64,000 nucleotides of DNA, taken from the NCBI GenBank assembly GCA_029213195.1, contig JARGNI010000006.1, positions 1 to 64,000 of the forward strand, written 5' to 3'. Positions 1-64,000 of this stretch are shown here, piece after piece. Position numbers and translations under genes: made by a program. This DNA is from Verrucomicrobiales bacterium. GTDB lineage: Bacteria; Verrucomicrobiota; Verrucomicrobiia; Verrucomicrobiales; DEV007. Under the pieces are notes generated by a model, which was given only the letters and a program-made list of their open reading frames with translations, was not told the DNA's origin and made no database searches. Every line of letters starts with the position of its first letter. Position 1 is the first letter of the stretch.

Positions 1-56
1 AAGCACCCAAGCACCCAAGCACCCAAGCACCCAAGCACCCAAGCACCCAAGCACCT
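1..56. repeat. Octamer tandem array, unit AAGCACCC, 7 copies
   Basis: Seven head-to-tail copies of AAGCACCC fill the first 56 bases; the last copy ends in T instead of C. The array begins at the window edge, so its true length is unknown. It directly abuts a second octamer array of different sequence and lies just 3' of the ssb stop codon. The unit is not a multiple of three and no coding role is apparent. Likely a slippage-prone microsatellite. Confidence 0.95.
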
Positions 57-110
57 CAGGCTCTCAGGCTCTCAGGCTCTCAGGCTCTCAGGCTCTCAGG
101 CTCTCAGGCT
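57..110. repeat. Octamer tandem array, unit CAGGCTCT, 6.75 copies
   Basis: Six full copies of CAGGCTCT start at 57, 65, 73, 81, 89 and 97, followed by a partial copy CAGGCT at 105-110. The last two bases of the array overlap the ssb stop codon, so the repeat forms the immediate 3' flank of that gene. On the strand of ssb each TGA-containing junction recurs in all three frames, so the array cannot extend the protein. Confidence 0.95.
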
Positions 111-489
111 ACGCAGCAGTGCGCATCGCCCCTTGGGAAGCCTGACTTTCGGGAGAATTTCCCCCTAGAAATTGAAGGGACTCCGCCACCACACGGAGCT
201 TGGACCTGTTCTGACCCGATTGTGAGTCAACCCAGGTATCCAATTGCAAGCGTCCTTCCACCAGAACACTGCGACCCTTCGAAAGATATTGGGCGGCATT
301 TTCCGCGGTCTTGCCCCACACGGTGACATCCACAAAGGTGACTTCTTCCTGCCTCTGCCCCTGCTCATTCGTCCAGCTTCGATTCAATGCCAGTCCGAGT
401 TCAGAGAGCGACGCTCCTGATTTGGTTTTCTTCAGTTCAGGATCACGAGTGAGATTGCCGACAAGAGTAACACGGTTGTAACTGCTCAT
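109..489 (-). CDS. ssb: Single-stranded DNA-binding protein, lacking the usual acidic C-terminal tip
   Basis: A 126-residue OB-fold SSB. The N-terminus (NRVTLVGNLTRDPEL), the VDVTVWGKTAENAAQYLSKG block and VEGRLQLDTW are classic SSB core motifs covering residues 3-110. It binds single-stranded DNA during replication and repair. I start at the ATG at 489; an open frame continues upstream but has no family similarity. The tail after the core is only about 15 residues (ending AMRTAA) and lacks the acidic DDDIPF-type tip that recruits partner proteins in most bacterial SSBs, so this may be a secondary SSB or one with altered partners. There is no Shine-Dalgarno motif; a TTGCAA/TATAAG promoter lies so close that the mRNA may be leaderless. 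The stop codon touches the octamer repeats. Confidence 0.93.
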   Translation of the reverse strand: MSSYNRVTLVGNLTRDPELKKTKSGASLSELGLALNRSWTNEQGQRQEEVTFVDVTVWGKTAENAAQYLSKGRSVLVEGRLQLDTWVDSQSGQNRSKLRVVAESLQFLGGNSPESQASQGAMRTAA

Positions 490-496
490 GCGAACA

Positions 497-524
497 CTTA
501 TAAAACAACTGTTCAAAGTTGCAA
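497..524 (-). promoter_or_regulatory. Candidate ssb promoter
   Basis: On the minus strand a TTGCAA (524-519) and a TATAAG (502-497) are spaced 16 bp apart, matching 4/6 and 5/6 of the sigma-70 consensus. The expected transcription start falls at about 490, adjacent to the ATG at 489, which would give a leaderless transcript. This is motif matching by eye only. Confidence 0.4.
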
Positions 525-609
525 TTATTTTCTTCCACTTTTTCTCGATCTTCGCTTTCCCGGCACTCTTTGCCGCAGTTTCCTGGCTACGGGCATCGTA
601 CCCAGATCC

Positions 610-627
610 CGCAAATTCGAGTTTGCG
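610..627. promoter_or_regulatory. Palindrome upstream of metal-efflux-like operon (candidate operator)
   Basis: CGCAAATTCGAGTTTGCG is an 18-bp inverted repeat with perfect 6-bp arms (CGCAAA/TTTGCG) and a TCGA centre, with one mismatched pair. It ends about 40 bp upstream of the permease ATG, where a repressor would sit. No regulator is encoded nearby and the motif does not match a regulator site I can name. Confidence 0.35.
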
Positions 628-667
628 AGGACTCTGCAAACAGGGATAGTTGGAGATCCCCTGTGCG

Positions 668-1633
668 ATGGCTCCCGAGAACTTGTCCCCGTTTACCGAC
701 TTCTGTTACCTGTTTCTGAGTATCGTTCTCGAAGGTGCGCCGTTTATCCTGCTGGGAACCATCATCTCCGGATTCATCGATGCCTACCTTCCTCCCGGGC
801 TCATCGACAAGTGGTTGCCGAAGAACAAGTTCCTCGCCGTCTTCTGCAGTGGTCTTCTCGGAGCCGTCTTTCCTGTTTGCGAATGTGCCGTCGTTCCCGT
901 GATCCGACGCCTGATTCGGAAAGGGCTCCCAGTTTCCTGTGCGATCACCTACATGCTTTCGGCACCGATCATCAACCCGATCGTGATCGTGAGCACGATG
1001 AAGGCGTTCGATTCTTCGGTGGGGCAATTCTCGCTCCGACAGACGGAAACCGTCGATGCCTACGGTCCGCTCTTCATGACCTCGAGTCGACTCCTCATCG
1101 CCTTCATCGTTACGGTGGGAGTCGGGTGGATCGTTCTCAAGGTCCGCTCCAGCTCGATTCTGCGGCCGCAGATTCTTCCCCAGGGCGAGGATGGAGTCGC
1201 TCAACTCGACGACCATTCCGGCCCCGATGTCAGCAAGTCGGACCGCCTTGTCCTCGCCATGAGAACAGCGATGCGAGACTTCGTCGAGACGGCCATGTAT
1301 TTCACCATCGGTGTCGCCATCACCTCGGTGTTCAAGGCCTACGTGACCGAAGATCTCATTCTCCTCTTCAACCAGAATGAGGTGACGGGCATCGGACTGA
1401 TGATGGTGCTGGCTTTCGTCCTCAGTCTCTGCAGCACTTCGGATGCTTTCATCGCCGCGAACTTCCCTGTTCCTATCTCTGCCAAGCTCGCCTTCCTTGT
1501 TTTTGGTCCGATGATGGATGTGAAGCTCGTTTTCATGTATCTTTCTGTGTTTAAATCGCGTTTCGTGGTGATCCTCGCCATCTCGCTCGCCATCGCCATC
1601 GGTGTTCTCAGCTATGTCTGGATTCGAATCTGA
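668..1633 (+). CDS. SO_0444/YraQ-family permease, predicted metal (Cu/Zn) efflux
   Basis: A 321-residue multi-helix inner-membrane protein of the DUF318/YraQ permease group; the closest named subfamily I recognise is the SO_0444-type Cu/Zn efflux transporter. The key signature is PVCECAVVPVIRRL (about residues 73-86), the paired-cysteine CEC motif of this family, followed by a SAPIINP loop. A second membrane block (FTIGVAITSVFKA to the C-terminus) gives the usual two-bundle layout. I use the ATG at 668 because GGAG lies 12 bp upstream; a TTG at 650 is possible. The next gene encodes the matching His-rich accessory subunit 21 bp downstream, supporting a metal-transport operon. Substrate specificity is inferred. 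Confidence 0.85.
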   Translation: MAPENLSPFTDFCYLFLSIVLEGAPFILLGTIISGFIDAYLPPGLIDKWLPKNKFLAVFCSGLLGAVFPVCECAVVPVIRRLIRKGLPVSCAITYMLSAPIINPIVIVSTMKAFDSSVGQFSLRQTETVDAYGPLFMTSSRLLIAFIVTVGVGWIVLKVRSSSILRPQILPQGEDGVAQLDDHSGPDVSKSDRLVLAMRTAMRDFVETAMYFTIGVAITSVFKAYVTEDLILLFNQNEVTGIGLMMVLAFVLSLCSTSDAFIAANFPVPISAKLAFLVFGPMMDVKLVFMYLSVFKSRFVVILAISLAIAIGVLSYVWIRI

Positions 1634-1654
1634 TCTTTCTGCCTCGCCCAAATC

Positions 1655-2779
1655 ATGAAGAAAACCCTTCAGATCCTCTCGGTTGTTGCGCTCCTCACCT
1701 GGGGCGGCCTCTTTCTCTACTACTACGCCGGGGGGCGAATCGACAAATTCCTCGACCCCAGCTTCCGGATCTATGCGCTGCTCTCCGGAATCGGGATGCT
1801 CCTGCTGGGTTCCTTCAATTTCCTGAATCGCAATCGGGCAGTAGGACTCTGTACTCACGATCATGCTCATGGCGATGCCTGCGAACACGATCATCATCAC
1901 GACCATGTTCAAAATGAACACAGTCATGCGGAACATGACCATGCCGATTGCGACCACGACCACGACCACGACCACAAGCACGGCGAACATGAGGGCTGCG
2001 ACCATGATCATGATCACTCGCATGCGGATTCTCATGACCACGATCACAGCCACGGCCACTCTCACGAGGACTCGACTTCCGGGGTAGTCTTCTCACTCAT
2101 CGTGCTCATCATCCCCATGGCCTTTGCCACGGCCTACTCGCAGGACCGCTTCAGCACCGAATACCTCATGAAGTGGGGCAAGATCGAGCGGCAGATGATG
2201 CAAATGCGAATCGCAGAACGCCAGGAGAAAGAAGCGAATGACGTCGGATCAGTTGGAGCGGCGACGAATCCATACACCCGAGAAGGGATTGAGGGAGAAG
2301 GTCCCACGGACGCTGACACGCCACCCGAGCCCAAAACGGAAGGCGAGGCGGAAGAAAACGCCAGTTGGGACACCTTCACCATCGAAGACCTGAAACAGAT
2401 GGTCCCGCAGAATGACAAGGGCGAGTTCATGCTCGACGTTCCCCAGATCTTCTACACCGCAGGAGACAAGGAACTCATGGAAGTCATGGAGGGGATCCCG
2501 GTTGAAACCACGGCGCAACTTATGGAAGAGACGCTGAACAATCCCAACAACACCCGACTGAAAGCGTTCCGCCTCTTCATCGAGTGCTGTGCCGCAGATG
2601 CCCGACCTCTCTCCATTCCAGTGGACTTTGGGAAGACTCCCCCTCCCTACACGGAGATGGGATGGTATCGCCTTTACGGGAAGCTCCACTATTCCCGCGA
2701 AGGCGGCGAAATACTCCCGATCATCGAGATCGAACGCTTCGAGGAAACAGTCGAGCCGACTGATGGCCTGCTGTTCTAA
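1655..2779 (+). CDS. His-rich permease subunit, TIGR03943/DUF1980 (YcgQ-like)
   Basis: A 374-residue membrane protein with two N-terminal helices (about 7-27 and 41-58), a histidine/aspartate-rich loop (about 66-140, mainly HDH and HSH runs with interspersed Cys), a third helix (about 147-162), and a C-terminal soluble domain containing ECCAADARP, the Cys-Cys motif of DUF1980. In this family the protein pairs with a YraQ-type permease. The His-rich loop is a plausible Zn/Cu/Ni-binding region that may deliver or sense metal. It follows the permease by 21 bp on the same strand, so the two are almost certainly co-transcribed. Low-complexity composition also creates long spurious frames on the other strand. 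Confidence 0.85.
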   Translation: MKKTLQILSVVALLTWGGLFLYYYAGGRIDKFLDPSFRIYALLSGIGMLLLGSFNFLNRNRAVGLCTHDHAHGDACEHDHHHDHVQNEHSHAEHDHADCDHDHDHDHKHGEHEGCDHDHDHSHADSHDHDHSHGHSHEDSTSGVVFSLIVLIIPMAFATAYSQDRFSTEYLMKWGKIERQMMQMRIAERQEKEANDVGSVGAATNPYTREGIEGEGPTDADTPPEPKTEGEAEENASWDTFTIEDLKQMVPQNDKGEFMLDVPQIFYTAGDKELMEVMEGIPVETTAQLMEETLNNPNNTRLKAFRLFIECCAADARPLSIPVDFGKTPPPYTEMGWYRLYGKLHYSREGGEILPIIEIERFEETVEPTDGLLF

Positions 2780-2873
2780 AATCAACCTCCCGGTCGTTCC
2801 GTTTGAGATCGCGATGCGATGTCTTCGTGATTCGACTTGAAGCCCTCCCGTTTCTTCGCAAAGGTAGCGAACC

Positions 2874-4025
2874 ATGTTATTCCATCATGTCGCGGCAATA
2901 GCCCCGTCCCAGCTCGATCCCGGTGCAACCGGATCCTGGACCCTCCTGATCATCTACTTTTGCGTCGCGATTGGAGTCTCCTTCTTCTGCTCAGTCTGGG
3001 AGGCGGTCATTCTCAGCGTGACGAATCCCTACATCGCGAACCTCAAGAACAAGCGACCCAAGGTGGGCGAACGACTTGAGGACCTCAAGAATCGCATCAG
3101 TCGCCCCCTCACTTCGATCCTGACGCTCAACACGATTTCTCACACGGTGGGAGCGATGGGGGTTGCCTCGCAGGTTTCCGCGCTCGGGGGAGGAAAGTGG
3201 GACGCGCTTGCAGGAGCCTTGATGACCCTCGCGATCCTCATCGCATCTGAGATCATCCCCAAGAACCTCGGTGCTCGCTACTGGAGAGCCTGGGCTCCCT
3301 GGGTCAGTCTCTGCCTCGTCTGGCTGGCCAAAGTCATGACTCCGGTCGTCTGGTTCATCGAGATTTTCAGCAAGGGGCACCACAACGAAGCCTCCTTCAG
3401 CCGAGATGAGCTCAAGGTGATGGCCGAACTGGGAACCCGTCAGGGAAAACTCAAGGAAGACGAATCCCGGATCCTCGACAATCTTCTCCGACTCAGCGAG
3501 ATCTCCGTCCGCGAAGTCATGACTCCCCGGATCGTGGTGTTTGCCCTCACCGAAGACACTACGGTGCAGCAGTATCTCGACCGCCACAATTCCTCGCCAT
3601 TCTCACGGATCCCGATCTACAGCGAGAACCGCGACGACATCAGGGGATTCGTCCTCAAGCACGACATCCTGCTTGCCGCGGCAAACGATCGATTCGATCT
3701 GCAGCTCAAGGAATTGAGCCGAGAAATCGCAGCGATGCCCCAGATCACCAAAATGACTGACGCTTTCCAGCATCTCGTCGCGAACCGACATCACGTCGCG
3801 ATCGTCCTCGATGAGTATGGCGGCCTCAGCGGATTGGTGACCATGGAAGATGTCGTGGAGACCCTCCTCGGATTGGAAATCGTAGACGAAGCAGACACCC
3901 GGGAAGACATGCAGGAATTTGCCCGGGGACTCTGGAAAAACCGGGCCACCAAGATGGGACTCGAGATCAACGAGCCCACGCTCACAGACGCGGAGTCAGC
4001 GACGACGGATTCCAAACCCGAGTAG
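2874..4025 (+). CDS. CNNM/HlyC-like membrane protein, DUF21 plus CBS pair
   Basis: A 383-residue protein with an N-terminal DUF21 membrane domain (residues about 20-175, with SEIIPKNLGARYW, the SE(I/L)xPK motif of the family) and two CBS domains (about 205-335; VREVMTPR and DEYGGLSGLVTMEDVVE). Family members act in divalent-cation (Mg, Co) efflux or homeostasis, with CBS domains binding adenosine nucleotides. The C-terminal transporter-associated (CorC_HlyC) domain normally present appears short or missing: after the CBS pair only about 45 mostly polar residues remain. It sits 94 bp after the His-rich permease subunit, so it may belong to the same metal-homeostasis operon. Confidence 0.85.
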   Translation: MLFHHVAAIAPSQLDPGATGSWTLLIIYFCVAIGVSFFCSVWEAVILSVTNPYIANLKNKRPKVGERLEDLKNRISRPLTSILTLNTISHTVGAMGVASQVSALGGGKWDALAGALMTLAILIASEIIPKNLGARYWRAWAPWVSLCLVWLAKVMTPVVWFIEIFSKGHHNEASFSRDELKVMAELGTRQGKLKEDESRILDNLLRLSEISVREVMTPRIVVFALTEDTTVQQYLDRHNSSPFSRIPIYSENRDDIRGFVLKHDILLAAANDRFDLQLKELSREIAAMPQITKMTDAFQHLVANRHHVAIVLDEYGGLSGLVTMEDVVETLLGLEIVDEADTREDMQEFARGLWKNRATKMGLEINEPTLTDAESATTDSKPE

Positions 4026-4034
4026 CTCCGTTTA

Positions 4035-4733
4035 TCACGGATTGGTTTCGGACCCGTTCAGCAGTTCGGAAATCAGATCCCGATTCCCGATTTTCCCGAG
4101 CACCTCCAACTCGTCTTGGAGAACCTTCCACGCTGCTTCTCCCTGCTCCTCACGGCGACCACAATGGGTACGGCAGGAGAACCCATCGTAATCTTCGTAT
4201 CGCTGTGGATCAGTCTCAGGTGTAGGGAGGGTCAATCGCGGCTTGTGATCGGCTCCCGCTCGAATCGAGAGGGGGTGCAGCCAGCAGGTCAGGGGTTTGA
4301 AATACCAGGGATGCAGCCCCCTCTCCGTTGCCCACACTTGCAGCGCACATCGAGCGTCGGGGAGGAGGAAAACACAACTGGTCTTCGGAAAATGAGAGGG
4401 GTAATCTGGAATTATATCTCGCTCGGGAGCTTCCCGCGTCGCAGTCTTCGGCCCGGAAGCGACCTCTCTCCATCGACCATAAACGACGGTCTGTTTCGGG
4501 AGACTCCACCTGGATGACCGCAAGGCCCCGTTCACTTCAGGGCTGATCTCACGAATCACGCGGGCTTCTTCGGAAGAGAGGTAAACCCCGTCATGACAAC
4601 AAGTCCCCTGACATTGATTGAGATCACATCGGCGGAGAGGCTGCTGGAGACTCTCTTGATCGAGAGTCATCTCGCGGACAAGGTCGGCAAGATGTTTGTA
4701 AGCTTCTGGAAAACCCGCAATTGCGTGACTCAT
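4035..4733 (-). CDS. YkgJ/DUF3109-like cysteine-cluster protein
   Basis: A 232-residue soluble protein whose N-terminal third carries CDLNQCQGTCC (about residues 36-46), the Cx4Cx3CC cluster of YkgJ/DUF3109-type proteins. Further conserved-looking cysteines follow: TSCVFLLPDARC, LTCWLHP and SCRTHCG. The arrangement suggests a zinc or iron-sulfur site; the function of the family is not established. It converges on the CNNM-like gene, with only 9 bp between stops, and is divergent from the PSD1 gene at 4806. Confidence 0.75.
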   Translation of the reverse strand: MSHAIAGFPEAYKHLADLVREMTLDQESLQQPLRRCDLNQCQGTCCHDGVYLSSEEARVIREISPEVNGALRSSRWSLPKQTVVYGRWREVASGPKTATREAPERDIIPDYPSHFPKTSCVFLLPDARCALQVWATERGLHPWYFKPLTCWLHPLSIRAGADHKPRLTLPTPETDPQRYEDYDGFSCRTHCGRREEQGEAAWKVLQDELEVLGKIGNRDLISELLNGSETNP

Positions 4734-4805
4734 AGGATCATTGGGATGGGTGAGATTGGAGAAACCTGTTACATCTCTACAGTGACCTCACCGGCCCAAT
4801 CTTCC

Positions 4806-7800
4806 ATGCGATTTTTCTTTCTGCTCCTGCTGACCGCCCTTCCCTGTGCTGTGTCATCTTCCGAATTGGACTTCAACCGGGATGTTCGGCCGATTCTATC
4901 CGACAAGTGTTTCAAGTGTCATGGACCCGATGCGAAAAACCAGAAATCCGATTTCCGCATCGACACCTTCGAGCACGCAACGGAAGACCTCGGCGACTAC
5001 GCTGGTATCGAGCCGGGAAATCTGAAAGACAGTGAAGTCCACTGGAGACTCCAAAGCGATGACCCCATCGACATGATGCCTCCTCCCGAGGCCAAGATGC
5101 CACTGACGGCCGAAGAGATTCAGATCCTCGATCGATGGATCGAGCAGGGAGCCGAATACGACGAGCACTGGTCCTTTGCTCCCATCCCGAAATCCATCGA
5201 AGCCCCCAAAACGAAAACCAGTTGGGGCCACAACACCATCGACCAGTTCATTCTCGCCAAGCTCGAAGAAAACGAATTCCCCCCTTCGGAAGAGACGAGC
5301 CGGGAAAAGTGGATCCGCCGTGTCACTCTCGATCTCACCGGACTTCCTCCCACGCTCCCGGAAATCGATGCCTTTCTAGCCGATTCGAAACCGGGTGCCT
5401 ACGAAAGGGTTGTCGAGCGACTTTTCGAAACCGACGCCTACGCCGAACGTCTCACTGCCGAATGGCTCGACGTCGCTCGCTACTCGGACACCTATGGATT
5501 CCAGGTCGATCGAGATCGCTCGGTCTGGCCATGGCGCGACTGGGTCATTCGTGCCTTCCGGGAAAACCTGCCCTACGATGACTTCATCACCTGGCAACTG
5601 GCCGGAGATCTTCTTCCGAATCCGACCCACGACCAGATCCTTGCGACCACTTTCAACCGACTTCACTCACAGAAAGTGGAGGGTGGCAGTGTTCCAGAAG
5701 AATTCCGGATCGAGTATGTCTCGGATCGTGTCCACACCTACGGAACCGCTTTTCTCGGACTGACCATGGAGTGCTCACGTTGTCACGATCACAAGTATGA
5801 TCCCATTACCGCAAAGGACTACTTCAGCCTCTCGGCCTACTTTGATAAGATCGACGAAGCCGGACTCTACTCCTACTTCACTCCCTCAGTTCCCACTCCC
5901 ACACTCTGGCTTCCCTCCGAAGAACAGGAGAAACAAGTCAAAGAACTGGAGGCAACCATCGAATCGATCGAGAAAAAGCTGTCCGCTCTCGGTGCGAAAA
6001 CGAAACCCAGATTCGAGAACGACGAAGCGGGGAAATCCACGCAACCCCTGCCGCAGGCGCTCGCCCGATTCTCCTTCGACGAACGCAAAGGACAGGAGTT
6101 CGCCAACGCCATCCCGGAGGGCAAGCCGGCCAAGACCAATGGAAACAATCCCTCGGTCACCGGAAAACTGGGACAGGGAGTCCGCCTCACTGGAGACGAC
6201 GCCCTCACCCTCCCTGTGGGCAACTTCAGCCGCGATGACCCGTTTTCGATTTCTCTCTGGATCCAGACTCCCGACCTCAAGGAACGGGCCGTCATTCTGA
6301 GCCGATCCAAAGCCTGGACCGATGCCGCAAGCCGCGGATACGAACTCCTTCTCGAAGACGGAAAACTCAGCGCCGCGCTCATTCATTTCTATCCCGGGAA
6401 CGCCATTCGCGTTCGCGCAACGAAACCGCTTCCAGTCGGAGAATGGAAACACGTGACCTGGACTTATGATGGCTCCAGTCGTGCCTCGGGAGTCTCGCTC
6501 TACGTGGACGGAAAAAGAATCGAGACCGAGGTGATCCGGGATCAGCTCACCCGGGAGATCACGGGAGGCGGAAGCGACAACATCGTCATTGGCCAACGGA
6601 TGCGGGACAAGGGCTTCAAGAATGGTCTTGTCGACGAAGTCCACATCTTCGACCAAGTCCTCTTTCCCACGGCGGTTGCTGCCGTCGCAGACAATGAGAA
6701 AACATTTTCACCCGACCTGGACGCCTACCTGCAAACCCAGGTTCCGGAAGCTCGCGAACTCCGAGACCAGCTGCACGAAGCCCGGAAAGAGCGAAGTGCG
6801 CTGGTGAAGAAGATCTCCGAGATCATGGTCATGCGCGAATCCTCGCATGAACGCCAGACCTACCTTCTCGAAAGAGGGCACTACGAAAACCGCGGAGAGC
6901 CCGTCAATCCAGCGACCCCTGCTTTTCTCCCCGCGATCTCGGAAGACCTCGCTCCCAACCGTCTCGGCCTTGCCCAGTGGACCACGTCGCCGGAGAACCC
7001 TCTCACCGCACGTGTCACCGTCAATCGCTACTGGCAGATGCTCTTTGGAACCGGACTCGTGCCGACTTCGGAAGACTTTGGCAGCCAGGGCTCACCACCG
7101 AGCCATCCTGAACTGCTCGACTGGCTCGCGCGGGATTTCATGGATCATGGTTGGGACCTCCGCCACTTCCTCCGCCAGGTTGTTCTCTCCGCGACCTATC
7201 GCCAAAGCTCGAAGATCTCGTCGGGTGAACTCGCGGACAAGGATCCCGAGAACACGCTCCTTTACCGATTTCCCGCTCCTCGCCTGCCAGCCGAAACGAT
7301 TCGCGACAACGCTCTCGCCGCCACCGGTTTGCTCGTCGCCAAGGTCGGCGGTCCCTCGGTGAAACCCTACGACATCGAGGTTTCCTTCAAACCCTCAAAA
7401 CCCGGAACCGGAGAAGCGCTTTATCGCCGGAGTCTCTACACCTATTGGAAGCAAACCGCGCCGGCCCCGCTCATGACGACCTTGAACTCGTCGAAGCGAG
7501 ACGTCTGTCGAGTCCGACTCGAGAAGACAGATTCGCCCCTGCAGGGATTGGTCATGCTCAACTCTCCGCAATTCGTGGAGGCGGCCCGACACCTCGCGAG
7601 CGATCTCGTGAAGAAGTTTCCGAACAACAACGAAGCCATCGTCGTGGAATCCTTCCGCCGGCTGACCAGTCGCCAACCCGATGCCGAAGAACGGAAAATT
7701 CTCGGTGCCTTGCTCGCAGAGCAGCAAGAGCACTTTGCCAACGATCCGGGGGGCGCGCGAAAAATGCTAGCCGTCGGAAGTTCTCCCCCTCCCGCCGGAG

Positions 7801-7880
7801 ACCAGTTGGAACGTATCGCCGCGGTTACGACGCTGGTGTCCACCCTCCTGAACTTCGACGAATTCATCACGCAACGCTGA
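4806..7880 (+). CDS. Secreted PSD1 protein: PSCyt1, DUF1549, LamG-like insert, DUF1553
   Basis: A 1024-residue exported protein. A Sec signal peptide (MRFFFLLLLTALPCA) supports the ATG at 4806 over an upstream start. Order of domains: a planctomycete-type cytochrome domain with haem motif CFKCH (35-39); DUF1549 (about 140-345) with a second motif CSRCH (323-327); a concanavalin/LamG-like module (about 419-620, with FSISLWIQTP, GEWKHVTWTYDG and GLVDEVHIFDQ); then DUF1553 (about 719-1015). These proteins are typical of Planctomycetes and Verrucomicrobia, are encoded beside DUF1501 genes and sulfatases, and are thought to act in polysaccharide breakdown, but the chemistry is not established. The DUF1501 partner begins 31 bp downstream. 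The LamG-like module suggests carbohydrate binding. Confidence 0.92.
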   Translation: MRFFFLLLLTALPCAVSSSELDFNRDVRPILSDKCFKCHGPDAKNQKSDFRIDTFEHATEDLGDYAGIEPGNLKDSEVHWRLQSDDPIDMMPPPEAKMPLTAEEIQILDRWIEQGAEYDEHWSFAPIPKSIEAPKTKTSWGHNTIDQFILAKLEENEFPPSEETSREKWIRRVTLDLTGLPPTLPEIDAFLADSKPGAYERVVERLFETDAYAERLTAEWLDVARYSDTYGFQVDRDRSVWPWRDWVIRAFRENLPYDDFITWQLAGDLLPNPTHDQILATTFNRLHSQKVEGGSVPEEFRIEYVSDRVHTYGTAFLGLTMECSRCHDHKYDPITAKDYFSLSAYFDKIDEAGLYSYFTPSVPTPTLWLPSEEQEKQVKELEATIESIEKKLSALGAKTKPRFENDEAGKSTQPLPQALARFSFDERKGQEFANAIPEGKPAKTNGNNPSVTGKLGQGVRLTGDDALTLPVGNFSRDDPFSISLWIQTPDLKERAVILSRSKAWTDAASRGYELLLEDGKLSAALIHFYPGNAIRVRATKPLPVGEWKHVTWTYDGSSRASGVSLYVDGKRIETEVIRDQLTREITGGGSDNIVIGQRMRDKGFKNGLVDEVHIFDQVLFPTAVAAVADNEKTFSPDLDAYLQTQVPEARELRDQLHEARKERSALVKKISEIMVMRESSHERQTYLLERGHYENRGEPVNPATPAFLPAISEDLAPNRLGLAQWTTSPENPLTARVTVNRYWQMLFGTGLVPTSEDFGSQGSPPSHPELLDWLARDFMDHGWDLRHFLRQVVLSATYRQSSKISSGELADKDPENTLLYRFPAPRLPAETIRDNALAATGLLVAKVGGPSVKPYDIEVSFKPSKPGTGEALYRRSLYTYWKQTAPAPLMTTLNSSKRDVCRVRLEKTDSPLQGLVMLNSPQFVEAARHLASDLVKKFPNNNEAIVVESFRRLTSRQPDAEERKILGALLAEQQEHFANDPGGARKMLAVGSSPPPAGDQLERIAAVTTLVSTLLNFDEFITQR

Positions 7881-7911
7881 CACTTGCCAACCCTCACACC
7901 TTTTTCCTCTC

Positions 7912-9345
7912 ATGAACAACTGCACCGGATTTGACTCCCCGCTCGGATTGAGCCGTCGCACTGCCCTGGCAAGATTCGGAGGCGGACTCGGAAGTGTCGC
8001 CCTCGCCAACCTCCTTGGTGATTCGAAAGCGGCCCCTTCTCAACCCTCCTACCTGACAGGCTCCCCCAAAGCCAAGCGAGTCATCTTTCTCTTCCAGGCT
8101 GGCGGCCCCTCGCAGATGGAACTTTTCGATCACAAACCAAGATTGAAAGCCGAAGAAGGAAAGGAACTCCCGGAGTCGGTTCGGATGGGGCAGCGACTCA
8201 CTGGCATGTCAGGCAACCAGGCCAGCCTGCCCCTTGTCGGTTCACCCTTCTCCTTTGCGCAACACGGGCAAAGCGGTCAATGGATGAGTGATCAACTGCC
8301 TTACACGGCAAAAGTAGCGGACGACATCACCATCGTCCGCTCCATGCATACCGAGGCCATCAACCACGGCCCTGGAGTGACTTTCATGCAGACAGGGTCC
8401 CAGATCGCAGGACGCCCCAGCATCGGTTCCTGGCTCTCCTACGGCCTGGGATCGATGAACGAGAATCTCCCCTCTTTCGTGGTCCTCGTGACCAAGAACA
8501 AGAAGGGGCAGCCCCTCGTCAGTCGGCTCTGGGGCAGCGGGTTTCTCTCCGGCAAGCATGATGGCGTTCGCTTTCGCCCCGACAAGGATGCCGTTCTCTA
8601 TCTGAACAACCCGGACGGTCTCGATCCGAAGTCACGTCGCATGATGTTGGATCGCCTCGAGGAACTGCACCTCCACCAACTCGCCAAGACGGGCGATGAC
8701 GCCCTCGACACCAAGATTGCCCAGTACGAGATGGGATTCCGAATGCAAAGCTCGATTCCCGAGGTCACCGACCTCTCCCAGGAATCCGACGCCACCTTCG
8801 AGTTGTATGGAGAAGATGCCCGTACTCCGGGCACCTTTGCCGCGAATTGCCTCATGGCCCGTCGTCTCGCGGAGAAGGGAGTCCAGTTCATCAAACTCTA
8901 CCACCAGGGATGGGATCACCACGGTGGAATCCCCGGTGGCATCAAGCGGCAGTGCAAAGAGACGGACCAGGCCTCCGCGGCTCTGATCACCGATCTCAAG
9001 CAACGGGGACTCCTCGACGATACCCTCGTCGTTTGGGGAGGCGAGTTTGGGCGGACCAACTACTGCCAGGGCAAATTCAACCCTGCCAATTTCGGACGGG
9101 ATCACCACCCTCGCTGTTTCTCGCTCTGGATGGCCGGTGGCGGGATCAAGGGCGGGTACACCCATGGGGAGACCGACGAGTATGGCTACAACGTAGTCGA
9201 TGGCGGAGTTCACATCCACGACTTCCACGCGACGCTTCTTCACCTCCTCGGGATCGATCACGAACGCCTCACCTTCCAATACCAGGGACGCCATTTTCGG
9301 CTCACCGACGTGCATGGTCACGTCGTGAAAGAGATTCTCGCGTAA
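7912..9345 (+). CDS. DUF1501 family secreted protein (partner of PSD1)
   Basis: A 477-residue protein with a twin-arginine-like export signal (LSRRTALARFGGGLGSVALA). It shows the DUF1501 hallmarks: LFQAGGPSQMELFDHKP near residue 60, a YHQGWDHHGG motif, VVWGGEFGRTNY, RDHHPRCFSLWMAGGGIKGG and the C-terminal FRLTDVHGHVV. DUF1501 has similarity to the alkaline phosphatase/sulfatase superfamily, and the His/Asp motifs may bind metal; no activity is established. It is the second gene of a PSD1-DUF1501 pair and is followed by an esterase on the same strand. Confidence 0.92.
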   Translation: MNNCTGFDSPLGLSRRTALARFGGGLGSVALANLLGDSKAAPSQPSYLTGSPKAKRVIFLFQAGGPSQMELFDHKPRLKAEEGKELPESVRMGQRLTGMSGNQASLPLVGSPFSFAQHGQSGQWMSDQLPYTAKVADDITIVRSMHTEAINHGPGVTFMQTGSQIAGRPSIGSWLSYGLGSMNENLPSFVVLVTKNKKGQPLVSRLWGSGFLSGKHDGVRFRPDKDAVLYLNNPDGLDPKSRRMMLDRLEELHLHQLAKTGDDALDTKIAQYEMGFRMQSSIPEVTDLSQESDATFELYGEDARTPGTFAANCLMARRLAEKGVQFIKLYHQGWDHHGGIPGGIKRQCKETDQASAALITDLKQRGLLDDTLVVWGGEFGRTNYCQGKFNPANFGRDHHPRCFSLWMAGGGIKGGYTHGETDEYGYNVVDGGVHIHDFHATLLHLLGIDHERLTFQYQGRHFRLTDVHGHVVKEILA

Positions 9346-9457
9346 GTTCCTGCATTGGCCGGAGCGTCGCCAGGGGCACCCGGACAGGGCAAATCTCGTC
9401 TTGCCAGACGATGGTGGCTTCCTCACGATTCGGGAAGCAATTTTCCCGTCGCGATCC

Positions 9458-10657
9458 ATGGTTCGAATTCTATTTCTTCTCCCCTTCCTGCTGTCCATTC
9501 CCTGCCAGGCGCAAAACTCGAGCTGGACACCACCTCCAGCCATCGAGATCGAAAAACTCATCGGAACGAACAACTCGCTCGCTGCCGAAAAAATTCGCAA
9601 GAGCTGGGGTCAGAAGGGCCTCGAGACCGGCAAGCAGCGATGGATCGAAAAGACCACCCTACTCGTCGGAATACTTTCCGAAACTCCGGTGGTGATCGAA
9701 TCGACCGATGGGAAAAAGATCGGAAATCTCACCCAGCTCGATGAGAAGGGACTCCATGCCTTTGCCAAGACGATGCCCAACGGCACCGCCTTCGACTATG
9801 TCCTCAAGAATGCAGACGGAAAGGTGATCGGGGGAAATTCGGTGAAGATCGAATACTACCCCTACCCCGAAGATTCTTTCGAGAAAGAGGGCATGCCCAA
9901 GGGAAAGCTCCACGCCCATCGCTGGACCGACTCGAAGATCTATCCGAACACCGAGCGCGAATTCCTCGTCTACATACCGGATCAATACGACGGATCGGAG
10001 CCGGCCGCCCTCATGGTCTTTCAGGATGGATTGCGACACGCCGACAAGAAAAGTAGCGGAGGGCTTCGCGCGCCGATCGTTTTCGACAACCTCATCGCGG
10101 CAGGGAAGATGCCGGTCACCATCGGGATCTTCATCAACCCCGGACGACTTCCCAATCAACCGGAGGGGAGCAAACCCCGGAATCGATCGGTCGAATACGA
10201 TTCTCTCGGCGACACCTACGTCACCTTTCTCCTCGAAGAGATCATTCCCTTTGTCGAAAAGACGCACGCCTTGAAACTCAGTGACGATCCCGGTCAGTGG
10301 GCCATCGCCGGGGGATCCAGTGGATGCGCCTGCGCCTGGACCGCCGCCTGGGAAAGACCCGACAAGTTCGGCAAAGTGCTGGGGTGGGTCGGAACCTTTG
10401 TCGACATTCGCGGAGCCAACGCCTATCCCTCGCTGGTGCGGAAAACCGAACGCAAACCGATCCGCGCCGCTCTCCTCGGAGAAGAGAACGATCTCGACAA
10501 TCGATTCGGGAACTGGCCCCTCGCCAACCGCCAGATGGAAACCGCACTCGAGTTCGCCGATTACGACTATCGCTACTGGTGGGGGCCCGGATTCCACGGA
10601 AGCCGACACGCCGCCGTGATGCTTCCGGAAATGCTGACCTGGCTCTGGGCAAAATGA
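9458..10657 (+). CDS. Secreted esterase, alpha/beta-hydrolase (esterase D/Fes type)
   Basis: A 399-residue exported enzyme: signal peptide MVRILFLLPFLLSIPCQA, an N-terminal beta-rich region, then an enterochelin-esterase-like hydrolase domain from about residue 160. Visible elements are YIPDQYDGSEPAALMVFQDG (oxyanion region), GGSSGCACA (nucleophile elbow, Ser near residue 287) and a C-terminal GPGFHGSRHA that would provide the catalytic His. It probably removes acyl or feruloyl-type esters from carbohydrates; the substrate is inferred from context. I chose the ATG at 9458 because it gives the signal peptide. Its stop overlaps the start of the next gene by 4 bp (ATGA), so the two are translationally coupled. 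Confidence 0.88.
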   Translation: MVRILFLLPFLLSIPCQAQNSSWTPPPAIEIEKLIGTNNSLAAEKIRKSWGQKGLETGKQRWIEKTTLLVGILSETPVVIESTDGKKIGNLTQLDEKGLHAFAKTMPNGTAFDYVLKNADGKVIGGNSVKIEYYPYPEDSFEKEGMPKGKLHAHRWTDSKIYPNTEREFLVYIPDQYDGSEPAALMVFQDGLRHADKKSSGGLRAPIVFDNLIAAGKMPVTIGIFINPGRLPNQPEGSKPRNRSVEYDSLGDTYVTFLLEEIIPFVEKTHALKLSDDPGQWAIAGGSSGCACAWTAAWERPDKFGKVLGWVGTFVDIRGANAYPSLVRKTERKPIRAALLGEENDLDNRFGNWPLANRQMETALEFADYDYRYWWGPGFHGSRHAAVMLPEMLTWLWAK

Positions 10658-13512
10658 AAGCCACGAGTCTCTTTGCCGCAGTCTTCCTCGCTTTCTCAGC
10701 AAGCTTGGCAGAGGCCTTGCCGCCAGTTTGGCTCTGGACCGAGCAGGACAACGGAGGCCCCGTTTCATTCACTTACTCTTGCGAACTCGCCGCCGTCCCG
10801 GAGGCATGCACCCTGACCGTGACCTCGGATTTTGCCTTCGTGGCGATCCGTGTGAACGGAGAAACAACCGGTGAACTCGAACCCTTCGACCCGGTCCGCA
10901 ACTTCCCGATCGAGCCATTCCTGAAACCGGGTTCGAATGTAATCACACTGGTGGCAGAAGGATCCCCCGGACCTTCTGCCGTCGCCGCCGTTCTGCATTT
11001 CCGAGACGCCGACGGCAAGGAGTGGTTCGTCGAGAGCAATGCAATGGATTGGCGCGGAAAGTCGTTGGTCGAGAAAGGCCGTCTCCTTCCCGAGCGTTGG
11101 GCTCCCAACACCCTCCCCGACATTGCGCCTTCCGCAGAATACAACCAGTGGAAGGAAGCCCTTGCCGATCCTTCGGCGCAGAACCTATCCCCCCTTCCCC
11201 CAGGATTCACGCTCTCGCTGGTCCGCCCTGCAGCCGAGTCCGAGGACTCCTGGGTCAGTATGGTCAGGGATGAGCAAGGGAGACTGATCATCGCGAAAGA
11301 GAAAAGCGGCCTCCTCCGATTTACGCTCAGTCCCGAAGGAAACGAGGTCGTCGAGGTGGAGACGATCAATGAAGATCTCGAAGAGTGTCGAGGGCTGGTC
11401 TTTCGCAAGGGAGTCCTCTACGCCAACGCCAACGACTCCAAGGCTCTCTACCGACTCCGCGACACCAATGGCGATGATCAATTCGACGAGGTCATCGAGA
11501 TCCAGGGAACCACCGGAAGCGTGGGACACGGGCGGAACGATCTCGCCCTGGGACCGGAGGGAGCGATTCATATCATCCACGGCGACTCGGTCGATACTCC
11601 CGATCGAACTCGATTCCTCACTCCGCCCGAAGATCCGGGCAGCAAGCCGCTGGGACATTGGCTCACCCTAGGGGAGAACGACACCAAATGGAACCTGCTC
11701 GCCCGCGGACTTCGCAATCCCTATGGAATCGATTTCAATTCTCATGGCGAAGCCTTCACCTACGATGCCGACAACGAAGGCGATGTCGGGCTCCCCTTCT
11801 ATCGTCCCTCCCGGATCAATCATCTCGTTGAGGGGGCCAACTATGGATGGCACCAGCGCCCGGGAAATACTCGAAGCATTCCTGTCTATGCTCCGGACTC
11901 CGTTCCCACCACCTTTGACGTAGGACGAGGTTCCCCCACCGGGGTCAAATTCGTGCCTACCGGTTCCTGGGGACCGGCCTGGAAGGACACTCTCCTTGCA
12001 CTCGACTGGGCCTATGGTCGAATCATCGCGGTGAAGCCCGTCCCCCGAGGAGCGAGTTACTATGCCAGTGGCTCCGTCTTTCTCGAAGGTCGCCCGCTCA
12101 ACGTCACCGATCTGGAATTTGGTCGAGACGGAACCCTTTGGTTTATCACGGGAGGACGGAAAACGAAATCAGCTCTCTATCGGATCCAGTACGAAACGGA
12201 GGCAGGGGCCGAAATCGCTGGCGAACTTCCGCGTCAGGCCTCGGAGCGGGACGCCTTTTCCTCTCGGCAGAGAGAATTGAGAAAACGGCTCACTCGAACC
12301 GCGGAGCCCCTCAGCGAAACTTCCGAATGTTGGAAGCTTATCGGAAGCGCCGACCCCTGGCTTCGAAATGCGGCCCGGGTTCGGCTGGAGAGACGCCCCC
12401 CTTCCGAGTGGTCGGCTTTCCTCGCAGCCCCGGGAAACTCTCTTGGAAAACTCACGTCCGCGCTGGCTCTCGCACGCCAGGGAAATCCATCCGAGAGAAC
12501 CAGAGCCCTCGACCTAGCTCGCGACCTGTCAGATTCCGGCTGGGGACGCACGGAGAAACTGACTTTCCTTCGCCTGGCCGAAATCATCCTTTCGCAAGAA
12601 GCCGCAGACGACGCCCTGGGCCAGGAACTCGCCACCAAAGTCGGCGTGTGGATCACTTCTCCAGATCACCCAGTGACTCGTGAGAGCATCCGGCTCCTCG
12701 CTCTCCTCGATCGCCCGGAAACGATCGAAGCAGCCCAGGACTTGCTCGCGCAAGCCAAGACCCAGCCCGATCAACTCTTCTACCTCGAAATGCTGAGCCG
12801 AGTCCGTTCAGGCTGGAACGAGACGAGTCGAACCAAGTTTTTCAAGGCAATCGCGGCGACTCGAAACGTCGCCCGAGGTGATCGCTTTCTTCCTCCCTTT
12901 TTCGAAGCCATCGAGAACGAAGCCCTTTCTTCTCTCGAGGAATCGGAGCGCGAGACCTGGACCCGGTTGCTCCAGCCCGAACCGCCCTCGGAATCGGCAC
13001 CGACTGATCCTCGCCCCTTTGTCAGGAATTGGACTCTCGACGATTTCCAGGAATCCGATTTCGCCGCTGCAACAGCCCCTCGTCCCGGGGCGGGACTCGC
13101 GCTCTACGAAGCGGGGCTCTGCCACCGATGTCATCTCTTTGGAAAACAGGGCAACCCGATCGGTCCCGACCTGACCCAGGCCGGCAGCCGCTACACCGCG
13201 ATGGACCTCCTCGAGTCCATCCTTCACCCTTCCTCCATCGTCGCCGAGGTCTATCGCAATCTCTCGGTGGAGAAAAAATCGGGAGAGATCGTCACGGGAC
13301 GACTTGTCCGCGATGATTTCCGACAGTCGCTCCTCTACCTGTCTCCCAACCCCTTCGCTCCTCGGGACTTGATCAAGATTCCCAAGGAAGAAATCGTTTC
13401 CCTCACCGAATCGGAGATTTCTCCGATGCCCCCAGGCCTGCTCTCCAGCCTGAAGCGGGAAGAAGTCATTCATCTCATCCGTTGGCTTCGCACTCCTCCG
13501 GAGAGCCCCTGA
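10654..13512 (+). CDS. PVC-type membrane-bound dehydrogenase with HEAT-like and c-haem domains
   Basis: A 952-residue exported protein. A signal peptide (MKATSLFAAVFLAFSASLAEA) is followed by a beta-sandwich-like region (about 20-130), a sorbosone/glucose-dehydrogenase-like beta-propeller (about 150-520; LRDTNGDDQFDEV, GHGRNDLALGPEGAIH, RGLRNPYGIDFN), a helical HEAT-like segment (about 530-790) and a C-terminal haem-binding domain with CHRCH (823-827) followed by GNPIGPDLTQAG. The layout matches the putative membrane-bound dehydrogenase / TIGR02603 haem family common in this phylum. It probably oxidises a sugar outside the cytoplasm and passes electrons to its own haem. The ATG overlaps the esterase TGA. 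Confidence 0.9.
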   Translation: MKATSLFAAVFLAFSASLAEALPPVWLWTEQDNGGPVSFTYSCELAAVPEACTLTVTSDFAFVAIRVNGETTGELEPFDPVRNFPIEPFLKPGSNVITLVAEGSPGPSAVAAVLHFRDADGKEWFVESNAMDWRGKSLVEKGRLLPERWAPNTLPDIAPSAEYNQWKEALADPSAQNLSPLPPGFTLSLVRPAAESEDSWVSMVRDEQGRLIIAKEKSGLLRFTLSPEGNEVVEVETINEDLEECRGLVFRKGVLYANANDSKALYRLRDTNGDDQFDEVIEIQGTTGSVGHGRNDLALGPEGAIHIIHGDSVDTPDRTRFLTPPEDPGSKPLGHWLTLGENDTKWNLLARGLRNPYGIDFNSHGEAFTYDADNEGDVGLPFYRPSRINHLVEGANYGWHQRPGNTRSIPVYAPDSVPTTFDVGRGSPTGVKFVPTGSWGPAWKDTLLALDWAYGRIIAVKPVPRGASYYASGSVFLEGRPLNVTDLEFGRDGTLWFITGGRKTKSALYRIQYETEAGAEIAGELPRQASERDAFSSRQRELRKRLTRTAEPLSETSECWKLIGSADPWLRNAARVRLERRPPSEWSAFLAAPGNSLGKLTSALALARQGNPSERTRALDLARDLSDSGWGRTEKLTFLRLAEIILSQEAADDALGQELATKVGVWITSPDHPVTRESIRLLALLDRPETIEAAQDLLAQAKTQPDQLFYLEMLSRVRSGWNETSRTKFFKAIAATRNVARGDRFLPPFFEAIENEALSSLEESERETWTRLLQPEPPSESAPTDPRPFVRNWTLDDFQESDFAAATAPRPGAGLALYEAGLCHRCHLFGKQGNPIGPDLTQAGSRYTAMDLLESILHPSSIVAEVYRNLSVEKKSGEIVTGRLVRDDFRQSLLYLSPNPFAPRDLIKIPKEEIVSLTESEISPMPPGLLSSLKREEVIHLIRWLRTPPESP

Positions 13513-13533
13513 CAAGATACTCTGGGACTGCCT

Positions 13534-13956
13534 TCAGGATTCGAAGATGACGTCCCAGAGCTTGAGATCGAGGAGACTCAACTGGGCGAGAAGAGAACCT
13601 GTGTCGAGCAGGGATCGCATCCACACGATCTTCTCGTCCTCCCAACGTAAAAAGAAACTGAAAAACACATCGATCTCCTGCTCCGATTTTCGATGCTTTG
13701 CCGCCAATCTCGCATGCCCGGAAACTTCTCCCTGACATCCTGTCACATCAACAACAGTGACGGCAATGGGATCGAAAGCATCGAGAAATCGTTCGCGATT
13801 CCGCATCCACCCGGTTTTCCCCAACACCGATCTTCCCCAGCCGAGGAATTCGCAGCCGGAATCAATCCGATTCGCAAAGGACTCAGTCCCCGATCGAGAG
13901 CCGAAGAACTCCAACCAGGACCGGGTCTCTTCGATCGCGAGGGCAGAATCACTCAT
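13534..13956 (-). CDS. SnoaL/NTF2-like protein
   Basis: A 140-residue protein whose pattern (FLDAFDPIAVTVVDVTGCQGEVSG, then IDVFFSFFLRWEDEKIVWMRSLLDT) resembles the SnoaL-like/NTF2 cone fold. Such proteins are small hydrolases, isomerases or binding domains; no catalytic residues can be assigned here. I use the ATG at 13956, which overlaps the end of the upstream sulfatase by 8 bp and implies co-translation. It converges with the dehydrogenase gene, stops 21 bp apart. No signal peptide is visible, so it is probably cytoplasmic. Confidence 0.7.
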   Translation of the reverse strand: MSDSALAIEETRSWLEFFGSRSGTESFANRIDSGCEFLGWGRSVLGKTGWMRNRERFLDAFDPIAVTVVDVTGCQGEVSGHARLAAKHRKSEQEIDVFFSFFLRWEDEKIVWMRSLLDTGSLLAQLSLLDLKLWDVIFES

Positions 13957-15733
13957 CACCCTTCTTGAGAAAATTCCAGGATTCCAAAAACTTGCCATCC
14001 GCGGAAAGAACTTCGATCGACCGAATCACCGAGTTGCCTTTCGGCACACGGACACGCAGATGAATCGTCTTGCTCTTCGAGGCCACCGTTCCGGATTTCT
14101 GGATCTCGCCGCCGACCAGGGAAAGCCTCTGGTCTCGCGAAAAATCATCCTGCCCCTCTTCGCGCCACTCGATTGAAACATCGCCTGAGACCGGCTTGGC
14201 AAACTGAACCCTGACTTCGTAGGGCCCCGGGATCGCAATTCGGCTTCGCGCGAGGAAAGGTGGCAGGGCCCCCTTGGGATTGCCATCGATGACATGCAAG
14301 CCGTTGGCGCGAGGATGAACTCCAGCATTGCGGACAATCCATCCAAGAGTCGCCGCCTCGGGCTTCTCGGAGAGGGCTTCCTTCGTCACGATTTTCCCAT
14401 CGAGGTAGTGATCGTAGTAGCGCTCCCAGGTCCCAGGCATCGAGTCGCCCAACAACCCCTTCGGTGTCAGTTCCTCGGTCCAGTCTTCCAGGGACTTGCG
14501 AAGCGTTTGCAATTTCTCAGGCTCCTCTTTCGCAAGGTTCTTCTTCTCCTCCGGGTCGTTCTTCAGGTTGAAAAGATATTCGCGGCTTCCGCCACGAAGA
14601 TATTTCCAGTCGCCCGAGCGAGTCGCCGCCTGGGTCGACCAGCGCCAGAAGAGACTCCGCTCGGGAAGCCCCTTCTTTTCGCCCGACCAGTAGGGAATCA
14701 AATTCACCCCATCGAGGTCCTTGGAGGATTTGGAACCAGCAAGAGCCATCGCGGTCGCGGCGACATCGAGAGAGATCACAGGCTCATCGGAAACTTGCCC
14801 CGGAGGAATCGTCCCCGGCCATGCCGCGAGAAAGGGCACGCGAATTCCGCCTTCGCTCAGCATACCTTTTTCCCCATTCATCGGCTCGTTCAACGAACCA
14901 TCCCAGCCGGGTCCGCCTCCCGGAGCATCGACCTTGTGAATCTTGAGAGGAGCCCCGTTGTCTCCGATGAAGAAGATCAGGGTTTTCTCGCACAGCTGAT
15001 GCTGCTTCAACTTTTCACGGATCATTCCCACGCCATCGTCCATCGCCGAAATCATCGCCAGCGCCTGCCTCCGGCGCTCCGGCATCTCTCCAGGGAAACG
15101 CTCGAGGTATTTCGGAGGGGCATCCAGGGGGACATGAGGAGCGCGATAGGCGAGATAGAGAAAGAAGGGCTTCCTGGCGTGGCGATCAATGAAAGCAGTA
15201 GCGGCCTGGGAGCAGGCATCGAGGTGATAGAGCTTGGTCTCATCCAGTCCCGGCTCCCGATCCGAACCATCGAGATGATAGGTCGCAAAAGCGGGTCTCG
15301 CCGAGTTCTTGGCGAAGACATCGTCGAAGCCATGCTGCGTGATCTCCGCGACCGGACCGAGATGCCACTTTCCGATCTGCCCGGTCGCATAGCCCGCCGC
15401 TTGCAGTCGCTCGGCGATGGTTTCCTCGGCATTGAACCCTTCGAGGGTGCTGCCGTTCGTCTCCAATCCGAAGCGACTCTGGTCTCGGCCCGCGAGGAGT
15501 CCTCCCCGTGATGGCACACACTGAGGGGCGGTCACATATCCATTGGTGCATCGCACCCCATCCTCGGCGAGCTGATCGAGATGGGGCGTCTTGAGATCCT
15601 CATAGATCCCGGCCGACCCAATATCAGGCCAGCCGTGATCGTCGGTGTAGATGAGGATGATGTTCGGCTTTTCAGCGGCCGAGCTCGAGAGGAGGAAGCC
15701 AAGCGAAAGGAAAATAAAGAGAAGTCGACTCAT
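13949..15733 (-). CDS. Secreted sulfatase (S1 family), CVPSR active site
   Basis: A 594-residue sulfatase with signal peptide MSRLLFIFLSLGFLLSSSAA. The mature protein begins with the metal-binding strand PNIILIYTDDHGWPD (two Asp). The active-site signature CVPSRGGLLAGR places the cysteine converted to formylglycine in the standard C-x-(P)-S-R context, and FFIGDNGAPL supplies the distal Asp-Asn pair. A C-terminal beta region of about 100 residues follows the catalytic domain. It should hydrolyse sulfate esters of glycans in the periplasm or outside the cell. The gene order sulfatase then NTF2-like, with overlapping ends, indicates an operon. Confidence 0.93.
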   Translation of the reverse strand: MSRLLFIFLSLGFLLSSSAAEKPNIILIYTDDHGWPDIGSAGIYEDLKTPHLDQLAEDGVRCTNGYVTAPQCVPSRGGLLAGRDQSRFGLETNGSTLEGFNAEETIAERLQAAGYATGQIGKWHLGPVAEITQHGFDDVFAKNSARPAFATYHLDGSDREPGLDETKLYHLDACSQAATAFIDRHARKPFFLYLAYRAPHVPLDAPPKYLERFPGEMPERRRQALAMISAMDDGVGMIREKLKQHQLCEKTLIFFIGDNGAPLKIHKVDAPGGGPGWDGSLNEPMNGEKGMLSEGGIRVPFLAAWPGTIPPGQVSDEPVISLDVAATAMALAGSKSSKDLDGVNLIPYWSGEKKGLPERSLFWRWSTQAATRSGDWKYLRGGSREYLFNLKNDPEEKKNLAKEEPEKLQTLRKSLEDWTEELTPKGLLGDSMPGTWERYYDHYLDGKIVTKEALSEKPEAATLGWIVRNAGVHPRANGLHVIDGNPKGALPPFLARSRIAIPGPYEVRVQFAKPVSGDVSIEWREEGQDDFSRDQRLSLVGGEIQKSGTVASKSKTIHLRVRVPKGNSVIRSIEVLSADGKFLESWNFLKKGDE

Positions 15734-15784
15734 GCGTTTCGAGCTTACTCTTCTCCACTCCCTTGTTGAGCGCCATTTCTTCCC

Positions 15785-18181
15785 TTAATGCGCCGGACTT
15801 CCGGTGGCAAAAAGATCCCCGTCGCCCCGGCGCTTCTGGAAGGGCGCACTCTCGACCACTCCGTAGACAATCTCGCGGAGAGTAGCCCCATGCGTCTCGA
15901 TATCATCGAGAATCTTGTCGATGGTGGGAGCGTCGTAGTATTCGATGCCACGGCCCGCAGCAAACGTCAGCAACTTCTCGGCGAGCGCTCGATGGAAGTC
16001 CCGATATCGCTTGGTCGCAAGAATCTGACTGAGTTCCTGCGCGCTCCCAAACTGCTCACCCGTCATCAGTTTCCCCGATGCGTCGATGGGCTGGCCCTTG
16101 TAGGTATCTCGCCACAATCCCACCGGGTTGAAATTCTCCAGCGCCAGTCCGATCGGATCCATCCGGGCGTGACACGAGGCGCACATCTTTTGCTCGGAGT
16201 GAAGAGCGAGGAGATCGCGGAGCGGCAGATCCTTGTTCGCGCCTTTTGCGGTTTCCTCCAGGGGCGGGACATCCGGGACCGCCGGAGGCGGTGGAGTCGC
16301 GAGAAAATTCTCGAGGACAAACAAGCCCCGCTTCACGGGAGAGGTCCGGGTCGGATTCGAAGTGACGACGTGAAAGGTTCCCTGGGAAAGAATTCCTCCC
16401 CGCTTCGAGTCCTTGGGAAGATCAACCTTCCTCATCTCGTTTCCTTTCACCCCTTTCACTTCATACCACTCGGCAAGGGTCTCGTTGAGAAAGGTGTAGT
16501 CAGCCGTGAGCAACTCGGTCGCCGGGCGATTCTCCCGGAGGACATAGCCAAAAAATTCTTCACTCTCCTTTTTCATCGAATCCCGCAAACGACCGCTGAA
16601 GGAACGGTTCGCCTCTCGACGGTCCCTGGTCTGAAGAACCCGGCGAGCATCGATATGCACAAAAGGCACGTCCCTGGCCATGAGCCATTGCCCAACGAAA
16701 TTCCTGACGAAACGATCGGACTTATCGTCCTTAAGCATACGATCAACCTGCTCCCGAATCTCGGCCCGGAGACGCCCCTCTCCCGCAAGGCGGAGAAGTT
16801 CTTCATCCGGAAGAGAACTCCACAGAAAATAGGAGAGTCGAGAAGCAAGCGCATACTGATCGATCTCGACCACCTTGCCCGGATTGTTGGGCTCAGGCTG
16901 AATCTCAGCACGCATCAGGAAACGCGGACTTACGAGCACGGCGGTGATCGCCTGGGCAATCCCATCTTCGAACCGACGTCCCGGTTGCTTATCAACCTGG
17001 CGGGCAATCGCAACGAGTCGTTCGACGGTCGAATCATCGACCGGGCGGCGAAACGCTCGTGACGCAAAGCGACGCAAAATTTTCTCACGATATGGATCCC
17101 GAGCATTCTCATCGTCCGAGGGTGGACCCTCGGAAAAAAGATAGCGCACATGGGAGGGGTAATCCTTCTGGCTTCCATCAAGCGGACCACGGATGCGGAT
17201 AGATTCGATGTCGACCGCCAGTTTCTTCTCGCCTTCCTGCGGTGGTTCACCGGTTTCCACCGAAACCCAGAGCTGTTGATCTTTCCCTTTCTTGAGTTTG
17301 GTCTTGGTTTTCAGGGTCAGTCGCTTCGAGTTGTCCCAACCCAGTTTTCGACTGGTCAGGGTCTCTTCACCCCTCCCTACTTTGAGCGTAGCACTGTGGG
17401 AACTGGCTTCATTCGACCCCTTGATCGCAAAATCGACCCGCAACTCATACTCGCCATCGAAGTTGATCCAAGGCTTCGAGACCATCTTCCGACTGTGATC
17501 AAAAGGCATCCAATCGACCGACCAGCTTTCGCTTCGCTCGTCGCGGAAGGACTTGATATCGAGCCACCACTCCTGGATTTCGGGACCTTCCGTCGGGACC
17601 GCTTTTTCCACCACTTTCTGCGCGGCCTCGAGGTACTTCTCCATGAGAAGCGGTGAAATGCTGAGGACGTCGCCGATGGTATCGAACCCGTATCCGGTAT
17701 CATCGACGGGAAGCACGTCGTCCACTGGAAAATCGATCCGAAGGAGATCCTTGATCGTGTAGCGATACTCTTCGCGATTGAGTCGCCGTATCGTGACACG
17801 TCCGGGATCCGGATTCTCGTGATCGATCTTGAAAACCTGGCTCTCGATGAAGGCGAGCACTTTTTCCCGGTCCTCCGAGGAAAGTTGATCCTTGTCCGCC
17901 GGGGGCATCAGGTTGCTGCGCACATTCTTCCAAGTCTCATACCAGACGTCGAAGTTCTGGAGATGGGCCTGGAGATCCTCGTAGTCATCCATCCTGAAAT
18001 CGCCTTTATCCATCCCGTCGCCGTGACAGTCATAACAGAAGTTCATGAGGATGGGTTCGATCTCATCGAAGGCGGCCTTCACTTCATCGGCCTCCAAGCG
18101 GAAGCCTGGCAAGGCAAGAACGGCCAGGCCTGCGATGAGGATTCCTACACGAGTCGGAAGGTGGATTTCGAAAGAGTTCAT
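15785..18181 (-). CDS. Cytochrome-type DUF1587/DUF1592/DUF1588/DUF1585 protein
   Basis: A 798-residue exported protein with signal peptide (VGILIAGLAVLALPGF). CYDCH near residue 49 is an N-terminal c-type haem motif; DUF1587 follows (about 108-170: RVTIRRLNREEYRYTIKDLL). A beta-rich insert (about 215-335) precedes DUF1595/DUF1592 (about 365-560: RRFASRAFRRPV, ASRLSYFLWSSLPDEEL, FVRNFVGQWL), then DUF1588 (KRGGILSQGTFHVVTSNPTRTSPVKRG), with CASCHARMDPIGLALENF leading into DUF1585. Proteins of this layout occur in Planctomycetes and Verrucomicrobia, often beside a DUF1552 gene; none is present here, and the neighbours are sulfatases on both sides. Predicted redox role, substrate unknown. Confidence 0.9.
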   Translation of the reverse strand: MNSFEIHLPTRVGILIAGLAVLALPGFRLEADEVKAAFDEIEPILMNFCYDCHGDGMDKGDFRMDDYEDLQAHLQNFDVWYETWKNVRSNLMPPADKDQLSSEDREKVLAFIESQVFKIDHENPDPGRVTIRRLNREEYRYTIKDLLRIDFPVDDVLPVDDTGYGFDTIGDVLSISPLLMEKYLEAAQKVVEKAVPTEGPEIQEWWLDIKSFRDERSESWSVDWMPFDHSRKMVSKPWINFDGEYELRVDFAIKGSNEASSHSATLKVGRGEETLTSRKLGWDNSKRLTLKTKTKLKKGKDQQLWVSVETGEPPQEGEKKLAVDIESIRIRGPLDGSQKDYPSHVRYLFSEGPPSDDENARDPYREKILRRFASRAFRRPVDDSTVERLVAIARQVDKQPGRRFEDGIAQAITAVLVSPRFLMRAEIQPEPNNPGKVVEIDQYALASRLSYFLWSSLPDEELLRLAGEGRLRAEIREQVDRMLKDDKSDRFVRNFVGQWLMARDVPFVHIDARRVLQTRDRREANRSFSGRLRDSMKKESEEFFGYVLRENRPATELLTADYTFLNETLAEWYEVKGVKGNEMRKVDLPKDSKRGGILSQGTFHVVTSNPTRTSPVKRGLFVLENFLATPPPPAVPDVPPLEETAKGANKDLPLRDLLALHSEQKMCASCHARMDPIGLALENFNPVGLWRDTYKGQPIDASGKLMTGEQFGSAQELSQILATKRYRDFHRALAEKLLTFAAGRGIEYYDAPTIDKILDDIETHGATLREIVYGVVESAPFQKRRGDGDLFATGSPAH

Positions 18182-18237
18182 CTCAGAAGGAATTTACGAC
18201 AGGTTGCGGATTCGGGAACGGAATTGCGAAACCTCGA

Positions 18238-19986
18238 TCAGAGTCGCGAGAAGGTAACGAATCGAATGAGGTTGTCTCTCTTGATCTCTCCGGTGACATG
18301 GACGGAAACATCGGTCTCGCCTTTTCCAACGGCTATCTCGGGAAAAACGACTTCGGTTTTGCCTGGAGAAAGCGTCGCCTTTTCGGAGGCGGAGCCCACC
18401 TTGAGGACGACCTCGCGTTCCCCTTCCAAGGGCTGCGCCCACTTGACCGAAACCTGGAATGGTCCCGTTTCAACGAAGTCCACTTTCCAAGTGCCCGAAG
18501 TTCCCCATCCTGCAGAATCGGGAGGGACCCGCCAATCCTGCAGGGAGAGATCGGTGACCGTTTCCGCATCATCTCCGATTCGGATTCTCGGAGGGGCATA
18601 GTTGTCCTCGCGAGTCGATGAGACATCGCCCAACCAGGCAAGGTAGGCCTCACTCAGCTCTTTGAGTTTCTCGGGATACTGTTCCGCGAGATTTTCCGAT
18701 TCGTCCTCATCCTCGCGAATTTGGTAGAGCTCGAAGGGGACCTTTTCATCGACCGTTTCCCGACCGAATCCACTGCCACGAACCAGTTTCCAATTTTCTT
18801 CCCGGACAGCAAAGTGATGAAACTTTGCCGGTTCGTTCCCTCGATGGGATTGGATGAAGATGCGCCGATCCTCCCACGAAGGAGCCTCTCCCATCCACAT
18901 CGGCAGTACGCTCTTCCCGTCGAAGTGATGGCCTTCAGGGGCTTCGACCCCGGCAATTTCCAGAAGCGTGGGCATGATGTCGATATGCGCTGCGATGCGA
19001 TCACTCTTCGTTCCCGCTTTCAATTTTTCCGGCCAACGCGCGTAGAACATGGTTCGGATGCCGCCCTCGTGGACGTGGGATTTCATGCCCCGAAAGGGTC
19101 CGACGTAGCGCATCAAGTTCGGACCATTGTCGGTAAAAAACATCACGATGGTCTCTTCCTTTTGACCACTCTTCTCGAGATAGTCATCCATCTTTCCCAT
19201 GTTCTGATCGATGTTTTCGATCATGGCGAAGACTCGAGCGACCGTATCCTTGTGCTTTTCGCTTTCGTTGCCCTTCAGGATTGGGCTGAGATCGATCGAC
19301 TGGTAATAGGCCAGCAAATCTTCGGGGACATCATGGTAGGGACCATGGGGAGCGTTCGGAGGCAGGTAGACAAAAAAGGGCTTTCCTTCTGCCTTTGCTG
19401 TCTTCATGAACTCGATCGCGGCATCAAAGTAGACGTCCGTGCAGTAGCCCCTGGTCTGCACCTCCTGGCCGTTGTGAAAAAGGATCGCATCGGTGTAGCG
19501 ACGGTCGTTCTCGATCGGCTCGGAAGGTTGGGCGAGACCTCCACCCCGATGAATCAGGACTTCGTCGAATCCCTGGTCCTGTGGGCGCATCGGGTAATTG
19601 TCACCGAGGTGCCATTTCCCGAAAATCCCCGTCATATAGCCGGCCTCCTTCAAGGCTTCGGCCATTGTCCACTCCTCGGGCTCCATCATCGATCGGCCTT
19701 TGAAGGTATCGATGCAGCGAGTTCGATGATTGTATCGGCCAGTCATGAGGCAGGCCCGTGTCGGGGAACAGACGGGGCTGACATAGAAGTTGGTCAACTC
19801 GGCAGCTTCGCTGGCAAGCCGATCGAGATGAGGCGTCCGGATCACGGTATTCCCGGTGGCACCCAGGTCGCCGTATCCCATATCGTCCGGCATCACGATG
19901 ACGATGTTGGGCGGACGCTCCGACTCGGCACGGGCGGTGAGACAGATCGAGAGACTCAGAAGGACGGCAAGAAGAAGGGATTTCAT
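18238..19986 (-). CDS. Secreted sulfatase (S1 family), CSPTR active site
   Basis: A 582-residue sulfatase with signal peptide MKSLLLAVLLSLSICLTARA. Motifs: NIVIVMPDDMGYGDLG (metal-binding Asp pair), CSPTRACLMTGR (formylglycine site), GKWHLGDN (catalytic Lys/His) and VMFFTDNGPN (distal metal ligands). The C-terminal 90 residues form a beta-rich extension. It belongs to a minus-strand run of sulfatases and cytochrome-type genes, 56 bp upstream of the DUF1592-type gene, and probably acts on a different sulfate position from its neighbours. Confidence 0.93.
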   Translation of the reverse strand: MKSLLLAVLLSLSICLTARAESERPPNIVIVMPDDMGYGDLGATGNTVIRTPHLDRLASEAAELTNFYVSPVCSPTRACLMTGRYNHRTRCIDTFKGRSMMEPEEWTMAEALKEAGYMTGIFGKWHLGDNYPMRPQDQGFDEVLIHRGGGLAQPSEPIENDRRYTDAILFHNGQEVQTRGYCTDVYFDAAIEFMKTAKAEGKPFFVYLPPNAPHGPYHDVPEDLLAYYQSIDLSPILKGNESEKHKDTVARVFAMIENIDQNMGKMDDYLEKSGQKEETIVMFFTDNGPNLMRYVGPFRGMKSHVHEGGIRTMFYARWPEKLKAGTKSDRIAAHIDIMPTLLEIAGVEAPEGHHFDGKSVLPMWMGEAPSWEDRRIFIQSHRGNEPAKFHHFAVREENWKLVRGSGFGRETVDEKVPFELYQIREDEDESENLAEQYPEKLKELSEAYLAWLGDVSSTREDNYAPPRIRIGDDAETVTDLSLQDWRVPPDSAGWGTSGTWKVDFVETGPFQVSVKWAQPLEGEREVVLKVGSASEKATLSPGKTEVVFPEIAVGKGETDVSVHVTGEIKRDNLIRFVTFSRL

Positions 19987-20113
19987 AGCGAGTCGCGAGA
20001 CCGGAAAGCAGTCTCGAACGATAACGCTACTTTCACGCTACGAAGCGCCGCCGTCTGCTAGCGTGGTTACGCTTGTTGTATCGCGGAAAAGCGTCCCCCA
20101 GCCTTTCTGCAGA

Positions 20114-22216
20114 CTACTCAAGCGGTCGGAGGGAAACGCTCTGAATCCGCCACTGCCCCGGAGTTTCGGAGCCATAGTGAGGCGCACTGCTGAGAAGCAG
20201 GACTTCTCCTTTGCGAAGTACTCCGATGTCGCTGAGGACTCCACTCTGGTCCTTGTCGTCGATATCCCCATCCACACAATAGATCGCAAGCGGTGCTTTT
20301 CCTCCCACCTGGTAGAATCCTCCACAGACGCCATTCCCCGCGACCACGGCGACGTTCTGGACGATGACGTCACGATCGAAACGCACCCGCACGGTTTCGC
20401 CGTCGGAAACTTGCTTCACTCGGCCAGCAGAAGCCCCTACCCCGCGAGGATTGGCATGAGGCTGGCCATCCGATACCTCGAGTCGAAGTTTCACGCCCCC
20501 TTTCTGCATAGAGATCTCAGCTCCCTCGATGACCGCTCCTTCGGGAGTTTCTCCTTCCTTCGCAGAAAACTCGTATCGGATCGCAGAACCTACCGACAAT
20601 CCCGCAGCCCGATGACCTCCGACATTCCGATGAAAGCGAGCCACCGCCGAAAGATGGTCAATCAGATCGCGAAGCGACGCGTCCTCGAGAAGATTGGTCT
20701 GCTCGCGAGAATCCTCCGCGAGGTTGTAGAGTTCGATCGGCACCGCGGTCCCTTTCCGAAGAAGGCTCGGATCGAAAAAGAGTTTCCACTGTCCGGGAAC
20801 GACCTCGCCTTTCACGATCGGATCATCGACCCGGATTGCAGAAATGGCGTTGTCCCCCTTGGCCTCCTTGTGATCATGAGCAAACATCGGGGGTCTCCGA
20901 TCGATCGTGTCCCCTCTCCACGCAGCGAGGACGCTGAAGCTGTCTTCCGCCCCCTTCTCTCCTTTGGCGAGATCGGGCAGAGGACTCCCGATCAGTTCTG
21001 CAAAGGTCGCGAACATATCAGTGAGTACGATGGGACTCAACTGGGTCTGTCCTTCCGTCGCGGCGTTCCCATCCCCAATGTTCCCAGCTCCCCAACTTAC
21101 TAGGAAAGGCACCCGGTGACCGCCCTCGTAGGTGGAACCCTTATGACTGCGAAAAGGACCGGAGGCAATGTCGCTGTTCTTCTCCGCTCCATTGTCACTC
21201 GTAAAAACAACAACGGTCGTTTCGATGAGCTTCTTCCCGGGATGGCGAGGATCTTCGTTCGACTCCAGCCAATCGAGAAATCTCCCGAGGATGAGGTCGT
21301 TCTCATGAATAAAATCATGTCGAAGATCCATCAGCTCCCCGGACTTCGTTCGTGCGGCTCCTCGGCTGGGCTTTCCTCCGATCTCCTCATCTGGAGTGTA
21401 CGGACCATGATTGGCCGGTGAAGGATAGTAGAGAAAAAACGGTTTCGCTTCATTCTCTCTTCCCGCGAGATGGGTGTCGAGGTATCCCAGGGCAAGATCG
21501 GAATGCCGACCTCCCAGCTCCGTCAATCGGTAGGCATCCTCTCCCACCTCGACGAGTTCCTTCCCGTTCCCGGATGCGCTCACCGCCATCCGATCGTGGA
21601 GATGCCCCGGACCTCGCGACTGGTTGGGACCGTTCTTCGCCTTGGCCCTGGGATTTTCCGCATCAGGTCCTGAAGTGCCATGCGATCGAGAAGTAAATCT
21701 CGCAAAATCAAAGCCGTGATCTACTGGCGTATCGAAAAGAGGTTGGGAGAGATCCGCGTCCTCCCAACCGGCCGCAGGGCTACCATCCTTTCTCCGATAG
21801 CGAAGTCCGACGTGCCACTTCCCTACCATCGCAGTCCCATAGCCTGCCTCGCGAAACAGGGTTGCGAGGGTCGGCCGATCCCGCTCGATCATCGGGTCAC
21901 CCTGCACCCCGAAAAGGACCCAGAACTTAAGTCGATTGCGCCACGGATAGCGCCCCGTGAGGAGTCCGTATCGAGTTGGGGAACAGCGGGAAGAAGGCGT
22001 GTGCGCATCGGTAAAGCGCACCCCCATCCGCGCGAGTCGCTCCATGTTGGGAGTCGAAACCTGGACCGAATCGGGGTTTCCCGTGAAATCCTGGTAGGCA
22101 CTGGTGTCCCCCATCCCCATATCGTCCGCCATCATGAAAATGACGTTGGGCTTCTCGATCGCGACAGCAGCGATCGGAAGGAGAATCAGGTTGAGGAGGA
22201 AAAGACGGAAAATCAT
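20114..22216 (-). CDS. Secreted sulfatase (S1 family), long C-terminal extension
   Basis: A 700-residue sulfatase, the longest of the three here. The ATG at 22216 gives signal peptide MIFRLFLLNLILLPIAAVA followed by NVIFMMADDMGMGD; an upstream frame lacks support. CSPTRYGLLTGR is the formylglycine signature, GKWHVGLRYRR the Lys/His motif, and VVFTSDNGAEKN the distal Asp-Asn. About 140 residues after the catalytic fold form a separate beta-rich domain, which may hold substrate. It lies between a DUF1501 gene upstream and another sulfatase downstream on the same strand. Confidence 0.92.
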   Translation of the reverse strand: MIFRLFLLNLILLPIAAVAIEKPNVIFMMADDMGMGDTSAYQDFTGNPDSVQVSTPNMERLARMGVRFTDAHTPSSRCSPTRYGLLTGRYPWRNRLKFWVLFGVQGDPMIERDRPTLATLFREAGYGTAMVGKWHVGLRYRRKDGSPAAGWEDADLSQPLFDTPVDHGFDFARFTSRSHGTSGPDAENPRAKAKNGPNQSRGPGHLHDRMAVSASGNGKELVEVGEDAYRLTELGGRHSDLALGYLDTHLAGRENEAKPFFLYYPSPANHGPYTPDEEIGGKPSRGAARTKSGELMDLRHDFIHENDLILGRFLDWLESNEDPRHPGKKLIETTVVVFTSDNGAEKNSDIASGPFRSHKGSTYEGGHRVPFLVSWGAGNIGDGNAATEGQTQLSPIVLTDMFATFAELIGSPLPDLAKGEKGAEDSFSVLAAWRGDTIDRRPPMFAHDHKEAKGDNAISAIRVDDPIVKGEVVPGQWKLFFDPSLLRKGTAVPIELYNLAEDSREQTNLLEDASLRDLIDHLSAVARFHRNVGGHRAAGLSVGSAIRYEFSAKEGETPEGAVIEGAEISMQKGGVKLRLEVSDGQPHANPRGVGASAGRVKQVSDGETVRVRFDRDVIVQNVAVVAGNGVCGGFYQVGGKAPLAIYCVDGDIDDKDQSGVLSDIGVLRKGEVLLLSSAPHYGSETPGQWRIQSVSLRPLE

Positions 22217-22304
22217 GGGAGGCAAGTCTACCCCCAATTCAACCCCGGTTGGAAACCCCAATCTTGTCGGGGAAAGACAATTCTTGTGAGAAATCGGACG
22301 CGAT

Positions 22305-23738
22305 CTAGGGAAGGAGATCTTTGACGACATGCCCGTGCACATCCGTAAGCCGGAAATCCCGCCCCTGGAATCGGTACGTCAGCTTCTCATGATCGATCCC
22401 CAACTGATTCATGATCGTGGCTTGGAGATCGTGAACATGGACAGGGTTTTCAGCGACCGAGAATCCAAGTTCGTCACTTTGACCATAGTCGAGACCGCCT
22501 TTCATCCCTCCCCCGGCCATCCAGACGGTAAAAGCATCCGGGTAGTGATCTCGTCCCAGGATTTTGCTCTTGGCGGTCCTCCCTTCGCGGAAGGGAGTCC
22601 GGCCGAATTCTCCGCCCCATACGATGAGGGTGTCCTCGAGCAATCCTCGTTGCTTCAGATCCCGAATCAAGGCCGCCACGGGCTTGTCCATCGTTGCGCA
22701 CTTGTTGGTGAGGCCGTCGGTGATCCCGGTATCCGCACGCGTACCGTGAAAGTCCCACCCCCAGTCAAAGAGTTGCACGAAGCGAACCCCGGACTCAACG
22801 AGGCGACGGGCAAGGAGGCAATTGTTCGCGAGGCTGGCTTCCCCAGGCTGGGCGCCATACGCCTCCAGGGTCTTCGGTGACTCCCTGGAGATATCCATGA
22901 CTTCGGGGACCGAAGTCTGCATGCGGAAAGCCAACTCATACTGGGAAATTCGAGTCAGGGTTTCGGGGTGGCCCATCTCGGAGGCCTGTTTCTCATTGAG
23001 ATCGCGGAGGGCATCGAGGGTCTTGCGACGCATTGATCGATCCATCCCGGACGGATTCGAGGAGTAGAGCACCGGGTCCCCCTTGGAGCGACATTGGACC
23101 CCCTGGTAGACCGAGGGAAGAAATCCGGACCCGAAGGAATTTTTCCCTCCATTCGGCTGCACCCCACTGGAGATGAGAACCACGAATCCCGGGAGGTCTT
23201 CGTTCTCCGTGCCCAATCCATAAGTCACCCAGGAACCCATCGAAGGCCTTCCCGAAATCGGCGATCCGGTGTAGACCAGCAACTCGGCGGGAGCATGGTT
23301 GAACTGGTCGGTATGCATGGAGTGGACCATGCAAAGTTCGTCCGCTACCCCATGGAGATGAGGAACCGCATCGGACATCCACATTCCGGACTCGCCATGC
23401 TGAGACCATTTCCGGGGCGACCCCATCAGTTTCGGAGTCCCTGAGGTGAAGGCAAACTCCTTGCCCTCGAGAAACTGGTCGGGACAGTCCTGATCCGATC
23501 GCTTCGCCAGTTCGGGCTTGTAGTCGAACATGTCCAAGTTCGGAGGAGAACCGGTCATGTGAAGATAGATGACGCGCTTGGCCTTGGCGGGAAAATGAAC
23601 CTTTTTTCCGGGACCCGCAGCGGCACTCGCCGAATCAGCAAGCATCGCGTTCAGGGCAATCCCACCGAGTCCTGCCGTCGAGTTCCGCAGGAAATGCCGT
23701 CTTGTGTGGAGTTGAAGTCGTTCCAGTGCCGGATTCAT
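22305..23738 (-). CDS. DUF1501 family secreted protein (partner of PSD1)
   Basis: A 477-residue DUF1501 protein, same length as the copy at 7912. The N-terminal TRRHFLRNSTAGLGGIALNA is a good Tat signal. Family motifs: LHMTGSPPNLDMFDYKP, WGWDFHGTRAD, IVWGGEFGRTPF, GRDHYPDAFTVWMAGGGMKGG and the C-terminal FRLTDVHGHVV. Its ATG is only 4 bp after the stop of the PSD1 gene, so the two are one transcriptional unit. Function unestablished; probably acts with PSD1 outside the cytoplasm. Confidence 0.92.
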   Translation of the reverse strand: MNPALERLQLHTRRHFLRNSTAGLGGIALNAMLADSASAAAGPGKKVHFPAKAKRVIYLHMTGSPPNLDMFDYKPELAKRSDQDCPDQFLEGKEFAFTSGTPKLMGSPRKWSQHGESGMWMSDAVPHLHGVADELCMVHSMHTDQFNHAPAELLVYTGSPISGRPSMGSWVTYGLGTENEDLPGFVVLISSGVQPNGGKNSFGSGFLPSVYQGVQCRSKGDPVLYSSNPSGMDRSMRRKTLDALRDLNEKQASEMGHPETLTRISQYELAFRMQTSVPEVMDISRESPKTLEAYGAQPGEASLANNCLLARRLVESGVRFVQLFDWGWDFHGTRADTGITDGLTNKCATMDKPVAALIRDLKQRGLLEDTLIVWGGEFGRTPFREGRTAKSKILGRDHYPDAFTVWMAGGGMKGGLDYGQSDELGFSVAENPVHVHDLQATIMNQLGIDHEKLTYRFQGRDFRLTDVHGHVVKDLLP

Positions 23739-23742
23739 CGTG

Positions 23743-26700
23743 CTATCGCTTTAAAAACATTTCGTCGAGGTTGAGAACCACGTTGCCCACCACGGACCAG
23801 GCTGCGAAATCGGCATAGGCCTTGTTTCGCCGCTGCTCCAGATCCTTTTCCAGGCTTCCCTCGGTTCTCCACGCCGATTCCGGGATCGCTCCGATGGGAT
23901 TCTCAGCCATCTCTTTCGCTTCCTCCGAACTCGCCAGGTAGTGGGCGTGCGCCTCCTCATACAACTGCACCAGTCGGTTCAGCTCATGAGACTGGGGTTC
24001 ACGGATCAAGGTCTCTCGAAATTGAAACCGTATCTGCTCCTCGAGCGAACCCTCACGAGCCTTTCCCAATCTTCCCCATGCCTGGGCGGCTTCGACAAAG
24101 ACCGGGTCGTTCAAGGTCACGAGGGCCTGGAGAGGAGTATTTGTCCGGGACCGCCGAACGGTGCAGACCTCCCGGTTCGGTGCATCAAAGGTCGCCATCG
24201 AAGGATAGGGACTCGAGCGACGCCAGGTGGTGTAGACTCCCCTTCGGTAGCGATCCTCTCCCTTGCTTGTCTCCCAGTCGGTCTTCGATCCAAACGCGGC
24301 TTTCAATCCCAGATTGGGCTGAGGAGGATTCACGGGGGGACCATATCGCTTCTCGCTGAGGAGACCTGCCACGGAAAGAGCCTGATCCCGAACCATCTCG
24401 GCCGAAACGCGGAAACGAGGTCCACGCGCGAGATAGCGATTGTAGGGATCTTCCTTCATCGCCTTCTCATCCACTTTCGAATCCTGGAGATAGGCTTCCG
24501 AGGTGACGAGCAGTTTCAAAAAGGCTTTTCGATCCCAACCGCTTTCCTGCAACTCGACCGCGAGCCAGTCGAGGAGTTCCGGATGACTCGGGAGCGTTCC
24601 CTGGGATCCAAATTCTTCACTGGTCTCGACAAGACCGATTCCAAAAAGCTGCTCCCAGATCCGATTGGCCACGACACGGGAGGTCAGCGGATTTTCTTCA
24701 TCCACGAGCCACTTCGCGAGAGCGAGACGGTTTCGAGGCTCGTCCTTCGGGAGGTCGTGGAAGACCTCGGGAACGCCTGCCGTCGCTTTTTCCCCGAGAC
24801 TCAGGTAGCTGCCCCGCAGATGAATATGACTCTCCCGCTGCTGCTCGGGAGGGAGATCCTGCATAATGGGGACCGTAGTCACCGGCTTCATCGCCTCCAG
24901 CTTTTTCTCCGACGAGGCCAGCTCCTTCCGCTTGCCGGCCAGCGAAGGCGCGATGCTCTGGAAATGTTTCGCAATGAGCTCCTCTTCCTTTGCCGATCGC
25001 GACCCCTTCGATAGCGCCGAACGGACATTCACCGGAATCGCCGCCCACTCGGCGAGACGGTTCTCACTGGTCAGCGAGAGGCGGAACTGCTTCAAAAGAT
25101 GATTCTCATGCACGGAATCCTGCCGCAGGAAAACACGGAGAATGCCATCGGTGAGATCGACGGTCTCGGAGAAAGCGAGGAGGAGCTCCTGTTCCTTCCC
25201 GGTTCCTCCTGCTATGGCCCAGCCTTTAGATGCATCGAATTTGGGAGCGATGACAGAGGCAGCAGGAAACCCTTTCTGTTCAAAGCTGGCTCCTGCGAAG
25301 GAGAAAGGAATTTCCCGTTTCCCGGACAAGGTGATCTCGTGAGACGGCTTGGGAAGTTGCTTCGGTTTTTCCGTATGAATTGCCTCTCGATTGGCGTTCA
25401 AGACACTCACCTGGTATCCGGCGATCCGATTCTGAATCGTGTCTCCCCCGTCCGTCCGGTTCCAAACGACCACCGAGTCGATTGGGATTTCGGATCCCAG
25501 GTCGATCTCGATCCAGGGGGTGTCCTCGTGCACGGCATGGAAGACACTGTTCTTGTGATAATCTCCGTCCCGGTTCCCGTCATTCACCCGCTCTGGGATG
25601 GCGGATGCGTAGACCGAGCTACTCGTGGCCTTCCCCTCCGTCGCTATGTTCTTCCCTTCGCTCATGATCTCGATCTCGGCGAGATGGAGGGTCTTCATTT
25701 TCCCGGGAATCTCGACCCTGACATAGCGCCCTTTGGGCGACGCCCCCGGGGTCTTGGGCTCCCAGACTGCTCGAACGGAACTGAGCACAAAGTTCGAAGT
25801 CTGCTTTTCCCCGACCTCGAGACGAAGCCCGGTAAAGAGACTTGGCTGATCGGTTTTCGATGATAGAACGAGCTCATACTGGTCCGTCTTCGGCTCCTCC
25901 TTCTCCGGATCGGCTTTCTGGAACGAGAGCCAGCCCTCTTTCTCGGTGATCTGGTTCCCCGATCTCAGGCGTGTCTCGGACGGCTGCGCCGCCTGCCATC
26001 GGAACGGGCGCTGCCACTTCTGTGCCCACAAAGTGCGAGCCGCCACGATTTCCGGGGTCGACTCGGCCACCTCTCCCTTCAATCGTTCGATCGATGAAAG
26101 CAATTCGGCTTTCTCCTTTTTCTGCTCATCACTCCAGACTTGGAACAAGGGAGACTCGTCTCTCCGGTCCGCATCGGCGCTCTGATTGAAAAAATCAAAG
26201 AGCTGGAAATACTCAAGATGAGTCAGGGGGTCATATTTGTGGGTGTGGCACTGCGCACAGGCCATCGTCGTCCCCATCCAGACGGACATCGTCGTATTGA
26301 CGCGATCCACCACCGCGACGTTGCGAAACTCCTCGTTGTTTGTTCCCCCCTCGTTGTTGGTCAGGGTATTCCGATGGAAAGCGGTCGCGATGATCTGATC
26401 GTCGGTGGGGTCCTCCAGCAAATCGCCGGCGATTTGCTCGATCGTAAACTGATCGAAAGGTTTGTTCTCGTTCATCGAACGAATCACATAGTCGCGGAAG
26501 GCCCAGATCGTTCGCGAAGGGTCATCCGCGTAGCCTGCCGAATCCGCATAGCGCGCGAGATCGAGCCAGACCCGCCCCCAACGCTCCGCATAGGCCGGTT
26601 TTGCCAGTTGCTGGTCGACATACCGCCCAATCGCTTCGGGACTCTCATCCTTCACAAAGGCCGCCACCTCGCTCCACGCCGGAGGCAGCCCCGTCAGGTC

Positions 26701-27318
26701 GATGGCAATTCTCCGCGCGAGAGAAAAACGATCGGCGCGCGAAGAGGGTTTCCAACCTTTCTCCTCCAGCTTTCGGAAGATGAATCGATCGACCGGATGC
26801 TCTGACCATTCCTTCGCGCCGGATTCTGGAAGCTGGGGTCGACTTGGTTTCTGGTAGGACCAATGGGCCGCATACTCCCCTCCCTGCTCGATCCACTTCC
26901 GAATCAGCTCGGCTTCTTCCTCGGTAAAAGGCTCGCCTTTCGAGGGGGGAGGCATCACCTCGGTCCGGTCGTCGGTCGTGATCCGGTAGAGCAACTCGCT
27001 CGCCTCGGCGTCTCCTGGAACGAGAGCTGCATATCCGCCCAAGTCCCCGGTGGCGCCTTCGAAAGTATCAAGACGCAGGTCGGCTTTCCTCTCCTCCTCA
27101 TCCGGCCCATGGCACGCCACGCAGCGATTGGACAGGAGGGGCCGAATGTCTCGATTGAAGTCGATGGAAGCTTCTTCGCCCCAGAGCAGACTGCCGCAGG
27201 AGAAAAACACCAGCGCTGGAAAACAAACCCGCTTGTAGCAACTAGAAACCATTCCTGAAACGTCATAGAAGACCGTTGGGATTCCAAACTTTTTCCCATA
27301 ACGGAACCACGCCGTCAT
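23743..27318 (-). CDS. Secreted PSD1 protein: PSCyt1, DUF1549, F5/8C-like insert, DUF1553
   Basis: A 1191-residue exported protein. Haem-type motif CVACH (66-70) in the N-terminal cytochrome-like domain; DUF1549 with MACAQCHTHKYDP near residue 353; an inserted discoidin (F5/8 type C)-like module (about 545-655: KNIATEGKATSSSVY, RVNDGNRDG, PWIEIDLGSEIPIDSVVVWNR); DUF1553 from about 860. The F5/8C module probably binds glycans, and replaces the LamG-like module at the same place in the PSD1 at 4806. I chose the ATG at 27318, which has AGGA about 9 bp upstream; the ATG at 27252 starts exactly at the signal peptide but its AGGA directly abuts the start, so either is possible. Confidence 0.9.
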   Translation of the reverse strand: MTAWFRYGKKFGIPTVFYDVSGMVSSCYKRVCFPALVFFSCGSLLWGEEASIDFNRDIRPLLSNRCVACHGPDEEERKADLRLDTFEGATGDLGGYAALVPGDAEASELLYRITTDDRTEVMPPPSKGEPFTEEEAELIRKWIEQGGEYAAHWSYQKPSRPQLPESGAKEWSEHPVDRFIFRKLEEKGWKPSSRADRFSLARRIAIDLTGLPPAWSEVAAFVKDESPEAIGRYVDQQLAKPAYAERWGRVWLDLARYADSAGYADDPSRTIWAFRDYVIRSMNENKPFDQFTIEQIAGDLLEDPTDDQIIATAFHRNTLTNNEGGTNNEEFRNVAVVDRVNTTMSVWMGTTMACAQCHTHKYDPLTHLEYFQLFDFFNQSADADRRDESPLFQVWSDEQKKEKAELLSSIERLKGEVAESTPEIVAARTLWAQKWQRPFRWQAAQPSETRLRSGNQITEKEGWLSFQKADPEKEEPKTDQYELVLSSKTDQPSLFTGLRLEVGEKQTSNFVLSSVRAVWEPKTPGASPKGRYVRVEIPGKMKTLHLAEIEIMSEGKNIATEGKATSSSVYASAIPERVNDGNRDGDYHKNSVFHAVHEDTPWIEIDLGSEIPIDSVVVWNRTDGGDTIQNRIAGYQVSVLNANREAIHTEKPKQLPKPSHEITLSGKREIPFSFAGASFEQKGFPAASVIAPKFDASKGWAIAGGTGKEQELLLAFSETVDLTDGILRVFLRQDSVHENHLLKQFRLSLTSENRLAEWAAIPVNVRSALSKGSRSAKEEELIAKHFQSIAPSLAGKRKELASSEKKLEAMKPVTTVPIMQDLPPEQQRESHIHLRGSYLSLGEKATAGVPEVFHDLPKDEPRNRLALAKWLVDEENPLTSRVVANRIWEQLFGIGLVETSEEFGSQGTLPSHPELLDWLAVELQESGWDRKAFLKLLVTSEAYLQDSKVDEKAMKEDPYNRYLARGPRFRVSAEMVRDQALSVAGLLSEKRYGPPVNPPQPNLGLKAAFGSKTDWETSKGEDRYRRGVYTTWRRSSPYPSMATFDAPNREVCTVRRSRTNTPLQALVTLNDPVFVEAAQAWGRLGKAREGSLEEQIRFQFRETLIREPQSHELNRLVQLYEEAHAHYLASSEEAKEMAENPIGAIPESAWRTEGSLEKDLEQRRNKAYADFAAWSVVGNVVLNLDEMFLKR

Positions 27319-27403
27319 CGGGAGAGTCCTTTTCCATCTCCCGGCCGAAAATTTGTTGGAGTTCGATGGGATTCTGACCTTTTGTCTTTCGTAACTCTGC
27401 CTG

Positions 27404-28723
27404 ATGCCACAAGAGTCTCCAGCCCCTTTGTCAAAGGCCGCTCTCCACAATGAGACCACGGCGGCCCTGCAAGGACTGCCCGAACCCATCGAGCTGGCAC
27501 GCCAACTTCGGCACTTGCCTGGGTTTCTCTTTCTCGATTCCGTACCGCAGGCGTTGGATGGTCAGGGAGAGGACCTTGGCTGCATCTCACTTCTCGCCGC
27601 TTGCCCCGAGAAAATCATCCGCGGAAATCTATTTCGCGACGAGGATTTTGAGAGGCTCTCGGCGATCTACCTCGAAAATCTCGAAAGCGAGGATACAAGC
27701 CTCGATCTCGGCTTCCCTCTCGATGGTCTCTACGGGACCATTTCTTACGATGGAGATTTCGCTCTCGGCCTCTATCCGGAGGTCCTCGCCTATCATCATG
27801 CGTCGGGCCAATGGAAGGAGAAAGGAAGCCTGTCGCAGAGGCGAGTGCAGAGCCTGGAATCCCCTGCGAATCCCGCGACGCCGGAGCAGGTAGGTGAATT
27901 TTCTCCGGGAGTTTCCCGCTCGGAATTCTGTCGTCTCGTCGAAACGGCCCAGGAATACATCGCCGCAGGCGACATCTACCAGGTCAACCTCTCTCATCAA
28001 TTCGTTGCTTCGATGGAACCCGAAGCCGACCTCTTCCCTCTCTACGAGCGATTGCGGGACCGATCCCCGGCTCCTTTTTCTGCCTTTCTTCGACAAGGGG
28101 AAAAAGAGATTCTTTCCTCATCTCCCGAAGAATTCCTCTCGATCAGCGGCCGAACGATCCGTACCCGACCGATCAAGGGAACGCGCCCCCGGTTTCGCGA
28201 TCGCGAATTGGATGAAAAGTCCGCCTACGATCTCATCACCTCGAGCAAGGAGGTCGCGGAGTTGATCATGATTACCGACCTCGAAAGAAACGATCTCGGA
28301 CAGATTTGCGAGTTCGGAACCGTCGAGGCCACGGAACTGCTCAAACTCGAGCGATTCGCCCAGGTCTTTCACCTCGTATCGACGGTGGAAGGAACCCTGC
28401 GCCCGGAAGTCACCGCACTCGACGCGATCCGGGCCTGCTTTCCCGGAGGTAGTATCACGGGAGCCCCCAAGAAGAGAGCCCGGGAGATCATCGACGAACT
28501 GGAACCCATTCCCAGAGGTCTCTACACCGGAGCGATCGGAGGTTTCGGTTTCAATCGAGAGAGTCGGTTCAACATCGCGATACGTACGGCGATTCGAGAG
28601 GACGACACCCTGCACTTCCATGTCGGTGCCGGGATTGTCGCCGACTCCGTACCCGAGATGGAGTGGGAGGAAACTCTCCACAAGGCCTCCGGGTTGCTGC
28701 AGGCATTCGGCAGCCCCGAGTAG
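27404..28723 (+). CDS. pabB: Aminodeoxychorismate synthase component I (PabB)
   Basis: A 439-residue chorismate-binding enzyme of the PabB/TrpE family, making 4-amino-4-deoxychorismate for folate. The chorismate-binding domain spans about residues 170-435. GDIYQVNLS (about 192) and TRPIKGTRPR are PabB-type motifs (TrpE has a different lysine/alanine context), and FPGGSITGAPKKRA plus YTGAIGGFG are universal to the family. No amidotransferase (PabA) or lyase (PabC) gene lies in the window. It is divergent from the PSD1 gene and converges with trmD. Confidence 0.9.
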   Translation: MPQESPAPLSKAALHNETTAALQGLPEPIELARQLRHLPGFLFLDSVPQALDGQGEDLGCISLLAACPEKIIRGNLFRDEDFERLSAIYLENLESEDTSLDLGFPLDGLYGTISYDGDFALGLYPEVLAYHHASGQWKEKGSLSQRRVQSLESPANPATPEQVGEFSPGVSRSEFCRLVETAQEYIAAGDIYQVNLSHQFVASMEPEADLFPLYERLRDRSPAPFSAFLRQGEKEILSSSPEEFLSISGRTIRTRPIKGTRPRFRDRELDEKSAYDLITSSKEVAELIMITDLERNDLGQICEFGTVEATELLKLERFAQVFHLVSTVEGTLRPEVTALDAIRACFPGGSITGAPKKRAREIIDELEPIPRGLYTGAIGGFGFNRESRFNIAIRTAIREDDTLHFHVGAGIVADSVPEMEWEETLHKASGLLQAFGSPE

Positions 28724-28732
28724 CCAGGAGTT

Positions 28733-29407
28733 TCACTCCAGCAGATCCGGTCGCATTTCTCGCGTGCGCTCGAGGGCCGCTTCTTCCCGCCATTTCTCAA
28801 TCGCCGCGTGATTCCCGGAAAGCAGGACCGCAGGAACTTTCCGACCTCGGAATTCTGCGGGCCGCGTGTAGTGAGGCGCTTCGATGCGCTTCCCGTCACC
28901 GGAAAAGGATTCCTCCTCGGCAGAACGCTCGTCTCCTAGGACACCAGGAAGCAACCGCACCACCGCATCGGCGACGACGGCCGCAGCGAGAGTGCCATTG
29001 GTCAACACATAGTCCCCGATGGAAATCTCTTCGTCGACCAGCTCTTCGACAATCCGGTGATCGATCCCCTCGTAGTGGCCACAGAGAAAAATGAGGTGGG
29101 TCTCCTGGGAAAGTTCACGAGCTTTTTCCTGAACAAAAGGCCGCCCCTGGGGAGTCAGGAAAATGACCCGGGTCGACTCTTCCCGCAAGGCTTCCACGGC
29201 GGCAAAAAAGGGCTCCGCTTTCATCACCATTCCGGGGCCACCGCCATAGGGTTCGTCATCGACCTGGCGATGCTTGTCGGTGGTGAAATCCCTGAGGTCG
29301 TGAAACCCAAACTCCACCTTTCCCGATTCAGTCGCCCGAGCCATCATGCTGGCTTCGAGTGGACCCCGAGCGATGTCGGGAAAAATGGTGACAATATCGA
29401 TCTTCAT
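28733..29407 (-). CDS. trmD: tRNA (guanine-N1)-methyltransferase
   Basis: A 224-residue SPOUT methyltransferase that forms m1G37 in tRNA. Hallmarks: MKIDIVTIFPD at the N-terminus, DDEPYGGGPGMVMK, the knot region FLCGHYEGIDHRI and ISIGDYVLTNG, and GDERSAEEESF. Length fits the family. It normally sits in rpsP-rimM-trmD-rplS; none of those is adjacent. Here it follows gspK by 60 bp and ends 9 bp from the converging pabB stop. Confidence 0.95.
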   Translation of the reverse strand: MKIDIVTIFPDIARGPLEASMMARATESGKVEFGFHDLRDFTTDKHRQVDDEPYGGGPGMVMKAEPFFAAVEALREESTRVIFLTPQGRPFVQEKARELSQETHLIFLCGHYEGIDHRIVEELVDEEISIGDYVLTNGTLAAAVVADAVVRLLPGVLGDERSAEEESFSGDGKRIEAPHYTRPAEFRGRKVPAVLLSGNHAAIEKWREEAALERTREMRPDLLE

Positions 29408-29467
29408 CGCAAAGGAGGAGAGCAGGCAGCAAAGCCCACGAGAGATCTTCGCTCAACCGAAAAGCAC

Positions 29468-30406
29468 CTACTCGCGAAAACGGGCGAGGATGACGTATTC
29501 CTTGTCCTGACCCGTGCCCGACTGCTGAGCAAGGACGATTCTCTTCTGGTCGAACTCCCCGATCCGACCAGTGCTCTCGAACCTCACGATTCCTCCAAAA
29601 AGACTCACCCGGCTGCTCACTTCGCTCCACTCGCTATCGGACAGCCCAAGCAGAGCCTGCACCTCTCCTACATCTTCGGTCCGGTAGTCGTCGATCGTTC
29701 CCTCGATTCCATCGTCCCCATTGCGAACCGCGACAAAGTTCTGGGCCGATTGGTCGGTCGCTCCAGTCATGGCCGCGACCAGTTCCCATGGAGCGGCGTT
29801 CAGATCGACAAGGCTGTCGCTGTAGATCGTGAAGTAGTCTCGCCACATCGGCTGAATGCGAGCGACATCATCCATCCCCGCGACAAACAACATTTCTTCG
29901 AGGGAGGTGAAGGGGCCATTGGTCGGGAACTCGGGAATTTCGAATCTGGCATAGAAACTGTTTTCCGCTCCATTGGTGTTCGGATCGTCATCGGGGTCGA
30001 CCCAGTCAGCGAGAGAGTCCGCAGCCCGACTCGCCGAGGTCAGATCCATTCCCCAACGGAGAAAGAGTTCGAGAAGCGCCGCTCGCCAATTCTCATCGGC
30101 GAGATTGTTCACTGGAAACCGGCCACTCTCGCTTGTGATGAGCACCTCAAAACTCCGCCCGGGAGCCAGCTCATGACGCAGCGCGAAGTCTCCCGGTTCG
30201 ACGGCGGGATGCATCGCAACCGAGATCCCGCTCTCGGCGATGAGCCCGGCCTGGTGTTCGGCTCGCTCTCGCGTGTTCTGCTCCCACCCCGGTTGCGAAG
30301 TCTGCCACAAAGTTCCCACGATCAGGGTCAACGCCATCACGACGACGAGGACGAGAAGGAGAGCCATTCCCCGCTCCTTCGCATGGGATTTCGGAAGATG
30401 TCTCAT
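29468..30406 (-). CDS. gspK: Type II secretion minor pseudopilin GspK
   Basis: A 312-residue GspK, the large tip pseudopilin. The N-terminus KERGMALLLVLVVVMAL carries the prepilin peptidase site (G before M) and, as usual for GspK, lacks the Glu at mature position 5. SGRFPVNNLADENWRA and the alpha-domain YSDSLVDLNAAPWELV are typical. It caps the GspH-I-J-K tip complex. The start overlaps the gspJ stop by 4 bp. Confidence 0.88.
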   Translation of the reverse strand: MRHLPKSHAKERGMALLLVLVVVMALTLIVGTLWQTSQPGWEQNTRERAEHQAGLIAESGISVAMHPAVEPGDFALRHELAPGRSFEVLITSESGRFPVNNLADENWRAALLELFLRWGMDLTSASRAADSLADWVDPDDDPNTNGAENSFYARFEIPEFPTNGPFTSLEEMLFVAGMDDVARIQPMWRDYFTIYSDSLVDLNAAPWELVAAMTGATDQSAQNFVAVRNGDDGIEGTIDDYRTEDVGEVQALLGLSDSEWSEVSSRVSLFGGIVRFESTGRIGEFDQKRIVLAQQSGTGQDKEYVILARFRE

Positions 30407-31362
30407 CGACCACCTCCTCCACCCCCACTGGGTGGACCACCGGATGACGAACCTCCGGACGGTCTTCCTCCACCGCCCCCACTATCACCGCGTCCGCCTC
30501 CGTCACCTCGACCTCCGTCACCTCGACCTCCGTCACCTCGACCTCCGTCACCTCGACCACCGTCACCTCGACCTCCGTCACCTCCGCCTCGATTCTGCAC
30601 CGCAGTCGTCGAGCTGGTTGTCTGGCTTGCCGCCTGCGATGCGCTCGCAGCTTCCTCGGCAGCCTCTGGATCAGAAAGACGCTCCGGAACCTGGTAGACC
30701 GTTCTCAGTGGAATCGTTGCTCCGCTGTCGAGCAGCGAGAATTCAAGAAGGGTGGGCAGACGATCATCGTCTGTCCATTCGTCCAGCCACTCTTCCTGCT
30801 CCTCATCCCAGAACTTCCACGACGCCCCGGTGATCCCGGTCAGGAGAGGCAACCAGTAGCGCCCGCTCTCGTCCGTCCTCAGCATTTCATTGGCCCCGGC
30901 ATTGAAGACCATTCCGGATCCATCCGAATCCGAAGGAGCAAAATCCGAACGACTCAGCGCGAGATCAAAGGTAGCCGACCCATCGAAGCGGGAGGGTTCT
31001 CCCGGAATCATCGCGAGGTAAGCCTCTTCGACACTCCCCACCCGCGTCCCGAAAATAAACGCAGTAGGAGTGTTGCCCAGCTTCAGTTCATGATACCCGG
31101 AGTCGGAGTCTTGTGGCGGCGTCAGGGTCATCTCGGCATCGGAGGGAAGCCCCTCGATCGTTTGCCGGAGTAGATCGGCAAACCGATTCACCTCTTCCTC
31201 CCGTCGATCGAGATAGCGAATATCTGCAGCCGTATCCCCAGCCTGCCAGAGCACGGAGAGAACCGCACCTGCAATCAGGCTCATGATCGCAAGAGCAATC
31301 ACGATCTCGAACAGGGAAAAGCCTTTCTGCTCACCCAACAGTGCTGACTGACTCCTTTTCAT
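30403..31362 (-). CDS. gspJ: Type II secretion minor pseudopilin GspJ with Gly/Arg/Asp-rich tail
   Basis: A 319-residue protein. QKGFSLFEIVIALAIM is a canonical pseudopilin signal (G before FSLFE). The middle fits GspJ, with an Asp/Glu-rich periplasmic domain. From about residue 257 the protein turns into low-complexity GGRGD-type pentapeptide repeats followed by a Gly/Ser/Pro-rich end, not known to me in ordinary GspJ. It is encoded by a 15-bp DNA repeat. Start and stop overlap both neighbours by 4 bp, so expression is tightly coupled with gspI and gspK. Confidence 0.82.
   Translation of the reverse strand: MKRSQSALLGEQKGFSLFEIVIALAIMSLIAGAVLSVLWQAGDTAADIRYLDRREEEVNRFADLLRQTIEGLPSDAEMTLTPPQDSDSGYHELKLGNTPTAFIFGTRVGSVEEAYLAMIPGEPSRFDGSATFDLALSRSDFAPSDSDGSGMVFNAGANEMLRTDESGRYWLPLLTGITGASWKFWDEEQEEWLDEWTDDDRLPTLLEFSLLDSGATIPLRTVYQVPERLSDPEAAEEAASASQAASQTTSSTTAVQNRGGGDGGRGDGGRGDGGRGDGGRGDGGRGDGGGRGDSGGGGGRPSGGSSSGGPPSGGGGGGR
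30495..30590. repeat. 15-bp coding repeat in gspJ (GRGDG-type pentapeptides)
   Basis: Near-perfect copies of CGACCTCCGTCACCT (plus strand) recur about six times, with one variant (ACCACC). On the minus strand they encode Gly-Arg-Gly-Asp-Gly pentapeptides in the GspJ tail. The unit is in frame, so copy-number change would alter tail length without a frameshift. Boundaries are approximate. Confidence 0.85.
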
Positions 31363-31763
31363 CGTTCCGGTTGGTGAATGATGAGGACAGCTTTCTCAAT
31401 CTGATCGCCCCAATCATCTCGATAGGCCGCCTCTGCGGTGAGCAGATAGAGGTCCGTCAGGGCGGCACCTTCTCCGTTCTCGACCTCATAGGATTCGGCG
31501 TAGGTTCGAAAGTTGATGTCGAGATCGGAGTCATAGACCTCCGTCGTCATCGCGCTGGGAGAGAGATCTTTCGTCTGCGCCAGGAGCGTGGCGAGGCGAT
31601 CCTGGATGAGCCGGTCGCGGGAAAACTGCGAGGAAGTTTCATTGATCCGCTGCATCACCGTGATGAGTCCCGTCACCGTGATCCCGAAAAGGGCCACCGC
31701 GAGAACTACGTCGAGGAGGGCATAGCCTCGCCGTCGACGTGAACCTGTTGAATTCTTCCTCAT
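31359..31763 (-). CDS. gspI: Type II secretion minor pseudopilin, GspI position
   Basis: A 134-residue pseudopilin. RRRRGYALLDVVLAVALFGITVTGLI has a basic leader, Gly before the cleavage site and a hydrophobic helix, but residue 5 of the mature protein is Asp, not the near-universal Glu. The start at 31763 is chosen because its ATG overlaps the gspH TGA by 4 bp. Size, order and 4-bp overlaps fit GspI, which nucleates the tip with J and K; sequence alone would only support a generic pseudopilin. Confidence 0.75.
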   Translation of the reverse strand: MRKNSTGSRRRRGYALLDVVLAVALFGITVTGLITVMQRINETSSQFSRDRLIQDRLATLLAQTKDLSPSAMTTEVYDSDLDINFRTYAESYEVENGEGAALTDLYLLTAEAAYRDDWGDQIEKAVLIIHQPER

Positions 31764-32425
31764 TCTACCCACGAACTCTCCGATGCGATATCCGCCGTCA
31801 GCGGATGAAATTCGATCTCGAAGTAAGCCCGCTCGGCCTGGATCCGCACTCGGAGCGGCTCACACATGCCGGATGGCTGGAAAATCCAGCGTCGAAACTC
31901 GCCGCCACTCAAGTTGATCCATTGGGTCTCATCCCAGAAGCGAAGGTCGCAGGTGAGCTCGGGATCCACCTTGTACTCCCGGAAGTAGCGCAGCCCCTGC
32001 TCGACTTCCTCGCGGCGTCGGTCGACTTCCTGGTTCGAGAGATCGATCCCCCGGGCCCGGGAGGCTTCGATCATCGCATCTCGTTGCTCGAGCTGCTCCA
32101 ACTCCTGTCGCTTTTCCTCGAATTCTTCTCTCCCACCGTAGGGTTGAAACATCCGCGAGGCCTGGAATCCTTCACCGTCGAAGACGATCTGGTACGGTCG
32201 CCGCTCCTGCATCGCCCGGACCCTCACTTCGCGAGCCATCGTGTAGAGCGCGTCGATCGGCTCGCGCGCCATCTTTTCTCGCTGGGCGCTGTCGATTGCC
32301 GGAATGGCGAGACCGGAGAGAATGACGAGAACGGAAATGGCAATGACGAGCTCGACCAGGGTAAAGGCCGAACTCGATCGAAGTGAGGAATGCCTCACAG
32401 ACGGCCTACCAGTTGCCGACGTCAT
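31760..32425 (-). CDS. gspH: Type II secretion minor pseudopilin, GspH position
   Basis: A 221-residue pseudopilin with SSSAFTLVELVIAISVLVILSGLAIPAID; the residue before the cleavage site is Ala rather than Gly, while Glu5 is kept. A charged region follows (about 110-150, many Glu/Arg, possible coiled coil), longer than in typical GspH. I use the ATG at 32425; a GTG 6 bp upstream is possible. Both starts lie inside the end of gspG, so genes overlap by about 20 bp. Confidence 0.75.
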   Translation of the reverse strand: MTSATGRPSVRHSSLRSSSAFTLVELVIAISVLVILSGLAIPAIDSAQREKMAREPIDALYTMAREVRVRAMQERRPYQIVFDGEGFQASRMFQPYGGREEFEEKRQELEQLEQRDAMIEASRARGIDLSNQEVDRRREEVEQGLRYFREYKVDPELTCDLRFWDETQWINLSGGEFRRWIFQPSGMCEPLRVRIQAERAYFEIEFHPLTADIASESSWVE

Positions 32426-32831
32426 CTTCACTTTCTACGCCGTCTTCACCAAAGGAGAAGATGTCGTATTTCTTGGTGCTCTTCTGCGCGGGAAAACGGT
32501 ATTGATACTCCAGCCCCCAGGGATCGAGCATCATTTCCTCAAGGTAGGGTCGCCAGCGTTCGGGCTGGGGATCGCCAGTCGGACGCTCGACAAGAGCTCG
32601 CAACCCCTGATCCTGCGTCGGGGGCTTGAAATAGTTCCCACGCTCGTAGCTTTTCAAGGCAAGGTCGAGAGCCTTCAGGTCGGAATCGACCCGCTGGTAT
32701 TTGGCATCATCGACAAACCCCACGATGAGATACACTCCGGAACCGGCAAGAACCGCGATGATCGTGATTACGATGACGAGTTCGACCAGGGTAAAACCTG
32801 CCTTCTTACGATGGGATGGATTCAGTCTCAT
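32406..32831 (-). CDS. gspG: Type II secretion major pseudopilin GspG
   Basis: A 141-residue GspG. KKAGFTLVELVIVITIIAVLAG is the prepilin signal and helix; GDPQPERWRPYLEEMMLDPWGLEYQYR and YDIFSFGEDG are the conserved C-terminal calcium-site region of major pseudopilins. It forms the pseudopilus shaft that drives substrate through the outer-membrane channel. It lies 46 bp downstream of gspF. Confidence 0.93.
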   Translation of the reverse strand: MRLNPSHRKKAGFTLVELVIVITIIAVLAGSGVYLIVGFVDDAKYQRVDSDLKALDLALKSYERGNYFKPPTQDQGLRALVERPTGDPQPERWRPYLEEMMLDPWGLEYQYRFPAQKSTKKYDIFSFGEDGVESEDDVGNW

Positions 32832-32877
32832 GGGGAGTGGGGAAAGGTTGTTCGATTCAAGAATTGGAAAAAGCGCT

Positions 32878-34122
32878 CTACCGGCCTCGAATGCCGGCCA
32901 TGGATCCGAAGATCGTCGTGATCATACTATACGCGACAACCCCGACAAGTAGCGCAACGAGGACCAGCATGACGGTAGGAACGATGGTCGTCAATCGCGA
33001 GATTCGCACGTCGAGGTCCTCATCATATTTAGCAGCTGCCTTGGAGAAAGACTTCCCCAATTGCCCGGTTTGCTCGCCGATCGCGACACGATCGATGAGA
33101 GCTGCGGGAAACGCTTTGGTCTTGTCCATGGCTCGTGCAAGGCTGGCGCCTTCTCCCACATCCAACACCACCGTCTCGAGATGGTTTCGAATGTAGTGAT
33201 TCGGAGTGCCTCGGGTGATAAGCTTGAGACTGTTCAGGAGCGGAACCCCATTGTTCACGAGGTTCGAAAGCGTGTGGCAGAACTGGGCATAGAACCGCCC
33301 CATGATGACGGGTCCAAACGCCGGGATCCGCATCTTGTAGCCATCCCACCACTCGCGCCCTTTCTCGGTGGAAATTACGACGCGAAACCCGACCGCAGCG
33401 GCAATCATGAGCGCGAGGATGAGCCACCACCATGAGGCCATGAAATCGGTGAATCGAATCAGGAGCAAAGTCACGAGGGGAAGATCCTGTCCTGTTTTCT
33501 CCATCATCTCGCTCAACGACGGCATCAGAACCGTGCTGAAGACAAAAAGAAGGACCACGCAGGCGAGGAGCACCGTGATCGGATAGATCATGGCCCCGAA
33601 GGTCCGCCTCTGCAGATCGAAGAGTTGCTTCAAATTGATGACGAGTCGTCGCAGGATTTCAGGGAGACTGCCACTGGCTTCCCCCGCTGCGACAAGACTG
33701 CGATAGAGCTCATCGAAACTCGGTGAGGCCTTTGCCAACGCCTTGGAAAAACGCGTTCCCTCACGAATCTCGTCGCGGAGGATCCCCGACACTGCCTGGA
33801 TCGATGAATTGGCCTGGCGATCATGGAGAACTTTCAAGGCTCGCTCCAGCTGCATTCCGGCATCGAGCAGGTCCGCCAGTTCCTCGGTGAACAGGACCAA
33901 CTCCTGTCGCTTCAGCTTGGCGCCTCCAGGAGCCTCGGAGAGGGCGAGCGCTTTCTTGGCCTTGCCGGTGACGGTCGCGGCTTCAGCTTCTGTCGCCACC
34001 AAGACAGGGGTCAGGCTCTTCGACTCGAGCTCTCGATAGGCCTCGGATTTGTTTCTCACCACCAGGCTGCCGGTCACCTGCTTGCCGGCAGACGTTATGG
34101 CGGTGTAGGAAAACGAAGGCAT
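32878..34122 (-). CDS. gspF: Type II secretion inner-membrane platform protein GspF
   Basis: A 414-residue GspF/PilC family protein. The N-terminal FSYTAITSAGKQVTGSL and two T2SSF repeats (about 85-210 and 285-410) are visible, with ELADLLDAGMQLERALKVL, LVAAGEASGSLPEIL, the second-repeat FCHTLSNLVNNGVPLLNSL and IGEQTGQLGK. Three membrane segments lie near 175-200, 230-250 and 385-405. It anchors the assembly ATPase to the pseudopilus. It is the first gene of the F-G-H-I-J-K run; no gspE, gspD, gspL or gspM lies in the window. Confidence 0.93.
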   Translation of the reverse strand: MPSFSYTAITSAGKQVTGSLVVRNKSEAYRELESKSLTPVLVATEAEAATVTGKAKKALALSEAPGGAKLKRQELVLFTEELADLLDAGMQLERALKVLHDRQANSSIQAVSGILRDEIREGTRFSKALAKASPSFDELYRSLVAAGEASGSLPEILRRLVINLKQLFDLQRRTFGAMIYPITVLLACVVLLFVFSTVLMPSLSEMMEKTGQDLPLVTLLLIRFTDFMASWWWLILALMIAAAVGFRVVISTEKGREWWDGYKMRIPAFGPVIMGRFYAQFCHTLSNLVNNGVPLLNSLKLITRGTPNHYIRNHLETVVLDVGEGASLARAMDKTKAFPAALIDRVAIGEQTGQLGKSFSKAAAKYDEDLDVRISRLTTIVPTVMLVLVALLVGVVAYSMITTIFGSMAGIRGR

Positions 34123-34244
34123 GGAGTTCGAATCAGTGATAGGGGAATTCGGAGCTTCCCGGCTTTCAGGAAACCCCGGAAAGCATCCGTCGTTTCATCC
34201 TTTTCTCAATCCAGAAAGGAAGGAAGTCACGCAGACGAGCCCCA

Positions 34245-35666
34245 TTAGACTTCCACTTCCCAGCCGTCGCGGTATTCCCGCCTGATGAGAGCATCGAGCT
34301 CGGGGTGATTCTTCACCTTCATCTGCTCGGCATCCCACTCGATCTTCTTCCCGGCAGTGCGCTGGGCAAGGCATCCGAGGAGGACGGTTTCGGAGAATGG
34401 GCCTGCGTAGTCGAAATCCGACTGCCCGCGCTCGACTTTTCCATCGATGGCATCAAGCCATTCCTTGTAGTTGTCATTGTCGCGAGCCCTCGGGATGGAT
34501 GGCTCGGGAAACTCCATTCCATCGAGTGAGCTGCTCGGCTTCACCATCCAGGTGTCCTTGAAGCGGTCGAAGAAGAGCTTCCCTCGTTCTCCGATGATGA
34601 CACTGCCATACTTCCGGTAGTCGGCTCCCTCGAGAATCTTCTCGTTGGGGCGGTTGAATTCTCCAGGGATGAGACGCCAGTTCTCCGCATCAAACTTTGC
34701 GCCGATCTGACCATCATACCAATGAAGCTTGATGCCCTTGTCGGCAAAATCGTATTCGATCGTGGAGTTGATCGGGGCAGAGAGATCGGAATTCCCCTCC
34801 TGCTTCGCCTTGAGCGAGGTGGGTGAACCGAGATCGAGCGCCCAGTAGGGCATGTCCATGATGTGGCAGGCCATATCGCCCAGGGCACCGGTCCCGAAGT
34901 TCCACCATCCCCGCCACGCAAACGGAGCGATACGAGGGCTGTAGTCGACCCATTCGGCGGGACCGATCCACTGCTCCCAATCGAGACCGAGAGGAACTTC
35001 TTCCTTCTCCGGGGCGCTGCTGAAACCCTGGGGCCAAATCGGACGATTCGTCCACGCATGCACCTCGCTGACCTTGCCGAGGATTCCCGCCTGCACCAAC
35101 TCGACGACGCGTCTCATGTGGCTGTTGGCATGAGCCTGGTTGCCCATCTGGGTTTTGACCCCGGTCTCTCGTGCCACCTGGGTAAGGATGCGAGCCTCCC
35201 AGATCGAATGGGTCAGCGGCTTCTGACAGTAGACATGCTTTCCGGCACGCATCGCCTGCAGCGCAGCATGGAAGTGATGATGATCCGGAGTCGAGATCGT
35301 GACCGCGTCGATCTTATCTCCCATGTCCGAGATCATCTCCCGATAGTCGGTATAGAACTTGGCATCGGGAAATTTCTCACGGGCTTCGGTGATGGATTTG
35401 AGTCGGGACTTCGCACTCCCCGATGCCCCCGCCTGGCTGAATTTTTCAGCATCGACAATGTCGACGAGAGCGGCACAAGTCATCCCCGCCTTTACGGATC
35501 CCCCGATATCGGCCTTTCCCTTTCCACCCGATCCGATCGCTCCAAAATGAACCCGCGAGTTCGCTCCCCAGACATGGGAGGGAACAAACTGGAAACCAAA
35601 GGCGGAAGCCGCAGCCGTCTTGACGAAAGTGCGTCGAGTCGACGCGGGGGTGGATTCTTTTTTCAT
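34245..35666 (-). CDS. Tat-exported Gfo/Idh/MocA family oxidoreductase
   Basis: A 473-residue NAD(P)-dependent oxidoreductase of the Gfo/Idh/MocA family. TRRTFVKTAAASAFGFQF is a Tat signal, so the folded enzyme with cofactor is probably exported. The Rossmann domain follows (VHFGAIGSGGKGK; STPDHHHF; HVYCQKPLTHS, where the family EKP motif reads QKP). The C-terminal alpha/beta domain carries WRGWWNFGTGALGDMACHIMD. Such secreted members are abundant in this phylum and act on sugars or inositols. I chose the ATG at 35666 nearest the Tat motif; an ATG at 35687 is possible. Confidence 0.88.
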   Translation of the reverse strand: MKKESTPASTRRTFVKTAAASAFGFQFVPSHVWGANSRVHFGAIGSGGKGKADIGGSVKAGMTCAALVDIVDAEKFSQAGASGSAKSRLKSITEAREKFPDAKFYTDYREMISDMGDKIDAVTISTPDHHHFHAALQAMRAGKHVYCQKPLTHSIWEARILTQVARETGVKTQMGNQAHANSHMRRVVELVQAGILGKVSEVHAWTNRPIWPQGFSSAPEKEEVPLGLDWEQWIGPAEWVDYSPRIAPFAWRGWWNFGTGALGDMACHIMDMPYWALDLGSPTSLKAKQEGNSDLSAPINSTIEYDFADKGIKLHWYDGQIGAKFDAENWRLIPGEFNRPNEKILEGADYRKYGSVIIGERGKLFFDRFKDTWMVKPSSSLDGMEFPEPSIPRARDNDNYKEWLDAIDGKVERGQSDFDYAGPFSETVLLGCLAQRTAGKKIEWDAEQMKVKNHPELDALIRREYRDGWEVEV

Positions 35667-35810
35667 ACGTCGCGAAAGATGCCGCATTCGCTCGTTCAAG
35701 TCGATGACGTATTCGGGGAAGCGCTCCTGCCGTCCAACAGGGTTGGATCGAAGATCCAGACAGGGTTGCTCCCCCTTCGAACTGGTTCTGGAAAAAAGTT
35801 TCCATTTTTC

Positions 35811-35856
35811 TTGCTAGGATTACACCTGTAATCTAAAACGGATTACATCTGTAAGG
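35811..35856 (+). promoter_or_regulatory. Autoregulated blaI promoter with two BlaI-type operators
   Basis: A TTGCTA (35811-35816) and TAAAAC (35834-35839) are spaced exactly 17 bp. The spacer holds GATTACACCTGTAATC (35818-35833), an inverted repeat with perfect 7-bp arms and the TACA-N2-TGTA core bound by BlaI/MecI repressors. A second, partly degenerate copy, GATTACATCTGTAAGG (35841-35856), overlaps the expected transcription start and the AAGGA just before the blaI ATG. Repressor bound to the first site would occlude RNA polymerase. This strongly suggests autoregulation of the blaI-M56 operon. Confidence 0.85.
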
Positions 35857-35857
35857 A

Positions 35858-36253
35858 ATGAGCAAGAATCACGCCCCGAATATCTCCGATTCCGAGTGGA
35901 CCGTCATGCGGGTTTTCTGGTCGCGGGGAGAATCCACCTCCAGTGAGGTCATTGCCGCGCTCGCTTCGGAAACGGATTGGAAGCCCAAGACGATTCAGAC
36001 CCTGATTCGACGTCTCGTGCAGAAAGAGGCCCTGACTTATCAGAAGATCGGACGGGAGTATCTCTATCGTCCGGCAGTGGACGAACGCACCTGTGAGGAA
36101 GCCGCAAGCCGGCGATTTCTCGATCGGGTTTTCGATGGCAAGCTCGCTCCTTTCCTCGCCACTTTCGTCGAAAGCTCCAACTACTCGGAGGAAGAAATCG
36201 CTCAACTGAAACAGATCCTGGAAGAAGGAGGACCGGATGGAAACTCTGCTTGA
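35858..36253 (+). CDS. blaI: BlaI/MecI family transcriptional repressor
   Basis: A 131-residue winged-helix repressor. ISDSEWTVMRVFWSRGESTSSEVIAAL and WKPKTIQTLIRRLVQKEALTYQKIGREYLYRP form the DNA-binding domain (about 9-75), and the C-terminal helices (CEEAASRRFLDRVFDGKLAPFLATF) provide dimerisation and the region cleaved during induction in relatives. It is followed, with a 17-bp overlap, by an M56 membrane peptidase, the standard sensor partner. Two operators sit in its own promoter. Despite the name, the target in this phylum is usually not a beta-lactamase; here the next genes are a PSD1/DUF1501 pair. Confidence 0.92.
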   Translation: MSKNHAPNISDSEWTVMRVFWSRGESTSSEVIAALASETDWKPKTIQTLIRRLVQKEALTYQKIGREYLYRPAVDERTCEEAASRRFLDRVFDGKLAPFLATFVESSNYSEEEIAQLKQILEEGGPDGNSA

Positions 36254-38312
36254 ATCGCTCACTTCGTTCGCCTCGTGGGTCGGCCGGAATTCGCTCGAAT
36301 CCAGCCCGCTCATCGCTGTTTTTCTCCTCCTCGCTCTTGGCTTCGGTCGGCGACTTTCTCCCTCCTTGCGGGCCTGTTTGTGGACTGTGGTCGGACTGCG
36401 ATTGATCCTGCCTTTTGCCCCACCCAGTGCATTCAGCCTCTACAACCTCGCTCCGAAGAATGACAATGCAGTCGTGAGTGAAACCTTCCAGGTTCCCGCT
36501 TCCTCGATTCGAGAATCCGATCCTGCCCTGGCCTCGACCACTCCACTCCCGATCGAAGACTCCTCTTCAACACAGGTTCCTGAAAAAGCGGAATCTACCT
36601 GGAGTTGGACAACGGTCCTTTCGATTCTCTGGATTAGTGGAGCCATCGGACTGCTGGGATTCGCCCGGATGCGACAGAGGGCCACCGCGAGGATCGTCCG
36701 AAGCCTGGCTCCGATCTCAGATCCATCTCTCCAGGAACGATTCGAAGAATGTGCGGCCCGATCCGGCACTCGGAGTTCCCCGAGCCTCGTCGAAGGACCG
36801 AAGGGCTGCGGGGTCGCCGTCTTCGGATTTCTCCGTGTGACCCACCTGATCCTCCCACCTGACTTTGCAAAGCGATATTCGGAGCTGGAAATGCGAGGCA
36901 TCTTTCTCCACGAGCTCGCCCACATCCGACGACAGGATCTTCTCTGGAACTGGGTCGTGCTGCTACTTCAGGTGCTCCATTGGTTCAATCCTCTCGTCTG
37001 GATCGCAGGACGCCGTTTTCTCGCGGACAGAGAGGTTCTTTGTGATCGCGCCGCCCTTCGCAGTCTCCCAAAACAGGGACGCCGCGATTATGGCGCGGCC
37101 TTGCTCAAAGCCCTGGAATTCGGTCGCACTCCCCAGCCCTGTCCCGCCTTGGTCCCCTTTGTCTCTCGAAAATCCGAACTCAAACATCGCCTTTCCATGA
37201 TCATGAACCCCCAATCCAGAAACCTGAAACTGCAGTCCCTCGTTGCCCTGCTCGCCGCTCTCGTGGCCTTTGCAACCTTCACTTCTGCCCGAGCGGATGA
37301 CGAGCGAACAGAGTCCACCGAGCCACGTCGTGAAAGTCCCCGAGATGGCGACCGAGAATCGCCTGAGCGTTCACGCCCCGAGGGCGACCGGGAAAGCGGA
37401 GAACGTCGCGAAGGAGACCGCCCTCGAGAAGGCGATCGTGACGGCGATCGTCCGAGAGAAAGTGCCCGCGATGGAGACCGACCCCGTGAGGGAATGCGCG
37501 ACGGAGATCGTCCACATGAAGGTGCTCGTGACGGCGATCGTCCGAGAGAAAGTGCTCGCGACGGCGACCGACCCCGCGAAGGAGGGCTGCGAGACACTCC
37601 GGACGGAGGCGGCACTCTTCGGGTCAGCGTTCACCGCTCGGGCGTCGCCCTGGGAGATCGGAGGTATTCGAAGATGGCTGATTTCGAGGCGGCTCTTCGA
37701 GAGGCCGAAGGGAAGAGTGCCATCCTCTCCGCCGAACCCAATACCCCCTTCAAAACGGTCACCGCAGTGATGAACGCCCTGAAAAAAGCCGGAGTGGAAA
37801 ACGTATCCCTGGCATCGCAGGAAAGACGTGGTGACCAGGACCGGATGCGAGATGGCGAAGCGCCGCGCGAGGGCGATCGCCCTCGAGAAGGAGAGAGGGA
37901 TGGAGACCGCGATCGCCCCAGAGAAGGCGCACGCGATGGGGACAAGCCTCGCGAGGGAATGCGAGAAGGCGACCGCCCGCGAGAAGGCGACCGTCCCAGA
38001 GAGGGTGACCGCCCCCGAGAAGGAGAACGGGAAGGCGAAATGCGACGCAATGCGGAAGGTGAGCGAGGAACCGGGGAAAGAGCAACTGCCGATCTCGATG
38101 ATCGCGAGCTAGCGAAACTGACCCGCATCTATCGAGCCTACGACAAGGACGAGAGCGGTGGCGTCACCTTTCAGGAATGGGTCGCGATGAAGAATTACGA
38201 GCTCAGCGCCGATCAAGAGAAACGGGAGAAAGGCTGGTTCGATCAGGCAGATTCCAACGGAGACGGAAAGGTCACCTTGGGTGAATGGATCGACTGGAAG
38301 GCCAGTCAGTAG
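36237..38312 (+). CDS. M56 metallopeptidase sensor fused to an ExbD-like domain and EF-hands
   Basis: A 691-residue BlaR1-like membrane protein with an unusual outer part. Membrane segments lie near 22-38, 46-62, 122-142, 240-262 and 330-350. The zinc-peptidase motif HELAH is at 225-229, with RRQDLLWNW after it. After the last helix come five 10-residue repeats of the RDGDRPREG type (401-450), an ExbD/TolR-like domain (about 460-529: LRVSVHRSGVALGDRRYS, then PFKTVTAVMNALKKAGVENVSL), a second RPREGD-rich repeat region (about 540-605) and two EF-hand loops (636-647 DKDESGGVTFQE; 672-683 DSNGDGKVTLGE). No penicillin-binding sensor domain is present. It probably senses an envelope signal, perhaps calcium, and cleaves BlaI. 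Confidence 0.88.
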   Translation: METLLESLTSFASWVGRNSLESSPLIAVFLLLALGFGRRLSPSLRACLWTVVGLRLILPFAPPSAFSLYNLAPKNDNAVVSETFQVPASSIRESDPALASTTPLPIEDSSSTQVPEKAESTWSWTTVLSILWISGAIGLLGFARMRQRATARIVRSLAPISDPSLQERFEECAARSGTRSSPSLVEGPKGCGVAVFGFLRVTHLILPPDFAKRYSELEMRGIFLHELAHIRRQDLLWNWVVLLLQVLHWFNPLVWIAGRRFLADREVLCDRAALRSLPKQGRRDYGAALLKALEFGRTPQPCPALVPFVSRKSELKHRLSMIMNPQSRNLKLQSLVALLAALVAFATFTSARADDERTESTEPRRESPRDGDRESPERSRPEGDRESGERREGDRPREGDRDGDRPRESARDGDRPREGMRDGDRPHEGARDGDRPRESARDGDRPREGGLRDTPDGGGTLRVSVHRSGVALGDRRYSKMADFEAALREAEGKSAILSAEPNTPFKTVTAVMNALKKAGVENVSLASQERRGDQDRMRDGEAPREGDRPREGERDGDRDRPREGARDGDKPREGMREGDRPREGDRPREGDRPREGEREGEMRRNAEGERGTGERATADLDDRELAKLTRIYRAYDKDESGGVTFQEWVAMKNYELSADQEKREKGWFDQADSNGDGKVTLGEWIDWKASQ
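37437..37586. repeat. 30-bp coding repeat, five units, in the M56 sensor
   Basis: Five tandem 30-bp units encode RDGDRPRESA, RDGDRPREGM, RDGDRPHEGA, RDGDRPRESA and RDGDRPREGG. Units 1 and 4 are almost identical at DNA level. They form a highly charged linker between the last membrane helix and the ExbD-like domain. Confidence 0.9.
37851..38045. repeat. Second RPREGD-type coding repeat in the M56 sensor
   Basis: A less regular array of the same charged motif (units such as EGDRPR and GARDGDKPRE) between the ExbD-like domain and the EF-hands. Units are 15 to 30 bp, all in frame. The charge alternation of Arg, Glu and Asp suggests an extended spacer. Boundaries are approximate. Confidence 0.8.
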
Positions 38313-38359
38313 ACCTCTTCCCCGCTGTCAGAAGTTTCCTCGGCCCTGTTGTTCGCCGG

Positions 38360-40351
38360 ATGAAACCTTTTCTCACCGCTTCAGCGATCTCTCTGATGTT
38401 CCTGACCGCAGGAACCGGCGCGGAGATCACGAGCGATGACGACCTGCCCTGGTCCTTTCGTCCACTTTCCCGTCCAGAAGTCGACGCTGAAGCGTTCGGC
38501 TCCTGGCCACGCGATGACCTCGATTTTTTCATCGCGAGAAAACTCGCTGAGAAAGGGCTGCGCCCAAGTCAAGAGGCCGACCGTCGCACCCTGATCCGCA
38601 GGGCAGCTTTCGATCTCACCGGGCTCCCACCGACCCTCGAAGAGACGAAACAGTTTCTGCGCGATCCAGCCTCCGACGAGTTGGCCTTTGCCAAGGTCGT
38701 CGATGCCTATCTCGCCAGCCCCCGTTTCGGGGAGCGATGGGGAAGGCATTGGCTCGATGTGGCCCGCTACGCGGACAGTGTCGGCCGGACCTGGAATGCA
38801 CCTTTCGTCTACGCCTGGCGCTACCGGGATTGGGTCATCGAGTCCCTCAACGAAGACCAGCCCTAGGACGAGTTCATCACCAACCAGATCGCCGGAGACC
38901 TGGTCTCGGCCGATACGGTTGCCGAACGAAGGAAGCAAGTCATCGCAACCGGCTTTCTTACCCTCGGTTCTCTTTCGATCAACCAGGGAGGCCAAGAGAC
39001 ATTTCTGCTCGACCAGATCGATGACCAGATCGATGTCACGACTCGCGGATTTCTCGCATTGAGCATCGCCTGTGCCCGATGTCACGATCACAAATATGAT
39101 CCCGTGGCCCAGATGGACTACTACGCGCTGGCCGGCATTTTCTACAGCTCGTGGACCTATCCGGGACAGGCGCATGTCAGCGATCACACCAGTGCCGGAT
39201 ACATCGATCCCAAGATGCTGGTGCGTTTGCCTACGGAACCCGACGAGCCGATCGATCGAGTCCGATCCATCCCCAACGGAATCCATACCATGGGCGATCT
39301 GCGTTCGTTCGGAGGAAAGGCTCCCCCACCCTTCGATCTCGAACCGGACTGGGCCATGGGAATGCGCGATGGCAAACCCGTCAACTGCGCTCTTCGCGAA
39401 GGCGGGGTTGCCTGGGACGAAGGGGAAACGCCACGTCGAGGCGACTTCCGTATCCCCGGGCTGCCAGATTTCCCCCGAGTCCCGGATGACTCCAGCGGTC
39501 GCCTCGAACTTGCCCGCTGGATCACCGATCCGCGCAATCCGCTGACCGCGCGAGTCGCCGTCAATCGGATCTGGTATCATCTCTTCGGCCGGGGACTGGT
39601 CGAATCGATCGACAATTTCGGGCTAACCGGTCAGGAACCCACCCACCCCGAGTTGCTCGATCACCTTGCGACACGCTTCGTCGAGGGAGGTTGGTCCCGG
39701 AAGCAGCTGATCCGCTCCATCATCCTCAGTCGAACTTATCAACTGGGGAGCGGACACGACGCAAAAGCCTACTCGATCGACCCTGACAATACACTTTATT
39801 GGCGAGCGTCTCCCCGACGACTCGAAATGGAGGCACTCCGGGACAGCCTCCTTTTCACCGCCGGCGTCCTCGAAGAAGCCGCGCCCTCACCGGGCAACCT
39901 TGCAGGAAATGGAAGCCGGGGGCGTGGTCGCACGCGGAGCGAAATCGGATTTTCATCTCCCTATCGAACGATCTACCTCCCCGTGATCCGCGACTTCCTG
40001 CCCGACGAATACGGGGTCTTTGATTTTCCCGATCCCAGTTCCGTCGCCGGGCAGAGACATGTCACTACCGCACCGCCCCAGGCCCTCTTTTTCATGAACA
40101 GTCGTTTCGTGGAAGACTGCGCCTACGACTTGGCAGACCGGCTTTTCGACCTCGCCGAAGCCGAACCCGACCGCATTGACATCGCCTATGAGCTGATCCT
40201 GAATCGAAAGCCGGATTCGGAAGAACGAGAAGCTGCCGCACGGCTCATGGATTCGCTGGATACTTCTGGGCTCCAGGATTCCCAGGGGTATCGCTGGGCA
40301 ACCTTTCTCCAGTCCCTTTACGCATCGGCAGAGTTTCGCTATGTCCTTTGA
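38360..40351 (+). pseudogene. PSD1 (DUF1549-DUF1553) gene interrupted by one in-frame amber codon
   Basis: Reading from the ATG at 38360 gives a signal peptide (MKPFLTASAISLMFLTAGTGA), DUF1549, then TAG at 38864-38866. The same frame continues without any other stop for 494 codons: CARCHDHKYDP completes DUF1549, and DUF1553 runs to the stop at 40349-40351. The amber replaces the aromatic residue found at this position in the other two copies (PYDDF at 4806, PFDQF at 27318), so a single TAC/TAT to TAG change explains it. This copy lacks the N-terminal PSCyt1 haem domain and has no insert between the two DUFs. It may be a recent nonsense mutation, a sequencing error or suppressed readthrough. 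Otherwise it starts 47 bp after the M56 gene. Confidence 0.88.
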
Positions 40352-40363
40352 TTGCTGGCCTTC

Positions 40364-41692
40364 ATGATTTCACGCCGTCACTTTCTTTCCCCCTCGGGTC
40401 CTGCTTTCGGATCGCTCGCGCTCAGCGCCCTTCTCCCTCACTGGTCTTTGCGAGCCGCGGCCAACCCTCTCGCCCCGCGCCGCGGACATCATCCGGCAAA
40501 GGCGAAGGGGGTCATCTTTCTCTTCATGAATGGCGGCCCAAGTCATCATGAAAGCTTCGACTACAAGCCGGAATTGACGCGCGCTTCCGAGAATTCCTCC
40601 CGGCTCCTGCAACCCGCGCTGCAGTTCTCGCCGTCGGGCCAAAGTGGTCTCATGATCTCGGAAGCCTTCCCCGAGTTGGCCCGTCATGCCGATGACCTCT
40701 GTCTCCTCAACGGCATGAAAATCGGGACCAACGGTCATCACCAGGCTGTCGTACGCATGCACACCGGCAACGAAATGTTCGTTCGCCCTTCCATGGGGAG
40801 TTGGGTCGTTTACGGACTCGGCTCGGAGGCAGAGGACTTGCCGGGCTTCGTCACCATCGATCCCATCTCGAACCTCGGCGGAGCCGGAAATTACGGATCC
40901 GCCTTCCTCCCTGCCACCTTCCAGGGAACCCGCATCGGCAGCCAGTCTGGCGGCGTCCCCCACCTTTCCAACCAACGACTCACAAAAGCGGACCAGCGAA
41001 ACCAGCTCGATTTCATTCGTCGTTCCAACGAAAAGCTAATCGAAAGGATCCCGGGCATCCCGGAGTTCGAAGGCGTCGTCCAGAGCTACGAAATGGCGTT
41101 CAAGATGCAGTCTTCGATCCCCGAGACTTTCGATCTGTCCTCGGAGTCGCCGCAAATCCTCAAGCGCTATGGAATCGATCAGGGAGTGACCGCCGGGTTC
41201 GGAAGGCAGTGCCTCATGGCTCGCCGTCTCGCGGAACGCGGGGTGCGATTCATCCAGCTAACGAGCAACGGATGGGATCATCATGGCAACGTCGGAAAAG
41301 GGGTTCTCGACCGAGGGGCCGCCGTCGACAAACCCATCGCCGGTCTTCTCAGCGATCTCAAGGATCGAGACCTGCTCCGGGACACGCTCGTTGTCTGGGG
41401 TGGAGAGTTCGGACGAGGAGCCTACGAAGACAACGCGGGAGGTCGCGGCCACAACGGATCCGGGTTCACTTTCTGGATGGCCGGAGGCGGAGTGAAAGGG
41501 GGCCACGTCCACGGTGCGACCGATGAACTCGGCGCCGCGGCCGTCGAGGACGTGATGGATTTCCACGACCTTCATGCGACGATTCTTCACCTGCTGGGGC
41601 TCGATCATCGCAAGCTCACCTATCGCTATGCCGGTCGCGATTTCCGACTGACCGATACGGAGGGCAGGGTCGCGAAGAAGATCCTCGCCTGA
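40364..41692 (+). CDS. DUF1501 family secreted protein
   Basis: A 442-residue DUF1501 protein, shorter than the other two. MISRRHFLSPSGPAFGSLAL is a Tat-type signal; the ATG at 40364 is 12 bp after the stop of the broken PSD1 gene. Motifs: LFMNGGPSHHESFDYKP, SNGWDHHGNV, VVWGGEFGRGAY, GHNGSGFTFWMAGGGVKGG, FRLTDTEGRV. It appears intact. It would normally work with the upstream PSD1 protein, so if the amber codon is real the partner may be lost. Confidence 0.9.
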   Translation: MISRRHFLSPSGPAFGSLALSALLPHWSLRAAANPLAPRRGHHPAKAKGVIFLFMNGGPSHHESFDYKPELTRASENSSRLLQPALQFSPSGQSGLMISEAFPELARHADDLCLLNGMKIGTNGHHQAVVRMHTGNEMFVRPSMGSWVVYGLGSEAEDLPGFVTIDPISNLGGAGNYGSAFLPATFQGTRIGSQSGGVPHLSNQRLTKADQRNQLDFIRRSNEKLIERIPGIPEFEGVVQSYEMAFKMQSSIPETFDLSSESPQILKRYGIDQGVTAGFGRQCLMARRLAERGVRFIQLTSNGWDHHGNVGKGVLDRGAAVDKPIAGLLSDLKDRDLLRDTLVVWGGEFGRGAYEDNAGGRGHNGSGFTFWMAGGGVKGGHVHGATDELGAAAVEDVMDFHDLHATILHLLGLDHRKLTYRYAGRDFRLTDTEGRVAKKILA

Positions 41693-41788
41693 GCCATCTC
41701 CCTCATCGATTTTCTCGATACCTGCATATCACTTATCGATTTTTCAGATTTCGAGAAAAGGCTAGATTCAGGGTGTAACGGAAACCTC

Positions 41789-42064
41789 ATGAATCTCTTC
41801 TTCGCCATTACCGCCGGTGCTGCCATCCTTGGGTTGACCTTTCTTTTCTGCCTCCTGGGTCGCAGACATCCTGCCGTGCTCATCATCACGGGAGTCCTGT
41901 TCCTCTGCCTCGCACTCTTCACCATCTTCGGGTTTCTAGCCTCGGGGGAACTCTCCCCCCAGGAAGCCCTCCCCTGGAGGATCGGATACGGGACCTTCTT
42001 CTGTCTTTTCCTCGGCTCAGCGATCGCTCTTTTCCGAGGCGCCCGGAAGGCCCTCGTGAAATGA
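41789..42064 (+). CDS. Small membrane protein, three predicted helices
   Basis: A 91-residue hydrophobic protein with likely membrane segments at about 4-23, 29-52 and 66-84. I do not recognise a family. Length, strong hydrophobicity and a clean fit between the DUF1501 gene and rnr argue for a real gene. It converges on rnr with 16 bp between stops. Confidence 0.6.
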   Translation: MNLFFAITAGAAILGLTFLFCLLGRRHPAVLIITGVLFLCLALFTIFGFLASGELSPQEALPWRIGYGTFFCLFLGSAIALFRGARKALVK

Positions 42065-42080
42065 GGCTTCGCTTCACTAT

Positions 42081-44384
42081 CTAGGCGGGAACAAAATCAA
42101 TAAATCCCTTTTCTCGATTGATCCGTGACAAGCGGACGGGGAGCCGGCTTCCTACCGCAAGCAGCGGCATCCCGTTGCGACTTCGAAACTGCCTCGTGTT
42201 TCGATCGAAAAAATAGCCATCACTGGGATGGAGATCATCTCGACGAATCAGCCCTTTGAGCAGCAAGTCGTTGAGCTCGACGAAGGCTCCAATGGGGCGC
42301 ACTTCATAGACCGTTGCATCGAATTGAGCGTCCGGATATTCGCGGCAGACCCGTTCCAGATACTCGATCATCTTCAGCCGCCTCGTCTCCATCTCCGCTT
42401 CGGCAGCCACACGTTCCGTCTTGGAAATGTGATGAGCGATTTCGCTGAGTTCCTGGAGGGAAGGAACTCGATCAGGGTCTTTCGGAGCCGTTTCCTCGTT
42501 TCGACTGGAAAGGATTCGCCGAAGGACCCGGTGCACCACGAGGTCAGCGTAGCGACGAATCGGACTGGTAAAGTGCGTGTAGTTGGTTTTTGCCAATCCA
42601 TAGTGCCCCAGCGGATCCTTTGAGTAGGCCGCCCTTTTGAGGCTCTTGAGAAGAGCCAGCTTCACACTGTGCTCCTCCAGCTTCCCTCGAATGGCAGAGA
42701 GCAATTTTTGAAGCTCGGGTCGATGAGTTACATCCCCGACTCGATGACCAAACATCCGCGCGAGGTCGGCGAACTCTTCCAGCTTTCCAAAATCCGGGTC
42801 TTCATGAATGCGATAGAGCGAAGAGGCCTGGGCATTCTTGGTCGTGAGGGCCACCGCCTCGTTCGCCGCCAGCATGAACTCTTCAATGAGTTGATGACTT
42901 TCATCGTAGACACTCTTTTTCAAGTCCACGGCTCTCCCTTTTCCATCGAGAACCACCCTCACTTCCGGAAAGTCGAGATCGAGTGCCCCCTGGTCGAACC
43001 TCTTCTTTCTCAATCGAGAACCCAGGTCCCACGCCCGAGCGAGATGACGGGCCAGGGTTCTCTCCTTCTCATCCGGCAATTGCTCAATCTCCGAATCCTC
43101 GAGCTGCATCAGGGCAAAGGCTTCCTCATAGCTGAACCGATGCTGACTTCGGATCACCGCCGAGACGAATCGAGCCCCTTTCTGCTCTCCACTGGCATCG
43201 AACTCGAGGATTGCAGCATGCGTCAACCGTTCGACTCCCGGTTTGAGACTGCAGATTCCATTGCTCAGTTGCTCAGGCAACATGGGGATGACCCGATCAG
43301 CGAGATACACACTGTTCCCTCTCTTCCGAGCTTCTTCATCGAGAGCCGAACCTGCTTTCACATAGTGAGCCACATCCGCGATGTGTACGGCCAGTTCCCA
43401 TCCTCCACCCTCTCGCTCCGTGACACAAATGGCGTCGTCGAAGTCTTTTGCGTCTTCGGGATCGATCGTAAAAACATCTCGCTCTCTCCAGTCCTCCCGA
43501 CGAGCCAACTCTTCTTCGGAGACGATCTCGGAAATCAATTCGGCTTCTGCAAGAACTTCGCGAGGAAACTCAAGGGGAAGTCCCATCCGATGGATCACCT
43601 TGAGAATATCGATGCCAGGAGAGTCTTCCCTTCCCAGGATCTCGGTCATTTCCGCCATCGGGAAGAGCTGAGGATCCGTCCAATCGAGGAAGCTGGCCAA
43701 GACGACATCTCCCGGTTTCGCCTCGGGCAGGACTTTCATCAGCTGAAAGTGCGGAGGGAGACGGGAGTCCTCCGGCGCGATCGTCGATCGGTTCCCCTTC
43801 CCATGATAGGTCCCAACGATCTTGCGGGGTTTGCGAGAAACCACCTCCACGACGCGAGCCTGGTGGTAGTCTTCGTCCCGTCGTTCGTCTCCCTTCTGAA
43901 AGTCCCTGGGGCGCGATGAGCGATGCTTTCCGGACTTTCCGCCTCGAGCCCGGCTCCTCTCCGCATACTTGACCCACTTGGGAGGTTCACGCTCCTCGAT
44001 CTCAACGACGACTTCGTCGCCATCGAGGGCGACATCGAGGAATCGCCCCGGCACATAGAGTTGAGGGCGACGCATCTTCCGGAAGATTTCATGATCGTCC
44101 GGCTCAGCAGGTAGGAAAATCCCACTGCGTCGCCTGCGATCCCCATTCACTCGGATGATGCCCCGACAGCGTGCGCCTGCCGAATCCCCTCCCGGCAGAT
44201 GGAATCGAGATTTCTTCCCGCGAACAATTTCTCCCGACTCCTCCATTTCCCGGAGCACTTCGCGAAACATCGCTCGATCTTTCGACGCAACTCCCAGACT
44301 ACGTGCGAGTTCGGATTTGTTCTGGGGACGATACTCGGAACCCGCGATATGCTCGCGCACCTGCTGCAAGAGAGAAGACTTCAA
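42081..44384 (-). CDS. rnr: Ribonuclease R
   Basis: A 767-residue RNase II/R family 3'-5' exoribonuclease. An N-terminal winged-helix domain (KSELARSLGVASKDRAMFREVLREM) and cold-shock domains precede the RNB catalytic domain, with FTIDPEDAKDFDDAI carrying the catalytic Asp residues, SVYLADRVIPMLPEQLSNG and YTHFTSPIRRYADLVVHR. A C-terminal S1-like domain ends the protein. It degrades structured RNA and acts in RNA quality control. The only sensible start in frame is a TTG at 44384 without an obvious Shine-Dalgarno motif; the start is therefore uncertain. Confidence 0.92.
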   Translation of the reverse strand: MKSSLLQQVREHIAGSEYRPQNKSELARSLGVASKDRAMFREVLREMEESGEIVRGKKSRFHLPGGDSAGARCRGIIRVNGDRRRRSGIFLPAEPDDHEIFRKMRRPQLYVPGRFLDVALDGDEVVVEIEEREPPKWVKYAERSRARGGKSGKHRSSRPRDFQKGDERRDEDYHQARVVEVVSRKPRKIVGTYHGKGNRSTIAPEDSRLPPHFQLMKVLPEAKPGDVVLASFLDWTDPQLFPMAEMTEILGREDSPGIDILKVIHRMGLPLEFPREVLAEAELISEIVSEEELARREDWRERDVFTIDPEDAKDFDDAICVTEREGGGWELAVHIADVAHYVKAGSALDEEARKRGNSVYLADRVIPMLPEQLSNGICSLKPGVERLTHAAILEFDASGEQKGARFVSAVIRSQHRFSYEEAFALMQLEDSEIEQLPDEKERTLARHLARAWDLGSRLRKKRFDQGALDLDFPEVRVVLDGKGRAVDLKKSVYDESHQLIEEFMLAANEAVALTTKNAQASSLYRIHEDPDFGKLEEFADLARMFGHRVGDVTHRPELQKLLSAIRGKLEEHSVKLALLKSLKRAAYSKDPLGHYGLAKTNYTHFTSPIRRYADLVVHRVLRRILSSRNEETAPKDPDRVPSLQELSEIAHHISKTERVAAEAEMETRRLKMIEYLERVCREYPDAQFDATVYEVRPIGAFVELNDLLLKGLIRRDDLHPSDGYFFDRNTRQFRSRNGMPLLAVGSRLPVRLSRINREKGFIDFVPA

Positions 44385-44510
44385 AATGGAGAATTTACTC
44401 GAGGAAATAGCTGGACGAGAGACTTGCAGATGTGTTTACATTGTATTCTCTGGTCAAGAAGGCAATTTCGGATAAAAAAGTCTCGCAAGCCTTCTTCCGA
44501 CTCGTTAAAC

Positions 44511-45119
44511 ATGCCCCGAATCATGAGAAAATCACTATCAAAACCAATTTTGGGAGAAACGAGAGGCTTCACTCTTCTCGAGCTCCTCGTCGTCATCGCG
44601 ATCATCGGCATCCTCGCTGGACTGATGTTCCCCGCTACCAGTGGAGCGCTCCGAAGAGCCGAAAAAGCCCACGCCCAGAACACGGCCTACAATTTGAAAA
44701 ACGCGATCGCCGCCTACTTCACCGAGTATCGGAAATATCCCATCGATTCCGACAGCGAGGAAACGGAGATCCGCTCCGATCGAGAGCTGATGGATGTGCT
44801 CCTCGGTTCAGATGGAGAAGGCGAGTCCGGCGGACTCAACCCCCGCAGAATCGCGTTTTACACCGGAAAGCAGGCCAAGCCTATGGGCGGTGGAAAATAC
44901 CGCAAAGGAGTGACCCTCGAAGAAGATGGCGGCGGTGAACTCTGGGATCCCTGGGGAGAATACTACTACGTCCGCCTCGATCTCGACTACAACAACCGGG
45001 TCGCGACCCCCACCTGGGACAATCAGGTCGACGCGGCCTTCCTGCCCGAGTCCATCCTTGTCTGGAGCACAGGAAAAGAAATCCAGGGTGACGACAGCGA
45101 CAATATCAAGACCTGGTAA
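44511..45119 (+). CDS. Stand-alone type II secretion / prepilin-like protein
   Basis: A 202-residue pseudopilin. ETRGFTLLELLVVIAIIGILAGLMFP is a canonical prepilin signal, and the C-terminal region (ELWDPWGEYYYVRLDLDYNNR, then ILVWSTGKEIQ) resembles GspG-like proteins. It is more than 10 kb from the gsp operon. Similar orphan prepilins are numerous in Verrucomicrobia and Planctomycetes with unknown roles. ATG codons at 44511 and 44523 are both possible; neither has a clear ribosome site. It is divergent from rnr. Confidence 0.85.
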   Translation: MPRIMRKSLSKPILGETRGFTLLELLVVIAIIGILAGLMFPATSGALRRAEKAHAQNTAYNLKNAIAAYFTEYRKYPIDSDSEETEIRSDRELMDVLLGSDGEGESGGLNPRRIAFYTGKQAKPMGGGKYRKGVTLEEDGGGELWDPWGEYYYVRLDLDYNNRVATPTWDNQVDAAFLPESILVWSTGKEIQGDDSDNIKTW

Positions 45120-45132
45120 TCGCCTTTCTCCA

Positions 45133-45173
45133 AACCCGTTCTTTTTCGCCTACTCGACGATGAAGAACGGGTT
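45133..45173. terminator. Possible bidirectional hairpin between prepilin gene and cysQ
   Basis: AACCCGTTCTT (45133-45143) and AAGAACGGGTT (45163-45173) form a perfect 11-bp stem around a 19-nt loop. It begins 14 bp after the prepilin stop and covers the last codons of cysQ, so it could end both converging transcripts. U-tracts are weak on both sides, so its action as an intrinsic terminator is uncertain. Confidence 0.35.
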
Positions 45174-45911
45174 GAGCAGATTCTCTTTGTTGTAGCAAAG
45201 CGGCTCTCTCGAATCAAACTGGAGGACTTGTCGCCCTGCCTGGTTGGCAATGGCGTGTGCGGCCCCCGTATCCCACTCCATCGTGGGTCCGAGTCGCGGA
45301 TAGACATCGGCGGCTCCTTCCGCGACAAGGCAGAGTTTGAGCGAACTCCCCGCGGAGAGAAATTCGACCGTCTTGCCAGCCGACTCGAGATCCTCGACAA
45401 ATTTCTTCACGTCATCGGTGAGGTGAGAGCGACTCGCCACCACGGTTACGGAGTCTTTCTCAAGGTAATGCTCGCCGCCGGACATCCTCACCGGGCTGCC
45501 GGAAGCAGTCGACTTCCAGGCTCCATTTCCTTCCTCGGCCCAGAATAGGTGTTCACCGACCGGTTGGAACACGACTCCGAGAACAGGCTGCCCTTTTCGA
45601 ATCAGCGCAATGTTGACGGTGAACTCGCCGTTTCGTTTTACAAACTCCTTGGTGCCGTCGAGCGGATCGACGAGCCAGAATTGATCCCAATCCTTCCGCT
45701 CTGCGAATTCCGTTGCCTTCATCTCCTCGGAAATAATGGGAATCTCCGGGAAGGAATTCTGGAGTCCCCTTTCGATGACCGCATTGGACCGACGATCGGC
45801 CTCCGTCAGGGGGGAGGAATCTTCCTTCGTCTCGACCCCGAACTCCGTTCCATAGACTTCGAGGACGGCGGCACCCGCCTCTAGGGCAATCTCTTTGACT
45901 ACTTCGATCAT
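45150..45911 (-). CDS. cysQ: 3'(2'),5'-bisphosphate nucleotidase CysQ
   Basis: A 253-residue inositol-monophosphatase-fold enzyme. The metal-binding motifs are intact: SEEM (about 60), WLVDPLDGTKEF and EWDTGAAHAI, with SSPLTEADRRSN upstream. CysQ converts adenosine 3',5'-bisphosphate (PAP) to AMP and so relieves inhibition of sulfate assimilation. That role fits an organism releasing sulfate through several sulfatases, though the link is inferred. I use the ATG at 45911; a TTG lies 15 bp upstream. Confidence 0.92.
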   Translation of the reverse strand: MIEVVKEIALEAGAAVLEVYGTEFGVETKEDSSPLTEADRRSNAVIERGLQNSFPEIPIISEEMKATEFAERKDWDQFWLVDPLDGTKEFVKRNGEFTVNIALIRKGQPVLGVVFQPVGEHLFWAEEGNGAWKSTASGSPVRMSGGEHYLEKDSVTVVASRSHLTDDVKKFVEDLESAGKTVEFLSAGSSLKLCLVAEGAADVYPRLGPTMEWDTGAAHAIANQAGRQVLQFDSREPLCYNKENLLNPFFIVE

Positions 45912-45973
45912 GTGGCCGCCAACCAACCTGCGGGTCTCTCGAAGTCAAAGAGAAAAGATGCCTCCTGGCAGGC

Positions 45974-48850
45974 TCATTGCAGGCGCTTCAGCTGATCCGC
46001 AGTCCACTTCACCGCCTGCTCGGCATCGGGGTCGTCCGGATTGCCTTCCATGTAGGTCTGCCAGCTCAACCTGGCGAGTTCGAGATGCTCCTTGGCTTCC
46101 GACTCTTTGCCCGACTCGATACAGGCGAATCCGGCCAAGCCACGGGCTCTAGCCAGCGCTCGCTGATACTGAGAAATCATCGTGTTTTCTTTCGAGATCA
46201 ACTCGAGCACGGCAATGGCTTCCTCTAGGGGGCCCCGAGATTCATCGAAGGCTCCCCCATCGCCGAGCAACTCCGCAAGATGGGCAAGCCGTTGCGAATA
46301 GGAATAGAGGACATCCGAGGGGACCTTGCCCTTATTCTCCCGGATGATGGGCTGCAGGATTCCGATGGCTTCCTGCTCCAGGCGAATCGCGTTCTCGGAA
46401 CGCCCCCCATCTCGTTGGTTCTTCGCGAGGACTCCGTAGACATCCGCGATCGTTTTCTGGTATTGAGATTCGAAAGGATTCCGAGCCACCACCTTCGAGA
46501 GCACCCCAACGGCCGCCTCCAGCTTTTCGATGTCATTGTTCAGCAAACCAAGCCGAGCGAAACTGTTCCCCAGCCCCAGTTGATAACTGTCGGAGGCCGC
46601 ATTCAGGGTCACCGCTTTTCCATAGAGGTCACTCGACTGGGTGTAAGCCTCTTTCGCGAGATCGAGCTGCCCACGAGCCTCCAGGATTCGACCGGTCAAG
46701 GCAAACGACCTCGCCAACGTTCCGATGACGGAAGGGTCTTCGGGATGGTCATCCTGCAGCTTGAGGAGCTGGATCCCCACCGACCTTGCTCCGTCGAGTG
46801 CCGCATCGAGCCGGTCGATGGCAAGCTCGCACTCGACGATCTCCAGGGAATTCTGATGGATACTGGTGCTCGCCTCGAGCGCATCGGCGGGCGAAGACGA
46901 TCGAACATCCGCCCAGTAGCGAGAGGACTCGGTGAAGTAATGCCTCGCAATGGCATACTCCGTGTTTTTCATCGATAGCTCTCCCAACGACGCTTTGGCG
47001 ATCGCGAGATTCTTGACAAAGGAAACATCGGTCGTCACCTCATCTTCCAGGAGCACGCCATATCGACGCTCCGCTTCGCCGAACGATGCGAGAGACTTCC
47101 CAAACTCGCCCATCTCCTGGTAGATCCGACCGAGAAAGAAAAACGCGTTCGCCGTCGATACGATGAAATCCGGGGCGTCGCCGTAGACTTCGATCAAACG
47201 CTCGTAGTGTCGCTGGGCCTTGATCAGCGCGGAAGATCTCGCCTCCCGGAAACCGGGGACGTCCGTATCATCATTCTCGAGGACAAGCCGGAAAAACTCA
47301 TCCCCATTGTCCTGGGTCTGCCGCACAATCTGCCTCGCCAACTTGGCTTCTCCCTCGAGCTGACTCTTGGTAGCCTCGACATTGTTCAACTTCGAACTCA
47401 GCTGCTCCGAGCTTTTCTGCTTCTCCGTCATTGCCCGGCGATAGGCGTCGGCCTGCTGCTCCACACTGGCCTGCAACTCCGCCGCCTCTACAGTCAGTTC
47501 ATTTCGCACTTCGCGAAGTTCGAAGTAGTTTTTCAATCCGAAGATGGAAACCGGGATCAGGGAAAGCAGACAAAGCAAGGCGGCAATCTGCCAGAGAAGA
47601 ACAGGTCTCGAGGAGAGCATCGATCCCGTTCTCCCGTTGGAACGACCTCTCGCTTGGAGAGGAATGGCCCTCTCCCTCCCCTGGATCTCTTCCCCTTCTT
47701 CAAAATCGAATTCATCGAGCGGATCCAATTCGAAATCATCTCCAGGATCAACAGGATCCGACGGATCGGAAATTTCCCGAGAAGAGACCTTTTCTACAAC
47801 CGGAGCAAGTTCTGCCACCTCTTCAGAAGGTTCAGCCTCGGCTTTCACCGGGGCCTCATCTTCGGCGAGAGCCGGCACCGGGACGATCTTTCGCTTCTCC
47901 GATTTTCGCTTCTTACTCTCCTTCTTCCGCGAGGTGCGGATCGCCCTCTCGAGCGCTTCTTCGACCTCGATCATCGAGCCAGGGCGTGATTCTGGATCGA
48001 ATTCAAGACATTGCTCGACCAGGCTCCGCAATCCCGGCTCGATGAATTCTGCCTCATCCGGCCATTCAACTGGTTTCTCGAGTTCCAACTGGGTGACAAA
48101 GTGCTCCGTCAGCGAAGTCAGTTCACTGAAAGCAATGGCAGCAGAAGACCGCAACGCGGTCGGGCGCTCCGCACATTGCTGCCACAACAGCTCGAGCCGA
48201 GGGAGATGCCCAGTCAGCAACTGGAACGCGATGACTCCAAACGAATAGATATCCCAGCGAAATCCCCTGCCCTCGGAGAAATCTCCCGTGGCCAGCTGTT
48301 CAGGACTGGCAAAAAAGAGGAGATCGCCGCCGCGGAGATACTGAAGCCCGCCCATGAAAACCTGGCCAAAATCTCCGATCGAAACCTGCTGCCCCCCATC
48401 CTCGTCGGCTTCGAGAAACAGGCTGCCCGGTTTAAGCCCCCCATGAAAATAGCCTTCTCGGTGAACACTACTGAGACTGCGAGCGAGATTCTGGATCACC
48501 CCAAGCGATGACTCGGGAGGAAGATACCGCCTCAAACGCTTCAAGGAGGTAAGCTGCCACTCGCCGGTCTTCTTGCTCTTCCATCCGTAATAGGGCATCG
48601 AATAAACCGACGGCGAAAACTCATCGCCGACTCGGTAGTCGTAGACGGGTGCCGCCCCCTCGATTCGAGATGTTGGGTCCGAAAGAACCTGAAAGTACTG
48701 GTCGAGCAGATGAGGACTCGTGGACTGGGCCTTGAGCACCTTGATGACCCGGCGCCCACCCTCTTGATCCGTCGCGGCATAACTCCACCCGAAAGAATCC
48801 TCTCCGAGAAGATCCTCATAATGGTAGCCAGCGAGTTCAGGAAGCTGCAT
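45974..48850 (-). CDS. Membrane pseudokinase with coiled coil and TPR-rich domain
   Basis: A 958-residue protein. Residues about 10-305 form a Ser/Thr-kinase-like domain: Gly-loop GEDSFGWSY (16-24), the likely ATP lysine K37 in VIKVLK, and DFG at 160-162. The catalytic loop reads HGGLKPGS (136-143) in place of HRDLKPEN, so the catalytic Asp and the magnesium-binding Asn are both lost. A basic and then acidic linker (about 305-410), one membrane helix (about 417-437), a coiled coil (about 440-510) and TPR-like repeats (about 540-950) follow. It is probably a nucleotide-binding scaffold or signalling pseudokinase, with its TPR part outside the cytoplasm. A small gene lies 33 bp upstream in the same direction. 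Confidence 0.88.
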   Translation of the reverse strand: MQLPELAGYHYEDLLGEDSFGWSYAATDQEGGRRVIKVLKAQSTSPHLLDQYFQVLSDPTSRIEGAAPVYDYRVGDEFSPSVYSMPYYGWKSKKTGEWQLTSLKRLRRYLPPESSLGVIQNLARSLSSVHREGYFHGGLKPGSLFLEADEDGGQQVSIGDFGQVFMGGLQYLRGGDLLFFASPEQLATGDFSEGRGFRWDIYSFGVIAFQLLTGHLPRLELLWQQCAERPTALRSSAAIAFSELTSLTEHFVTQLELEKPVEWPDEAEFIEPGLRSLVEQCLEFDPESRPGSMIEVEEALERAIRTSRKKESKKRKSEKRKIVPVPALAEDEAPVKAEAEPSEEVAELAPVVEKVSSREISDPSDPVDPGDDFELDPLDEFDFEEGEEIQGRERAIPLQARGRSNGRTGSMLSSRPVLLWQIAALLCLLSLIPVSIFGLKNYFELREVRNELTVEAAELQASVEQQADAYRRAMTEKQKSSEQLSSKLNNVEATKSQLEGEAKLARQIVRQTQDNGDEFFRLVLENDDTDVPGFREARSSALIKAQRHYERLIEVYGDAPDFIVSTANAFFFLGRIYQEMGEFGKSLASFGEAERRYGVLLEDEVTTDVSFVKNLAIAKASLGELSMKNTEYAIARHYFTESSRYWADVRSSSPADALEASTSIHQNSLEIVECELAIDRLDAALDGARSVGIQLLKLQDDHPEDPSVIGTLARSFALTGRILEARGQLDLAKEAYTQSSDLYGKAVTLNAASDSYQLGLGNSFARLGLLNNDIEKLEAAVGVLSKVVARNPFESQYQKTIADVYGVLAKNQRDGGRSENAIRLEQEAIGILQPIIRENKGKVPSDVLYSYSQRLAHLAELLGDGGAFDESRGPLEEAIAVLELISKENTMISQYQRALARARGLAGFACIESGKESEAKEHLELARLSWQTYMEGNPDDPDAEQAVKWTADQLKRLQ

Positions 48851-48883
48851 GATCGTATCTGAAACGTCTCGACCGGAAATTCC

Positions 48884-49186
48884 TTATACCTTTCCGCCCC
48901 CAAGCAGTTCACGGGAAATTCGCTCCCAATCGTCGTCGATTTGTTCCCTGGAAATCGGAGGCTCACCGGCGCGGTGATACCAATATCCGGAATTGCCAAA
49001 ATCTCCCTCGATCGCATGCAGGAGCCCGTGGATCCAGGACCCCATCTTGGAAGGAATGTCCTGCGCTATATTGTGAGCCTCTTCCCACCTCCCAGCCTTG
49101 GTATACCAAAGCGAGAGCAACTCGGGGCTGAGATCACTCGGGGGGGATTCTTCGTCAGTCGATTGCAAAAAGCTCTCAAACGTCAT
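48884..49186 (-). CDS. Small hypothetical protein upstream of pseudokinase
   Basis: A 100-residue soluble protein, acidic and rich in Trp, with a possible TPR-like helical pair (LSLWYTKAGRWEEAHNIAQDI; WIHGLLHAIEGDFGNSGYWYHRAG). No family is assigned with certainty, though similar short proteins of this pattern occur in the phylum. I start at the ATG at 49186; a GTG lies 6 bp upstream. It ends 33 bp before the pseudokinase start, suggesting a shared operon. Confidence 0.65.
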   Translation of the reverse strand: MTFESFLQSTDEESPPSDLSPELLSLWYTKAGRWEEAHNIAQDIPSKMGSWIHGLLHAIEGDFGNSGYWYHRAGEPPISREQIDDDWERISRELLGGGKV

Positions 49187-49268
49187 CACCACAGTCTAGC
49201 TGATATTGAATATCCTCGCAACGCTGTTGTCAGCACTGGTAAATATCTTCGAGCAGGCGGAAAAGAGC

Positions 49269-50249
49269 TCAACTTTCATCGGTGCAGCAGGGGCAAGGCT
49301 GCACCCAGTGTCCAGGGGAAACCTCACGAAGTGCCAGGTCCATCCCCACGCTGGCTTCCCACTTCGGATGTCCCATACGGTGACCAAAGGCGCATCCTTG
49401 GGGAGGATCGATCGGCGAGGGAACATCGCCTTCCAGGAGCCTCCGATCGCGATCGAGCGACGGATCTGCCACCGGGATCGCTGAAATCAGGGCCTTGGTG
49501 TAGGCGTGCTTCGGATTCTCGTAAATCTCATCGGCTCCCGCGAGTTCGACGATCTTCCCCAGGTACATGATCGCGACTCGGTCGGAAACGTGTTTCACCA
49601 CGGCGAGATCATGCGCGATGAACAAATAGGCGAGACCGAAGTCCTCCTGCAATTCCATGAGAAGATTGAGCACCTGGCTCTGTACTGAAACATCGAGGGC
49701 AGAGACCGGTTCATCACAGAGAATCAGCTTGGGATTCAGCGCGAGGGCACGGGCAATCCCGATTCGCTGGCGCTGGCCTCCCGAGAATTCGAAAGGATAG
49801 CGATTCCCCGCCGATTCGCTGAGCCCCACCTTTTCGAGAAGTTCCGCGACCCGTTTCCCACGCTCGGCTCGGCTCCCTCGCTTTTGAATCACGAGAGGCT
49901 CCTCGACGATATCCCTCACCGAGTGGCGGGGATTCAATGACTCGGCCGGGTCCTGAAAAATCATCTGCATCTCCCGCCTGACGGGATTCAGCTCCCTCCT
50001 TCGCAGGTGCGTGATATCGGTCCCCTCGAATTCGATACGACCAGCCGTCGGATCGAGAAGACGTGCCGTCGCTTTGGCCAGGGTCGACTTGCCACAACCC
50101 GATTCTCCCACCAGGCCGACCGTCTCACCTTCGTTGACGGTCAGGGACACGCCATCCACCGCCTTGCATGCTCCCATCGCACGGAGGAAAACGCCCCCCT
50201 TCACCGGGAAGTGCATTTTCAGGTCTTCGATTTTCAAGAGCGGCTTCAT
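49269..50249 (-). CDS. oppF: Oligopeptide ABC transporter ATP-binding protein (OppF-like)
   Basis: A 326-residue ABC ATPase. Walker [11 protein letters not shown]-loop [11 protein letters not shown], signature FSGGQRQR, Walker B LILCDEP and the H-loop AHD are all intact. The C-terminal extension of peptide-type ATPases is present, but ends with [12 protein letters not shown]. It powers peptide import with OppD and two permeases. The ATG at 50249 overlaps the oppD TGA by 4 bp. It is the last gene of a five-gene transporter operon. Confidence 0.92.
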
Positions 50250-51238
50250 CCTTCGTAGCAATAGGGACAGGTTTCGACCCAGTGACCGGGAGAAACTTCT
50301 TTGAAATCGGGACGCGTGCGGATCGACTCGTCATCGTGCTCGACCTCGGATCGCGTCGAGAAACGGCATCCGGAAGGCATCTCCTGGAGCGAAGGCACGT
50401 TCCCGGGGATCGTCGGCAGCTTGGTTTTTCGCTCCCGATCCAGACGCGGGATCGAGCGGAGCAACCCCTTGGTGTAGGCATGGAGCGGATTGGCGAACAA
50501 TTCCCTGGTCGAGGTCCACTCGACCACGCGCCCTCCATACATCACGACCACATCGTCGCAGTTTTCGGCGATGACACCGAGATCGTGAGTGATGAGAATC
50601 ACGGCCATTCCCATCTCCTGCTGCAACTCATCGATCAGCGCCAGGATCTGCGCCTGGACGGTCACATCGAGAGCAGTCGTCGGCTCGTCGGCAATCAAGA
50701 GCTTGGGGCGATTGATCAGGGCCATCGCAATCATGACCCGTTGCCTCATTCCCCCGGACAACTGGTGAGGATATTCCCCTACCCGGATCTCCGGTGCGGG
50801 AATCCGCACTCGCTTCAGCATCTCGATGGCCTGTTCCAAAGCTTCCTCGGGCGATACATCCTGGTGCAAATGGATCGCCTCGGTGAGTTGTCGTCCGATG
50901 GTATGAACCGGGTTCAGAGCCGTCATCGGCTCCTGGAAAATCATGCTGATGTCGTTCCCTCGGATCTCGTGCATCTCGTCCCGATCGACCTTCTGAAGAT
51001 CGCGACCATCAAACCAGACCTCCCCACTGCGCACCTTTCCCATCGGCTGAGGCAGCAACCGGATCAAGCTCAGGGCCGAAACGCTCTTTCCACAACCCGA
51101 CTCTCCGACGATTCCCAGCGTCCTGCCGCGATCGACTTTGAAATCGACATCATCCACTGCGACGAGCTCACCCGCCTCGGTATCAAACGAGGAGGAGAGA
51201 TCGGTCACTTCCAGCAACTGTCGAGAATCTTCGCTCAT
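50246..51238 (-). CDS. oppD: Oligopeptide ABC transporter ATP-binding protein (OppD-like)
   Basis: A 330-residue ABC ATPase with Walker [11 protein letters not shown]-loop [10 protein letters not shown], signature LSGGMRQR, Walker B LLIADEP and H-loop THD. The C-terminal oligopeptide-transporter domain ends [15 protein letters not shown], echoing the paired-cysteine end of the OppF homologue. It sits 7 bp after the solute-binding protein gene. Confidence 0.92.
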
Positions 51239-51244
51239 CGTTCT

Positions 51245-53176
51245 TTACTCTGACTTGTAGGTATCGTGGACCTCGAGGACCTCGGGAAAGGTTTCCCCGG
51301 TCCGCTTCGCCTCGAGGGTCTCCTCTTTCATCTCCTGGTCGATCCAGTGGACGTGGGCTTCATCCGGATCCCGGCTCACCCGAACATTGAAAGTGTCTTC
51401 CGGAAAGCGAACCCAGCGCCAGTATCCAAATCGATAGTAGGGCCGGTGATAGAGTGGGATCCAGGGAGCATCCGCCTGGATCTCATGCTCCATCTTCCAG
51501 GCAAGGTCCTTGATCTCCGCCTCGGTCGTCGCTTCGCGAATCCCGATGCTGTATTCATCGTACTTTTCATTCACGCTCACGGTGATGTTGTTCGTGTTCG
51601 GCTTGGGAGTAGTCGCTCCCTCGTCGTAGGCATTGGAAGAGTGGAACCCCTGGAAGTAACGAGGATAGGGTGGAATCACCCCCCACCCCCAGAGACAGAC
51701 CTGGTGATTCTTGTCCATGACCTTCTGGAAGAAAGCCGTGCCATCGAGTGCCTCGATCTCATACTCCAAACCGGCCTTCAATGCTTCCTCCTTGAGCCGC
51801 AGGAGGATTCGATTCGTCAGCGGATCCTGCTGCGTGCTGATCGCAATGGAGAGACGCGTCCCGTCCTCGCGCATGAGCACTCCGTCTTTTCCTCGCTTTG
51901 TAAAGCCGGCCTTGGCAAACCACTCCCGGGCCTGCTTCGGATCGAAAGGGCGCGCCCGAATTGTCGGCTCGCTGTATTCCCCATATCCCTCCGCATAGAT
52001 GTGGGTTCTTTGATAGTCACCCCGAAAATCGAAATCGATCAGCTTCTGCACATTGGTCGCGAACTGCATCCCGACCCTGACATTCACATCGTCGAGCAGG
52101 GGCTTGGAGCAGTTGATGTAGAGCCCCCGGGGAACCCGTGGATAGGCATTGTAGAAGACCGCCTTCTCGATGTAACCGTTGTAGACCGGATCGATCTCCG
52201 TTTTCTCATACCAGAATCTGGGATCGTTGAGCAGGTAGAGATCGATCTCTCCGTTTCGGAAGAGCTCGTAGATCTTCTCGCTGCTGCGAATGAGTCGATA
52301 GACGATGAAGTCAGGATTGAACCGGTTCTTGAAGAACTTCTTGTCCTTTGCCCACCAGTCCTCGAGACGTCGCAGCGTGATCGAACGCCCTTTCCGTGTG
52401 CGCTCCTCGTCGATGAGGAAGGCTCCCGCCGTCGGCTTGATCCGCCACTGGTATCTCTGCGGATAGTCGGGGCCGAACTCTCGATAGAAATCCGTGGGAC
52501 TGGGAATGAAGGTCGCAAAGTAAGGAGTCTTCGGCTTGGGATTGGCCAGCTTCACGGAAATGGTCCGGTCGTCGTACTTCGTGATGTTGAGATACATCGT
52601 TGTGAAGTACTGCTTGTGGAAAGGTGACTTCGAAAAATCCGACTGGTAGAGGTAGAAAGTCATCATGCAGTCGTCCGCGGTGATCGGCTTTCCACTCGAC
52701 CACTTCGCTGCAGGATCGATCCGGAAATAAACAGTCTGACTGTCTTCCGAGACGGCCCACTCATTCGCAATTCCCGGAATGACTTCCATCGTATCGGGAT
52801 GCAAGCCCACCAGGGAGAGCTCGACGTTGTCGTAAAACTGATCCCGGAAATCATGGTTCGAGTCCGGACCAAAGGTTCGAAACGTCGGCGGGAAATTCTG
52901 GATCTCCATGTTCATGACCCCACCCTTCTTGGCCTTTTCGGATCCGATCTCCGGCTCCTCGAGTCCATTCTCCCAGGCAAGGTCCGTCGGTAGATCTTCG
53001 GGAGTGGCAAAGGTAAAAAAGTCCGGCTTGCTCTCGTAGTAGGCCTGAACCTCCTCGGTATTGTCGTAGGGCGGAAAGTCTTCGACCCGACCACAGCCTG
53101 CGAGAACAAGACCTGAAAAGGCGAGTACCGCCCATTGCCAAGCTCTGGAAGCCATCGTGAATTTCTGCCGGATCAT
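51245..53176 (-). CDS. Peptide ABC transporter solute-binding lipoprotein (SBP family 5)
   Basis: A 643-residue family 5 solute-binding protein. The N-terminus has a lipoprotein signal with LAGC (Cys28). FRTFGPDSNHDFRDQFYDNVELSLVGL, then NEWAVSEDSQTVYFRI and SGKPITADDC, are typical, and WGWGVIPPYPR near the C-terminus lines the binding site in relatives. It captures peptides or similar solutes for the permeases. The ATG overlaps the upstream permease stop by 4 bp. Confidence 0.9.
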   Translation of the reverse strand: MIRQKFTMASRAWQWAVLAFSGLVLAGCGRVEDFPPYDNTEEVQAYYESKPDFFTFATPEDLPTDLAWENGLEEPEIGSEKAKKGGVMNMEIQNFPPTFRTFGPDSNHDFRDQFYDNVELSLVGLHPDTMEVIPGIANEWAVSEDSQTVYFRIDPAAKWSSGKPITADDCMMTFYLYQSDFSKSPFHKQYFTTMYLNITKYDDRTISVKLANPKPKTPYFATFIPSPTDFYREFGPDYPQRYQWRIKPTAGAFLIDEERTRKGRSITLRRLEDWWAKDKKFFKNRFNPDFIVYRLIRSSEKIYELFRNGEIDLYLLNDPRFWYEKTEIDPVYNGYIEKAVFYNAYPRVPRGLYINCSKPLLDDVNVRVGMQFATNVQKLIDFDFRGDYQRTHIYAEGYGEYSEPTIRARPFDPKQAREWFAKAGFTKRGKDGVLMREDGTRLSIAISTQQDPLTNRILLRLKEEALKAGLEYEIEALDGTAFFQKVMDKNHQVCLWGWGVIPPYPRYFQGFHSSNAYDEGATTPKPNTNNITVSVNEKYDEYSIGIREATTEAEIKDLAWKMEHEIQADAPWIPLYHRPYYRFGYWRWVRFPEDTFNVRVSRDPDEAHVHWIDQEMKEETLEAKRTGETFPEVLEVHDTYKSE

Positions 53177-54690
53177 TTGTAAGTCGTGAATTTTTTCGGA
53201 TCGAAAGCCTCTCGGATGGCTTCTCCCACAAACGTTACCAGGACCAGGACCAGGACCGTCCCGAAGAAGGCACCACTCACGATCCAGGGAGAACTGAGAT
53301 TGTCGGCGCCTTCTGCCAGAAGACGCCCCCAGCTTGGATACTCGACCGGCAGTCCGAATCCGAGGTAGTCAAGGGCGGTGAGTGAACCGATCACGGCAGT
53401 GACCGAAAACGGAAGCAGCGTCACCACGATGGAAATCGTGTTCGGCAGGATATGTCGAAAGATGATCCGCCCCGTCCCTGCCCCCATGAGCCGAGCCGCC
53501 GCAATGTAGTCGCGAGACTTCTCCTTGAAGGTCGCGGTCCGCAGGTAGTAGGTCATCCCGATCCACGAGAAGATGCAGAGAATCCCCACGAGCACCGGCA
53601 TGGAAGGTCGCATGATGATCGAGGCGATGATGATGACCACGTAGAGAAACGGAATATTGGACAAGACCTCGATCAATCGCTGCACGACAATGTCGAAGGT
53701 TCCTCCGAAGTATCCCATGGCACAACCGAGGGTGATACCGACCAGGTAGGTGGCGAGGAGGTAGAGCACATTCGCCTGCAGGAGAATCTGCCAACCACCG
53801 AAGAGCTGCGCCAGAATGTCATTCCCGCTGGTGTCGGTCCCGAGGAAGTGGCGGTCTTTGAAAGAAGGCGGAACCGGGGGATACCGAACCACGGTGAGGC
53901 TGGTCAACTCGTCCTCCGCCACCGCGTCGAATGCGTCAGGATCCGTCACCTCGTATTCCACCCTTTCGCCATCCTTCCAGATCCCATTCTCGATGCGATT
54001 TCCGTTTCGGTCCCATCCTTCCATCGGCCCGTCTTTCTGGCCTCGACGGAAGCGCCACTCCTGTCGCTTGGTGGTGGGGTCATCGGCATAAAAGATCGAA
54101 GCCAGCCCCGAATAAAGCTCTCCCTGGCCCTCGAGGTGGAACATACCTTCTTCGTCGACCACGAGAAATGCCCGCTGCTCCGAATCGGAATCAAGAGTCG
54201 GATTCCACGGGACGGGAGGGAGAAGCACCCAGTTGTCCCCCTCTTCCTCGGCAAAGCGTTCCTTCATCTCGCGATAGTTGGGTTCGCCGTCTCCCTCGCC
54301 CCCGAACTCAGTGGAAGGAATCGGGTCCACCAGGGCTGGAAAGAAAAGCTTCCCATCGTAATGCACCGCGATGGCACGCTTCCCAACGACGAGACCGTCG
54401 AGGAGAGCCAGGGCTACCAACAAGCCAAGGATGACAAGGGACCAGTAGCCGCGACGAATCGATTTGAAACGTTGCATTTGCCTCACCGTCTGGGGGCTGA
54501 ACTGAAAGTCCTTCGGTCCCAGAAAAATCAGGGCGAGCCCTCCGACAACCAGCAGCGAGGTCATCACCCAACCCGCTGTTTCGCTCCCCTGGAAAAACCA
54601 CTGCAGACTGGGAAAACGAATCCCGGCGAGATGCAGCACCATTGCGAGCACACCGATCGCGATCAGCCAATATCCAAGTTTGCGAAGCAT
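53173..54690 (-). CDS. yejE: Peptide ABC transporter permease (YejE/OppC-like) with large periplasmic insert
   Basis: A 505-residue permease, longer than the roughly 340 residues of YejE. Helices lie near 7-23, 41-58 and 83-101, then a soluble stretch of about 180 residues before the ABC-permease domain that opens with HFLGTDTSGNDILAQLFGG (281 onwards). The insert begins like the YejE loop (AVHYDGKLFFPALVDPIPSTEFGG) but also has a MORN-like stretch (211-247: RRGQKDGPMEGWDRNGNRI, then GIWKDGER). The EAA loop (AARLMGAGTGRIIFRHILPN) is intact. Confidence 0.9.
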   Translation of the reverse strand: MLRKLGYWLIAIGVLAMVLHLAGIRFPSLQWFFQGSETAGWVMTSLLVVGGLALIFLGPKDFQFSPQTVRQMQRFKSIRRGYWSLVILGLLVALALLDGLVVGKRAIAVHYDGKLFFPALVDPIPSTEFGGEGDGEPNYREMKERFAEEEGDNWVLLPPVPWNPTLDSDSEQRAFLVVDEEGMFHLEGQGELYSGLASIFYADDPTTKRQEWRFRRGQKDGPMEGWDRNGNRIENGIWKDGERVEYEVTDPDAFDAVAEDELTSLTVVRYPPVPPSFKDRHFLGTDTSGNDILAQLFGGWQILLQANVLYLLATYLVGITLGCAMGYFGGTFDIVVQRLIEVLSNIPFLYVVIIIASIIMRPSMPVLVGILCIFSWIGMTYYLRTATFKEKSRDYIAAARLMGAGTGRIIFRHILPNTISIVVTLLPFSVTAVIGSLTALDYLGFGLPVEYPSWGRLLAEGADNLSSPWIVSGAFFGTVLVLVLVTFVGEAIREAFDPKKFTTYK

Positions 54691-54721
54691 GAGGGAAAAA
54701 CAGTAGCAGGGAAGAAAGGGT

Positions 54722-56017
54722 TCAACGGAAACTCACTCTCGGGTCGACCAGCGCGACGAGTACGTCCGAGATGATGTTTCCGATCAGCATGAGGAAAGCG
54801 GCAAAGGTCAATGTCCCCATGACCACGATGTAATCACGCTCCAGGACCGCGTTGTAGCTGAGCAATCCAAAGCCATCGATATCGAAGATTTTTTCGATGA
54901 GGATCGAACCACTGACCAGCAGGGTGATGTTCTGTCCGAAGGTCGTCGCGATCGGAATGATGGAATTGCGAAAGGCATGACGAAACACGGCATTTTTCCA
55001 ACTCAATCCTTTCGCCGCCGCCGTCCTCACATAATCCGCGGCGAGGTTGTCCATCAGGTTGTTCTTCATCAGCATCGTGAGAAGCGCGAACGCGCTGATC
55101 ATGTAGCAGATGAGAGGAAGGACACTGTGGTGTGCGAGGTCTCTTACCTTCCCCCAGAAACTGAGGGTCGGAAATTCCGGGCTGACAAATCCCATGATGG
55201 GAAACCACCCAAGTCGCGAACCGAGATAGACCACGAGGATGGCCCCGAGGACATACCCGGGAATCGCATAGCCGATAAACACGAGGATGGAAGAGACCGT
55301 ATCCAGAGTCGTGCGATGTCGAATCGCCTTCAGGACTCCGAGGGGGATACAGATCGCGTAGGTCAGGATCATCGTGATGACTCCGTAGTAGATCGAGATG
55401 GGAAAACGAGACACCATCATGTCCCAGACCGGTTCGTTGTACCGGGTCGAAACTCCAAGATTTCCCTGCAGCAGTCCGCTGAAACTGGATCGAAAGAGAA
55501 CCGCGCGACTGGCAAACGACTCCGGCTCCTCGAGCCCCTTGTTGATTCTTCGCCAGCGTTCCGCAACCTCCTCCGGCGTTTCGATCCGATAGCTCCAACC
55601 CTCGAGCGCATCGGCAGCGCCCTCTTTGACCTGGAATTCTCCACTCCGGCTCGCCTCGATAACCGAGGTCGTTCCCGGTATCGAGAGCTCTACCGTGTCT
55701 TCTCCTTCCGGAAAATTTTCCTGGACCTTGTTCGACTCCCGGGGGAGTGCTCCGAGCCAGACGAAGTAGGCCCGGATCGCCGACTGGTCATAGCCATAGT
55801 AGGAAGCCAGCGCCTCCTTGGCTTCGTCATCGATGGCACCGGAAGACCCTTCCTTGCTCCCACGAGCCGCTTCGCCCCCCTGCCCCAGCATCCCAGCCTT
55901 CAAGGCATTCTCATAAGGCCCCCCCGGAGCAAATCGAGTGATCAGGAAAACTGCGAGCGTCAATCCGAAGAGAGTTACGGGGACGAGAAGGAGTCGCCTG
56001 ATGAAGTAATCGCGCAT
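54722..56017 (-). CDS. yejB: Peptide ABC transporter permease (YejB/OppB-like)
   Basis: A 431-residue permease. MRDYFIRRLLLVPVTLFGLTLAVFLITRFAPGGP is the classic DppB/YejB N-terminus. After helix 1 and the YGYDQSAIRAYFVWL segment, an extra soluble stretch of about 85 residues (94-178) precedes SGLLQGNLGVSTRYNEPV, after which five helices and an EAA loop (RTAAAKGLSWKNAVFRHAFRN) follow. It is the first gene of the operon yejB-yejE-SBP-oppD-oppF. The 217 bp upstream of it (56018-56234) show no recognised element. Confidence 0.92.
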   Translation of the reverse strand: MRDYFIRRLLLVPVTLFGLTLAVFLITRFAPGGPYENALKAGMLGQGGEAARGSKEGSSGAIDDEAKEALASYYGYDQSAIRAYFVWLGALPRESNKVQENFPEGEDTVELSIPGTTSVIEASRSGEFQVKEGAADALEGWSYRIETPEEVAERWRRINKGLEEPESFASRAVLFRSSFSGLLQGNLGVSTRYNEPVWDMMVSRFPISIYYGVITMILTYAICIPLGVLKAIRHRTTLDTVSSILVFIGYAIPGYVLGAILVVYLGSRLGWFPIMGFVSPEFPTLSFWGKVRDLAHHSVLPLICYMISAFALLTMLMKNNLMDNLAADYVRTAAAKGLSWKNAVFRHAFRNSIIPIATTFGQNITLLVSGSILIEKIFDIDGFGLLSYNAVLERDYIVVMGTLTFAAFLMLIGNIISDVLVALVDPRVSFR

Positions 56018-56234
56018 AGATCGAAGCCGGAAATCCTCTTGTTTCGACTGAAAAAGCGTCGCCCGATGGAAATCTGCTTCCAGATTCGGAAATTTCCTAC
56101 GAGCAAACCTCTTCCGGTGCGAAACGAATCAGGAGTTTGCAGTCCGAGACTGTAGCAGGAATCGACGAGTTGAAAATGGAAGATTCCTCGTGTTTGCGCG
56201 AGCTGAGGAAAGGCGCCTTCGACCTGTGTCGACC

Positions 56235-57281
56235 TCAATTGCTGAGAGCGACGAGATCTTCCTCTCCTTCGCGATCGAAATCCTCGGCCGTGATCCGACG
56301 GGGCCGAATCGAATCGCGTATCCGGCCAATTTCTTCTTCGAGGTTGTCTGCGGTGATGGCGAGGGTGCGAGGCTTGCGAAGAGGAGACGTCGCATCTTTT
56401 GCGGTCGGAAAGGGTAGCGTTTCACTTTCGACCCGGGGGGTCACCGTTTTCGCCACCCGAATCATCCCGACTGTTCCGATGACCTTCTTTTTCTTTCTCT
56501 CATTCAGGAAAGGTTCCACCGTGACCTCGTAGCAGACGCCCTCGAAGAAAAAGTCCGTGTGCAAGGTCAGTCCTGCCATCGTGTCGCAGTAGTCGATCTG
56601 GTGGAGAAACTTGGGGGCCTTCGGACAACCGATGTCGGAGAGGTCCACCCCGATCAGCGACTTGAGATTGCAATGAAACGCTTCTTTCCATAGCTCGCCA
56701 AAAGCCTGGGTGATGCGGAGCTGACGATCTGTCCGGAAAGCAGCAACCGGTAGTCCCGTGAAGAGAGGCTCGACCGCTTTTTCTTGGAGAGCTGCGAGCT
56801 CTTCGGCGCGTTGAGTTTCGTCGCGGATGACGAAGTAAAGATAGAACGCCTCTTTCCCTCGCCGACTTCGAGTGACGCGGGCATCGAACTGTCTCCTGCC
56901 CTTAAGGGTCAGAAAGGTGGCCTGGATCCGCATCCCCGCGGAACGCCCTGACAGGAGACGACCAAACGCCGCCTCGGCATCGGAAAGGTCGTTTTCCGGG
57001 AAAAACGAGTAGAGCGAAGTCCCGACGAAACTGCCAGCCTGGTAACCGACTCCTCGAAGGAAGGAACGATTGTGATAGAGAATGTTCAAATCATCATCGC
57101 AGACAAGAACCATGTCTGAAGCCAACCGAACCAGTCGTTTTCCCCATCGCGTGTCGCTGTCTTCGCCAAAGGTGCGGGCCAGTGACTCCATCCACGCCAA
57201 AGGTTCCTTCCCCGGAACTGGCGGCCCTGAATCCCGACGATCGGTGTCCTCGGGCGCCTCATGATGACATTCGCGACTCAT
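56235..57281 (-). CDS. PAS-domain protein without a kinase or cyclase output
   Basis: A 348-residue soluble protein. A PAS domain covers about residues 48-160 (LASDMVLVCDDDLNILYHNRSFLRGVGY; GTSLYSFFPENDL) and a second PAS-like domain about 170-275 (GLPVAAFRTDRQLRITQAFGELW). The C-terminal 70 residues are charged and carry no known effector domain. It may regulate partners through protein contact. It is divergent from the TIM-barrel gene across an AT-rich region. Confidence 0.75.
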   Translation of the reverse strand: MSRECHHEAPEDTDRRDSGPPVPGKEPLAWMESLARTFGEDSDTRWGKRLVRLASDMVLVCDDDLNILYHNRSFLRGVGYQAGSFVGTSLYSFFPENDLSDAEAAFGRLLSGRSAGMRIQATFLTLKGRRQFDARVTRSRRGKEAFYLYFVIRDETQRAEELAALQEKAVEPLFTGLPVAAFRTDRQLRITQAFGELWKEAFHCNLKSLIGVDLSDIGCPKAPKFLHQIDYCDTMAGLTLHTDFFFEGVCYEVTVEPFLNERKKKKVIGTVGMIRVAKTVTPRVESETLPFPTAKDATSPLRKPRTLAITADNLEEEIGRIRDSIRPRRITAEDFDREGEEDLVALSN

Positions 57282-57291
57282 TTTTCTCCAT

Positions 57292-57304
57292 AATTATTAT
57301 AATT
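57292..57304. promoter_or_regulatory. AT-rich palindrome in divergent promoter region
   Basis: AATTAT-T-ATAATT is a perfect 13-bp inverted repeat only 11 bp upstream of the PAS gene ATG. It includes TATAAT on both strands, so it may be a -10 element, an operator or both. It stands out from the GC-rich surroundings. No matching -35 could be placed. Confidence 0.3.
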
Positions 57305-57392
57305 TCACTAATTTATCAAGGCTAAATTTCCTCCCGTCGATCGGCCTGTCAACAGGGTTGAGTCCCTCATCCAACAAGGTTAGGCTCGCGGC

Positions 57393-58427
57393 ATGAACCT
57401 GAACAGACGCCGCTTTCTCTCTCGTACCGCGATCCTCTCTGCGGGAACCGCCCTCTCCGCTTGCTCGGACAGCTCCACGCCTCCCGAGGAAACGGAAACT
57501 CAGGAGACGGCTCCATCCTACGACATTTCTCTCGCCCAGTGGTCCATGCATCGCGCCCTTAAAGGAGGAGAACTCGACAACCTGGACTGGCCGGCCTTTA
57601 CCAAGGAAAAGTTCGACATCCACGCGCTGGAATGGGTAAACCAGTTTTTCTTTGAAAAGCATCCCACGCTCGGCTACCAGCCCAAGGGCGGCGACTACCT
57701 TGCGCAGATGAAACAGCGCTGTGATGACGAAGGGGTGAAAAGCCTGCTCATCATGTGTGACCGGGTCGGGAACCTGGGGCATCCCGACAACGTCAAACGT
57801 ACTGCTGCGATCGAAGGACACTACGCCTGGCTCGATGCGGCGAAGACACTGGGATGTCACAGCATTCGGGTCAATGCGGCTTCGGATCCCCAGTTGAGTC
57901 CGGAGAAACAAGCCGACCTCTGCGCCGACGGACTCCGTCGCCTCTCGGATCACGCGGCAGGATTGGGCCTCAATGTCATCGTGGAAAACCACGGCGGTCT
58001 TTCATCGAACGGAGCCTGGCTCGCCCAGGTCCTGCAGTCTGTAAATCTCGACAACTGCGGAGCCCTTCCCGACTACGGAAATTTCTATGTCGTCAAGAAC
58101 CGCGGGAACGAAGAACAATACAACAAGCAGAAGGCTCTCTACGAAGGAGACCCTTCCCTTTCCGAGGATGAGATGGGACTGGCTTACGACCGCTACCAGG
58201 GCGTCCGGGATCTCATGCCCTACGCCAAGGGAGTTTCGGCCAAGGCGCACGACTTCGACGAATCCGGCAATGAGATTCACACCGACTTCGGCAAGATGAT
58301 GGACATCATCGTCGACTCTGGCTACAAAGGCTATCTCGGTGTCGAATACGAGGGCAAGAACCTCGGTGAAGTCGAGGGCATCCTCAAGACCAAGGCTCTG
58401 TTGGAAAAAACGATCGCTGCCGTGTGA
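57393..58427 (+). CDS. Secreted sugar phosphate isomerase/epimerase-like TIM barrel
   Basis: A 344-residue AP-endonuclease-2/xylose-isomerase-like TIM barrel. LNRRRFLSRTAILSAGTALSAC is a Tat signal with a possible lipobox Cys, so the protein is probably exported and may be lipid-anchored. ISLAQWSMHRAL opens the barrel; VIVENHGG, LPDYGNF and GVEYEG carry the metal-binding Glu/Asp/His positions. Members of this group in the phylum are annotated as hydroxypyruvate-isomerase-like or epimerases; the substrate is unknown. It converges on the GDSL-DUF1080 gene with a single base between stops. Confidence 0.87.
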   Translation: MNLNRRRFLSRTAILSAGTALSACSDSSTPPEETETQETAPSYDISLAQWSMHRALKGGELDNLDWPAFTKEKFDIHALEWVNQFFFEKHPTLGYQPKGGDYLAQMKQRCDDEGVKSLLIMCDRVGNLGHPDNVKRTAAIEGHYAWLDAAKTLGCHSIRVNAASDPQLSPEKQADLCADGLRRLSDHAAGLGLNVIVENHGGLSSNGAWLAQVLQSVNLDNCGALPDYGNFYVVKNRGNEEQYNKQKALYEGDPSLSEDEMGLAYDRYQGVRDLMPYAKGVSAKAHDFDESGNEIHTDFGKMMDIIVDSGYKGYLGVEYEGKNLGEVEGILKTKALLEKTIAAV

Positions 58428-58428
58428 T

Positions 58429-59772
58429 TCACTCCAGCGTCTTGATCCGAATCCGCCGGTATTCCATCTGTCCCCGGTCTCCCTCGAGACCGATGGGTCC
58501 CGTTTCCGGTACGACCATGTCATCGGTGAGCAGCTCGCCGTTGCATGTTGCCTTCGCGACTCCCTCCCGAACGGTGACGATCAGCTCGTTCCAATCCTGC
58601 GGACGATACGTTTCGAGATTTTCGTAGGGACCCGCCAGGGGATAGTCGCGACATTGGAGTTGTGGTTTCCGGAGAAAGACCCCGCTGTCGGCATTCGGCG
58701 TCGCCCGAAATTCCAACTTGAGCACAAAGTCCTCGGGAAACTCGCGGGTGGTCCAGAGCTGCTGGATTCGACGCCCCTCGGCCGGAGTCTTCACCACGAG
58801 ACGACCGTTGATCGCCTCGTAGCGACCATCCGAACTCTGCGCCTTTCCATCAAAGGAATTCGCCTCCTTGATCTCGACGAAGACGGGTGCGTTGGGACGC
58901 GGTTTCTTGGGCTGCTTTCGCGGAGGAGTAGGCCGGAAACCCCAGCCCGTGAGATCTTTCCCATTGAAGAGGCTTTCAAATCCTTCCTCGGGCTCGAAGT
59001 CATCAGCTTCGGTCTCGAGAAATCCGAGAGTGGCAAAGACCGGGACGAGAGACGCCGCCCAACGCGCATAGCCCTCTGGATTGAGGTGCAGACGATCCTT
59101 GAACCATTTCGGGTCGCTGTTGCCATCTTCCTGCGCAAACAGGGTCCAGGTATCCACGACCGTAATCTGTCGGTCATTCTTCGCGACCGCCTCGAAGAGC
59201 GCATTCACCGCCTGGATCGTTTCGGCTGGACGGGATTTCTCAGGAGCGCTGGGAAAGATTCGACAAAGCACGATGGGCATATCGGAATCATGAGCTTTCA
59301 GCGCGGCAATGATCTTTTCAAAATTTCGTCCGATCGCCTCGACTTCGATCCCGACCTCGACGTCGTTCGTCCCCAGGAGCAGAACGACAGCGGAGGGATT
59401 CAAAGCGAGAACGTCCTCCTGCAAACGAATCAGCATACCGCGGGTCGTATCTCCTCCGATTCCCCGATTCGCGAGTTTCATGCCTTGGAAGTTTCCTTTG
59501 AAGTCCTTCCCCCAGCCCTGGGTGATCGAATCCCCGAGAAACACCACAGCCTGCTGGTCTTTCGCTACCTCGGATGCCCAGCGTTTGCGAGACACGGGCC
59601 AGCGATTCACATAGCCGTCATAGCGGCGAAGCGCGCCCTCGCCGGGAAGGCCTTTTTCTTCCTCAAGGGTCGGAAAGTCAAAACTCTCCGCACCATTGGA
59701 GGGAAGTTCGGCTGCGAAGAGGAACAGGAAAGCGACGAGTCCGATCAGGAATTTCATGCGCCGTGATACCAT
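58429..59772 (-). CDS. Secreted GDSL/SGNH esterase fused to DUF1080
   Basis: A 447-residue exported two-domain protein. After the signal peptide comes an SGNH hydrolase (about 50-245): VVFLGDSITQGWG (Ser), NRGIGGDTT (Gly), LLGTNDV (Asn) and DRLHLNPEGY (Asp/His). DUF1080 follows (about 260-447: EGFESLFNGKDLTGWG), a fold shared with 3-keto-glucoside hydrolases and lectin-like domains. The pair would deacylate and bind or cleave a glycan. I use the ATG at 59772, preceded by GAGATGAGC; the ATG at 59757 is a close alternative. Confidence 0.88.
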   Translation of the reverse strand: MVSRRMKFLIGLVAFLFLFAAELPSNGAESFDFPTLEEEKGLPGEGALRRYDGYVNRWPVSRKRWASEVAKDQQAVVFLGDSITQGWGKDFKGNFQGMKLANRGIGGDTTRGMLIRLQEDVLALNPSAVVLLLGTNDVEVGIEVEAIGRNFEKIIAALKAHDSDMPIVLCRIFPSAPEKSRPAETIQAVNALFEAVAKNDRQITVVDTWTLFAQEDGNSDPKWFKDRLHLNPEGYARWAASLVPVFATLGFLETEADDFEPEEGFESLFNGKDLTGWGFRPTPPRKQPKKPRPNAPVFVEIKEANSFDGKAQSSDGRYEAINGRLVVKTPAEGRRIQQLWTTREFPEDFVLKLEFRATPNADSGVFLRKPQLQCRDYPLAGPYENLETYRPQDWNELIVTVREGVAKATCNGELLTDDMVVPETGPIGLEGDRGQMEYRRIRIKTLE

Positions 59773-59789
59773 GCTCATCTCGCGATGTC

Positions 59790-59995
59790 CACCCCCGTGG
59801 TCACCGAGGATGGGAATGAAAGGGAAGGGCAATTTTGCCCGCACAGGAGGGACCGCGTCCTCGCGGTCCGTTCGCCCTTCACCGCGCGCCATCCCCTGCT
59901 CGGCGGACATCGGGGACGATGTCCCTCCGTCTCGTTGGCAGGAAATCGAACAACGAGATGTCCTTCACTTTCGTTCACCCCCGCGGTCACCGAAG
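59790..59995. repeat. REP-like palindrome cluster in intergenic region
   Basis: Two 20-bp palindromes with 4-base loops share GGAC...GTCC ends: GGACCGCG/CGCGGTCC (59850-59869) and GGACATCG/CGATGTCC (59905-59924). They are flanked by an 18/20-identical direct repeat, CACCCCCGTGGTCACCGAGG (59790-59809) and CACCCCCGCGGTCACCGAAG (59976-59995). The structure resembles bacterial REP/BIME elements and lies between the GDSL gene start and the phoD stop. No open frame in this gap is convincing. Confidence 0.75.
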
Positions 59996-60016
59996 CCTCC
60001 GGATTCAGTTTCCCGA

Positions 60017-61423
60017 TTACTGAGCCTTGATCACCTCCGTATGATGAACCTCTCCGTCCACTCCATGATGTCGGAAAGTGGCCTGCGCCTGGTTCTCGAT
60101 CCGGTCGATCTCCACGCTGAGAAACCCACCCTGCACTTTTAGATACCGGTGCATGGAGGAGCGTTTCTCTTCGCTGAATCCTCCTGCATGAGCCATCGAA
60201 GTCGGTCCGCAGGAGTACTCGCGCACGCCCGTTTCGGGATCCTCCGAAACATACTGCCAGTGACGGTCACCGCAGATGACGTATAGATTCTCCTGCTCAG
60301 CAAGGAAATTGCGGATCTCATTCCCCTCGTGGGTAAATCCCTTGTTGGCGTGGTTGTCATTCTTGTTCCCTCGGTCCGGACCCACAATCGGCGTCGGGCT
60401 GATGAGGATGCGAAAGGTGGCATCGGATTCCTTGACGGTTTCAAAAAACCACTTCTTCTGCTCACGCCCCCAGATCGTTTTCTCCGGACCGTCCTTCATG
60501 GTGTTGGGACTCCGAAAATCACGCCCCTCCATCATCCAGACCTGGAGGTCTTTTCCCCATCGAACCGTGCGGTAGGTTTTCTCTCCCATCGGAACCTGTT
60601 CCCGAAAAATCTCCAGCCCCTGTTTCCAGGGCAGATCGCCATACGACTGCTCGGGCCAGCAATCGTTCTTCACCGTATCGTGATCGTCCTTGATGAAATA
60701 GGAAGCGACCTCGTTGTGAAACGCTCTCTGGAACGGAAGGGAATACATCCGGTTCCACTTGAACCGGGCGAGTTCCGCATTCGTTGCTTTCGGATTCGAA
60801 CGCTTGAAGTCGTAGTATACGATGTCTCCGGTGTGGACAAAAAAATGGGGCTCCTGCTTCAACATCGACTGGTAGATCCGATGTCCTTTTTTTGCATCAT
60901 CCCGACGGCTAAATTCCTGACCGGTTACCACCTGGAACCGAACTGGAGAAGCGTTTCCTTCCGCAGGGGCCGTCACAAAGGAACCCACTACCGCCTGTCC
61001 CGGCTCTCCTTCCGGAGATCGAGACTGAACTTCGACCCGATACGTTTCCCCCGGCTTCAAATCATCCAGCCGGACTTGTCTCGTGAAGTCTTTTCCTGGC
61101 TGCACTGCCAGCCATTCCGTCTCTCCCGAACCACCACCCTCCCCCGTCCATGAAATCCGGATCTCACCTGGGGCTCCTGTCACCGAATCCTGCATTTCCT
61201 CAAGCCGGTGTCCTTCGGGAATCCCGGGACTCTCTTTCCACTCCACCCCGCCGCTCTTGCGTTCAGCCGATTGCGTGAGACGAGTCCACACGATGGCACT
61301 GCTCTGGGAAACCTCTCCCACCTTGATGCCATTCGCCTGGAAAACGGGAAATTCTTCCTGTGAGTGGATAGACACCAGGCTCATCAAGAGCATGATCGCG
61401 ATCAGGGTTCTTTTCGTTTTCAT
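60017..61423 (-). CDS. phoD: Alkaline phosphatase D-like metallophosphoesterase
   Basis: A 468-residue PhoD-family phosphatase/phosphodiesterase. The ATG at 61423 gives signal peptide MKTKRTLIAIMLLMSLVSIHS. An N-terminal beta-sandwich (VGEVSQSSAIVWTRLT) precedes the catalytic domain: HTGDIVYYD, KDDHDTVKND, RDFRSPN, WGREQKKWF and CGDRHWQYV supply metal ligands. It releases phosphate from secreted phosphoesters. The start is 37 bp after the PHP-protein stop, suggesting an operon. Confidence 0.87.
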   Translation of the reverse strand: MKTKRTLIAIMLLMSLVSIHSQEEFPVFQANGIKVGEVSQSSAIVWTRLTQSAERKSGGVEWKESPGIPEGHRLEEMQDSVTGAPGEIRISWTGEGGGSGETEWLAVQPGKDFTRQVRLDDLKPGETYRVEVQSRSPEGEPGQAVVGSFVTAPAEGNASPVRFQVVTGQEFSRRDDAKKGHRIYQSMLKQEPHFFVHTGDIVYYDFKRSNPKATNAELARFKWNRMYSLPFQRAFHNEVASYFIKDDHDTVKNDCWPEQSYGDLPWKQGLEIFREQVPMGEKTYRTVRWGKDLQVWMMEGRDFRSPNTMKDGPEKTIWGREQKKWFFETVKESDATFRILISPTPIVGPDRGNKNDNHANKGFTHEGNEIRNFLAEQENLYVICGDRHWQYVSEDPETGVREYSCGPTSMAHAGGFSEEKRSSMHRYLKVQGGFLSVEIDRIENQAQATFRHHGVDGEVHHTEVIKAQ

Positions 61424-61459
61424 ATTCACTTCTTGTTCAGCCAGGATTAGCCGCAACAT

Positions 61460-64000
61460 CTATTTTCGAGTCACCCACACAGGAGAAGACCAGGCCATGT
61501 TCCCGTCTGCCTGCTCGACCCGGATGTAGTATCGATTCTCGCCTTCCAGCATGGCCCCATCGAAAAGCTCCTTCTCAAAAGTCGTTTTCTCGAACGGCCC
61601 AAAGGTTTTCCAATCCTCTTCATTTCGCACCACGGTGATTCGCCGGATCGGAGCGGTGCCATCGACACGGAACCAGAGTTTCGGGTCGCCTTCTGTTTCA
61701 AGAATAGACCCAAGTGGTTTGTCGTTGCAGGTGAAATTGAGATAGATCTTGTCGGTCGCAGCAATCGTCCGACGTTGATCGAGGGCCTCAATGATTCCCT
61801 CGCGGGTGAACTCCTCGCAATACACCCCACCATAGCTGGTGTGCTGCGCAATGTGATCCGAGCTCGCGAAAACCCCGAGCTTGTGCCCCATTTCGAGGGC
61901 ACTTTGATAGGTACCGGTTCGATATTTTCCAAAATCCAGAATCGGTCCAGGTGGAACGGACTTGTTCGCCACGCCATCTCCGTTGATCGTGTATTTCTCA
62001 CCCGGCTTCAACCCGGCGATCGGCTGGGGAGCCCCTTCCCCCTCGTAGGAAACCCGGGCACCCTGGAAAATCTCGATCACGTTCTCCGACGCATACCCGA
62101 TTCGCTCGTATTTCCCCCAATCCGTTCCCATCCCACTGGCACCGGTGTGACTGATCACCGCCACAGGCTTCCCGTAATTTTCGAGGATGTCCCACAACTC
62201 GTAGGGCAGGATCTCACCCACTCCGGGTTTGACCGGGAAAACGGACTGCCAGGGCGAATTCCGATAGTTCGCACGCTTGATGTAGACCACCGGGCCACCA
62301 CGATCCGCAAAAACGACGTTCCGATGTCCCCACGGCCACCGCTGCTCCCGCTCGTAGACATACATCGTGTTGAATCTCCCTGGACTGTGGAGAGCGTCAT
62401 GCATTCGCTGATTGTGCCACCATTCGTAGGGATCGTATTTCTTGGCAATGTCCGTATGATCCGAAGTCCCCAGGTAATCGATCTTCGCAAGATCGTAGGC
62501 ATAGCGGAAGTGATCGACGATACAGCCATCGAAACCGGTTCGGCAGTTGGAGATATCGGTGTGGCGATGAAAATCCCCCCAGAAGAGACCATACGATTTC
62601 CCGGAGACTTCCCACTCATGCCGCTCGTAGGCAGGCCGCTCCGGAGTCGATTGGGACTTGGCAAAAACGGGCTCTCGGGTCGGCTTCTCCACAGGAGGTT
62701 TCGCCGGATCCGCTTTGGCAGCAGAGGCCAGGGTTGCGAGAAACACTCCAGACTCGAGATGGGTCTTGTTGACTCGTTCGTCTGATGGCCAGCAGACCTG
62801 GATGTCCCCTTCTTTGCCTGAAGGAGAAAGAAATACCAATTTCCGATCCTGACCGAAAGAACTCCGCTCGAGGCGACGACGTGAGCTCCAGGTCTTCGAG
62901 TCCTGACGATAGCAGCTCAGGCCAATCCGCCAGATTCCCCCGGTGTAGTAGCGATACGCAACCCAGGGATTGCCGTCGCGTCCCACGCCCACCACGGGAA
63001 CATTGATGGGACTGCCGGCTTCGCCAGCTGGTCCCATGGGAGCCTCGGAGAACTCGCCCGTAGCGATTTCAAATCTCCCGAAGAGAACGGTTTTTCCGGC
63101 ATTGATCCCGGTAGCGTTTCCATGACCTCGAGAATCCAAGCCCCAGCGTGGTTTTCCTCGCTCTGCCGACAGCCAGAATCCCGTCCCATCCGCTGTCGCT
63201 ACGATCGATCCTCGAGCTTCGTAGGCTTCGGAATGACCGATGGGAAACTCCTCGACCTGGCCATCCGTCGAAACCTTGGCGAGATACAAATTGAATTCGT
63301 TCCCTCTCGAACTGTCGTAGAGGACCCAGGCATTTCCCTCGCCATCAAAGGCCAGGTCCGGAGCCCAGTCTCCGCCTTCTTGATCCGCCACGGGGATTTC
63401 CTCGGACCATTCCCCTTTCGCACTTCGGAAACGAGCGAAGACATCTCCTTCCCCCGCACGCAGGGACTGCCAGGCAGCCCAGATTCTCCCTTCCGAATCG
63501 GTCCCGGCATCGACGAACGCTTCGGCGGCATCGGAATCGGCAAGCAGCTCCGTTTCCGTCACGCCACCCTCACGAGTCCAGGAGCAAACCTTCAAATCCA
63601 CGGTATCATCGTCCGTATCGGTTTCGCCCCAGAAGATCCAGACTCGATCCTCATGATCCACTGCCAGGGCAGGGGCATGGAGCACGGCCTCTTCCACGAC
63701 CGTTGCGAGGACCTCGAGAGGCCCTTCTTCGCTCGGAACACCTACGAGGTGCAAAGCATCCGCAGTCCCGTCCCACTCGGTATGCGCGATGACCGTCATC
63801 CCATCTGAGAGAACCACAGCGGCAGGCAAGTCGACCTGGCAGCCCTCTTTCTTGAGCGAGCGAATCGGGCTCGCCAGGGAGATGGGTGCCTCTTTCTCTC
63901 CCACCGGAGGCCTACCTTTTGCCTTTGCCTTTGCGACGACCTTGGGCTTCTCCTCGACTTTTTCTGCGGGTTTCTTCTTCTCCTGGGAGACTCCGGAAAA
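61460..64000 (-). CDS. PHP-like (DUF3604-type) metal hydrolase with beta-propeller, 5' end beyond window
   Basis: An open frame continues from the stop at 61460 to the window end with no stop, so the N-terminus is missing; at least 846 residues are seen. The first visible residues form a Lys/Ala/Glu-rich linker (FSGVSQEKKKPAEKVEEK). Next is a beta-propeller of WIFWGE / WAAWQS / WVLYDS repeats. The C-terminal half is a PHP-superfamily domain: GLFWGDFHRHTDIS (His pair) and YLGTSDHTD, with VAVISHTGASG and FASSDHI further on, resembling DUF3604. A beta-domain ends the protein. It is probably a secreted metal-dependent hydrolase acting on a glycan or phosphoester; function unestablished. A GTG at 63904 is an unlikely start because coding continues upstream. 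Confidence 0.82.
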   Translation of the reverse strand, partial: FSGVSQEKKKPAEKVEEKPKVVAKAKAKGRPPVGEKEAPISLASPIRSLKKEGCQVDLPAAVVLSDGMTVIAHTEWDGTADALHLVGVPSEEGPLEVLATVVEEAVLHAPALAVDHEDRVWIFWGETDTDDDTVDLKVCSWTREGGVTETELLADSDAAEAFVDAGTDSEGRIWAAWQSLRAGEGDVFARFRSAKGEWSEEIPVADQEGGDWAPDLAFDGEGNAWVLYDSSRGNEFNLYLAKVSTDGQVEEFPIGHSEAYEARGSIVATADGTGFWLSAERGKPRWGLDSRGHGNATGINAGKTVLFGRFEIATGEFSEAPMGPAGEAGSPINVPVVGVGRDGNPWVAYRYYTGGIWRIGLSCYRQDSKTWSSRRRLERSSFGQDRKLVFLSPSGKEGDIQVCWPSDERVNKTHLESGVFLATLASAAKADPAKPPVEKPTREPVFAKSQSTPERPAYERHEWEVSGKSYGLFWGDFHRHTDISNCRTGFDGCIVDHFRYAYDLAKIDYLGTSDHTDIAKKYDPYEWWHNQRMHDALHSPGRFNTMYVYEREQRWPWGHRNVVFADRGGPVVYIKRANYRNSPWQSVFPVKPGVGEILPYELWDILENYGKPVAVISHTGASGMGTDWGKYERIGYASENVIEIFQGARVSYEGEGAPQPIAGLKPGEKYTINGDGVANKSVPPGPILDFGKYRTGTYQSALEMGHKLGVFASSDHIAQHTSYGGVYCEEFTREGIIEALDQRRTIAATDKIYLNFTCNDKPLGSILETEGDPKLWFRVDGTAPIRRITVVRNEEDWKTFGPFEKTTFEKELFDGAMLEGENRYYIRVEQADGNMAWSSPVWVTRK

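Follow-up and report, generated by a model that had tools for sequence, protein, structure and literature searches.

A BlaR1-type M56 protease joined to an ExbD/TolR-fold domain and an EF-hand pair: a candidate envelope sensor in a Verrucomicrobiales bacterium

Introduction

BlaR1-type membrane proteases turn on penicillin resistance, BlaR1 itself being a penicillin alarm, and the ExbD/TolR periplasmic domain is otherwise known from Ton/Tol motors. A locus in which both of these parts and a pair of EF-hands are encoded in one chain raises the question of what such a protease would report on. The window that holds it comprises 64,000 nucleotides (positions 1 to 64,000, forward strand, of contig JARGNI010000006.1, assembly GCA_029213195.1) from an uncultured Verrucomicrobiales bacterium. 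No described protein combining M56, ExbD, and EF-hand appeared among the matches listed for the open-access literature, judged by titles and the beginnings of abstracts.

Results

A BlaR1-type protease with a different C-terminal half

The gene and its parts are as follows.

36237 to 38312, + strand: M56-ExbD-EF gene, a single open frame of 691 residues for the M56 protease followed by ExbD and the EF-hand pair, each of these two preceded by a tether; its first 17 bp are shared with blaI
36279 to 37202, + strand: M56 (BlaR1) membrane zinc-protease domain, residues 15-322 (Pfam, BlaR1 8exp and 8exs)
36909 to 36923, + strand: HELAH zinc motif, residues 225-229 (invariant in a 30-row alignment)
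37224 to 37277, + strand: last transmembrane helix, residues 330-347, with no acidic residues (AlphaFold2 and sequence)
37287 to 37298, + strand: putative signal-peptidase-I-like site at the helix end, A351-R352-A353 with the cut before D354 (from BlaR1 precedent, PMC9834060)
37296 to 37607, + strand: tether 1, residues 354-457, disordered RDGDRPREGx repeats (TRF, AlphaFold2, composition)
37608 to 37826, + strand: ExbD/TolR periplasmic-fold domain, residues 458-530 (Pfam, profiles, AlphaFold2, Foldseek, VIA)
37827 to 38090, + strand: tether 2, residues 531-618, charged repeats (TRF, AlphaFold2, composition)
38142 to 38177, + strand: EF-hand loop 1, residues 636-647 (Pfam, ligand residues)
38250 to 38285, + strand: EF-hand loop 2, residues 672-683 (Pfam, ligand residues)

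The protein is a BlaR1/MecR1-type M56 zinc protease without a penicillin-binding domain. Pfam Peptidase_M56 covers residues 15-322 (E 2.9e-52; 178.1 bits against a cut-off of 31), the domain matches BlaR1 8exp at E 3.8e-9, and the predicted M56 part aligns with BlaR1 8exs at Z 20.3 and rmsd 4.4 over 258 residues (VIA), its pLDDT being mostly 90-97 with a low loop near residues 71-120, between helices 2 and 3 (AlphaFold2). The HEXXH...E zinc site and the Asp, Tyr, and Arg of the BlaR1 active site are all present: the seven residues compared (H225, E226, H229, E266, D270, Y285, and R318) are invariant across 30 of 30 alignment rows and numbered 24 above their equivalents in the 8exp alignment, with Glu242 of BlaR1 as the counterpart of E266. 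For BlaR1, the active site is given as the HEXXH from His201 with Asp246, Tyr261, and Arg294 (PMC9834060). The NCBIfam model blaR1_generic scores 150.5 bits for the whole protein, below its equivalog cut-off of 400, and is matched only at positions 8-335 of 585; the penicillin-sensing domain is absent, and the first-pass annotation, which had described an M56 protease lacking the usual penicillin sensor, is upheld by these matches. Only one M56 protein was found in the genome.

Beyond the last helix the chain enters tether 1, which is rich in both basic and acidic residues (R+K fraction 0.26, D+E 0.34). Repeat arrays lie at 37407-37583 and between 37873 and 38023 (TRF), and both repeat stretches have pLDDT below 50, in tether 1 over residues 369-457. 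The arrays had been described before with a nine-letter unit, RDGDRPREG; they are present, and the unit is the decapeptide RDGDRPREGx, found with variants and five times in succession. A genome-wide search for repeat proteins gave two matches, both inside this gene. Across the measured rows, leaving out L007 (a weak secondary match taken as ExbD) and L040 (site not located), tether 1 spans 61 to 146 residues.

Several lines of evidence identify the domain between the tethers as an ExbD/TolR fold, as had been proposed. Pfam places ExbD at 460-528 with 27.4 bits against a cut-off of 25.4 (32.6 bits for the domain alone), a profile of 16 domains matches the solved ExbD 8pek at E 3.5e-5, the AlphaFold2 model has pLDDT 91-96 (also 84), and Foldseek ranks 1-8 are all ExbD/TolR. 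By VIA the domain aligns with 8p9r at Z 9.8 and rmsd 1.8 over 69 residues, the best unrelated row reaching Z 8.2 (2f9t) and unrelated rows being set aside as a common arrangement. In relatives, ExbD scores below the Pfam cut-off in L032 (20.1 bits), L173 (21.4), L172 (18.4), L168 (18.8), L166 (19.5), and L169 (20.0), and L171 and L167 carry an ExbD without a Pfam listing at E <= 0.01; the assignment in all of these relatives rests on the profile built in the present analysis.

An ExbD/TolR motor subunit has an N-terminal membrane helix with a conserved acidic residue shortly before the domain. Here the domain has no such helix of its own, and the nearest one, at 330-347, lies more than 100 residues before it and contains no Asp or Glu. 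With the ExbD membrane helix and acidic residue missing, identity as a motor subunit is rejected, and the suggested response to a proton-driven motor is not borne out.

At the C terminus, Pfam EF-hand_1 matches two stretches (32.1 bits against a cut-off of 25.4), and the ligands at loop positions 1, 3, 5, 9, and 12 are canonical in both loops (D, D, S, T, E and D, N, D, T, E), confirming the two intact EF-hand loops noted earlier. The pair extends over about residues 619-691, with helices beginning at 622 and a pLDDT of 65-87. Both added domains are where they had been proposed, with limits that shift to 458-530 (from 460-529) for ExbD and to about 619-691 (from 630-691) for the EF pair. Since structural evidence for the latter is weak (best Foldseek E 0.098; VIA Z 7.0), its assignment rests on Pfam and the loop residues. 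The canonical loops are complete in eight of eight cases among the four proteins with the triple architecture, and the pair is predicted to bind calcium.

A BlaI partner, tandem operators, and a probable operon

The gene is flanked by the following features.

35818 to 35833, no strand: BlaI/MecI/CopY-type operator 1, GATTACACCTGTAATC, a perfect dyad (motif search)
35841 to 35856, no strand: operator 2, GATTACATCTGTAAGG, ending one base 5' of the blaI start codon
35858 to 36253, + strand: blaI, a BlaI/MecI-type repressor of 131 residues (profile matches, MecI 1okr alignment)
38360 to 40351, + strand: PSCyt2/PSD1 (DUF1549/DUF1553) gene, probably of the same operon, with one in-frame TAG at 38864-38866 (synteny)
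40352 to 41692, + strand: DUF1501 gene, probably of the same operon (neighbor scan, synteny)

BlaI/MecI models match the blaI product, below the models' exception-level cut-offs, and it is the only BlaI found in the genome (one match, over the Pfam cut-off). It aligns with MecI 1okr at E 6.3e-19 with the Phe at P1' retained, and cleavage would probably fall between T102 and F103. A BlaI/MecI repressor is encoded beside the M56 protease, together with dyad operators that it is predicted to bind. The operator motif occurs twice in the window against a chance mean of 0.05, and similar tandem sites were seen by eye 5' of blaI in 13 of 14 readable loci (16 were picked; L117 and L118 were unreadable). 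Because the M56 protease has a BlaI partner with operators, the earlier proposal that it switches BlaI by proteolysis is the natural reading by analogy with BlaR1.

Genome-wide, allowing up to two mismatches, the operator search returned five sites, two of which are the known pair, and none with the reversed pattern as control. The others, one with a single mismatch (on C46) and two with two mismatches, lie at or near the starts of frames that by eye encode a small membrane protein, a PilB/GspE-like ATPase, and a ZnuA-like binding protein. As these sites are single and unpaired, we claim no further operator targets, and a small regulon beyond the operon may exist.

The order blaI, M56-ExbD(-EF), PSCyt2/PSD1, DUF1501 is common to L032, L171, L172, and L173, and in L035 a pectate lyase is inserted into an otherwise like operon. 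Neither PSCyt2/PSD1 nor DUF1501 was seen in the short flanks of L166, L167, L168, and L190, and in L033 they occur only far off on the opposite strand. DUF1501 is very common in the genome (68 matches, 67 over cut-off). These absences, this abundance, and the in-frame stop in PSCyt2/PSD1 weigh against the regulatory reading proposed below. The conserved order hints that PSCyt2/PSD1 and DUF1501 might be co-transcribed with blaI and the M56 gene. The tandem operators, the downstream operon, and a possible release of the tail by signal peptidase were all absent from the first reading.

Relatives of the fusion chain

The same chain recurs with identical operon order in L032 (Co_bin.17), L173 (G623), and L171 (G619), and a protein identical to that of L032 is also present in G625. 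M56 identity to these relatives is 57-58% (L032, L173) or 36% (L171), and EF identity is 66-72%. Of 74 genomes of the family, at least 16 encode an M56-ExbD fusion (13 strong and 3 weaker matches); the fusion recurs and is not unique, a point missed in the first reading. A further search matched 25 of 36 genomes. M56-ExbD without EF is the commoner form among the loci read, M56-EF without ExbD occurs in L003 and L188, and L168 has two ExbD copies. In G620, a gene of its own between blaI and the M56 gene encodes a protein of EF-hand and charged repeats that, judged by eye, has a signal peptide.

ExbD tails are also found on distant M56 subfamilies and on one kinase. A search of 28 further genomes, the rest of the family to which that genome belongs, gave no other kinase-ExbD fusion, so that this case rests on one genome; ExbD-like matches occur in 4 of the 28, in frames of 2227, 1772 (twice), 140, 147, and 149 residues. 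No M56-ExbD fusion outside the order was found at E <= 1e-8 in a class search (15 of 286 genomes matched, 10 outside the order) or a phylum search (11 of 387, 7 outside), which share genomes, were judged mostly by frame length with L119, L121, L127/L165, and L132/L164 read, and may have misses since scoring was limited to 15-20 first-look candidates in each genome. In L165, a 1022-residue frame close to a BlaI gene carries ExbD twice, and M56 was not seen in it.

Discussion

Replacement of the penicillin sensor by ExbD and an EF pair suggests an antibiotic switch re-tooled for another envelope signal. We consider it somewhat better than evenly probable that the protein is an anti-repressor that cleaves BlaI and carries a modular envelope sensor, in which ExbD occupancy and EF calcium state set protease activity. 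The membrane zinc protease would face the cytoplasm and cleave the BlaI encoded just 5', and its presumably exported C-terminal half would present the ExbD/TolR-type domain and then the putative calcium-binding EF pair, each on a long tether that is charged and disordered. Whether the protease is active might be decided by what occupies the groove of ExbD, with peptidoglycan or a strand-forming peptide as candidate ligands, and perhaps by the calcium state of the EF pair. The active protease would cut BlaI near the predicted bond, freeing the two operators and allowing expression of blaI, the sensor gene, PSCyt2/PSD1, and DUF1501. Under basal conditions the sensor may be removed by signal peptidase after SARA, as happens to S. 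aureus BlaR1. The domains and their folds, the active-site residues, the dyads of the operators, the conservation of the operon, and the single BlaI and M56 found were computed directly, and we infer topology, BlaI cleavage, membrane signaling, and shedding by analogy with BlaR1.

A small-x-small site lies just after the last helix. In a different reading, a constitutive signal-peptidase cut after SARA would split the product into the M56 protease and a periplasmic ExbD-EF protein that is set free, either independent or a diffusible ligand of the protease; a tail so cut would be unable to serve as a tethered sensor. S. aureus BlaR1 provides a precedent, its sensor being cut after Gly331 by SpsB and then shed (PMC9834060), and the separately encoded EF-hand protein of G620 would fit a free tail. 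A-x-A ends the last helix in 16 of 19 M56-ExbD/EF rows, a descriptive count because the patterns were written after seeing the ends, and lipobox-like motifs end it in 17 of 97 M56 proteins, compared with helix 2, which ends in one in 0 of 97. (The 97 remain after 8 proteins without HExxH and known duplicates were dropped, and then 3 of 100 per helix as weak or missing.) However, A-x-A is only moderately above shuffles in this set (43 proteins; shuffle mean 31.2, largest 45), as is small-x-A (83; mean 70.3, largest 84), the uncut BlaR1 is the signaling form in the published model, and the in-frame fusion is retained in all four triple-architecture genomes seen. We regard constitutive release as unlikely, if deserving of real weight. 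It is improbable that ExbD only dimerizes the protein or holds peptidoglycan, with the true input coming from the EF-hands or from the membrane. The periplasmic domains of ExbD and TolR form dimers that are able to touch peptidoglycan (PMC10771500), and the variable length of tether 1 and the existence of chains with only one of the two added domains are compatible with an anchor, but the two ExbD copies of L168 and the ExbD tails on distant M56 subfamilies and a kinase fit ligand binding equally well.

Coupling of the domain to a motor, either by reporting Ton/Tol proton motor state or by competing with ExbD for TonB, draws on the closest solved matches. Among these is ExbD in complex with the TonB D-box (8p9r, 8vgc), a segment that is recruited as a strand into the groove of the dimer (PMC10907165). 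Because the domain has no membrane anchor of the kind that a proton-motor subunit carries, such coupling is unlikely; with the domain sitting on about 104 disordered residues and no ExbB family among the neighboring window proteins scanned, we judge it very improbable. Repeats are a classic misassembly spot, and the draft genome is in 115 contigs, yet a chimeric assembly or a chance match of a repetitive tail has almost no claim on belief: the chain and its order are kept in three other genomes at the identities given above, so there is no misjoin of the kind of which the first-pass annotation had warned, and these orthologs together with independent fold evidence lead us to reject chance or artefact.

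If the anti-repressor reading is true, the M56-BlaI switch would be a general envelope-signaling platform with exchangeable sensors. What ExbD domains bind outside motors would also become testable. The operon is conserved in several genera, and the system gives a handle on uncharacterized PSCyt2/PSD1-DUF1501 gene pairs. More tentatively, and short of an even chance, we speculate that in Verrucomicrobiota the ExbD/TolR periplasmic domain is a mobile sensory module not confined to proton motors, grafted more than once onto M56 proteases (singly, doubly, or with EF-hands) and also onto a kinase of the Hanks type. BlaI cleavage or phosphorylation would then report the state of the envelope, be it wall contact, strand-peptide binding, or calcium.

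Compared with BlaR1/MecR1 (MEROPS M56) and BlaI/MecI, the system shares the M56 fold, the seven active-site residues compared, a BlaI partner, and dyad operators; the last helix likewise leads to a C-terminal part, and the linker may permit signal-peptidase clipping. The sensor there is class-D-beta-lactamase-like, whereas here it is ExbD and an EF pair on charged tethers, and the linked genes are beta-lactamase or PBP2a there and PSCyt2/PSD1 and DUF1501 here. With ExbD/TolR proteins the domain has its periplasmic fold and sequence profile in common, but it stands as a single domain on a long tether, lacks the membrane helix and acidic residue, and has no ExbB/TolQ family in the scanned neighbors. 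EF-hand pairs of the calmodulin superfamily similarly have two paired canonical 12-residue loops, while the pair here is bacterial, presumably exported, and forms the C terminus of a protease. M56 is also joined to swapped, non-penicillin tails in other proteins, mostly with an adjacent BlaI, and these differ in the tail domains they carry (Secretin_N and PDZ by Pfam; STN-like, PD40-like, and Ig-like by eye).

Domain composition and fold of the M56 protein

In the window, an M56 protease of the BlaR1 type continues into an ExbD/TolR-like domain and a pair of EF-hands, each carried on a tether.

36237-38312, + strand: M56 protease gene, one open frame of 691 codons

Pfam places Peptidase_M56 at residues 15-322 (E 2.9e-52), ExbD at residues 460-528 (27.4 bits versus a cut-off of 25.4) and EF-hand on two stretches (32.1 bits versus 25.4), and the ExbD domain is flanked on both sides by tandem arrays. 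The NCBIfam BlaR1 model is matched only over positions 8-335 of 585, at 150.5 bits versus a cut-off of 400, and thus the penicillin-sensing half is not seen in this protein, in agreement with the first-pass annotation.

The ExbD/TolR-like assignment made there from the sequence alone is borne out by profile and by structure. The isolated domain scores 32.6 bits against Pfam ExbD, which is matched at E <= 1 by all but one of the 16 domains compared (one from the window, 15 from relatives), and a profile of the 16 searched against PDB sequences finds the solved ExbD 8pek (E 3.5e-5). With an AlphaFold2 model of the domain, built from eight sequences (mean pLDDT 84), Foldseek fills its first eight places with ExbD and TolR, and VIA-align pairs the domain with 8p9r at Z 9.8 (69 aligned, rmsd 1.8), where unrelated proteins reach at most Z 8.2. 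In the full-length model, pLDDT is mostly 90-97 in the M56 part apart from a low loop near 71-120, 91-96 in the ExbD domain, below 50 in both repeat stretches and 65-87 in the EF pair. The best solved match of this model is BlaR1 8exs (Z 20.3, rmsd 4.4, 258 aligned), followed by other zinc proteases and ExbD. EF-hand proteins match it only at Z 6-7, with Foldseek E 0.098 or worse; because these structural matches are weak, the EF-hands proposed earlier stand on the Pfam score and on loops with canonical ligands.

Protease site, BlaI partner and probable operon

H225, E226, H229, E266, D270, Y285 and R318 are invariant in an M56 alignment of 30 rows and lie at an offset of +24 from BlaR1 H201, E202, H205, E242, D246, Y261 and R294; Glu242 also belongs to the BlaR1 active site. 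The BlaR1 passages of PMC9834060 start the HEXXH motif at His201 and name Asp246, Tyr261 and Arg294. M56 and BlaI each have a single match in the window's genome (95% complete), and the two genes are neighbours that overlap by 17 bp. An alignment of window BlaI with MecI covers residues 5-122 (E 6.3e-19) and puts F103 at MecI position 102; S. aureus BlaI is cleaved between Asn101 and Phe102, according to the same passages (PMC9834060). Two operator dyads were found in the window versus 0.05 expected.

35818-35856: two dyads, GATTACACCTGTAATC and GATTACATCTGTAAGG, ending one base before the blaI start

By eye, a similar pair lies 5' of blaI in 13 of 14 readable loci (16 chosen), the divergent pair being that of L041. 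Three more operator-like dyads in the window's genome (L135, L136 and L137, position 1501; one or two mismatches) lie at or near the starts of frames for a membrane protein, a PilB/GspE-like frame and a ZnuA-like frame.

The window and loci L032, L171, L172 and L173 of other genomes share the order blaI, M56, PSCyt2/PSD1, DUF1501. Locus L035 has the same genes, except that a pectate lyase follows M56 and one extra frame precedes DUF1501, and the order is partial in L036, L037, L040, L188 and L189, several being cut by contig ends. PSCyt2/PSD1 and DUF1501 occur in L033 only as distant versions on the other strand, and the short flanks of L166, L167, L168 and L190 showed neither. Because DUF1501 genes are common (68 matches in the window's genome), adjacency to one means little by itself; what counts for the predicted operon link is the closeness of the neighbouring copies, at 81% between the window and L032 and 59% for L035, versus 31% for L033.

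The PSCyt2/PSD1 gene of the window has one in-frame TAG at 38864-38866, where the frame continues in relatives. Since the part 3' of it is conserved (72% to L032), the TAG is either a nonsense mutation of recent origin, an error in the sequence or a site of read-through. A pectate-lyase-like gene follows the M56 gene in L035, L036, L037, L040 and L188 (by Pfam for L035 only). Pectate and pectate lyases are calcium-dependent, and this neighbour is a possible hint at the signal. In a Planctomycetaceae locus (L093:3-7070), the M56 gene is also trailed by PSCyt2/PSD1- and DUF1501-like genes.

Distribution of M56-ExbD proteins

The first-pass annotation knew of no described protein with this combination, and no such protein is described among the matches listed from open-access titles and abstract starts. 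In genomes the combination recurs: the full chain of M56, tether, ExbD, tether and EF pair is present in four, namely the window's, Co_bin.17 (L032; identical copy in G625), G623 (L173) and G619 (L171), with canonical ligands kept in 8/8 EF loops. The family survey gave an ExbD-like match at E <= 1e-5 in 39 of 74 genomes, 13 of which have a strong match (E <= 4.1e-15) in a long frame read as M56, for L014 in part only. G613, G628 and G632 have weaker matches, also in M56 proteins, some of which belong to other M56 subfamilies; one of these proteins (L168) has two ExbD copies. With these three genomes, M56-ExbD is present in at least 16 of the 74 family genomes. The remaining short ExbD-like frames (about 136-255 aa, 28-38 bits) are taken, by their length, for ordinary ExbD, and L170, the only one read, is a frame of 334 aa that carries a helix of its own. 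Outside this order, no M56-ExbD was seen at E <= 1e-8 among 286 genomes of the class and 387 of the phylum, with 15-20 first-look candidates scored per genome and fusions judged mostly by frame length.

ExbD is joined to a Hanks-type kinase, as a C-terminal domain (45.6 bits versus a cut-off of 25.4), in one distant genome; a search of the 28 remaining genomes of that family gave no such fusion.

L164:372-3011: Hanks-type kinase-ExbD frame, transmembrane segment by eye

Very long frames with ExbD-like domains occur in L175 (G347; 2227 aa) and L176 (G644; 1772 aa, two matches), and a 1022-aa frame near a BlaI gene (L165:1901-4966) has two ExbD domains and an unassigned domain, seemingly repeated.

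Discussion

Of the four triple proteins, three share one starred clade of six with L172, L003 and L168 in a tree built on 26 M56 cores, and L171 is placed in another, of 13; two label changes are forced. The window protein and L171 share 36% identity over M56, 44% over ExbD and 72% over the EF part; elsewhere in the operon the portions compared are closer, at 61% for BlaI, 68% for PSCyt2/PSD1 and 73% for DUF1501. The simplest reading of these sequences is that one half of the gene may have been exchanged, perhaps via recombination in the repeats. M56-EF proteins without ExbD occur in L003 and L188, and in G620 a separate EF-pair gene sits between blaI and the M56 gene, a 164-aa frame (L190:920-1411) with charged repeats, the EF pair and, by eye, a signal peptide. 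Other M56 tails, also judged by eye, resemble a PBP2-type transpeptidase (L024:1108-3459) or contain STN/secretin-like repeated stretches (L013, L017, L018, L019, L021, L022, L028, L029 and L030).

As described in passages of PMC9834060, signal peptidase can clip the BlaR1 sensor after Gly331, a step that the model assigns chiefly to the basal state. The last helix of the window M56 protein ends SARA|D, and an A-x-A stands at this helix end in 16 of 19 rows of the M56-ExbD/EF set. Among 97 M56 proteins, which are related and not independent, A-x-A ends the last helix in 43 (shuffle mean 31.2, largest 45), and a lipobox-like motif does so in 17, whereas helix 2 ends in one in none of the 97 (shuffles give a mean of 3.2 and at most 9). 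Because the A-x-A count lies above the shuffle mean and below the largest shuffle, the case for a cut by signal peptidase I is suggestive only. Lipobox-like ends are mostly from Bacillota (e.g., L050, L054, L074, L085, L086, L095, L101, L102 and L103), an ending that would suit lipid attachment to the sensor half and cleavage by signal peptidase II.

For ExbD periplasmic domains, sections of two papers describe a TonB strand bound in the dimer groove (PMC10907165) and transient contact with peptidoglycan (PMC10771500); by analogy, a TonB-type strand or peptidoglycan would be a candidate input to the window domain. A response to a proton-driven motor, suggested in the first-pass annotation, is unlikely, as the helix preceding ExbD holds no acidic residue. 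As read from its genes, the window system is of the M56/BlaI kind but its sensor is new; in it, as in BlaR1, the exported half would govern a cytoplasm-facing M56 protease that cuts BlaI.
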